DNA from: a virus | Length of the DNA: 35,560 bases | Virus record (IMG/VR): IMGVR_UViG_3300021961_000300 | Location: 1 to 35,560 of that record | Direction: 5' to 3' (one strand) | Part shown: in pieces, positions 1 through 35,560 of the stretch | Layout: every line of letters begins with the position of its first letter | Numbering within the stretch: the first letter of the stretch is position 1 | The notes under the pieces: generated by a model | What the model was told of the DNA's origin: nothing | Database searches by the model: none | What the model saw: the letters and a program-made list of their open reading frames with translations, nothing else | Made by a program: the position numbers and the translations under genes

Positions 1-1365
1 TCCTGGATATACTTTTTCTATTTGATCCTGCACTTCTTTTCTATTTGGTTTTGTTGTTTGTGGGAAGAACATCTTCATCATAAAATATCTTCCTCTCCAA
101 TTTAAAGTTACCAAAATTATGTTTCCGGTTTTTGATGGAATTCTTACTGCTTCACTCATTTCAACAGCAGGACACTCCTTTGTTCCGTGAATAGGACAAA
201 TTACATTTTTTGGGGTATGTGAACACTCTGTTTCTTCTTTTTTCACGCAACGATTATAAGTTTTTCCAAAAAGTTTTTGAGTTCCTTTTTTCTCATATCC
301 AGGCCAACATTTTTTCGCCTCTTCTACCTCTACAGACTCCGATTTATTGCCCCAATTATCAGCACCTACTTTGCGACACTTTACAAGTGCCCCCGATGCA
401 TATGCAGAAGGCCAAACACTGTATCTTGATTTTACTTTATGATAGCAAGCATCCTTTTTTCCACTACCTTTCCCCTTCGCATCTTTTTCCTCACTCATTT
501 CTCCACTATCAACATAGTCTGCTGCAGCGTCTAAGTAATCTGCCGCTTTAGTGATTTTTGATTGAACCCATGCTTCAATATTACCTTCACCTTTAGCCAT
601 TTTTTTCTTGAGTCTTCTTGCTGCATTCATAACTGTAGAAAGTTCAGAACGAGCCATTGAATACTCATGATCTCTTTCTTTTGCTTCGTTCATTTTTTTC
701 TTAGGTTTATCTGTCGAAACATAAGTTGGTTTTGCAGCTCCAGTTTTTTGCTGTTGTCCCGGATCTGCTGCCTTTTTTCTTCTTGCCGCAGAAAGTCTTT
801 CCGCAGGAGTCATACTTGCTCTTTTTGCTGAAGAAACGCACTTTGGAGTTCCCTCTCCAGGTTCATCACTTGCACAGGTTCCACCAGTGACTACATTAAC
901 CCAACCGGGTTTACCTTCTTTTGATCTTGATTTACCAAACCAGTCCCGAAGGCCTTCTTCATCGATTGTTGCTCCGTTTTCTTTACGAAGCATTCCTTCA
1001 GGATCTACCATAAATCCTGCTGGAATTGGTTTGCATTTCTTATCAGTATAACAATAATATTTTCCAGGATCACATTTGCCATTTCCTTTTTCTTCATAAG
1101 CCACACCTCTTCTTGTGTGCTTAAGTTCTCCCTTTTGTTTTGCAATTAATTTTTTAGATAATGCTCCAACATTGATGTCGATTGGATTTTCATCTGGAGT
1201 TTTCTTTTTTGGATTATCATAAACATCAACATCCCCATCAGCATCACGATCAACATACTGAACTGTTGAGTGATGAACTAATTGTTTTAGATCAAGATTG
1301 GGATCCAACTGATGCTGTATTCCCTTTAGGTGTGGTGTTTTGTGGGAGAACTTGGGATATTTCAT
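1..1365 (-). CDS. Cys-pair multi-module basic protein, 3' end outside window
   Basis: This open frame has 455 codons from ATG at 1365 to base 1 with no stop, so the C-terminus lies beyond the window. The function is unknown. The protein is rich in Lys, Gly and Cys and looks like a chain of short modules, each with a Cys pair. One has CDPGKYYC near residues 98-105. The next starts at GLRDWFGK, continues with GWVNVVTGGTC and a second Cys, and ends in a basic AARRKKAADP tail (about residues 137-205). Another is DACYHKVKSRYSVWPSAYAS followed by LVKC (about 299-325), and the last is KKCWPGYEKKG with NRCVKKE (about 347-375). From memory, similar modules occur in hypothetical proteins of T4-like cyanophages (possibly DUF5872- and DUF6321-type; unchecked). 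Its start overlaps the stop of the upstream 51-aa gene in an ATGA, so the two are probably translationally coupled. It lies downstream of the small terminase gene, which suggests but does not prove a virion or packaging role. Confidence 0.8.
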   Translation of the reverse strand, partial: MKYPKFSHKTPHLKGIQHQLDPNLDLKQLVHHSTVQYVDRDADGDVDVYDNPKKKTPDENPIDINVGALSKKLIAKQKGELKHTRRGVAYEEKGNGKCDPGKYYCYTDKKCKPIPAGFMVDPEGMLRKENGATIDEEGLRDWFGKSRSKEGKPGWVNVVTGGTCASDEPGEGTPKCVSSAKRASMTPAERLSAARRKKAADPGQQQKTGAAKPTYVSTDKPKKKMNEAKERDHEYSMARSELSTVMNAARRLKKKMAKGEGNIEAWVQSKITKAADYLDAAADYVDSGEMSEEKDAKGKGSGKKDACYHKVKSRYSVWPSAYASGALVKCRKVGADNWGNKSESVEVEEAKKCWPGYEKKGTQKLFGKTYNRCVKKEETECSHTPKNVICPIHGTKECPAVEMSEAVRIPSKTGNIILVTLNWRGRYFMMKMFFPQTTKPNRKEVQDQIEKVYPG

Positions 1366-1517
1366 TCAACTGGTTTTGATTTAGTTTCTTCACCTTTTGC
1401 TCTTTTTCTTCTTGCCGCGCAATGAGCGCGTTGAGAAAATCCTTTTGGATTCGAGCAATCAATACTCTTTTTATATTTATTAGACCACTCTTCTTGAAAT
1501 TGTTTAAATGTCTTCAT
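1362..1517 (-). CDS. 51-aa basic Cys mini-protein
   Basis: This gene encodes 51 residues starting MKTFKQFQEEW and containing CSNPKGFSQRAHCAARKKRA. Its function is unknown. The segment from CSNP to ARKKR is a two-Cys basic motif that I recognise from cyanophage hypothetical proteins. It resembles the basic tail of one module in the next gene, where AARRKKA follows a Cys. The gene is held by ATGA overlaps at both ends: its ATG overlaps the TGA of the fibre-like gene, and its own TGA overlaps the ATG of the multi-module protein. This arrangement argues for real translation despite the short length. It could be a detached module of the larger downstream protein. Confidence 0.75.
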   Translation of the reverse strand: MKTFKQFQEEWSNKYKKSIDCSNPKGFSQRAHCAARRKRAKGEETKSKPVE

Positions 1518-3427
1518 ACTTCTATCGCAGTAAAAATTACCTTGAATGTGGTTGGACTAGTTGTTGAAGGATAACCAAGAAGCCTCAGTGCTCCACTATT
1601 AATATCAGAAGAAAAAGTCGCAATTCCAACTGGTTGATTTATAGTTCCATATTCTGTCATGTATGTAGTTGATCCGTCATGTATTACATTAATAGTAGTC
1701 ATATTAAAGTTTGAACCTTCACTAACTTGAATCTGATAATTAACAGATCTATAAATTGATGCGCTTACAGATATGACCGTAGCTTGATTTGTTGAATTTG
1801 TTGTTAAAATTCCAGATTGAATATCTCCAGCGATTAATTCTAGATTGGTTGCAGAAACAGGAGAAAAAGTAAATTCACTCGATGATGCGTCATATCTTAA
1901 AAATCTACCATCACCCAAATTTGAAGAATTTACGTCACTTAATCCAATTAAAGTATTGCTACCACCTAATGAGGTACTTGCAATACCAACCCACTTAGAA
2001 TTTGCTTGATCGTAAATTAAAAGTTTTCCTTGACCTGTTGTTTGATCGAATTCGACATCATCTAGGTCTTTGATAAATCCAGCTCCACCACCACCAATTG
2101 TGGAAATTTGCTGCTGAATTCTATTAATGAATAACCGATAATGATTTGATAGATCATCTAGAGTTGCAAATTTCTGATCCATTGGTGTTAATGGATCAGG
2201 ATCTTTTCCTATCGATTCTTTTTCAGTGGGAGGTTCATTTAAAAGACCTTCCTGTAAAGATTCCTGTATAGATTCTTGTTCTGATTTAATAGTTCTGACA
2301 AGACTTCTTAATTCTTTTATGTCAGATCTAATGTATCGAAGATCATCATCATAATATTTTACTTCGGGCAGATTTGAAATTTGCTCTCGCAAATCTTCAA
2401 AATATTTTAAAAGGAGTTTATCAGTCTCAACACTATCTGAGTTATATTTTTTTAGTTTCTCATCTAAACTTTGTTTTAATAAATTGTATTCGCTGGAAAT
2501 TTGTTTCTTTAATTTTCTATCATCATCTTTAAATTCTTTATGATATTCCCATATTCTTAGAGATGTCTCTCTAAGTTCTTTCCATATTTTTTCCTTTTCT
2601 TCTTGTATTTTATTTTTTAAATCTTGAGATTTTGTTTCGGAATCAACTTTGTTTTCAAAAAACTTATTATCAAAATTTTCTGATAGTTCTTTTAAGTTAA
2701 AATCAACAACTTCCCTCAATGTGTTAATATTATCATGAACTTTGATAAAGTCATCATCAATAACACTAAACGTTTTTCCTATCCAAGAAAAATCAGGTAC
2801 TTCATTGACTTCATTAACCCATTTTGGAAATGTTGGTATCTCCGATCTTACTCTAGCAATTTCTTCTTTGAGTGTTTTTAAATCCTCTTCATAATATTTT
2901 GGCTCTGGTAAGGAAGATATCTCATCTTTAATATTTTTTATTTTCTCCTCAATTTCTTCAACTTGAGTATCATAATATTTTATTTCAGGAAGATCTGAAA
3001 TTGAACTTGAAATAAATTCTTTTACAGAATCTATTTGACTGCATATTTCCTCTATTTCTAAATCATAATACCTTACTTCTGGTACAGTAGGTATTTCATT
3101 TTTTATTTGAATAATTTGTTCTGAAAGACTCTCAAGTTCTTTATCATAATACTTTATTTCAGGAATTTCTGGAATATCTTTTCTTAAATCATTAATTAAA
3201 CGAATTAACTCTGGAAATGGAGAAATTACGTCTTTAATCTCTACAAAACTATCTCCATTCAAATCCTCAATAGTTTGAGTTTCTTCTTTTAATTCTACTA
3301 CTTCTTTTTCGATAAAGTCTTCAACAGAGGGTAATTCCTCTGCAACTTCCTCTGTTAAAAATTCATCGATTGATGGGAGATCTTTTTGAATTAGATCTTC
3401 AATCGAGGGTAAGTCCTCTTTTGACAT
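1514..3427 (-). CDS. Coiled-coil fibre or whisker-like structural protein
   Basis: The product has 637 residues. Residues 5-39 hold three copies of an acidic LPSIEDLI-type motif. From about 85 to 200 there is a repeat of LPEIKYYD followed by a heptad-rich stretch, with the YYD/YYE core at about 93, 120, 151 and 178 and a lone copy near 358. Residues 240-395 are Lys/Glu-rich and should form a long coiled coil. After a GGGGAG hinge at about 445-450 come two copies of a fibre-type motif (FIKDLDDV with LLIYD and KWVG, then LIGLSDV with FLRYD), followed by a beta-rich C-terminus. This layout fits an extended trimeric fibre, tail-fibre-like or fibritin (wac)-like. It follows gp16, where T4 has no such gene, and a late-promoter motif precedes it. 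I cannot assign it to one T4 protein. Confidence 0.85.
   Translation of the reverse strand: MSKEDLPSIEDLIQKDLPSIDEFLTEEVAEELPSVEDFIEKEVVELKEETQTIEDLNGDSFVEIKDVISPFPELIRLINDLRKDIPEIPEIKYYDKELESLSEQIIQIKNEIPTVPEVRYYDLEIEEICSQIDSVKEFISSSISDLPEIKYYDTQVEEIEEKIKNIKDEISSLPEPKYYEEDLKTLKEEIARVRSEIPTFPKWVNEVNEVPDFSWIGKTFSVIDDDFIKVHDNINTLREVVDFNLKELSENFDNKFFENKVDSETKSQDLKNKIQEEKEKIWKELRETSLRIWEYHKEFKDDDRKLKKQISSEYNLLKQSLDEKLKKYNSDSVETDKLLLKYFEDLREQISNLPEVKYYDDDLRYIRSDIKELRSLVRTIKSEQESIQESLQEGLLNEPPTEKESIGKDPDPLTPMDQKFATLDDLSNHYRLFINRIQQQISTIGGGGAGFIKDLDDVEFDQTTGQGKLLIYDQANSKWVGIASTSLGGSNTLIGLSDVNSSNLGDGRFLRYDASSSEFTFSPVSATNLELIAGDIQSGILTTNSTNQATVISVSASIYRSVNYQIQVSEGSNFNMTTINVIHDGSTTYMTEYGTINQPVGIATFSSDINSGALRLLGYPSTTSPTTFKVIFTAIEV
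2843..3172 (-). repeat. Four-copy LPEIKYYD coiled-coil repeat
   Basis: Within the fibre-like gene, the motif [IL]PE[IVP][KR]YY[DE] recurs four times at intervals of 27, 31 and 27 residues. Each copy is followed by a charged helical stretch ending in E-I. A fifth copy lies further on near residue 358. The Pro-Glu-Tyr-Tyr node between helices looks like a regular joint in a segmented coiled coil. Confidence 0.85.
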
Positions 3428-3469
3428 TTTATTAGTAACCTTTGTACTTTAGGATTTCTCTCCTTCTTT

Positions 3470-3901
3470 CTATTTATTTCCTTCCGATTGTTGAGATTTT
3501 AGAAGTTTTGCTAATTCAGCAGTTGATCCAACAAACAGGGCATTTGTAACATTTGTTGGCCCCTTTGCTTGCTTTTCTTCTTCAACCTCCTTCAGTTTCT
3601 TCTGTAAATCCATTAATTTATCAGTTGCATCAGCAACATTTTTTATTAATTGTCCTGCAACTTCATAAGCACGAGGCATCTCACTTTCTTGGGCGAGTTC
3701 AAGAATTCCATTAATTGCTTCTTGTCCCTTTTCAATCAAACTATAGAGATTTCCCCTAGTGTATTCATAATCTTTTTTGATGTCTTCCATCGAAGAATTG
3801 ATACTTTCAATTTTAGAAACAGTTTCGGTTTCTTTAGAAACTATTTCTCCATCTATATTGAAGGTATCATTTAGATCGTCAAATTTTTTAGTCATTTTCA
3901 T
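3470..3901 (-). CDS. 16: Terminase small subunit gp16
   Basis: The product has 143 residues, compared with 164 for T4 gp16. It is the small terminase subunit, which recognises the concatemeric DNA and stimulates the large subunit gp17 during head filling. The central region (about 45-110) is helical and coiled-coil-like, with MPRAYEVAGQLIKNVADAT corresponding to the T4 stretch SPRHMEVFATLMGQM. The C-terminal NALFVGSTAEL matches the T4 NATVFMGSPTEL, which is a strong diagnostic. Its ATG overlaps the TGA of gp15, as expected for coupled translation in the order 13-14-15-16. A second Met, two codons in, is an alternative start. The large subunit gene is not in the window. Confidence 0.9.
   Translation of the reverse strand: MKMTKKFDDLNDTFNIDGEIVSKETETVSKIESINSSMEDIKKDYEYTRGNLYSLIEKGQEAINGILELAQESEMPRAYEVAGQLIKNVADATDKLMDLQKKLKEVEEEKQAKGPTNVTNALFVGSTAELAKLLKSQQSEGNK
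3471..3478 (-). promoter_or_regulatory. Late promoter motif AATAAATA
   Basis: The minus-strand octamer AATAAATA matches the T4 late -10 consensus TATAAATA at 7 of 8 positions. It lies about 43 bases upstream of the fibre-like gene. Its last bases overlap the TAG stop of the small terminase gene. Confidence 0.55.
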
Positions 3902-4899
3902 GAAAGAGTACCATCAAATCCAAAATTATCTCCGAGTTCTATTAGATCATTATCTGTTGTCGTAACTTTCTTAATAGCTGCACCTTTAACATGATTTGAT
4001 ATTGTTGTACTGTCTGAACCCCTTTCAACGGTTAGTTTATTATTAGTCTTGGACTTGATATACATTTCCTCATTATCAATTACAAAATATGAATTGACTG
4101 GCAGAGATGATGCATCGTCCACTTCTATCAAAGTTTGCGATAGATCAATATCTTCAGATAAGTTTGTAGTTATAGTTCCAGTATAATTCTTTGTAGCTCT
4201 TGGAGTTACGCTGTAAGTAAGATCTCTGGTAGGAGTTTTTGTTTCGTCTCCAGAAACAAGACCAATGGAGACACGCTTGATGATATCGGAAGTTGCGGAC
4301 TGAACTGGTCCAAATAGATATGTTTTTGCAGTAAATCTTAAAATATAGATTAAAGCCCTTCTTGTTGAAAAATCACCCTCATAATCATCACTCATAGAAA
4401 TGTTATCGAGGACTACTGGAATGTCTCTTTTCTCCCCTATTGTTTCTACTAAATCTACGGTTATATTGTATGATGGTTGAAAATATGGCAAAATCTGTTC
4501 TACAATTTGAAGCATGTCATCATTCAGTTTTGTCATAATAGCAAGTTCAAACTGCATATTATAAGGAACTGGAAGATATGCTTTTTTCTCAGATGTTTTA
4601 TCTGATGTTAATGATGCTAAGAAAATTTGATTTTGATTTGTTTTTCTACTCGAATCATAGGAAAGACCTATAAATTCAAATGACATTCTTGGAAGTGTCA
4701 TTTGAACGGGTTTGTTTAGATCTGGTTGTTGATTTAAACGAGCAAGGAATTTTTGAGTTGGTCCATAAGCCAAAGGAACTTTTACGACACTGACAGTATT
4801 ATCGGAACTGTCTGTATGTTTAATCGATATATTATTAAACAAAGAACCAAACGAAATAACAGTTCTTCTTAATATTTCGTGGTAAAAGTATTCAAACAT
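3898..4899 (-). CDS. 15: Tail completion and sheath stabiliser protein gp15
   Basis: This is the T4 gp15 homologue, which caps the finished tail and connects it to the neck. The start MFEYFYHEILRRTVISFGSL aligns with T4 MFGYFYNSSFRRYATLMGDL, and the signature DDMLQIVEQILPYFQPSYN is nearly identical to T4. At 333 residues it is longer than T4 gp15 (272). The extra length is a C-terminal segment (about 240-333) holding a small beta module with FVIDNEEMYIKS, LTVERGSDSTT and HVKGAAIKKV. That module reappears in the two giant proteins of this window. A late-promoter-like GATAAATA lies about 43 bases upstream, just after the gp14 stop. Confidence 0.93.
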   Translation of the reverse strand: MFEYFYHEILRRTVISFGSLFNNISIKHTDSSDNTVSVVKVPLAYGPTQKFLARLNQQPDLNKPVQMTLPRMSFEFIGLSYDSSRKTNQNQIFLASLTSDKTSEKKAYLPVPYNMQFELAIMTKLNDDMLQIVEQILPYFQPSYNITVDLVETIGEKRDIPVVLDNISMSDDYEGDFSTRRALIYILRFTAKTYLFGPVQSATSDIIKRVSIGLVSGDETKTPTRDLTYSVTPRATKNYTGTITTNLSEDIDLSQTLIEVDDASSLPVNSYFVIDNEEMYIKSKTNNKLTVERGSDSTTISNHVKGAAIKKVTTTDNDLIELGDNFGFDGTLS

Positions 4900-4941
4900 A
4901 TTATTTTAGTTGTTTAACTATTTAACAAGATTGATTTGGGC

Positions 4942-4949
4942 TATTTATC
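4942..4949 (-). promoter_or_regulatory. Late promoter motif GATAAATA
   Basis: The minus-strand octamer GATAAATA matches TATAAATA at 7 of 8 positions. It lies between the gp14 stop and the gp15 start, about 43 bases upstream of the gp15 ATG and one base after the gp14 stop codon. Confidence 0.55.
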
Positions 4950-4950
4950 T

Positions 4951-6345
4951 TTATGGCATTCCAAATGGATTTCTAACACTAAAGTCGATAATTTGATCTG
5001 CCTCTAGTTCTATCTCATCATTTTGAGCGAACCCATCTTTAAGATCGTCTGTATTAACTGATCTGATTTTATATGTTGCTCCAGATTCGGATCCAGTAAT
5101 AGTTTCGTCGGATAAGAAAGTGCCGGAAATTATAGAAATTTCTAAAGTGTTTGTTACAGAGTTCCAGGTCTTAACTCTTGCGGTTGTTCCACTAGTTCCA
5201 CCAGTTACAAGTTCATTAAATATAAAGTTTCCACTTCCTCCAATATATGGAGAGGAAATTGTAATTGTTGGTGCAACAGTATAACCAAATCCAGAATTTG
5301 TAACATAAATTGCCGAAATAGTTCCACCAGCACTAACTGTTGCTATTCCTATAGCAGTTATTCCAGATCCTGGAGCTCCAGTAAATGAAACTGTTGGAGC
5401 ACTAATGTATCCAGATCCAGCGTTCGTGATTGTAATAATTCCAACAACTCCATCACCAATTCCTGTAGTTGCCGCAGCACCAACACCGCCGCCGCCAGTA
5501 AAAGAAACTGAAGGTGCAATGGTATAACCAGATCCGGGATTTGTTATATAAACTGCTTGAACTTTTGAAGAGATTGTTCCGTTGCAATCAATAATATTAT
5601 CAATCAATGTGGAAATTCCAACTGCAGTAGTTCCTCCAAATGGGGCCGATGAAAATGCTACAACTGGAGGAGATGTGTAACCTTCGCCTCTATCGGTGAT
5701 GCTAACAAACCTAACTCCTCCATTAACAATTGATGTAATAGCCTCAGCAGTTACTCCAGTACCAACTAACGTAAGAGTTTGGGTATATCCCACACCTCCT
5801 TCATCATCACCTATCGTACTATCGTCAATTTCGCCAACACCAGTATCAATGAGTTCATCCTCATACCTGAAGAGTTCGCATCTCAGTTCATAAACATAAT
5901 TTTTTTGTAGTTGATAAAAAGGTTTTTCATGTTCTACATATTTTATTTCGAATAATTTATCTCCAAGGGGAAAATAGACTAAATCCCCTTCTTTTGGCCT
6001 TGTTGCTAACTCTATATTTGGGAGATTTTGTATTAACGGAGTTATGTAATTTTCGTATCTTTCTTTTGATATAATCAAAGTCAGATCATCTAGTTCTTGT
6101 ATACCAAATTTAGATAAAAGTGTTCCAACACCACCATATCCCTCATAATTTTCGACATATGCTTCAATTGGATAAGCATTGTCAAATTCAGATTGAATTA
6201 CCTCAGAAATTATTGTTTTCTTTGTAATATATTTTCTTGGAATATAATAAATTTCAACTCCATACATACGAAGTTGTTCGTTTATGAGATCTTGAATTAA
6301 ATTTTGTTCGCTTTTAGAACCTTGCTGAAAAAAGGGGTTAAGCAT
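4951..6345 (-). CDS. 14: Neck protein gp14 with repeat insertion
   Basis: This is the T4 gp14 homologue, a neck (head-completion) protein that joins the head to the tail with gp13. The core, about residues 1-165, starts MLNPFFQQGSKSEQNLIQDL and includes the RPKEGDLVYFPL and LFEIKYVEHEKPFYQL stretches typical of gp14. The extreme C-terminus, NDEIELEADQIIDFSVRNPF, also looks like the normal gp14 end. Between them, about residues 200-430 are an expansion, so the protein has 464 residues instead of about 256 in T4. It contains four GSGYT..AP-type beta repeats and two copies of a TSG.TA module (GGTSGTTARVKTW and GSESGATYKI). The gene starts 4 bases after gp13 ends. Confidence 0.92.
   Translation of the reverse strand: MLNPFFQQGSKSEQNLIQDLINEQLRMYGVEIYYIPRKYITKKTIISEVIQSEFDNAYPIEAYVENYEGYGGVGTLLSKFGIQELDDLTLIISKERYENYITPLIQNLPNIELATRPKEGDLVYFPLGDKLFEIKYVEHEKPFYQLQKNYVYELRCELFRYEDELIDTGVGEIDDSTIGDDEGGVGYTQTLTLVGTGVTAEAITSIVNGGVRFVSITDRGEGYTSPPVVAFSSAPFGGTTAVGISTLIDNIIDCNGTISSKVQAVYITNPGSGYTIAPSVSFTGGGGVGAAATTGIGDGVVGIITITNAGSGYISAPTVSFTGAPGSGITAIGIATVSAGGTISAIYVTNSGFGYTVAPTITISSPYIGGSGNFIFNELVTGGTSGTTARVKTWNSVTNTLEISIISGTFLSDETITGSESGATYKIRSVNTDDLKDGFAQNDEIELEADQIIDFSVRNPFGMP
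5251..5709 (-). repeat. GxGYT-xAPxVxF repeats inside gp14
   Basis: Four repeats of the form ITNxGSGYTxAPxVxF lie in about residues 213-365 of gp14, with the GY pair at about 222, 273, 312 and 354. They are separated by Gly-rich linkers with GIGDGV- or AVGIST-like strings. The same repeat is frequent in the 4019-aa protein. Confidence 0.85.
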
Positions 6346-6349
6346 ATTT

Positions 6350-7198
6350 TTATCCTATCATGTCGAGTGGTGGTAACTCGTATGTGTTGGACATTTTTTC
6401 CATTATTGCATCAATCTCTTTCTGAGCGTCATCGTAAATTTGTCTTCCATTGAGTTCAACACCACCTGGAAGTTTTACACCTTGGAACTTGATTAAATTT
6501 TGTCCCCATTGACGTTTAATCAAAGAAGTTAAGTAAGGCTTTAAGAAAGAATCATTCCAAACTCTAGTAAAATCATTGGGATCGAGTATTCTGTAGCAAT
6601 CTATAATCAAATAATCTCCCACACTCATGCTTCCCCAGTCAATATCTAGATACAATCTATCCATTCTTTGATTGAATCTAATTTGTTTCTGTGTGGTGAG
6701 TAAGAAATCCATATCTTCTAGATATGTTTTCACCATTGCGTATGTAAGTAGTTCTGTTGATCCCCAATAATATATGTCATTGAGAAATAACTGATACTTA
6801 ACACTAAACATGTTGTTAGTAACAGTATTTGTTCCATCAAAATGAAAAATTTTATTAATTCCTATAACTGATGGTGGAATTTGCAAATAATTGCTGTTCT
6901 CTTTATATGTGAACGTCGTTGCAGTTCCTACAATATTTGTTGTTGCTGTTGTTGTAACAATACCTGCAACTGGATTATCTCCGCCTGGAGCTCTTCCTCT
7001 ATTAATGTCGTCTTGAGTTACTTGATATTTTAGATACATTTGAGTGACACCATCAAAGTGTCTCTCTTGGAAAAATTGAACGGCATCATCAACTAAATCA
7101 TCTATCTGCTCATCTGCAACGTTAATTTCCAAAACTGGTGCTCCCAGTTTTCTCTTGCAGTAATCTATCAGTTCTTGCCTGCTTGATGGTTGAGCCAT
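6350..7198 (-). CDS. 13: Neck protein gp13
   Basis: This is the T4 gp13 homologue, a head-completion protein that forms the neck with gp14. The N-terminus contains SRQELIDYCKRKLGAPVLEI and the acidic stretch DEQIDDLVDDAVQFFQERHF, the classic opening of cyanophage gp13. The C-terminal part has WGQNLIKFQGVKLPGGVELN and ends in YELPPLDMIG, also typical. At 282 residues it is close to the T4 length (309). A CATAAATA late motif lies about 24 bases upstream. No strong Shine-Dalgarno sequence is visible between the motif and the ATG. Confidence 0.93.
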   Translation of the reverse strand: MAQPSSRQELIDYCKRKLGAPVLEINVADEQIDDLVDDAVQFFQERHFDGVTQMYLKYQVTQDDINRGRAPGGDNPVAGIVTTTATTNIVGTATTFTYKENSNYLQIPPSVIGINKIFHFDGTNTVTNNMFSVKYQLFLNDIYYWGSTELLTYAMVKTYLEDMDFLLTTQKQIRFNQRMDRLYLDIDWGSMSVGDYLIIDCYRILDPNDFTRVWNDSFLKPYLTSLIKRQWGQNLIKFQGVKLPGGVELNGRQIYDDAQKEIDAIMEKMSNTYELPPLDMIG

Positions 7199-7221
7199 TT
7201 ATAATGCCTATTTCGTAAAAA

Positions 7222-7229
7222 TATTTATG
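7222..7229 (-). promoter_or_regulatory. Late promoter motif CATAAATA
   Basis: The minus-strand CATAAATA lies about 24 bases upstream of gp13. The TAA stop of the preceding 128-aa gene forms the core of the octamer. Confidence 0.65.
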
Positions 7230-7611
7230 GTGCGGAAGAAACTCCCGCATAAACTAGTATATTTCCGTTAACTATATTGTATACAGTAGATCCAGAACTC
7301 ACTAAAACATTATATACATATCTACCCTCTTCCAAACTTCTGGTGTCTGTTGATCCAAGCGAAATCTCAAACCTACCACCTGCAGCACTGGTAAATCCTA
7401 CATTAAAAGTTGCTGATGCCCCTAGAGTGGCTCCAATAGAGACACTTTTTGCCATCTGAGAGGATCCAGTCCAATTGGTAAAATTGAATGGAGATTTTGA
7501 CGTATCAGTTACATTAAATTTTCCAACAAAGTCTGCTCCAGTGTAAATTGTCAAATTAGCTGCGTAAGGAACGCCTGCTTCGGGATCAAACGTTATATTT
7601 TTACTTGCCAT
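7225..7611 (-). CDS. Small beta-sandwich virion protein, BppU-like pattern
   Basis: The product has 128 residues and is predicted to be mostly beta. It opens with ITFDPEAGVPYAANLTIYTG and then FVGKFNVTD. Later it has GRFEISLGSTDTRSLEEGRY, with VYNVLV and NGNILVY near the end. The order of a typed segment, a polar strand pair, an L-x-x-GRYVYNV strand and a final GxIxVY strand resembles the N-terminal beta-sandwich found in many phage baseplate and tail adaptor proteins (the BppU-type pattern). That comparison is by pattern only. The gene overlaps the preceding 60-aa gene by 11 bases and ends inside the gp13 late promoter. A minor virion component is likely; T4 has fibre or whisker genes in this position. 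Confidence 0.75.
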   Translation of the reverse strand: MASKNITFDPEAGVPYAANLTIYTGADFVGKFNVTDTSKSPFNFTNWTGSSQMAKSVSIGATLGASATFNVGFTSAAGGRFEISLGSTDTRSLEEGRYVYNVLVSSGSTVYNIVNGNILVYAGVSSAP

Positions 7612-7783
7612 TTGACACTCCCATTGTTAATAGAGTTTCTTGTTGTTTTAAATATAATTTAAAATAAGACTTTGCAATATTTTTTAGTTGATCAATATCA
7701 TCTATACTATCTATCTCAGCGGCATATTTAAAATACTCAAAACTTTTGCTGAGATTATCCAAATTAATTTTGTCTGGATCCAT
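7601..7783 (-). CDS. 60-aa acidic helical hypothetical protein
   Basis: The product starts MDPDKINLDNLSKSFEYFKY and is helical and acidic in its first two thirds, with a KSYFKLYLKQQETLL helix near the end. I do not recognise a function. It overlaps the neighbouring genes on both sides (20 bases with the 77-aa gene, 11 with the 128-aa gene), which suggests coupled translation within the late operon. It may be a small virion or assembly factor. Confidence 0.7.
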   Translation of the reverse strand: MDPDKINLDNLSKSFEYFKYAAEIDSIDDIDQLKNIAKSYFKLYLKQQETLLTMGVSNGK

Positions 7784-7997
7784 TGATTAACTCCTTTAAT
7801 AAAAATTTTATTTCATTTATATCATCCTTCATATTATCAAGTTCTTCTTTAAAATTTTGTATTTTTTGATTCTCCTTTTCTTTTGATTGCCTCAAAGAAA
7901 TATAAGAATCATAATCGGAAGAACTTGTATTCACGATGGCTCCACTTCTGACATCTCTATATAAATTGGAGTGTCCTTTTACTGGTATTTTTTCCAT
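7764..7997 (-). CDS. 77-aa hypothetical protein with C-terminal coiled coil
   Basis: The product opens with MEKIPVKGHSNLYRDVRSGA, followed by a Ser-rich turn. Residues 35-72 are a charged helix (KEKENQKIQNFKEELDNMKD and onward) likely to form a coiled coil. The N-terminal phrase HSNLYRDVRSGAIVN is one I associate with small cyanophage proteins in this operon, but no function is known to me. It follows the 2568-aa gene by 10 bases. Confidence 0.75.
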   Translation of the reverse strand: MEKIPVKGHSNLYRDVRSGAIVNTSSSDYDSYISLRQSKEKENQKIQNFKEELDNMKDDINEIKFLLKELINGSRQN

Positions 7998-8007
7998 AAT
8001 TAATCAA

Positions 8008-11000
8008 TTACGCAAGAGCAATAACTCTTAGATCTTTTAGTCTTGGAACGTATGCCTGATTAGTTGATGTTAATACAATCTTAATTGCAAAGTTTGTAAA
8101 CGATGGCAATTGATCTGCGGTAAACTCATACTCACGGAATTCTAAGAAATTAGAATTAAATCCTAGAGTATTGGACTTCTCAATGAACTTATCAGGAAGA
8201 CCATCACTATTTTCATTAGTAATAATTTGATTTAAATTATTCAAATTATTATAACCTGGGAAGGGTGTAAACACTGGTTGAGTGTTTACTGAATTGTTGA
8301 TTGTATAGAAAGCTCTAATATCAGAGTAGGTATTAATATGAGCACCAAGAATTAGTTTAATAGACGTTGCTGGATTTGTAAGAGAAATTAACTTAGTGAC
8401 ATACTGTGATGCAGTTGGATCATCGAGGAGAGATGTGGATCTTCCATCAGTTGCAAAGTTTTGAATAACACTATTGATTCTATTAGAAGTTGTAATAATA
8501 TTTGTTCTATTTGTATCAAGAACTGGAGATAATCTTTCATCGAGAGAGGTTAGATTAAATCTCATAGTGAAAGATTTGTTTCCGGGAAGTGTTGATAGAG
8601 AATTCGTTTCATTTACTTCCGAACATATAATTCTTGGGGTGGTGAAATAATTTGTATTATTAAGAGAAATATCACTATATCCGTTGTCAACAAAAGATGC
8701 TTCAGATCCATTAACACTTGTTCCCGATACAGTTCTGACTTCAGCAGTTAAATCTGTTCCATTTGGAGTGAAATTCTGAACGTTTGGAGTTAGAGCCTCA
8801 AACTGAATGTTTTGTGATGCGGTTACATTTATTCCACCGCCAGACTTAGTTTTGTTAAAATACAAGTCTGGGAATCCTGTTGAAGATGTTCTATCTGTTC
8901 CTGTTTGAGAATCTGGAGTTATCTTAATATTATAATGATCGAGTCCAATTGATTCATTAACTTCAGAATCTGATAAAACATGTTCTTTATTGATTCTACG
9001 GAGGGAAATTCCATTGAGTTCATACTTAGAAACTAACGTTCCTGCAGGATAAGAGAATGACTTTGTTCCATCAACCGCTCTAGAGGTGATTCCAATTGAT
9101 CCAGACGATGTGGTTTCATAAGACATGATTTCGTTACCAACAATTAGATAACCATAATTTGTTGTTCCAACACCTACGTTTTCAAATGATCCAAAGTTAC
9201 TTGAATCAAGTACACTCATTGATTCTGTTCCACTGGATGAATAATCAACAGTTAATTTAGTTGGAATAACATCAGATTTAACATTTGTTAAAGAGACTCT
9301 GTTTAGGATAGAGTGCATACCATGGTTTTTGTGGTTCACCTTAATATGCAGGCCATCATTTACAATTTCTACAGGAGAAATTGGATAAACAGACCCTCCA
9401 CTAGTTCCGTTCAAGTATGTTGTTACTCCAGAATTGTTAACGTACTTAATAGAATTTGCAGTTCCGACCACAAATTCTCCCTGACACTGATCGATGATTA
9501 ACTGATTATTTCCTGTCGTAATACCTATGGAGAATCTTGCATTTCTCCCGACTTCACTACTTCCAATGGTTGTAATACCAACAATATCGCCAACAACATA
9601 ACCATAACCAGAATTAGAAATCGTTGCCGCTATAGCAACACCATCTGTGATGCTAATATCCGCAGTTGCGTTTCTACCAGATCCTGTAATATTGACAAGA
9701 GAAACTCCGGAGAATGTAAATGTGCCACTAAGAGGTGTGTATCCTATACCAGCGTTAATAATATCAAGATTTCCTATTGCAGATCCCGCCAATCCAACAA
9801 CACTTCCAGTAAAATCTGATCCATCTTGTAAAATTGTATTTCCAATAGTCAATCCAGAATCACTGATTGAAGAAGCCAATGCAACCTTAATCTTTCTTGA
9901 ATTTATTTCAAGTGGATTTGATAGAAGAGTTGCAACTTGACTGTTTCCTTCAGAAAGTTTTGGATTATAGAATTGAATGTTACCATTTGGAACAAAACTT
10001 GCTCTATAAAGAGTAAACTTGAGGTCTTCAAACTGACTTGCATCCCAAGTAGATGCGTTTTGTGATTTAAATAATGAACCTAACAGTGGTTGTGAAGAAA
10101 CGATTATTTGACCTGAAGCTGAATTTGCTGCTGTAGAAATTTCAGTTTCTCCCAATCTAGAAATCCAAACGTTGTATTCGGTGGAGTTTGATAGGAGAAC
10201 AATTGCATATTCTTTTCCAGCCTCAAGATAGACTGGAGCATCAAAATTGAAGGTGGTTGCTATAGATGCATCATCGGATGTATTGACATTTTCTGGATTT
10301 AAAACAACTTCGCTAAGAGGAAGTATTTTTTGAGTTGGAACTCCCAAATTAACACTTCTGATCTGGCAAGTTACAGGAAGTGTGTCATCCTTTGTGTTAA
10401 AGAATACGTCAAGCTTAGTGACATAAACTCCAGTGTCTTCCGCAACAAAGAAAGTTTGTGCGAGAGGGTCAATAGTATAATCTATTCTTCCAATTCTAGA
10501 TGAAGTTGTTGAAGAAACAACGGCTCTTGACTGAGAAGTAGACACCTCAGAAGCATTAACAGATTCGCTGAGAGTTTGTGTCTCAATACGAGCATTTCTA
10601 ACCGACAAAATGGTTTCTTGTACGGTTTGAATTGTTCCTCTGGACGCAAAGTTCTCTTCCGCAATAGTGGAGACTATTCCGGGAATTGTACTATTTGAAG
10701 AATTACTTGTTAGTCTGAAGATCTTATCTCCAGAAGTAAACTGTTCGTTTCCAGAGATATTTGGATCTGGAATGAAGAATGATCCAAGCAAACTTCCAAC
10801 TTCATCGGTTACTAATCTGACATTTGTTATCTCAGCTATAGCACCGCTTGTTTGTCCTCTAAGAATTGTTCCAGCAGAAACCCATCCATAAAAGTCTCCT
10901 TGAACTTCTTCTGAAAGAGAGAACGTATCAACATTCAATGTTGTTGATGTTGAGGAATATGTTTCTGGAACAGTTTGAGTCGAATTGTATGGGTTTGCAG

Positions 11001-14000
11001 TATAAATTTCCTCTGCATTGTTATATGGTCCAGTCTTATGATTAGACTGAGCGACTCTAAATCTAATGTGGGGATTTGTCTCAGACAATTCTGCTGAAAT
11101 TTCTTGAGCCTGTGTTGATCCAACAACAGTCTCTCCAACCTGGAAAGTTCCAGATGTCATTGTAATCTCAAGAAGTTTGGGGAAACAGTATTTGTTTACA
11201 TCAATTCCATCAAAGAATGCATACATTTTTGTATATGCTTTGAGTCGATATGATTTGAACTCAACGTTTCTAGATCTAACAAGAGGTAAAACTTCAGAAC
11301 TAATAACCTTATCACCTTGAGATTCTGTATTGAATTGTTCTGTTACAACTTTTCTAGATCCACTTCTAGATGAAACTCCGGTTTTTGTTGTGGTATTTGT
11401 TGTAACATCAACCACATCAGTCCTCGTGGTAATTTCAGTTCCCACAACTCTACTATCTGGCATTACACCACCAGTAAATCCTGGTCTAGTATTGCCAAAT
11501 CTATCAACTACAGACTCTCCACGTAGTCTTCTAACACTGTTTTCAAAGGAGAATTCATTTACTCCAACAATATTTCTATTTTGATCTGCCAGGGACCACC
11601 TTTCTCCAGATAAGAATCTATCTCTTAATTGAATAGCATCGTTTAATCCAATTTGTCTGTCAATATTTGAAGTGGAATCTGAAGTTTGATTGACTCTTTC
11701 TGTTCTAGATGCAACATCTTCGCCAGTCCAAATAGTAGTCCATGAATTCCAAACTATTGGAGTAAGGCCTGTTTGTGGATCTAATCCTTCAAGTGCAGAT
11801 AATTCATTAACAGTGGATGCATAATTTCCTTCAACATTAATAGTCCTAGAAGCAAGTCTTGTAGTGTCTACCCAAGTGTCTGACGCTGGGTTCAGGAAAA
11901 TAGTTCCTTCCCAGAATTTAACTAGGAATGGTGTAACATTTTCTACTCTTGTAGCAAATGGGTTTTTCACCCACTCAATATCACTGTAATCTAAGGTAAC
12001 AATTCCATTATTTTTTCTAACATTGCTTCCATCTAAATCAGTAACATAATTTAAATCGACATTTGGATTTGAAGTAGTGCCAATTCCAATAATGGAATTT
12101 GATCCGACAAGCAAGTCTAATGAAGTTGTATAGTGGGAAGGTCTTAATTCACTATTTGATGAATCAATACTGTTTTTGATGCCAATAGATTTGTTCTGAG
12201 ATGAAAAATCTTTAAAGTTATCTACAAAGAACCCTGATTTATAACGATTTAATCCATTAGCATCACTTATGAATAGATTTGAAGTGTCAGATTCAAGTAA
12301 GGATAGTGATGTATAATATTCTAAATTTTTAATTCTATCCTCAAGATTTTTAATATCAACCATTCTATATCTCTTATAATCTAAGAGATTGATCGAGGCT
12401 GCTGAAGTATTATAGAGGAATGGTGGTAAATTGATTCTTGCAATCTCCAACGCATTGTCAACAGATGTTGGTAGTTCTGGTTTCTCCGCCGGCGTTCCAT
12501 ATTTAATCTGGAAAACACCATCCTTTGTCAAGAAGACCCTATCAATTCTTGGAAGATAGAATGAATATGAGAGGATTATATTTTCATCAGATGCTAAAAT
12601 GTTTGAAGCAGAACTTCCCTGTGTTGTGAAGTCTCTTCCATCAAATTCAAATGGAGAGTTTGATCCTGCAGAAACTGTATAATTAGCAACTCTTGGTCTT
12701 ATATCAATAATATCAGAGTTTCTAACAGAATTTATATTTGGTATTGCGGAATAGTCATATGACTTATATGAATTTACAGTGGTAATATCACCAGTATCTG
12801 AGGTGTCATAATATCCATATGAATAATAAACTTTTAACTTTTTGCTTGGGACAGATGCATTTGATCTTCTGATTAATCTTCCATAATCATAGTATGAGAA
12901 TCTCTGACCATTATCAAAGGTAAATTTACCAGATACATCAATACTACTTTCATCAAGAGATGAAACTTCACCATTAATTCCAGATTCTTCAAACGAAATA
13001 TTCTCTCCAGCAATAAAACTTGAAGAATTTACTGGAGTATATCCTATTGTACTGCTATCTATTTTTTCAACAATAATTGCAATCGCTCCACTTGTAGATC
13101 CTGTAATTTTTTCTCCAAGTATTAAATCTGATGTTGTGGTTGTTGGCCCATCTAGTGATGTAATGGTAACTCTTGGAGCATTTGGAGTATTGGTGTCATA
13201 AGATTCATAGACTCTATAAACAGTTACTACGTCTGGAACATTCAGGCATATTTCGTCATCTTGAACTCTTGTTCCATATGGGAAGTTTCCATATGTCAAT
13301 CCATCATTGAGCGTCGTTGATCCGATACCAGATCCATCATAAATTGATTTGTCTATAACCAAAGAGGAAACTCTTTGTAAGTTTTTAATTTTCTCTTTTA
13401 CATTTGTCTTCGTTCTTGTTGATATTAGTCTTGCAGAACCATCTGAAGATAGTCCTCTAATTGTTAACTGAGTTCCGCCAGAAATTCCAAAATCAAATTG
13501 ATCTGCAGATAAAGATTCTGTTCCTCCATCGGAACGAATTAGAACGTATCTTTCTTCATCAAATGGTTGGAATATTTCATTGGTTCCTGCAGTAATTTGT
13601 AATTCTCCACCAGTGATTGTCACAGTATCTTGTTTTCTGATACTTAGGGTGGATCCTGTAATATCAACATCTGATATGTTTGCTTTTGGCAAACTTGTAA
13701 ATAGAGAATTCTGAGAGTTTTGCGAATAAGCTCTAATTACCTGTACGTTTTCAAAGGTTGTTTCTGTAGATGGCAATGCACCATCACAAACACCTAAGAC
13801 TGTTGTGACCCCCGCAACGGAGAATGTGGTTACTCCAACCGAAGTTACTCTTGCAAATGAATCTGTTCCAAAACCAGATCTGGTATATTTGATAATATCA
13901 TTTACATGTAATTTAGTAGATATAGTTCTGTTTGATGTTGTTGCATCGCTCAGTCCACTTGCTTCACCGGTTAAGGTTATCTGACCTATATTAAAAGTAG

Positions 14001-15714
14001 GTGAAAGAATAATATCCGCAGAAAATGTATTTGCGGTTCCAACTATTCCATATAAAGACTTTGCATCACTTGTGTTATATTCGGTTACTGCAATAGAAAT
14101 CCTTGTATTTTCAATTCCATCAAAGATTAGTTGTTCGTTTGGATAGAATGAACCTTCTCTTTGATATAAAGTTAATGCTTTACTAGAAGAAACTGCTTCT
14201 TTAAGGAATGCTTTTGCACCACTAGATTTTCCCTTAACAAAAGTTGGAATTGATAATGAAATTGGCTCATTCAAAGTAACTTTGGTGTAAGTCTGAATAT
14301 CATATAGAGAAATATCCCACTGATTTTCTTGTGGAGATGAAGTATTATATGATCCAGATTCTAAAGCAAAGTCATAAACTCTAGCTACCCCAATTTCTTC
14401 GCCTTGAGATGTTGTTTGGGCTACACCTGTCCTATGATTTCTAAGACTTAACGTATAAGTGTTTCCAACTCCAATATTTGGAGTTCCATAAACTCTATTA
14501 AGAGTAAAAGCATTTCCTGTCGAATACAAAATCGACTGATTTTCTAATGTTTTTGTAGTTCTTGGCTTTTTGACATCCAAAAATGTGGGAGATAAAGTCT
14601 CAACTTCATACCCACGAACAAAGGCTTTACCTGGAGAGATTTGATATACAGCTAAATCTTCTGAAGGAGTATTTCCTGCATATGTTGTTTGATTTGAGTT
14701 GAAAATACCATTTCCTAACCCATCTTTCAAAGATTCCTTGCAAGTTACGTCAAATGGTTTTACATAATAATCTCCAGATTCATCATAAGTTCTCCTAGCA
14801 AACTCATCTGATAGAAGATTGTATTCTGTATTTGATTTTATAGACTGAACTACACCGTCACGGATTGTTGACAACTCAATAAAATTCTGATCGTTGAAGT
14901 CGTCAACATCTTTTTTGAACAGTGATACTGTAATTTTTAATCTGTCAGCACCTGGAGCTGCATAATTATTAAATCCTTGTGCGTTATCATTTAAATATGG
15001 ATCTATATCTGCAGAAATAATCTCTTCATTTACAAGAAGGCCAACTCTACATGAAGGTGTATTGGAATATTGATCTAATAGAATAATTTCGTCATCTACT
15101 TGTACGAAATATCCTCTTACAAAATATACTCCACTCGAAATTGTAAATATTGCCGCAGTTGATGAAGAATTTGATGCAACTGTAGTAGCAAATCCTTGAC
15201 CTGCTGAAATAAAACTACTTCCAAAAGATAAAGTCTCATCAATCAGTAAAGTTTCTGAATCTGAGAATTTAGAAGAAGAATTATCTACAGTACTAGTAGT
15301 AAGGTAACTAACATAAAGTGTATAGGTTCCTCTTTCAGAATCTTGAGATGTTAGAACCTTCTCTACTTGCGCTTTGATGTTAGTAGTTGATCCTGTAATC
15401 TTTTTGCCAACAAGTTGATCCAAATACAAAGATACTGGTATCCCAGCAAACTCATCCTCAATCTGAATTGCCGCTACTTGATTGTTGTAAGAAGTTTGGC
15501 CTGGAATTACCTTAGCACCTTCTTTAAAAAAGTGCGTGCCAAATTGTTCGATTTGATTTTGTAGTATCGACTGAAGAGTTGTTAACTCTCTTGCCTGGAC
15601 GGGATATCCTGGTTTGAAAAGGACTTTATAGTAATCCCTGTCCTTTCCACCAACAGAAGGTGCATAATAATCATCAAAGTATGGCGAGACGTTGAGATTA
15701 GTTTCTTGGGGCAT
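8008..15714 (-). CDS. Giant DUF4815-type baseplate/fibre-connector protein (gp9/gp10 position)
   Basis: The product has 2568 residues. The N-terminus (about 1-560) has the DUF4815 pattern: YFDDYYAPSVGGKDRDYYKV, then VLFKPGYPVQARELTTLQSI and HFFKEGAKVIPG. DUF4815 is recalled, not searched. About residues 1480-1510 contain SYRLKAYTKMYAFFDGIDVN, and about 1748-1858 contain DPLAQTFFV, LDVFFNTKDDTLPVTCQIR and YAIVLLSNSTEYNVWISRLG. Both are signatures I associate with cyanophage gp10-like structural proteins. Modules shared with other proteins here include ITGSTSGAIA copies (near 861 and 1611), GYT-type repeats near 1990-2045 and a YLIVGNEIMSY module near 2190-2240. The C-terminus (about 2470-2568) is beta-rich and ends in VPRLKDLRVIALA. 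It lies where T4 has genes 9 to 12 and probably links the baseplate wedge to fibres. Confidence 0.85.
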   Translation of the reverse strand: MPQETNLNVSPYFDDYYAPSVGGKDRDYYKVLFKPGYPVQARELTTLQSILQNQIEQFGTHFFKEGAKVIPGQTSYNNQVAAIQIEDEFAGIPVSLYLDQLVGKKITGSTTNIKAQVEKVLTSQDSERGTYTLYVSYLTTSTVDNSSSKFSDSETLLIDETLSFGSSFISAGQGFATTVASNSSSTAAIFTISSGVYFVRGYFVQVDDEIILLDQYSNTPSCRVGLLVNEEIISADIDPYLNDNAQGFNNYAAPGADRLKITVSLFKKDVDDFNDQNFIELSTIRDGVVQSIKSNTEYNLLSDEFARRTYDESGDYYVKPFDVTCKESLKDGLGNGIFNSNQTTYAGNTPSEDLAVYQISPGKAFVRGYEVETLSPTFLDVKKPRTTKTLENQSILYSTGNAFTLNRVYGTPNIGVGNTYTLSLRNHRTGVAQTTSQGEEIGVARVYDFALESGSYNTSSPQENQWDISLYDIQTYTKVTLNEPISLSIPTFVKGKSSGAKAFLKEAVSSSKALTLYQREGSFYPNEQLIFDGIENTRISIAVTEYNTSDAKSLYGIVGTANTFSADIILSPTFNIGQITLTGEASGLSDATTSNRTISTKLHVNDIIKYTRSGFGTDSFARVTSVGVTTFSVAGVTTVLGVCDGALPSTETTFENVQVIRAYSQNSQNSLFTSLPKANISDVDITGSTLSIRKQDTVTITGGELQITAGTNEIFQPFDEERYVLIRSDGGTESLSADQFDFGISGGTQLTIRGLSSDGSARLISTRTKTNVKEKIKNLQRVSSLVIDKSIYDGSGIGSTTLNDGLTYGNFPYGTRVQDDEICLNVPDVVTVYRVYESYDTNTPNAPRVTITSLDGPTTTTSDLILGEKITGSTSGAIAIIVEKIDSSTIGYTPVNSSSFIAGENISFEESGINGEVSSLDESSIDVSGKFTFDNGQRFSYYDYGRLIRRSNASVPSKKLKVYYSYGYYDTSDTGDITTVNSYKSYDYSAIPNINSVRNSDIIDIRPRVANYTVSAGSNSPFEFDGRDFTTQGSSASNILASDENIILSYSFYLPRIDRVFLTKDGVFQIKYGTPAEKPELPTSVDNALEIARINLPPFLYNTSAASINLLDYKRYRMVDIKNLEDRIKNLEYYTSLSLLESDTSNLFISDANGLNRYKSGFFVDNFKDFSSQNKSIGIKNSIDSSNSELRPSHYTTSLDLLVGSNSIIGIGTTSNPNVDLNYVTDLDGSNVRKNNGIVTLDYSDIEWVKNPFATRVENVTPFLVKFWEGTIFLNPASDTWVDTTRLASRTINVEGNYASTVNELSALEGLDPQTGLTPIVWNSWTTIWTGEDVASRTERVNQTSDSTSNIDRQIGLNDAIQLRDRFLSGERWSLADQNRNIVGVNEFSFENSVRRLRGESVVDRFGNTRPGFTGGVMPDSRVVGTEITTRTDVVDVTTNTTTKTGVSSRSGSRKVVTEQFNTESQGDKVISSEVLPLVRSRNVEFKSYRLKAYTKMYAFFDGIDVNKYCFPKLLEITMTSGTFQVGETVVGSTQAQEISAELSETNPHIRFRVAQSNHKTGPYNNAEEIYTANPYNSTQTVPETYSSTSTTLNVDTFSLSEEVQGDFYGWVSAGTILRGQTSGAIAEITNVRLVTDEVGSLLGSFFIPDPNISGNEQFTSGDKIFRLTSNSSNSTIPGIVSTIAEENFASRGTIQTVQETILSVRNARIETQTLSESVNASEVSTSQSRAVVSSTTSSRIGRIDYTIDPLAQTFFVAEDTGVYVTKLDVFFNTKDDTLPVTCQIRSVNLGVPTQKILPLSEVVLNPENVNTSDDASIATTFNFDAPVYLEAGKEYAIVLLSNSTEYNVWISRLGETEISTAANSASGQIIVSSQPLLGSLFKSQNASTWDASQFEDLKFTLYRASFVPNGNIQFYNPKLSEGNSQVATLLSNPLEINSRKIKVALASSISDSGLTIGNTILQDGSDFTGSVVGLAGSAIGNLDIINAGIGYTPLSGTFTFSGVSLVNITGSGRNATADISITDGVAIAATISNSGYGYVVGDIVGITTIGSSEVGRNARFSIGITTGNNQLIIDQCQGEFVVGTANSIKYVNNSGVTTYLNGTSGGSVYPISPVEIVNDGLHIKVNHKNHGMHSILNRVSLTNVKSDVIPTKLTVDYSSSGTESMSVLDSSNFGSFENVGVGTTNYGYLIVGNEIMSYETTSSGSIGITSRAVDGTKSFSYPAGTLVSKYELNGISLRRINKEHVLSDSEVNESIGLDHYNIKITPDSQTGTDRTSSTGFPDLYFNKTKSGGGINVTASQNIQFEALTPNVQNFTPNGTDLTAEVRTVSGTSVNGSEASFVDNGYSDISLNNTNYFTTPRIICSEVNETNSLSTLPGNKSFTMRFNLTSLDERLSPVLDTNRTNIITTSNRINSVIQNFATDGRSTSLLDDPTASQYVTKLISLTNPATSIKLILGAHINTYSDIRAFYTINNSVNTQPVFTPFPGYNNLNNLNQIITNENSDGLPDKFIEKSNTLGFNSNFLEFREYEFTADQLPSFTNFAIKIVLTSTNQAYVPRLKDLRVIALA

Positions 15715-15720
15715 AATTCT

Positions 15721-17304
15721 TTAGAATTGCAAAATAACTTTGATATCTTCTTTTTGATTTGTTGACCTTGTGATTGAAGGTCTATTGTCAACGTAAATTA
15801 TATTTCCAGAGTATTTTTTAACCTCTGGTTGAGAAACACCTTTTACAAATTGCTGTCCAAGGTAATATGTCCTACTATTTATTACAGTACTTACACCTGG
15901 ATTGGATGATGTACCAAAACTAGTATCAATTCCAAGATTGACGGATCCACCAACAACTGTTAAAGATCCTCCTGTGGATGGATTTGCAGTAAATCTATTC
16001 AAGAAATATCCATATGTTGGCACATTCTGGCCTGAAGAACTTTCATATCCAAGACCAGTAGTAAATCCTGCCAATGATCTATCTTGCCAATATTTCAATA
16101 CTCCAGTTGCTTGATCGTATGATACAACTCTTCCAACCGCTGTTGATCCAACACCAATTGTTTGCGTAATAAAACTATCTGCGGTAAAAGTTGCAGTATC
16201 ATATCCAGATCCAGTTAATTTAAGAGCATAAACTCCACTCGCTTTATCTAATCCCAAAAGATCTGTTGAATCATATGCTTCAGGATTTTCTACAACTCCA
16301 ACCCTAGCGATCTGGTTACCTGTGATAAAATCTGGATTTTCAGTATCATTTTCAATTCTAGAATATATTAAAACATTATATGCTCCAAGTTCACGATATA
16401 TATCTGCACCATGTCCTCCTTGTGGGGGAATAATGACATTGAAAACTGGACTTGTTGTTCCTGTTGGAACTCCACCAGCAGATAAATCTACTGTTCCATA
16501 TGTGTAATTAGATCCGCCATTTGAAACAGTAATTGAATCTATCTTTGAATCATTATTAATTACAATAGTTGCTTCGGCACCAGAACCATCACCTTTGATT
16601 GGAACTCGTGTATATGTTCTATTCGCTGTTCCAAGACCAACACCACGATTTGTTATTGTAACTATCTTAAGTTGACCACTTGTTGCTGCATTATTTCTAA
16701 CTGCCGCATCTGTGGAATTGGTAGCCCAATCTGATGGGACTGGCATGAAATTTGTTGAATCAAATTTTATAATATCTTGTGGTCTAATTGTATAAAGATA
16801 TTTCCAAATATAACCATCGCCACTTGTCCCTGCAGCTCTTGGTTCTAGGTCTGTAAAAGTTGGTTCATCTAAAGATGGTCTTCCGTTTAAATTTTCTGGA
16901 TCAGTTCCATTTTGCAAACAAATATAAACTTTATAATCACTATTCATTACATAATAGTTTGCCGAATATAAACTAATAGCACCAGATTTATTTGCTGGAT
17001 TAGTTCTACTTATATCATGACGATACATATCATAAGTGGTTCCGGAAGACCAAGTTATTTTTCTAATAACTTGTCTTACATCACCTGCTGCTATTTTTTT
17101 AAGGGCAATTAAGGTATCCCAATAATCATTCTCCTGATCAAAGTTATCTTTTGGATCTGGTGGATTTGAGTTCCAAGTTGATGAATAATCAGTAGCATTT
17201 GGGAGACCAACAAAGGTATAATAAGAGTTTGTTGTGGTAGTAACACCGGCAACAAAGTTTTTAGCATTTAATATACGAAGTTGGTCTGTAATTATTGCAG
17301 CCAT
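15721..17304 (-). CDS. 8: Baseplate wedge protein gp8
   Basis: This is the T4 gp8 homologue, part of the baseplate wedge with gp6, gp7, gp10, gp11, gp25 and gp53. Diagnostic stretches are GDGYIWKYLYTI (T4 has GDGYVWEYLFEI) and the C-terminal YVDNRPSITRSTNQKEDIKV (T4 YMENRPPIIMAMDQTEEINI). It has 527 residues, against 334 in T4. The extra length lies partly in about 210-285, where VTITNRGVGL and ITVSNGGSNYTYGTV are copies of the GSGYT-type repeat, and partly near 390-480. A CATAAATA late motif sits about 20 bases upstream, overlapping the stop of the 4019-aa gene. The next gene starts 6 bases after its stop. Confidence 0.92.
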   Translation of the reverse strand: MAAIITDQLRILNAKNFVAGVTTTTNSYYTFVGLPNATDYSSTWNSNPPDPKDNFDQENDYWDTLIALKKIAAGDVRQVIRKITWSSGTTYDMYRHDISRTNPANKSGAISLYSANYYVMNSDYKVYICLQNGTDPENLNGRPSLDEPTFTDLEPRAAGTSGDGYIWKYLYTIRPQDIIKFDSTNFMPVPSDWATNSTDAAVRNNAATSGQLKIVTITNRGVGLGTANRTYTRVPIKGDGSGAEATIVINNDSKIDSITVSNGGSNYTYGTVDLSAGGVPTGTTSPVFNVIIPPQGGHGADIYRELGAYNVLIYSRIENDTENPDFITGNQIARVGVVENPEAYDSTDLLGLDKASGVYALKLTGSGYDTATFTADSFITQTIGVGSTAVGRVVSYDQATGVLKYWQDRSLAGFTTGLGYESSSGQNVPTYGYFLNRFTANPSTGGSLTVVGGSVNLGIDTSFGTSSNPGVSTVINSRTYYLGQQFVKGVSQPEVKKYSGNIIYVDNRPSITRSTNQKEDIKVILQF

Positions 17305-17323
17305 TTTGACGGAGTTTTTTATC

Positions 17324-17331
17324 TATTTATG
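17324..17331 (-). promoter_or_regulatory. Late promoter motif CATAAATA
   Basis: The minus-strand CATAAATA lies about 20 bases upstream of the gp8 ATG. It contains the TAA stop of the 4019-aa gene, the same arrangement seen before gp13. Confidence 0.65.
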
Positions 17332-20300
17332 AACTATAGTCTAGATACTTTAGGGGAGAAAGTCTTGTGACTACAAAGGATGTAGACAATCCAGAGATTC
17401 CATTAAGTGTATAAGAATTCAATTCTATAGGATCAATTCTTGTCCCAAGATCAATCTTACCCCATGAATATTGTCCGAAGAATTCACTATATCCAATTCC
17501 AGATAAAGAATTGTAGTCTGAGACGCTAACAACAACTTGAGCGACTGTTGTCGTTCCATATCCTGGTGCTTCTGTCTGTGCTATTGAGACTGAAGCCACT
17601 TCATAAACATTATCAAGGAACTGAGTACCAATTCCCAAGACAGAACCATCTTGATATAGAGAGGTAACTCCATTACCAACGTTAGAATTGTAAACAGTAA
17701 AGTAGTAATTTGTTTGAATTCCACTTACAGTAATCGCAGTTCCAACAATAGAGGAGTCTCTCAGGAAAGAATCTGAAGGTACCAATAGATCAAATTTAAT
17801 TCCTGTAGAAGCAACTCCAACCGAAACAGTGCTAATTCCTACAACAACACCAAAGTCTCCTGAATATGTAGATGATACGTTGGTTTCAACAGTTGTTGGT
17901 GAAACCTCAATCAAAACTTGTGGTGGATTTGTAGTTGTGTATCCAGTTCCTGGTGAGGTTATAGTAATTGTAGTTACACTTCCATTTGAAATGGTAGATG
18001 ATGCAGAAGCTCTTTGTGTGGAACCAAGTCCAACAGGATTTCCAATGGTTACAGTTGGTGCAGTAGTATAACCAACTCCACCATCACTAATCGAAATTGA
18101 TGTTATTGTTCCTGCCGTAGAGACTATTGCTGTAGCCGATGCCCCAACCTTTTGATCTTGTGAAACGAAATAAACCGTTTGTCTTGCAGACGTTGTAGTA
18201 TTTTCGTTATTTGCATCAAAAAATGGTTTGATGCTCTGTACGAAAACTACTGTTGATCCGATTCCAACTGATTGAATACCGATCGTGGTTGGATTAATTA
18301 AAGATTCATAAAGAACTCTTGATTTATTTACAAAAGATCCGTTAATAACTTTATCCTCAGTCTGTCTACACCAGGTAACCGGTCTAGCACAGTCTGGATC
18401 ATTGTCAATTCCAGGCCCAGAGTATGCATTAGTCTCAACTGTATCTGTAGAATTAATTCTTGTAACAAGTCTTTCTTCCTGATCGGTTGAATTTTCGCAT
18501 AAATCTGAGTCTCCCTTTATAGTTAAGTTATCTCCAACTTTTACCGTTTCAAGAACATCCGCAAAGATTACATCAACATCACCAGTTCCTTTGTAGAATA
18601 TAACTTTAGAGGTATCTCCTCCATTTGTAAATCCACTGATTGGTCCTTTTGGAGCCTCACTGAACGTGATAATACTTCCGCCGTTGAAAGTGTAAGATTC
18701 ACCTGGAACTTGTAAAATATCATTAATGAATATGAGAAGAACTGCATCAACGTCGATTGGTGATCCATTTCTAGCTCTGATTGTAACGGGAGAATCATTC
18801 AATCTTAACTGGAAAGATCTGGTTTCGCCGTCAAATAAATCATCAAATCTATCAAGAACTTGGAAATCTCCAACAGTCCATCCAGAGAAATTATCTGAGA
18901 AAGTTTTATCAATTGTAATTTGGAATTCATCATATGTTTTTGATGTGTCTGTGGGTATTCCGACAGTTCCACCAATATCAAAAGTCAATACTTCACCTTG
19001 ACCGTATCCATAACCAGTATTCTTGATGGTGAAATCAATTACACTGGATCCCTGACCGACAACTATATCAATGGTTGCGGATGTTCCAAGTCCTGAAGTT
19101 GATGTTGAACTGTATACTAAAGGAATATCAGAATAACTGAGTGGATCATCAAATATAACAATAGGTGGATTTGTTGAGGTATATCCCGACCCAGGATTTG
19201 TAATCGCAACACTTACTATATTTCCATTACTGACAGTTGCTGTTCCAATAAACTCAATATTTGGAGTTCCGGTGCTTGAAGTTGCAACGCCAACGTTTAC
19301 TATCGTTTGAATACCTGCACGATATCCAGATCCACTATTACCAATACTGATCGCGGAAATTGTACCTGCAATTGAAACAGTTGCGGTTCCTCCTGCAGAA
19401 ACTAAAGGTTGATATGCAAAACCTGCAGTTGATGCAACTGAAACTATGACTCCACCGACCGGAATACTTGATGCATTTGGATCATATGAAACTGAAGAAA
19501 TAGATCCAGAGAATGTTATTGAAGTTACTCCAACATTTTCAGATAGATCATAATCGCCACTATAAGATTGAGTTCCTTGAGGGGCTTGGAAAATTCCATT
19601 TACTAAGATTATACCATCACTCGTTGAAACTCCAGTTACATTTTGTTGCTCTGACTTGAGCGTAAATGTTTTTGCAATTCCAGTAAATTCGCTTGAAATA
19701 TCATCAAAAATAATATTCTTATAATAAGTTTCATTAGAACTATTAACAACACCGGACCTTATGAAAGTTCTTCCTTGGAATTTGGAGAACGTTGTAATTC
19801 CAGTCCAATCTCGTTCATTTGGAGGATTTGTAGTGCTTCCGATTGGAGTAGGACCTTGAGGTGCTTCAACAAAGTGAATTGTATTGTCTACAATATTATA
19901 GTTTCCGCTTATTTTTCTAACTAGAGATCCTGCAGAGTGGGAAGATATTCCAGTTCCCATCCAAGGTCTATTTACAAGAATTACATTAGTGCTGCCAAGT
20001 CCTACCGACTGGATTAGCATTATTTCATCGTCAACTTTGATTAAATCTCCACCAAAGAATGATGATATTCCACTAAAAGTTAAAACATCATCTGTGACTA
20101 AATTTTCGATAGCTAGAGTTGTTGTTACTGATGATCCAACCACAGGGGATTGAATATAGTTGTCTATTAATATTAAAGCCTTGGCATTTTGATTAGTTGA
20201 TGTAAGTGAATGTGATGTTCCAATTCCAACAGAAGTTAGATCTAAAACATTAGGAACAACATTTAATGCATCTTGTGCCGAAGCAGCCAATTTAATTTTA

Positions 20301-23300
20301 CTTTCATCAATCTTGACAACAAAAACGCTTGATGGCATTTTATCTGTTGTGCCTATACCAACAATAAATGTAGATCCAATACCTATCGCGCCTCCACTGG
20401 TTCCATTATAACCATAAGTCACTTGTTCTCCTGTTACAAAGAAGTGATTTCCTAATGTAATAGTATTATCACTTGTGTTTGCAATTGAAGTATTGCTTCC
20501 GTCAAAAGAGACTTTAAAGATAGGATCTTGCTTATAATTCAAATCAAAAGATCTCTTAACATCCGAGAAAGTTCCACTGTAAGATCCATAACCCGAAACT
20601 AATCCACCAACAGAAGTTGTGGATGAAGAAGTATCAACTAATCTTAGTGCAACCTGGAAAACTCTTACTTCAACATCAATATCAGGAATTGGAGTGAAGA
20701 ATAGTTGGGTTGAAGATGTTGAAACTGCAGCACCAACTGTACCTAATCCAGTGTGACTTTCTAAAATTCCATATTCCGTTATTGATGGTGTTGTTGAATC
20801 ATCGATAACAACAACTTCAGACATTTGATATCTGTTGTTTGTTGTGTCCTCCACTGAAACTATGTAATATGCTGTGCTATAATCATTTTCACTATCTACT
20901 AAATCTTTGTAGTACTCTGCAATTACATTTTCAGTTGGAGAAGATGTAGAACCAATTCCAGTGTATCTTGAATCAAGTAGTCCAGTGTTTAGAGTTTCAG
21001 TGCCAACACCGACTGAGAGCGTGCTTGCTATGGATACAGTAAATGCATTTATTTCAAATCCAACAGGAAGTGGAGAATCTGGTATCAAATCAATATTAAT
21101 ATTCGATCCAGAGTAATATGCATAATAAGTTCCGAGGCCAGAACTTGAGAATGATGTTACGCTAGTATCTGTTAATTGCCCGTATTCAAGAACGTCAATT
21201 TCGCTGCCATTATGTAAAATATTGAGTTCATCATATTCATAGTAAGAGCCATCGGTTCCACCAATCTCAACCAGAACTTTTGCAGATCTATTTGTAGAGG
21301 CAATTCCAACGACGTTAATTGCTGAAGAAGTTCCTGATGGAACAGACGATGTGGTTATTCCAATATTAACAACATCTCCAAGTGACAGTGATGTTGATCC
21401 AATACCTGATATTTGATCTCTCAAGTCAAAAGAAACATAACTTACGTCATAATCATTAACCGTATATTTAATTGGGTAGAATAATAGACTTCCTTCTGTT
21501 CCGGAGATTGTGAAATCAAAACTTCCCAAATCTGGATACGTTTCAACTCTTGCATATTGATTCAGATATCCAAGAGAATTGTCATGAAGTAAAGAAACTA
21601 TTAGGAATTGTCTTTCTTGTTTAAATCTCTTGTCACGAACATATGTTAAAAGTTTTCTTGATCTGATACTTAAATCAAATGTATCAATAATTGAAAATGG
21701 AGTAGATCTCGGATCGCTATTAAATTGCAAACTAATATCGTCTATTTTCAAAACTCTGTTTCCAATAGATTCAAAATAATCAGTAAGAGTTCTAGTTTTG
21801 AAGTAAATTTCATCCGAAATTAGTCTAGATCCAGCAAAAAATCCATTTTCAGTTACAAGGTCAAAATCATTCACGCAATTTAAATTTTGCTCGCTTATAA
21901 GATCAGTGACAACTTCAACACCACTATCGTCAGCAAACACTCCAGCGAACAAATCGTCTCTAGATTCAACAACCAAATCACTAAACTTTAAGAATCCTGA
22001 TGTATGGTTCAAAGAACTTACTGCATTCTCCCAAGTTTCTAATGGAACTCTAGATTTCAATGAGTATGAGAAGTATTGATAGTAGTTGTTATCTGGTAGT
22101 CTTTGAATATTGTCATTTAAGAATCCAGCATCAGTTTCCCATCCTTTTTTGACTATTGATGAAGAATCTGTATTGAAGAATGAATCAAAGTTAAGCTTAA
22201 ATTTAACTGATCCGCGAGTATTTGAAGTTTCTCCTATTAGAATTTCTCCAACCTCAATTTCATCTTTTGTTGAAACTTTGATTATTTCAATTTTATTGTT
22301 CCAACTCTCAACAATACCGCTCTTATTACCAGAAATAACAGATTCTCCATTCAAGAAATCATTCTTCTTTAATGATGGGTTGAATATTGGGAAATACTTT
22401 TCTGGTACAATAGTTCCTGATGAAAATCTTGGATTGAATATTCCTGGATACTCTGAAGAACTTAAAAATCCATCTAAGTTGAAAGTAACAACCCCAACAT
22501 TTCCACCGAGACTTGCATTGACTGCAGTTAAAGTGAATAACTCATAGTCATATCCAGAAGAATTGTAACCCTTTCCATCAGAATTTAATCCAACACTAAT
22601 ATTTTCAATCAGGACTTTATCACCAACTTCGAATGGGAAATCTCCAGGGTCACTGAAAGCTGTGCTGAGAGATACTGTTACATCTTTCGTGGAAGAATTA
22701 TAGGTGACTGTAGATATTCCAATTCCATTTGTATTATTGATTGGAACTATTCTTGGTGTAGTATTATAAATTCCATATGTATTTTTTACAATTCTTACTT
22801 CATTGTCACCAAGTTCATATCTTAAATCAACGTCAGGAACTACTTTCTTAGTGTTTCCATCGACAACAACCAAATTTGGTGCAATAGAATAATTTTTTCC
22901 GCCAGAAGATATTCCAATATATTCAAAGGATGCAAGAGGTTCAATTTTTAAAATCTCAGGTAAATTTGCTACAGGTCTTAAAGTTTTGTCTGTAGGGTAA
23001 TCAAATCCAATATCATTGATAGTTGTACTGCTAATGGATCCAACATTAACGCTGCTAGGCTCTAAGACTGCTCCAGATCCATTTAAAGATGTGATTGAAG
23101 ATATTCCAGGAACAACCCTATATCCTCTTCCACCATATTCGACTCTTACACTTGAAATTCCACCAGAAGCTGTTAGTGATTTTGTTTTGTATGTTAGTGT
23201 TGCCTCTGTTGAAAGATATGAAGATTCTTCTGGTGAGACAATTAAATTATAATTAAATGTTGTTGTTCCTACACCACTTATAGCATATGATCCAGTATAC

Positions 23301-26300
23301 GCACTGTCTACTATAGAAAGTTGATTGTAGTTATTGACTTCATTATCAATTATTATTTCTTTCTTGGGAGTTGATATAAAGTTTTCATTTACTACAGAAA
23401 ATTCATACCATAAAGACTTTGGAACATTCTCATTTATCGTTAATGTTACAGCAGCAGTAGTATCTATTCCAACTCTTCCAGTTCTGCTAACTTCAAATGT
23501 GTTAGATGATTTGGTCGAATTGAAAATCTGTGTAAATTCACTATCAGTGTAGAAATTTAATAAGAAAGCAGAGTATAGTGTAGATCCTTGCAATGAAGAC
23601 AGCGAGGAGTCTGATACATCAAACTTTACTGTATTATTTTTGTAAAGATTAATCTTAGGATTAATAAGTGATATTTCTCCAGAAGATGCGCTGGTAATGT
23701 TTATTGCATTTGGATATTCCTCTTTGGCTCCATATAAAGTTTCGGCCAGTTTTATTTTATCTTTAGTGTCATAGATAACATAATAAATTTGATTGTTTAC
23801 AAGTCCACCAGATGGTGATGTTGATGTATGAATTATTTTGTCTCCTGTGTTGAGACCATGATTCACTAAAGTAATAGTATTATTTGTTACATCTACATTA
23901 CCCGAGACAAACGATATTGGATTGATAATGATTCTTCTATTGTAGTCATTATATTTTACAGTTACAGTTTTTAGTTTACTAGACAGCACTGATACTGAAA
24001 CTTGATCTCCAAGAGACAATCCATGAGTTTCTGCCGTAGAAACAGTAACCTCATTTTTAGTTACTAAAGAGGTTACTACATTATTCTTTTGAGTCGTAAA
24101 ACTATGTACGACACCAGAACCTGTGCCAGTAAAGTATAAAATATCAGAATATGTACTTCCTATAGATACAAAACTTCCTGTAGAACCTATACCAACTTTA
24201 ATTGTTGAGATTCCAATTAGATTATTATTAATTTTTGCAGCATAAACTATCTCTTGATCTTGAAGATTGAAAGAAGATGATCCATCAGTAGAAACTGAAA
24301 TGGATGAACCACCGCCATTTGAATAAACTAAACTATCGCCAGTCTGTAGTTCATGGCCTGGCAAGTAAATTGTTCTAGATGGAACAAATATTTCAGATAT
24401 TCCTGCACCAGGATTTGAAAAATGTAGAGTTGTTCCTATTCCGACACCAGCAGAAGATCCAAGAGCAACGGACTCTGATGGATTAAAATAAAGTTGTTTG
24501 TTGTAATTAAATTGTGTATCTAGGACTAAATTATTTGTAAATCTAAATTTTCTTGGTTTACTATAAATTTGAGTCGAAGCTGTATGGGATGCGCCAACAG
24601 TAGACGAACTTTCTCTTAAAACTCTAACCCTTGAGTTAAGTTTATCGATATTTAAAACTTTTACTTCTTCAGATTCTACTGAAAGAATATCATTTTCACG
24701 GATGTATGGGAAATTTAAATTACCAACCAAATTAAAATAGGTAACAATTCCAGTTACTCCTGTTGTTCCAACACCAACGTTCAATACAAATATATCACTT
24801 CTAACCCCGATGTTATAAGACCCGTATAGACTATTAACACTGGTATTAAATCCTGACAGATTTACTCTTTCATTGTTTATTAATTCATGTGGATTTTCTG
24901 AAAATGCAATGAAGTTTCCTAATGTACCATATGGAACTAATTCAACATTGTCAATTGTGGTAGTTGCTACACTAATTTGATTAACTTCTTTTCCTAATAT
25001 TTCAGATACCTTTGCAGATGCTCCTAATCCACCGGTAAATTCATTATCAAAAACTACTCTATCATTAACTTTGTAATTATCTCCACTGCCAACAATGTCT
25101 ATAGAGTCTACACTCGCAATAACAATAGATTGGATGTCAGCACTTTGCGATTTTACTGAATCTGGATCAAATATAAAATCATATCCACTGTTATCTTTGG
25201 AGATGTTATATTGTAGAATATTTCTAAACCAAGACGATGAATTTAAATCGTAGTTACTTTGATTAGAGTCTTTATCAAAGTTAAAATTATTTGGTTTTGA
25301 CTTGAAAGAATTTCCTATCAGATATGGGAAAACAGGCTCTTTATAATTTTCAAAAGGACCGCTGCTATTAACAGATCCTGTGTTTATAGTTGCAAAGTAA
25401 GCATACACTCCATTTGGAAAGTCTGGAGTTATACAGAATCTGCCATTATGTTCGTCAAGATCTCCAGAATTTTTGAATTCATAATCTTCGACAAAAAATC
25501 CAAGAGGGTATTCTGATATTGGAGGTCTATTGGATTTTACTATGGATTCGTAACCAGATCTTAAAGCTCTTATTGTACCTCCAGAATTATTGCTTAATCC
25601 ATATGGACCATAAATTGGGTTTCCATCATATGCCCAACCAATTATAGGTGAATGTTGAGTAGAATTTATTTCTTGTAGTCCAGACTTCTGTAAATCATAA
25701 ATTCCATATAAAGTCGTGTTGTCTATGGATTTCGCATATACAGACTCTCTAAGTTTTCTTGGGGCATATAAGTAAGAATATTGTAGTTCATAATCAGAAT
25801 TTAAAGACTGTTTTATTACACCATCATCCTCTCTAACAATATTCGAATTTTTGGCAAATAAATTGACAGTCCATTTTTGAATATTAGATAAAAACTCAAC
25901 TCCAGTTCCAGAAGAAGTAATTACTAGTGAAGTGCTATTTGAATCATATCCAGCACCACTCTTTATAACCTTAATCTCAGTTAGTTGTCCGTTTGATACC
26001 ACAGGAACAAGTTTTGCATAATTTCCATTACCTTGAACGGTAATGTCTGGTGCGGAATTGTATCCAGAACCTGGTTTTGTTATTAATACCTCAACTATTC
26101 TACCATCCAAAATAATAGGAATAGCCTCAGCACCCGATCCACTTGATACTGTTACTAAAGGTTGTCTATTGTAATTGATAATATTTGAAGATCCATAACT
26201 AGAACCAAGGCTGCTTAAGTGTACCGATTCAATGGAACCTCTGAAAACTGGTTGAATTTGACATTGGAAATTTAGATTTGTTGATGTTGTTAATCCAATG

Positions 26301-29300
26301 TTTCCAAATATTCTAACTTGTATTGGTTCATAATTAAAGGAGTGAACTCCAGATCCAGAAGATTTTAAATCAACATAATCACTATTATCATAGTAAAAAT
26401 ATTTTAAAGTAGATCCAATCCCAACTGAGGATAATTTAAAGCTGTCATCAGTTACTTTGGTTACAACATAAGTTTTACTTGTTGATAATCCTGTTATTTC
26501 TGTACCAGTGGTAGAATAGGTTAAAATTTCTCCGCTGTTATATCCATGATTTAAAATGTTAATCGTATTGGAAGATGTATTAATACCAACACTAGACGTA
26601 GTTCTCTCTTTATTTTCATATCCACTACCTGGATTAGAAACAATTATTTCAGAAACTATTCTTTTCTTATTGACAGACTGTAATCTATGAACTCCAACAC
26701 CATAAGATGTTAAATCAACGGTATTAATGCCCGATACAGCATCATTAAATGTATTGTGAAGTTTTACCGTTGTGAGTCCAACAACAGAAACATAATATTT
26801 TGAATCTGTTACCAATCCAGCAATTGCTTGTTGACCATCAGTTTTATAGATTACATCCTCTGCGTTTCTAAATTTATGGAATGTTGAAAAACCAATTGTA
26901 TTGTTAGTTAAGTCAATATAAGCAGAAGAGGCATCCGAAACAAAATTGGTAGAATGATCGATAGACACTAGTTTTGCTTGTGCTTTAGCGCCTATACCAT
27001 TTCCGCCAGATATTGAGATTATTGGATCACTTACATAATCAAATCCTGGATCTAATATATCAATTCGCTTTAAATTCCCCAATACATTGACTATACCAGT
27101 AGCCCCAGTGCCAACAGAATCTTCTATTGTTAATATTGGAGGTGAAATAATATCGTAGTTTGATCCAGGAGAAGTTACATCTAAACTTTCAATAGATCCA
27201 TAAAATATATTTTCTTGAGACTTGTAGTTGAGTATTTCTACACCATCGACTAAAATACCAGTTGATCCTGGTAGTGTATCATAGACACCACTTTCATCTA
27301 CTGGATCTTGAATTTCCCTTAAAATTTGTTGAGGTAAAACAGTCTTATCGGTATAATTATAATATTCTAATGTGTTTGAAGTTACGATTCCAGATACTGA
27401 AATATACGATTGATTAAAAAGATTTGATCTACTAGAAGCTAACTTAATATCTGTTGAACTTACTCGATAAACAAAATAAACACCTTCATCTAAATTTGAA
27501 AATTTACTAATAACTGCTGGAGTTGTTATACCATCATCATTGGTAGACTCTGGAGTTATTGTAAAGGGTCTATAATATACCGAGTCTCCTGTGTAATATC
27601 CATGATCTGTATTTGTCGTTAAGGTAAAAGTATCTCCACTATAAGATCCCGATAAAGTATATTCTTTAAGAGAAAAATTTAAAATTTGATTGTGATATGG
27701 TATTGAATTTGATGCAACTAATGTATTACCATTAAACTTATTATAAACATTCTGTACGTTTGCAGTATACTGTCCCATAGTTGGGACTGCACTTGAGGTT
27801 ACTTTTGATATTTTTTTCTGTACTGTATATCTTCTAGATGTTGAGAGTGGACCTTGACCTCGTATAGTAAAGGATGTACCATTTGCAACATCGGTAATTA
27901 TGGAACTCGATTCGTTTGAAAGATTATCTCTAACAAAAATCTGATCCCCAATCCGGAAATTGTGTTGAGCGTAAGTTGTTACTCTATAGCTATAATCAGA
28001 TAAATCCTGAAGGGTTATGTTAAAAACTTCAAATTTATTTGCAATATTTAAAAACCAATTTTGAGTTTTTGGTGTATTTTTTATTATTCCAAGAGATTGA
28101 ACTTTTGCAGTATCTTTTGTTGAAAAATACTTTGTTTTTTCTGGAATTACTAAATCAGAAAGAACGGATCCTATTCTGATTTTTATCTGACTTGATGTAC
28201 TTACTCCGGAATACCCATACGCAAAAACATCAAGTCTAATGTCTTGTGCTGCCGCAATACTATCAGAAACTCCAGAAACTCCATAAAACTGATTTATAGA
28301 CTTACTGGAATATGTTATAGTAAGTTCACTTCCATTTTCTGAAGTTACTACTAGGCTACCAGACTCTGGAAATCCTAAAGTAGAGTCTACATCAATAATT
28401 GAAGATCCAGAAATAACTCTTGTTACAATTTTTGTTTTGGGATGTACTGAAAAATTACCGTAGATACTTCCTTGGACGTTGATATCTTTATCAAAGTCAT
28501 AGTCCAAACTTAGTTTATAATAAGTTTGACTATTTGTTGGAATGATTTCTACGTTAGTAACAGATCCATAAGCTTGACCGATGCCATATTTAGAATATGC
28601 ATCTTGATTAATAGTTTGATTTAATAGTTCAGTTGGATCGCCTTGTAAAACCTCAACGACCAAATCCTTCGTAATTCTATATCCAGCATCAGAAGGTCTG
28701 AAGAGAAAATCTCTTGGCTTTATTACTTGAACTTTTTCTCCGTAAAGTGCTCCGAAAAGAATTTTAAATGATTCATCAGTTCCTTTTGAATCATAAAAAT
28801 CCGTTGACTGCTTTACAAAGAGATTTTGATTTAATCCGGAATATAATGTTCTATCTTCAAATCCTGGAGAAAATTGTTGTTTTACTTTTCTTAAAAATTC
28901 ATTTAAGAATAAAACACTTAAATTTTCTACTGTTGCTCCAGAAGAATGCTCTTCTGAAGATGAGGTCGAGAAAACAAGTTGATCTGGGGTATTAGTTCCT
29001 TCAAGGGAGGTTACTCCACTGAATCCGCGTATACATCCCTCAAAACTGGTAGATGTTTTACTAGTGTATGTGATAATTTCATTACCAATCTTAATAAGAC
29101 CATATCTGTTTGGAAATCCTCTAGTAAAATTGGGTGCTCCAACACTTATAGAAGTTTGAACGAAATCAATATCTTGCGTGGTGATTGTGGAGCTTACAGT
29201 ATTTGTTAGATTATCTAATTTTAAATAATCATCAATATTTTGAATCAGATCATTTGCAGAACCTTGAAATTCTTGAGAGATGTAGTATTGCTTTAAAAAT

Positions 29301-29386
29301 TCTCCAACAAGTGGAAAATCGTTACTAACAAAGCCGGGAAGTTGCCCGTCTACTATTGATTGAATTTTTACTTTTTGTTCTGCCAT
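17327..29386 (-). CDS. 4019-aa giant virion protein with YHYH-like domain (gp7 position)
   Basis: This 12-kb gene lies between gp6 and gp8, where T4 encodes gp7 (1032 aa), so a baseplate wedge role is inferred from synteny. The N-terminus opens MAEQKVKIQSIVDGQLPGFV and continues with FPLVGEFLKQYYISQEFQG, an opening I associate with cyanophage structural proteins. About residues 1240-1345 contain HSPIIGWAYDGNPIYGPYGL and GRFCITPDFPNGVYAYFAT, a YHYH-like domain. Near 97-130 and 3115-3160 are IGNEIITYTS/RGFSG and VDDEIMLIQS/NRPWMG modules. Dozens of ITNPGSGYTxxPP-type repeats and VGIGST-like linkers fill the rest. About 3627-3676 hold a Cys cluster (DLCENST, DCARPVTWC). There is no signal peptide or obvious enzyme motif. 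It starts 4 bases after gp6, so it is in the gp25-gp6 operon. A fibre-like or adhesin-like function is possible for the outer modules. Confidence 0.85.
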   Translation of the reverse strand: MAEQKVKIQSIVDGQLPGFVSNDFPLVGEFLKQYYISQEFQGSANDLIQNIDDYLKLDNLTNTVSSTITTQDIDFVQTSISVGAPNFTRGFPNRYGLIKIGNEIITYTSKTSTSFEGCIRGFSGVTSLEGTNTPDQLVFSTSSSEEHSSGATVENLSVLFLNEFLRKVKQQFSPGFEDRTLYSGLNQNLFVKQSTDFYDSKGTDESFKILFGALYGEKVQVIKPRDFLFRPSDAGYRITKDLVVEVLQGDPTELLNQTINQDAYSKYGIGQAYGSVTNVEIIPTNSQTYYKLSLDYDFDKDINVQGSIYGNFSVHPKTKIVTRVISGSSIIDVDSTLGFPESGSLVVTSENGSELTITYSSKSINQFYGVSGVSDSIAAAQDIRLDVFAYGYSGVSTSSQIKIRIGSVLSDLVIPEKTKYFSTKDTAKVQSLGIIKNTPKTQNWFLNIANKFEVFNITLQDLSDYSYRVTTYAQHNFRIGDQIFVRDNLSNESSSIITDVANGTSFTIRGQGPLSTSRRYTVQKKISKVTSSAVPTMGQYTANVQNVYNKFNGNTLVASNSIPYHNQILNFSLKEYTLSGSYSGDTFTLTTNTDHGYYTGDSVYYRPFTITPESTNDDGITTPAVISKFSNLDEGVYFVYRVSSTDIKLASSRSNLFNQSYISVSGIVTSNTLEYYNYTDKTVLPQQILREIQDPVDESGVYDTLPGSTGILVDGVEILNYKSQENIFYGSIESLDVTSPGSNYDIISPPILTIEDSVGTGATGIVNVLGNLKRIDILDPGFDYVSDPIISISGGNGIGAKAQAKLVSIDHSTNFVSDASSAYIDLTNNTIGFSTFHKFRNAEDVIYKTDGQQAIAGLVTDSKYYVSVVGLTTVKLHNTFNDAVSGINTVDLTSYGVGVHRLQSVNKKRIVSEIIVSNPGSGYENKERTTSSVGINTSSNTINILNHGYNSGEILTYSTTGTEITGLSTSKTYVVTKVTDDSFKLSSVGIGSTLKYFYYDNSDYVDLKSSGSGVHSFNYEPIQVRIFGNIGLTTSTNLNFQCQIQPVFRGSIESVHLSSLGSSYGSSNIINYNRQPLVTVSSGSGAEAIPIILDGRIVEVLITKPGSGYNSAPDITVQGNGNYAKLVPVVSNGQLTEIKVIKSGAGYDSNSTSLVITSSGTGVEFLSNIQKWTVNLFAKNSNIVREDDGVIKQSLNSDYELQYSYLYAPRKLRESVYAKSIDNTTLYGIYDLQKSGLQEINSTQHSPIIGWAYDGNPIYGPYGLSNNSGGTIRALRSGYESIVKSNRPPISEYPLGFFVEDYEFKNSGDLDEHNGRFCITPDFPNGVYAYFATINTGSVNSSGPFENYKEPVFPYLIGNSFKSKPNNFNFDKDSNQSNYDLNSSSWFRNILQYNISKDNSGYDFIFDPDSVKSQSADIQSIVIASVDSIDIVGSGDNYKVNDRVVFDNEFTGGLGASAKVSEILGKEVNQISVATTTIDNVELVPYGTLGNFIAFSENPHELINNERVNLSGFNTSVNSLYGSYNIGVRSDIFVLNVGVGTTGVTGIVTYFNLVGNLNFPYIRENDILSVESEEVKVLNIDKLNSRVRVLRESSSTVGASHTASTQIYSKPRKFRFTNNLVLDTQFNYNKQLYFNPSESVALGSSAGVGIGTTLHFSNPGAGISEIFVPSRTIYLPGHELQTGDSLVYSNGGGSSISVSTDGSSSFNLQDQEIVYAAKINNNLIGISTIKVGIGSTGSFVSIGSTYSDILYFTGTGSGVVHSFTTQKNNVVTSLVTKNEVTVSTAETHGLSLGDQVSVSVLSSKLKTVTVKYNDYNRRIIINPISFVSGNVDVTNNTITLVNHGLNTGDKIIHTSTSPSGGLVNNQIYYVIYDTKDKIKLAETLYGAKEEYPNAINITSASSGEISLINPKINLYKNNTVKFDVSDSSLSSLQGSTLYSAFLLNFYTDSEFTQIFNSTKSSNTFEVSRTGRVGIDTTAAVTLTINENVPKSLWYEFSVVNENFISTPKKEIIIDNEVNNYNQLSIVDSAYTGSYAISGVGTTTFNYNLIVSPEESSYLSTEATLTYKTKSLTASGGISSVRVEYGGRGYRVVPGISSITSLNGSGAVLEPSSVNVGSISSTTINDIGFDYPTDKTLRPVANLPEILKIEPLASFEYIGISSGGKNYSIAPNLVVVDGNTKKVVPDVDLRYELGDNEVRIVKNTYGIYNTTPRIVPINNTNGIGISTVTYNSSTKDVTVSLSTAFSDPGDFPFEVGDKVLIENISVGLNSDGKGYNSSGYDYELFTLTAVNASLGGNVGVVTFNLDGFLSSSEYPGIFNPRFSSGTIVPEKYFPIFNPSLKKNDFLNGESVISGNKSGIVESWNNKIEIIKVSTKDEIEVGEILIGETSNTRGSVKFKLNFDSFFNTDSSSIVKKGWETDAGFLNDNIQRLPDNNYYQYFSYSLKSRVPLETWENAVSSLNHTSGFLKFSDLVVESRDDLFAGVFADDSGVEVVTDLISEQNLNCVNDFDLVTENGFFAGSRLISDEIYFKTRTLTDYFESIGNRVLKIDDISLQFNSDPRSTPFSIIDTFDLSIRSRKLLTYVRDKRFKQERQFLIVSLLHDNSLGYLNQYARVETYPDLGSFDFTISGTEGSLLFYPIKYTVNDYDVSYVSFDLRDQISGIGSTSLSLGDVVNIGITTSSVPSGTSSAINVVGIASTNRSAKVLVEIGGTDGSYYEYDELNILHNGSEIDVLEYGQLTDTSVTSFSSSGLGTYYAYYSGSNINIDLIPDSPLPVGFEINAFTVSIASTLSVGVGTETLNTGLLDSRYTGIGSTSSPTENVIAEYYKDLVDSENDYSTAYYIVSVEDTTNNRYQMSEVVVIDDSTTPSITEYGILESHTGLGTVGAAVSTSSTQLFFTPIPDIDVEVRVFQVALRLVDTSSSTTSVGGLVSGYGSYSGTFSDVKRSFDLNYKQDPIFKVSFDGSNTSIANTSDNTITLGNHFFVTGEQVTYGYNGTSGGAIGIGSTFIVGIGTTDKMPSSVFVVKIDESKIKLAASAQDALNVVPNVLDLTSVGIGTSHSLTSTNQNAKALILIDNYIQSPVVGSSVTTTLAIENLVTDDVLTFSGISSFFGGDLIKVDDEIMLIQSVGLGSTNVILVNRPWMGTGISSHSAGSLVRKISGNYNIVDNTIHFVEAPQGPTPIGSTTNPPNERDWTGITTFSKFQGRTFIRSGVVNSSNETYYKNIIFDDISSEFTGIAKTFTLKSEQQNVTGVSTSDGIILVNGIFQAPQGTQSYSGDYDLSENVGVTSITFSGSISSVSYDPNASSIPVGGVIVSVASTAGFAYQPLVSAGGTATVSIAGTISAISIGNSGSGYRAGIQTIVNVGVATSSTGTPNIEFIGTATVSNGNIVSVAITNPGSGYTSTNPPIVIFDDPLSYSDIPLVYSSTSTSGLGTSATIDIVVGQGSSVIDFTIKNTGYGYGQGEVLTFDIGGTVGIPTDTSKTYDEFQITIDKTFSDNFSGWTVGDFQVLDRFDDLFDGETRSFQLRLNDSPVTIRARNGSPIDVDAVLLIFINDILQVPGESYTFNGGSIITFSEAPKGPISGFTNGGDTSKVIFYKGTGDVDVIFADVLETVKVGDNLTIKGDSDLCENSTDQEERLVTRINSTDTVETNAYSGPGIDNDPDCARPVTWCRQTEDKVINGSFVNKSRVLYESLINPTTIGIQSVGIGSTVVFVQSIKPFFDANNENTTTSARQTVYFVSQDQKVGASATAIVSTAGTITSISISDGGVGYTTAPTVTIGNPVGLGSTQRASASSTISNGSVTTITITSPGTGYTTTNPPQVLIEVSPTTVETNVSSTYSGDFGVVVGISTVSVGVASTGIKFDLLVPSDSFLRDSSIVGTAITVSGIQTNYYFTVYNSNVGNGVTSLYQDGSVLGIGTQFLDNVYEVASVSIAQTEAPGYGTTTVAQVVVSVSDYNSLSGIGYSEFFGQYSWGKIDLGTRIDPIELNSYTLNGISGLSTSFVVTRLSPLKYLDYSS

Positions 29387-29390
29387 TATT

Positions 29391-31292
29391 TTATCTTACT
29401 AGTAAACCATTTGAGTAGCTGGAAGAAACTATGTAGTTTGATCCAGAGATGTCGGCTCCTGAAGAAATCCTGTCGGAAATCATATTAAGAGTAACGTTAT
29501 TATTATCTAGCACCAAATATAAATCCTGTAATCCAATTACATCATTAGAATATGGTGAAGTTGATATTTCAATAATAGAACTTCCTCTACTAATCATAGT
29601 TGAGGTTATGTTGATTGGATTTAACTTAACTTCACCTTTTTCATAATCAACAGTTCCGATTGATCTTCTAACTATTTGAGTTTGAGTTGGTGATAATAAC
29701 TTGAACAAAAATAATGTTCCTGTCTGACCGTCACTATTTGGAATGTCAGACATATAAACAGTTCCACTTATATTACTTACAGTGAATCCGCTTGACTTAA
29801 TATTATATCCTTCCATACTCTTAATATGGAATCTGTTTCCAAAACAAATTTCATACTCAGCAAAAGAATTTAATGAAGCCCTCAAATCTCTCCTCATAAC
29901 AATAGTTGTAATGTTAGAAGTGATTGATTGATGACTATCGTCAATTATTTTTAAGAATTTGCTATATTTAAATCTAGCCCCAAATTTATTCAATTCTGTT
30001 GAATTTGAATATGAATTTATATTGGTACTTGCAATAGACTTTACATAGTCAGCACTTGGAGCCTGATTAGTGTTATAATAGATATTTGAATTCGCTTCAA
30101 TATAAAGATATTTTAGATCAATAATTTCTGGTATAATACCCGCAACAGAATATTGTTTCAAATCTCTCTTTATATTATCCTTTACCGCGTTTGAAAGAAA
30201 AACGCCGTTATACGGTTTAATGCTTATAAAAACTTTTCCGAACTGTGGGGGATTTAATTCTTCTCCGCCAAATGCAGAAACTGATTCTGTCTCTGGATAA
30301 ACAGTGGGAATTAATGCTTCATAATCTGCAGAAGTAACAGCTCTATATTTTGATGCGTAAATTCGAGTTGCATATTTTTTAATTGATTCGATACTTTCTA
30401 TTGATTTGCCACCATAACTCTGTTGGTCGAGAGTTAAAAGTGAAACTCCACTTGTAACAACTCTTCCATCCTGATCTATTAATCTTCCACCATAGGTTAG
30501 AGAAGAAATTCCATTTGCCTCTTCTCCATCAGTTACAATATAATCAACCTGAATATAATTTGGTTCTTGAAGAGCTTTACCAAAAATTCCATCGCCAAAA
30601 ATAATTTCATATCTTTCGTCTTCAATTTCTTGAATGAAAAATACTAATGAATTACCATCTACTCCAAAAATTGTATCAGATAAAGTATAAGTTACTGCAG
30701 TCGTATCATTGATACTTGATCTTACAGATACTTTAATTAATGAAGAATCAATTTTGGAATTAGTAAGAATAAATCTTTGATCTGGATCAAAAGAGTTTAC
30801 TGTAAAATTATTTGTAATATAAGTTCCCTGATATACAGTTAAATTGTCAAATGATGCTATATTACCGATTACTGGAACTGTAACGTCTTGTGGTATAGTA
30901 AAAGTATATGATTTGTTATTAAAAGACCCTGAGGTGCATACTAACCCCTTCTGAAGGGTTAATGACGTGGGTTGAGTGCTATATGTGCTTGTATCGACAA
31001 AGAAAGATATTACTGCTCTTGAGGCTGTATATGATCTTGGAACATATCCAACGTTTCTTGCAAGAGAAACTACATTTTCTCTAAGAGTTGCGCTATCAAT
31101 AAAAACCTCATTCGATACCATGTTGGCATTGTATGAGGTTATATAAGTGTTATATGCCAAAACATCAATGATAGTTGAGAGATTGGATCCCTCAAAATCA
31201 TAGTCAGTAAAATTTGAATTCGATCTTAGATAGTCCTTGATCGATGTTTTTATCTGGTCAAAATCTAGATCCGTAAAATTTACTAGTGGCAT
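29391..31292 (-). CDS. 6: Baseplate wedge protein gp6
   Basis: This is the T4 gp6 homologue, the backbone of the baseplate wedge with a baseplate-J-type core. It has 633 residues against 660 in T4. The N-terminus has FTDLDFDQIKTSIKDYLRSN and then SNLSTIIDVLAYNTYITSYN, followed by FIDSATLRENVVSLARNVGY; this is a very characteristic gp6 opening. Residues about 215-350 include ERYEIIFGDGIFGKAL and ATRIYASKYRAVTSADYEAL, both typical of baseplate J-like proteins. Its ATG follows the TAA of gp25 with no gap, so it depends on the gp25 promoter. Confidence 0.95.
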   Translation of the reverse strand: MPLVNFTDLDFDQIKTSIKDYLRSNSNFTDYDFEGSNLSTIIDVLAYNTYITSYNANMVSNEVFIDSATLRENVVSLARNVGYVPRSYTASRAVISFFVDTSTYSTQPTSLTLQKGLVCTSGSFNNKSYTFTIPQDVTVPVIGNIASFDNLTVYQGTYITNNFTVNSFDPDQRFILTNSKIDSSLIKVSVRSSINDTTAVTYTLSDTIFGVDGNSLVFFIQEIEDERYEIIFGDGIFGKALQEPNYIQVDYIVTDGEEANGISSLTYGGRLIDQDGRVVTSGVSLLTLDQQSYGGKSIESIESIKKYATRIYASKYRAVTSADYEALIPTVYPETESVSAFGGEELNPPQFGKVFISIKPYNGVFLSNAVKDNIKRDLKQYSVAGIIPEIIDLKYLYIEANSNIYYNTNQAPSADYVKSIASTNINSYSNSTELNKFGARFKYSKFLKIIDDSHQSITSNITTIVMRRDLRASLNSFAEYEICFGNRFHIKSMEGYNIKSSGFTVSNISGTVYMSDIPNSDGQTGTLFLFKLLSPTQTQIVRRSIGTVDYEKGEVKLNPINITSTMISRGSSIIEISTSPYSNDVIGLQDLYLVLDNNNVTLNMISDRISSGADISGSNYIVSSSYSNGLLVR

Positions 31293-31694
31293 TTATCTAG
31301 TTGGTTGTAATGCGAATGATAATTGTTGGGGTTGTGCATCAATACCAACAATATAATAATTGATGGTGACGTTCATTTCATTATCATCGAAGTTTGGATT
31401 TACATCAACACTAATTAAATCCACTCTTGGCTCATAATTGTTGATGACTTCTTCTATTTCTGTTTCAATTGATGATGCAGAAATGTAATCTACCGAATCA
31501 AAAAGGATTTCGTTTACTCTCGAACCAAGTAGGGGATCAAAAAACTTTTCTCCTTTAGAGGTAAGAATCAAATTGCGAATAGAACGGGCAATTGCAGTTT
31601 CATTTGTCACAGCAATAATGTCATAATTCAGGGGATTTACCTGAAATGACATGCTAATATCTTTAAATGTCTTACTTACCCGTTGTACAGGCAT
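31293..31694 (-). CDS. 25: Baseplate wedge protein gp25
   Basis: This is the T4 gp25 homologue (GPW/gp25 family), the small wedge protein that helps start sheath assembly. At 133 residues it matches T4 gp25 (132). Visible family features are NETAIARSIRNLILTSKGEK followed by FFDPLLGSRVNEILFD, and IEEVINNYEPRVDLISVDV, which contains the EPR segment conserved in gp25-like proteins. It is the first gene of the baseplate operon, with a CATAAATA late motif about 22 bases upstream and gp6 immediately downstream. Confidence 0.95.
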   Translation of the reverse strand: MPVQRVSKTFKDISMSFQVNPLNYDIIAVTNETAIARSIRNLILTSKGEKFFDPLLGSRVNEILFDSVDYISASSIETEIEEVINNYEPRVDLISVDVNPNFDDNEMNVTINYYIVGIDAQPQQLSFALQPTR

Positions 31695-31715
31695 TCGAAT
31701 ATTATAAATCTATCT

Positions 31716-31723
31716 TATTTATG
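31716..31723 (-). promoter_or_regulatory. Late promoter motif CATAAATA
   Basis: The minus-strand CATAAATA is about 22 bases upstream of the gp25 ATG and 12 bases beyond the stop of the 83-aa gene. It is the best candidate for driving the gp25-gp6-giant operon. Confidence 0.65.
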
Positions 31724-31735
31724 AGTGGTTCTGAA

Positions 31736-31987
31736 CTAAAATTCTGTCAGAGGAATAGGCTCAGTTCCATAATCCCAATCATCATAGTCCTCATCATTAC
31801 GAATTTTTTCATGAATTTCATTTTGAACGTGAAAATCATGCTTTTTAGGTGTTAGATCATCATTTGAGATCTCACGAAGCATTTTTTGCTGTCTGATTTT
31901 GTCTTCCCAACCGTATTCACTTGACAAATACTGTGTTCCCCACTCATTTTTCATGAAATTTTCATCTTTATCGACTTGTTTGGTCAT
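31736..31987 (-). CDS. 83-aa acidic hypothetical protein
   Basis: The product opens MTKQVDKDENFMKNEWGTQY and contains YGWEDKIRQQKMLREI in the middle. It ends in an acidic, Tyr/Asp-rich stretch (DEDYDDWDYGTEPIPLTEF). I do not recognise a function. It overlaps the end of the 231-aa gene by 20 bases and is the last gene before the gp25 late promoter. The two are probably translated together. Confidence 0.75.
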   Translation of the reverse strand: MTKQVDKDENFMKNEWGTQYLSSEYGWEDKIRQQKMLREISNDDLTPKKHDFHVQNEIHEKIRNDEDYDDWDYGTEPIPLTEF

Positions 31988-32663
31988 TTTTTTGCTCCTG
32001 ATTTGTTAAATCAGAACTTTTTACGGGGTTGCTATCCCGAATTTCTGTGATTTCGTACATAAAATCATCTGATGTTTCAATTTTACGTCTATTTTCTACT
32101 GAATATTCGGTCAAATCAATTTCATACCCTGGATTTTTGGTAATTCTGTTCTTCGTCCATGCATCATCATACCATAAAATCTTATTATTGGGATATGCAT
32201 AAAAGTTTCCATTATCCATTTTGAAGAAGTGAGCACATTTATGTTCTGGCGTCTCACTAAAGTTGGTATTCAAAGTGGATTTTGACTCCCAAGACCAATC
32301 AAGAGTAAACAAATAGGTTCCTTCGTTCTTTTCTCCACGATAATTTATCAATTCTGCACGTAAGTTAGCAAGTCTTGAACGTACTTGAACGTCAATATAA
32401 GGAGAAAAGCAATCCCACCACATACACTCTTCTAATTTTGGAATTGGTGCATCAGGCTTCCAACAAAACGCATGAATTGGTCTACGAGTCCAGTTGACTC
32501 CATTCTCCAGAAATGCCTCAAAGAGGGGTACGTGCTTCTCTAAGGACGCTACGGAGTGTACGTCGCATAAAGTTACCTCTCCATGGCCTTTTTTATGATT
32601 AAAAAGAAATTCATTACGAATATAACAAGTAATCGTAGGTAGATTATGATTTAGATATGCCAT
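31968..32663 (-). CDS. 231-aa conserved cyanophage hypothetical protein
   Basis: The product has 231 residues and begins MAYLNHNLPTITCYIRNEFL. It has unusually high Trp and aromatic content, including NWTRRPIHAFCWK, ECMWWDCFSPYIDVQVRSRL and LFTLDWSWE. I recognise this as a protein conserved in T4-like cyanophages but know no function for it. The last 30 residues are polar and probably disordered. It starts only 8 bases after the T-tract of a strong terminator, so it must be transcribed from a start very close to the ATG or by read-through. No clear Shine-Dalgarno sequence is visible. Confidence 0.85.
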   Translation of the reverse strand: MAYLNHNLPTITCYIRNEFLFNHKKGHGEVTLCDVHSVASLEKHVPLFEAFLENGVNWTRRPIHAFCWKPDAPIPKLEECMWWDCFSPYIDVQVRSRLANLRAELINYRGEKNEGTYLFTLDWSWESKSTLNTNFSETPEHKCAHFFKMDNGNFYAYPNNKILWYDDAWTKNRITKNPGYEIDLTEYSVENRRKIETSDDFMYEITEIRDSNPVKSSDLTNQEQKNDQTSR

Positions 32664-32671
32664 AAAATAAT

Positions 32672-32699
32672 AAAAAAGACAGGATTATTATTTCCTGTC
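32672..32699 (-). terminator. Rho-independent terminator
   Basis: On the minus strand a perfect 7-bp stem (GACAGGA with TCCTGTC) and an 8-base AT loop are followed by six T. It lies after the 47-aa gene and before the 231-aa gene. It would end the glycosyltransferase operon and separate it from the late region. Confidence 0.88.
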
Positions 32700-32712
32700 C
32701 TATCTATAAGTA

Positions 32713-32856
32713 TTAACCTTTGCCTTGACCGCGATAACGTTTCTTACGACCATTACGAGAGGTCGCACTGAGAAGAGTTCTTGCCGAGCGCCCTTGGCGA
32801 GTCTTCTTCGGGGGACCAGGTTCAAAAAGAGTTTTGCTGCTTCCACCTTTAGCCAT
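32713..32856 (-). CDS. 47-aa highly basic protein
   Basis: The product begins MAKGGSSKTLFEPGPPKKTR and ends in SRNGRKKRYRGQGKG. It is very rich in Arg, Lys and Gly and is likely to bind nucleic acid or acidic partners, which is an inference from composition. I recognise this sequence type as a small protein conserved in T4-like cyanophages. The ATG lies directly after the stop of the 51-aa gene, with an AGGAAATTTAA-type Shine-Dalgarno region inside that gene's end. The terminator follows 13 bases after its stop. Confidence 0.85.
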   Translation of the reverse strand: MAKGGSSKTLFEPGPPKKTRQGRSARTLLSATSRNGRKKRYRGQGKG

Positions 32857-33012
32857 TTAAATTTCCTCCAGTTCAATTAAATTAGGATCAATATCATCTC
32901 CCGAGAAAAACGATTCTGAGAGATCTTGAAGAACCTCAGTAGTTTCATCAATACTGAGGTTCACATAAATTTTACGCCCTTTATAAAGAATATTATAAAG
33001 TTGATCTGCCAT
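32857..33012 (-). CDS. 51-aa acidic conserved hypothetical protein
   Basis: The product starts MADQLYNILYKGRKIYVNLS and ends in an acidic stretch (GDDIDPNLIELEEI). A longer reading from 33060 is open, but I chose the ATG at 33012 because it overlaps the stop of the glycosyltransferase as TAATG and because MADQLYNILYKGRKIYVNLS is the start I recall for cyanophage relatives. The function is unknown. It sits between the glycosyltransferase and the basic 47-aa protein in one operon. Confidence 0.82.
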   Translation of the reverse strand: MADQLYNILYKGRKIYVNLSIDETTEVLQDLSESFFSGDDIDPNLIELEEI

Positions 33013-33785
33013 TAGATTACGCGAGTTTTTTCGTGCCCGACGCGAATCCGAGGATCGCACCAGATATCAAAGCCCTCATCCTTTGCATCAAGACAGAATG
33101 AGACATCTTCTCCACACATATCTTGTACTGCACCAGACTCAAAGACTTGCATCTTCGGAGCAAACCAAGGATACTCAAGATTTTCAAAGACACCCTTCTT
33201 AATGAGAACCCATCCAAAACCTGTGTAATCTACAGTGAATGGCTTCTTACGCTTGCTGATCGATTCCACAGTTTCGTGGTTCATGACTCCACCATTCTTG
33301 CGGAAATCATCTTCCTCTAACCAATGTGCGACAGAGGTTGTGTGTCCGTCTTCAGTAGCATACCAACCTGCGACAATCTCACGCTCATCTCCTTCTGCAG
33401 GAAGAGCCATATCACAGAGCTGCCAGAACTTTTCAGTATTGAATACAATATCACTATCAATCCAAAGTTGATAATCATACTCAAGTCTACCATCCCAAGG
33501 AATTTGCTTCGGACCACGGAGAACATTTGCACCTAATACTTTACAACGTGCAAAGTTAACCATGGATGAATAATCTTGAGAGATCTGAATACTCATTCCA
33601 TTCTGTACTAGATCAAAACAAAGTTGTACGAATGCCTTCAGAAAAATAAAAGAGCATCCACGTCCAGGTAAACAAAATACAATCGATTTACCTTTCATTC
33701 TTTCTTTAATTGCACCATAGTCCCAATCTTCTGTAGATCCTGATGGAACTGGGGCTTTTGCTTTAACAGTAAATCCTTTTGCCAT
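33012..33785 (-). CDS. GT-A fold glycosyltransferase-like protein
   Basis: The product has 257 residues. After a short leader, KSIVFCLPGRGCSFIFLKAF opens the presumed nucleotide-sugar domain. The metal-binding DxD motif is seen as LWIDSDIVF (Asp110-Ser-Asp112). Later, GEDVSFCLDAKDEGFDIWCD (from about 225) and VGHEK (His251) match the acidic catalytic region and the late His of family-2-like GT-A enzymes. It probably transfers a sugar to a phage or host target such as a virion protein, DNA or surface glycan; the acceptor cannot be read from the sequence. A TTGACA-N18-TAAAAT promoter lies upstream, and it leads an operon with the 51- and 47-aa genes. A nucleotide-diphospho-sugar enzyme of another class is the main alternative. 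Confidence 0.8.
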   Translation of the reverse strand: MAKGFTVKAKAPVPSGSTEDWDYGAIKERMKGKSIVFCLPGRGCSFIFLKAFVQLCFDLVQNGMSIQISQDYSSMVNFARCKVLGANVLRGPKQIPWDGRLEYDYQLWIDSDIVFNTEKFWQLCDMALPAEGDEREIVAGWYATEDGHTTSVAHWLEEDDFRKNGGVMNHETVESISKRKKPFTVDYTGFGWVLIKKGVFENLEYPWFAPKMQVFESGAVQDMCGEDVSFCLDAKDEGFDIWCDPRIRVGHEKTRVI

Positions 33786-33808
33786 AAGAGAAATAAACTT
33801 CAGTTCAA

Positions 33809-33838
33809 ATTTTAACAGTCTATATATGCTTTTGTCAA
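33809..33838 (-). promoter_or_regulatory. Sigma70-type promoter of glycosyltransferase operon
   Basis: On the minus strand TTGACA (33833-33838) and TAAAAT (33809-33814) are separated by 18 bases. The -35 is perfect and the -10 matches at 5 of 6 positions. The -35 overlaps the stop of the 63-aa gene. The start of transcription would be about 20 bases before the glycosyltransferase ATG. Confidence 0.7.
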
Positions 33839-34026
33839 TGAGAAGAATTCAAAATTATTTCCTTACTAACAAATAATTCTTCATAAGACAAATCCTCAAC
33901 ACTATAGTCAGTCTTCATTAAACCAACCATATTATTGAGGGTGTTCCATGTTGTTATGAATTCTTCTTCTTTAACTGAATGAAATAAACATCTATCCTTT
34001 GCATAGATGTGATAAACCTTTTCCAT
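33835..34026 (-). CDS. 63-aa conserved hypothetical protein
   Basis: The product begins MEKVYHIYAKDRCLFHSVKE and contains EEFITTWNTLNNMVGL and SYEELFVSKEI. I associate the MEKVYHIYAK opening with a short protein found in many T4-like cyanophages; no function is known to me. A GGAG element lies 12 bases upstream of the ATG. A TATAAT -10 sits about 50 bases upstream, within the end of the 52-aa gene. Confidence 0.8.
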   Translation of the reverse strand: MEKVYHIYAKDRCLFHSVKEEEFITTWNTLNNMVGLMKTDYSVEDLSYEELFVSKEIILNSSH

Positions 34027-34062
34027 ATGAAAAAAATATCTCCGGAATTTTTTGTGGTGCTC

Positions 34063-34221
34063 TTAATTTACCACTGCATTATATATCAGTACTAACAAAA
34101 ATCCAAGGGGGAGGAATATAATTTTTCCCATTGTCTTTGGATATCTGATTAGCCATCCAGCAAATACAACTTTCCAAAAATTCCAATACGGAGTTCTGCG
34201 GCGGTTTTTCATATTCATCAT
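34063..34221 (-). CDS. 52-aa single-pass membrane protein
   Basis: The product has a basic N-terminus (MMNMKNRRRTPYWNFWKVVF) and then GKIIFLPLGFLLVLIYNAVV, a single hydrophobic segment ending almost at the C-terminus. By the positive-inside rule the N-terminus should be cytoplasmic. Its role is unknown; a small host-membrane modifier or lysis-timing protein is possible but unsupported. Three in-frame Met codons (34221, 34218, 34212) compete for the start. The upstream GGAAGG lies too close to the first and fits the second or third better. Confidence 0.75.
   Translation of the reverse strand: MMNMKNRRRTPYWNFWKVVFAGWLIRYPKTMGKIIFLPLGFLLVLIYNAVVN
34078..34106 (-). promoter_or_regulatory. Possible promoter for the 63-aa gene
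   Basis: On the minus strand a perfect TATAAT (34078-34083) has TTGGAT 17 bases upstream (34101-34106). The -35 match is only 3 of 6. It lies inside the 52-aa gene. Confidence 0.35.
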
Positions 34222-34369
34222 ACCTTCCGGAAAATTTTTTTGAGATTGATATAATGCTCGCGTTTTGTCACCTCTGTAGGTTAGGGTAGTTATCGATTTT
34301 TATAACGGCATCGCGCCCCGCCGCTATAAACAACGCGCCCAAAACACTGCCGAATAAGACTACGCATAA
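34222..34369 (-). other. GC-rich leader between promoter and 52-aa gene
   Basis: About 140 bases separate the TTGACA/TAGACT promoter from the first credible gene. The central part (about 34308-34342) is far more GC-rich than the rest of the window and contains a repeated GGCGCG. CGGCA and TGCCG flank that part and could close a stem, and GTTTTG and CAAAAC could pair across the leader. I see no convincing gene, only a 25-codon frame at 34290-34367. Confidence 0.45.
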
Positions 34370-34398
34370 AGTCTAACATATGCGTCCCCCACTGTCAA
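34370..34398 (-). promoter_or_regulatory. Sigma70-type promoter TTGACA-N17-TAGACT
   Basis: On the minus strand TTGACA (34393-34398) and TAGACT (34370-34375) are 17 bases apart. The boxes and spacing are identical to those of the promoter before the 57-aa gene. It reads into the leader and the 52- and 63-aa genes. Confidence 0.75.
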
Positions 34399-34410
34399 GC
34401 AAGGGACGCA
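34381..34410. repeat. 8-bp inverted repeat around the -35 box
   Basis: TGCGTCCC (34381-34388) and GGGACGCA (34403-34410) form a perfect inverted repeat with a 14-base spacer that contains the TTGACA box. There is no T-tract, so it looks more like an operator than a terminator, although it also lies 10 bases after the stop of the 46-aa gene. Confidence 0.6.
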
Positions 34411-34420
34411 CAGTTAACTA

Positions 34421-34561
34421 TCAGAACTCGATGCTATCTGCAGTTGGTTCGTTATAAGAAATCGACTGCTGATTGTCTTCGGTCAGAGTATCCAGGATCT
34501 GAAGAATTTCAGTGCCAGTGTTACCTTGAGCCAGAAGAGAAAGCATCACGGACTTAGACAT
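34421..34561 (-). CDS. 46-aa hypothetical protein
   Basis: The product starts MSKSVMLSLLAQGNTGTEIL and continues with QILDTL before a polar C-terminus. I chose this ATG over the longer reading from 34624 because the extra 21 codons lie in a low-complexity ACA/AAC-rich leader and because MSKSVML is the start I recall for cyanophage relatives. The function is unknown. It is separated from the upstream 83-aa gene by 79 bases that contain a hairpin. Confidence 0.75.
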   Translation of the reverse strand: MSKSVMLSLLAQGNTGTEILQILDTLTEDNQQSISYNEPTADSIEF

Positions 34562-34607
34562 GTTGTGTTGTTTGTTGTTAGTTAGTGTGTGTTGAGTGAG
34601 TGTCTTT

Positions 34608-34632
34608 AAAGGGGCGCATCTCATTCCCCTTT
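34608..34632. repeat. Intergenic 7-bp hairpin next to CCCTTTAAAG
   Basis: AAAGGGG and CCCCTTT form a perfect stem with an 11-base loop between the 83- and 46-aa genes. One arm is part of the decamer CCCTTTAAAG (minus strand, 34604-34613), which also occurs upstream of the 83-aa gene. It has no T-tract. Confidence 0.5.
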
Positions 34633-34640
34633 GTTATACC

Positions 34641-34892
34641 TTACAGGTCGAACACATCGCTATTGATTTGGACCACATTTACCTTGGGGTCATTATACTT
34701 AACCCCGTCAGGAGTGCTATCAGAACCACAGTCATTTAGCACTTCTACAAAGTCAACGTAGTTACCAACTTCCATAGCAAGGTTATACAAACCCTCATCA
34801 TTGTTGATCCACAGAGCAACATTCCAGGTCTCGTAATTCTCCCAACCATTGTACTCAGTAGAGAGCAGATTGTGTTGGAAAGTGGTAGTCAT
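34641..34892 (-). CDS. 83-aa YETWNVALWI-motif protein
   Basis: The core motif is NGWENYETWNVALWINNDEG followed by LYNLA. This YETWNVALWI family is widespread in cyanophages and other phages (DUF7249-type, recalled and not checked), and its function is not known to me. The second half of the protein is polar and acidic. It lies in a run of small genes downstream of a strong sigma70-type promoter, which suggests early expression. Confidence 0.85.
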   Translation of the reverse strand: MTTTFQHNLLSTEYNGWENYETWNVALWINNDEGLYNLAMEVGNYVDFVEVLNDCGSDSTPDGVKYNDPKVNVVQINSDVFDL

Positions 34893-34914
34893 CGTTTGAT
34901 CGTTGTGCTTATAC

Positions 34915-34941
34915 TACTGGGACACTTTAAAGGGCCCAGTA
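34915..34941. repeat. Inverted repeat TACTGGG/CCCAGTA with CCCTTTAAAG in loop
   Basis: A perfect 7-bp inverted repeat with a 13-base loop lies 23 bases upstream of the 83-aa ATG. The loop holds the minus-strand decamer CCCTTTAAAG (34925-34934), shared with the next intergenic region. A regulatory hairpin or operator is possible. Confidence 0.5.
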
Positions 34942-34964
34942 TTAGTTACTCAAGCACTGTGGGG

Positions 34965-35138
34965 TTACCAACGATCAGGACAGCTGAGATCTTCGACATA
35001 AGCTTCGACACGCTCAGCTGGCTCCAACTTGAATACTTTCTCCCAGTCAAGTTGATGCGGGTCGAAGTCATCAAATACTTCAAGATCTAGAGTGACCCTA
35101 TAACGCTGCTTCTGTGCCTTCTGATAAGCAACCGACAT
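34965..35138 (-). CDS. 57-aa conserved cyanophage hypothetical protein
   Basis: The product starts MSVAYQKAQKQRYRVTLDLE, continues with VFDDFDPHQLDWEKVF and ends in EAYVEDLSCPDRW. I recognise this as a small conserved protein of T4-like cyanophages, with function unknown. The pattern suggests a compact alpha/beta fold. It has its own promoter (TTGACA-N17-TAGACT) about 30-57 bases upstream and is followed by the 83-aa gene after 72 bases. Confidence 0.82.
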   Translation of the reverse strand: MSVAYQKAQKQRYRVTLDLEVFDDFDPHQLDWEKVFKLEPAERVEAYVEDLSCPDRW

Positions 35139-35166
35139 AAGTACGCTCCGAATGTGTTATGAGTGT

Positions 35167-35195
35167 AGTCTAAGATGCTATGAGGTTTGTGTCAA
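35167..35195 (-). promoter_or_regulatory. Sigma70-type promoter TTGACA-N17-TAGACT
   Basis: On the minus strand TTGACA (35190-35195) and TAGACT (35167-35172) are 17 bases apart, upstream of the 57-aa gene. The boxes and spacing are identical to those at 34370-34398. Confidence 0.75.
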
Positions 35196-35206
35196 GGGGT
35201 TCTGGG

Positions 35207-35214
35207 TATTTATG
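35207..35214 (-). promoter_or_regulatory. Late-type motif CATAAATA upstream of early promoter
   Basis: The minus-strand CATAAATA lies 11 bases beyond the -35 of the 57-aa gene promoter, about 69 bases from the ATG. It could give a second, late start for the same genes. Confidence 0.35.
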
Positions 35215-35267
35215 CGGAGGGTGTAGATTTTTGAGCGGGGATTGTGGGGATTTGAGAACCCCGGAGG

Positions 35268-35296
35268 TTGACAAAGAGAGGTCCTTATGTTATGCT
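35268..35296 (+). promoter_or_regulatory. Plus-strand sigma70-type promoter with inverted repeat
   Basis: TTGACA (35268-35273) and TATGCT (35291-35296) are 17 bases apart on the plus strand, against the direction of all genes here. AAGAGAG (35274-35280) and CTCTCTT (35295-35301) form a 7-bp inverted repeat over the spacer and -10, suggesting an operator. Confidence 0.6.
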
Positions 35297-35308
35297 CTCT
35301 TAGATCAC

Positions 35309-35350
35309 AAGACTCTGAGGGCTTTACATAAGACTTTAAGGGCTTTATAC
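35309..35350. repeat. 21-bp tandem repeat, two copies
   Basis: Two adjacent 21-base units, each beginning AAGACT and containing AGGGCTTTA, match at 17 of 21 positions. They lie just after the plus-strand promoter. Confidence 0.7.
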
Positions 35351-35384
35351 CGTATCAGAAGAGATTAACCCCACTAATTCTCAA

Positions 35385-35429
35385 CAATAACACCTTATTG
35401 ATTCTCAATAACTGTTACTTTATTGAGAA
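35385..35429. repeat. Alternating CAATAA/TTATTG array with 10-bp palindrome
   Basis: The hexamer CAATAA occurs four times in alternating orientation: 35385, inverted at 35395, 35406, and inverted at 35420. The right pair extends to a perfect 10-bp stem, TTCTCAATAA with TTATTGAGAA (35402-35429, 8-base loop). An alternative stem, 35395-35411, would exclude the flanking ones. Confidence 0.75.
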
Positions 35430-35450
35430 CAATTAAAACACTCAGCTATA

Positions 35451-35487
35451 ATTAAAAAAGGCTTTTTTAATCCTTTTTATTGTTTTT
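35451..35487 (+). terminator. AT-rich terminator-like palindrome
   Basis: ATTAAAAAA and TTTTTTAAT flank GGC (35451-35471). On the plus strand T-tracts follow at 35474-35478 and 35483-35489. The stem is AT-only, so termination strength is uncertain. Confidence 0.4.
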
Positions 35488-35512
35488 TTACGTTATTTTG
35501 ACATAAAAGCAT

Positions 35513-35539
35513 AAAAAAAGACCCCTGTAGATGGGGTCT
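35513..35539 (-). terminator. Rho-independent terminator of an outside gene
   Basis: On the minus strand a 7-bp stem (AGACCCC with GGGGTCT) and a 7-base loop are followed by a run of seven T that begins in the stem's last base pair. It would end a minus-strand gene lying to the right of the window. Confidence 0.85.
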
Positions 35540-35560
35540 CTATGTATCATCAATCAAGTG

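Follow-up and report, generated by a model that had tools for sequence, protein, structure and literature searches.

A compact, recurrent non-coding DNA module of T4-like cyanophages as a candidate replication origin

What is the nature of a short non-coding block that is dense in repeats and inverted motifs and runs against every gene around it? The block lies in a window (the whole 35,560-bp stretch analysed) that is a full IMG/VR record (IMGVR_UViG_3300021961_000300), classed as linear, that covers part of the genome of a T4-like cyanophage (Kyanoviridae). In line with the preliminary description of this DNA, which places all genes on the minus strand, the window's structural genes and open reading frames (ORFs) of annotated size all lie there. 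That description offered two readings of the block, a regulatory RNA with switch-like hairpins or a protein-binding array such as an origin, and it is the second that is strongly favoured here, by a conserved promoter, iterons, exchangeable boxes and an adjoining unwinding tract. Many T4-like phages of marine and freshwater cyanobacteria have a compact DNA module in common, of which the block is a single instance, and the probability that it serves as a replication origin, and probably as the main one, is put at roughly two in three. The parts of the block and its surroundings in the window are as follows.

34965–35138, minus strand: 57-codon ORF matching phrog_12516, function unknown (PHROG match, E 3e-23)
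35167–35195, minus strand: predicted divergent promoter of the 57-codon ORF, TTGACA-17-TAGACT
35268–35296, plus strand: sigma-70 promoter with an extended -10 TG, TTGACA-17-TATGCT, opposed to all neighbouring genes
35297–35308, plus strand: start-site motif CTCTTAGATCAC (family form CKCTWAGATCAC), with the predicted transcription start inside it
35306–35347, plus strand: two iteron-like 21-bp direct repeats (CACAAGACTCTGAGGGCTTTA), from repeat analysis
35378–35387, plus strand: box F1, TTCTCAACAA, its TTCTCAA core invariant in a 14-array alignment
35395–35411, plus strand: box F2, TTCTCAATAA (35402–35411), with an inverted half box TTATTGA before it (same alignment)
35420–35429, minus strand: inverted box R, which reads TTATTGAGAA on the plus strand (same alignment)
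35430–35516, no strand: AT-rich tract, a candidate DNA unwinding element, with its least stable 50 bp at 35447–35496
35517–35541, minus strand: predicted intrinsic terminator for the minus-strand gene upstream

The features of the block are genuine and beyond chance. The plus-strand promoter noted previously is present, just 5′ of where the block had been said to begin, and the position of its -10 box predicts a transcription start at ~35302–35304. The 21-bp tandem repeat (35306–35326 and 35327–35347) is likewise real, with 86% identity between copies that was equalled by none of 300 dinucleotide shuffles. CAATAA and TTATTG alternate as reported at 35385, 35395, 35406 and 35420, with a fifth such site at 35477; shuffles contain a mean of 0.2, and none of 300 came up to the observed number. 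The two separate hairpins and the one competing hairpin can all be drawn as claimed, and the AT palindrome (35451–35471) is indeed followed by T-runs. A second promoter-like match on the plus strand (35423–35452, TTGAGA-18-TATAAT, 11/12) arises where the inverted box meets the AT tract, and its TATAAT is not common to the related arrays that were read.

By blastn, the window's array matches DSL-LC03, a freshwater phage, at 81% over 73 bp in a gap that carries no annotation, and the neighbouring gene matches Bellamy, S-SM2, SynMITS9220M01 and AG-345-O18. The exact pattern of the array returned zero matches and a relaxed pattern was needed. A degenerate pattern of promoter plus start motif recovered at least 120 stretches from IMG/VR, and at least 118 viral contigs are genuine, since two chance matches without the remaining parts of the element (L073 and L104) were dropped. 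Named phages that carry the element are S-SM2 (at ~58.1 kb), Bellamy (at ~73.3 kb), SynMITS9220M01, S-SCSM2R and DSL-LC03. The layout common to these loci, read on the plus strand, is TTGACA-17/18-TAnnnT, TWAGATCAC, repeats and boxes, and an AT-rich tract. Conservation of the promoter and start-motif columns is by construction, because the collecting patterns fix both; this does not apply to the results on boxes, AT tract and spacing or to those of the reciprocal searches. A search with the box array alone, leaving out the promoter, found 14 loci, and all 12 of the new ones have the promoter 94–148 bp upstream in the right orientation. A search with the DnaA-box array alone found 33 contigs, comprising 20 with the canonical promoter, 12 with a TTGACA promoter and diverged start motif (read by eye, a few being deduced from a close relative where the stretch starts inside the promoter), and one that is cut off. 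IMG/VR contigs are fragments rather than independent samples; an 8-mer rule left 83 non-redundant elements, or 82 after one chance match was dropped, and two long contigs and several loci end near the element. A closely similar, slightly different promoter pattern gave 23 scattered matches to unrelated bacteria, and none to cyanobacteria, in 257 Gb of bacterial genomes.

More diverged versions occur at a similar position in S-SM1 and Syn9, where GTGCTAAGA...ACATTTA is followed by paired TTTTCCACA/TGTGGAAAA. The S-SM1 site was identified by eye, while that of Syn9 (~52.6 kb) combines a weak, partial model match (E 0.0135) with an independent DnaA-box pair within ~115 bp. Small annotated ORFs, Syn9 gp86/gp87, overlap the diverged Syn9 element (L146, 4478–4798) and are probably spurious. 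The promoter/start model found no element in S-PM2 or P-SSM2. A DnaA-box cluster at 19.2 kb of S-PM2 was rejected as an element, as it sits in a tRNA cluster; a perfect inverted pair of cyanobacterial DnaA boxes spans the tRNA-Asn/tRNA-Leu junction (L161, 1232–1253; S-PM2, 19231–19252).

S-SM2 carries the element once, as do 11 of 12 long contigs. Tandem copies were seen in contig IMGVR_UViG_3300037961_004308 (L055/L075) at 309–375 and 642–708, 333 bp apart; they differ in box class, and scaffold chimerism is possible given a gap between the stored stretches.

Every aligned member has the consensus TTGACA at -35 and lacks a MotA-type -30 element, so the promoter is not of the middle-mode type. 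The start motif, (C)TWAGATCACAAG, recurs as iterons across the family, with a spacing of 33–34 bp in relatives and up to five copies. Phased direct repeats, a feature of iteron origins, are thus represented both by the window's two 21-bp copies and by the spacing in its relatives.

The boxes that follow are ~10 bp long and form inverted or direct arrays across the family. In the window's group, TTCTCAAYAA boxes stand where TTTTCCACA, the cyanobacterial DnaA box (PMC4674748), stands in about half of the relatives. The latter is enriched, with 96 occurrences of TTWTCCACA in 20.9 kb of elements, where shuffles expect 1.15, versus 18 in 647 kb of flanks; at least one is found in 40 of 82 relatives and at least two in 38. 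In the window and its TTCTCAA group, DSL-LC03 excepted, TTWTCCACA is absent from the sequence available up to 1 kb around the arrays, and the two box types are mutually exclusive, co-occurring in one of 82 relatives (hypergeometric p ~0.001). In other groups the arrays consist of CCACAGATA/AGTAACT or TTATGCGTC; about one-quarter of relatives fit no box type under the simple rules used. The order of boxes and AT tract also differs among relatives, and in some members a box array cannot be recognised. One box type was seen once, in a 7058-bp contig (L017), where palindromes resembling ATGTGTTACACAT are repeated in place of the boxes.

In the window, the weakest 50 bp of the AT-rich tract (35447–35496) are among the least stable 1% of the contig's 50-bp windows. 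When whole loci of 2.5–5 kb were compared, their least stable 50 bp fell inside the element in 47 of 69 relatives, versus 4.5% for equal-length random stretches. Across the family the tract has an internal period of 11–12 bp (z 8 and 9), comparable to the 13-mers of oriC and RK2 oriV (PMC4980987). Intrinsic terminators on the minus strand occur in 19 of 67 relatives, versus 2.5% of random stretches, and on the plus strand in just one of 67. Since the minus-strand terminators recur past the element, it appears shielded from opposing transcription; its own transcript has no conserved intrinsic end, given the single plus-strand case.

The origin reading arises because the element joins the layout of T4 origins, a promoter plus an unwinding element, with that of iteron plasmids. 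The minimal T4 origins oriF and oriG are ~100 bp long and consist of a promoter and an AT-rich DNA unwinding element, with an R-loop transcript priming the leading strand (PMC3016281). The element is like oriF (ori uvsY) and oriG in having a promoter that reads into it, followed within ~100–250 bp by an AT-rich unwinding element, and in being non-coding in function; in addition, the R-loop helicase gene uvsW is annotated in the relative S-SM2. It differs in that T4 employs a MotA-dependent middle promoter and several origins, whereas the cyanophage element has a sigma-70 early-type promoter and a single copy, and its promoter is separated from the AT tract by iterons and by boxes that are DnaA-like or of other types. 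An R-loop would form here by analogy with T4.

Iteron plasmid origins combine iterons, DnaA boxes and an AT tract of 12–13-mers (PMC4980987). Those of RK2 (oriV), P1 (oriR) and F (ori) resemble the element in their helix-phased direct repeats, DnaA boxes and AT tract with ~12–13-bp repeats, and in the variation of box or iteron specificity among relatives. However, a strong promoter crosses the element, the window's group is without DnaA boxes, and no Rep initiator gene was identified beside the element, where the sole fixed neighbour is the 57-codon ORF. Cyanobacterial oriC is similar in that the window's relatives have TTTTCCACA boxes beside an AT-rich tract, but the element is in a phage, lacks a dnaN or dnaA neighbour, and has few boxes (none in the window), and S-SM2 shows no shift in GC skew. 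For Syn9, a single theta origin has been predicted, as relayed in PMC2984593 (original Weigele et al. 2007); the prediction shares with the element the number of one per genome, and that phage carries the diverged element with its DnaA-box pair. Overall, the element appears most like T4 oriF/oriG with iteron or DnaA boxes added.

From anatomy, conservation, copy number and computed biophysical instability, all of them direct observations, we infer an origin that is transcribed, bound by protein, opened and primed. Initiation might proceed as follows. Host RNA polymerase would transcribe rightward, against the genes, from the conserved early-type promoter (35268–35296), and a plus-strand RNA is probably made, which would here be the transcript of the origin. 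The repeats and boxes (35306–35429) would attract an initiator or an architectural protein; the binder could be host DnaA where TTTTCCACA boxes are present, and some phage or host protein for the window's TTCTCAAYAA. Together, the bound protein and the template-paired RNA may open the AT tract (35430–35516), the computed instability of which would favour this step. As in T4 oriF and oriG, the 3′ end of the RNA would then prime the first leading strand, with gp59 and gp41 loading on the displaced strand; uvsW, gp41, gp59 and gp43 are all annotated in S-SM2. The terminator (35541–35517) would keep out opposing transcription. Priming by the transcript is the most likely mode on this analysis.

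Several results weigh against the origin reading. In S-SM2, no flip in strand bias was found at four-fold degenerate sites, and total GC skew is dominated by gene direction. Judging from T4, such a test is probably weak once recombination-dependent replication has taken over, as it soon does. The lack of DnaA boxes in the window's group, the negative outcome of the promoter/start model in S-PM2 and P-SSM2 with its weak match in Syn9, the variable order of boxes and AT tract, and the members in which no box array is recognised also count against it, and T4 is not known to employ DnaA.

Tentatively, the cyanophage elements may be viewed as a novel type of origin, in which a fixed chassis of promoter and unwinding element accepts swapped initiator boxes, combining transcript priming with exchangeable initiator specificity. 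Host DnaA would serve in roughly half of the lineages, and TTCTCAAYAA, CCACAGATA or TTATGCGTC arrays elsewhere. Such a box-swapping chassis is comparable to plasmid incompatibility groups.

The element keeps a fixed position. In 107 of 134 loci (tblastn) the 57-codon gene is divergent from the element, its 5′ end lying a median 133 bp (IQR 132–134) from the -35 box, and an ungapped alignment of 80 relatives shows conservation at the TTGTCAA/ATTATAA positions of its promoter. AlphaFold2 modelling yielded no usable fold for the 57-codon protein (pLDDT 73, pTM 0.44). The gene may act as a partner dedicated to the origin. Gene 25 is ~3 kb from the element in 88 loci. A gene for a 257-aa glycosyltransferase-like protein (phrog_1574; 33012–33785, minus strand in the window), 77–89% identical across cyanophages, is typically ~1.2 kb away. 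On a different interpretation, the very tight spacing of the two divergent promoters would suit a regulatory region in which a regulator from host or phage uses the boxes as operators, without initiating replication. In this arrangement DnaA, which also regulates transcription in bacteria (PMC7198777), would act as a transcription factor or be titrated, with control exerted over the 57-codon gene and the plus transcript. This is unlikely: the boxes are downstream of the plus promoter, on the far side from the 57-codon gene, and past the boxes lies a conserved, unstable AT tract that is left unexplained, as is its 11–12-bp period.

Also unlikely, and a little more so, is a small RNA gene, acting in trans or in cis, whose ~180-nt plus-strand transcript would fold, or pair with its targets, and thereby control genes of the host or the phage, the repeats and hairpins being parts of a functional RNA. 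A dedicated promoter, a conserved 5′ end and the non-coding nature of the block would fit such a gene (the element has no conserved plus-strand reading frame, with plus-strand ORFs a median 21 codons long), as would the antisense transcription mentioned for Kyanoviridae (PMC10976474). However, the RNA structure itself fares poorly. Across 14 related arrays, 89.7% of the cells in the proposed helices are paired, versus 89.3% with shuffled partners; the competing hairpin has 81.6% versus 83.3%, and compensatory changes amount to one cell in total. Without this covariation, which the preliminary description had put forward as a check, and with hairpin partners missing in other members of the element, the switch hairpins were rejected. 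The TTCTCAA core is instead kept as sequence while both hairpin arms drift independently beyond it, a pattern that looks like inverted protein-binding boxes. In addition, single-stranded folding of the plus strand is no more stable than that of shuffles (z -1.1), the minus strand being somewhat more so (z -2.9); Rfam gave no family match to the element at gathering score and no credible match in the window. The transcript would also lack a defined 3′ end, and its middle is swapped wholesale among relatives while the AT tract is retained.

A recombination, partition or packaging locus would agree with single copy, phased repeats and AT-richness, but is very improbable, as a promoter and DnaA boxes are unexpected there. 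Moreover, headful packaging of the T4-like kind works without a unique pac site, and partition is not required in a lytic phage.

In the ocean, T4-like cyanophages rank among the most abundant viruses. No paper found in this analysis maps an origin for them, the prediction for Syn9 aside, and the element, read as an origin, is a precise candidate for such a place. It raises the prospect that host DnaA is recruited by a T4-like phage, and it provides a sequence tag with which replication control can be compared among cyanophage lineages.
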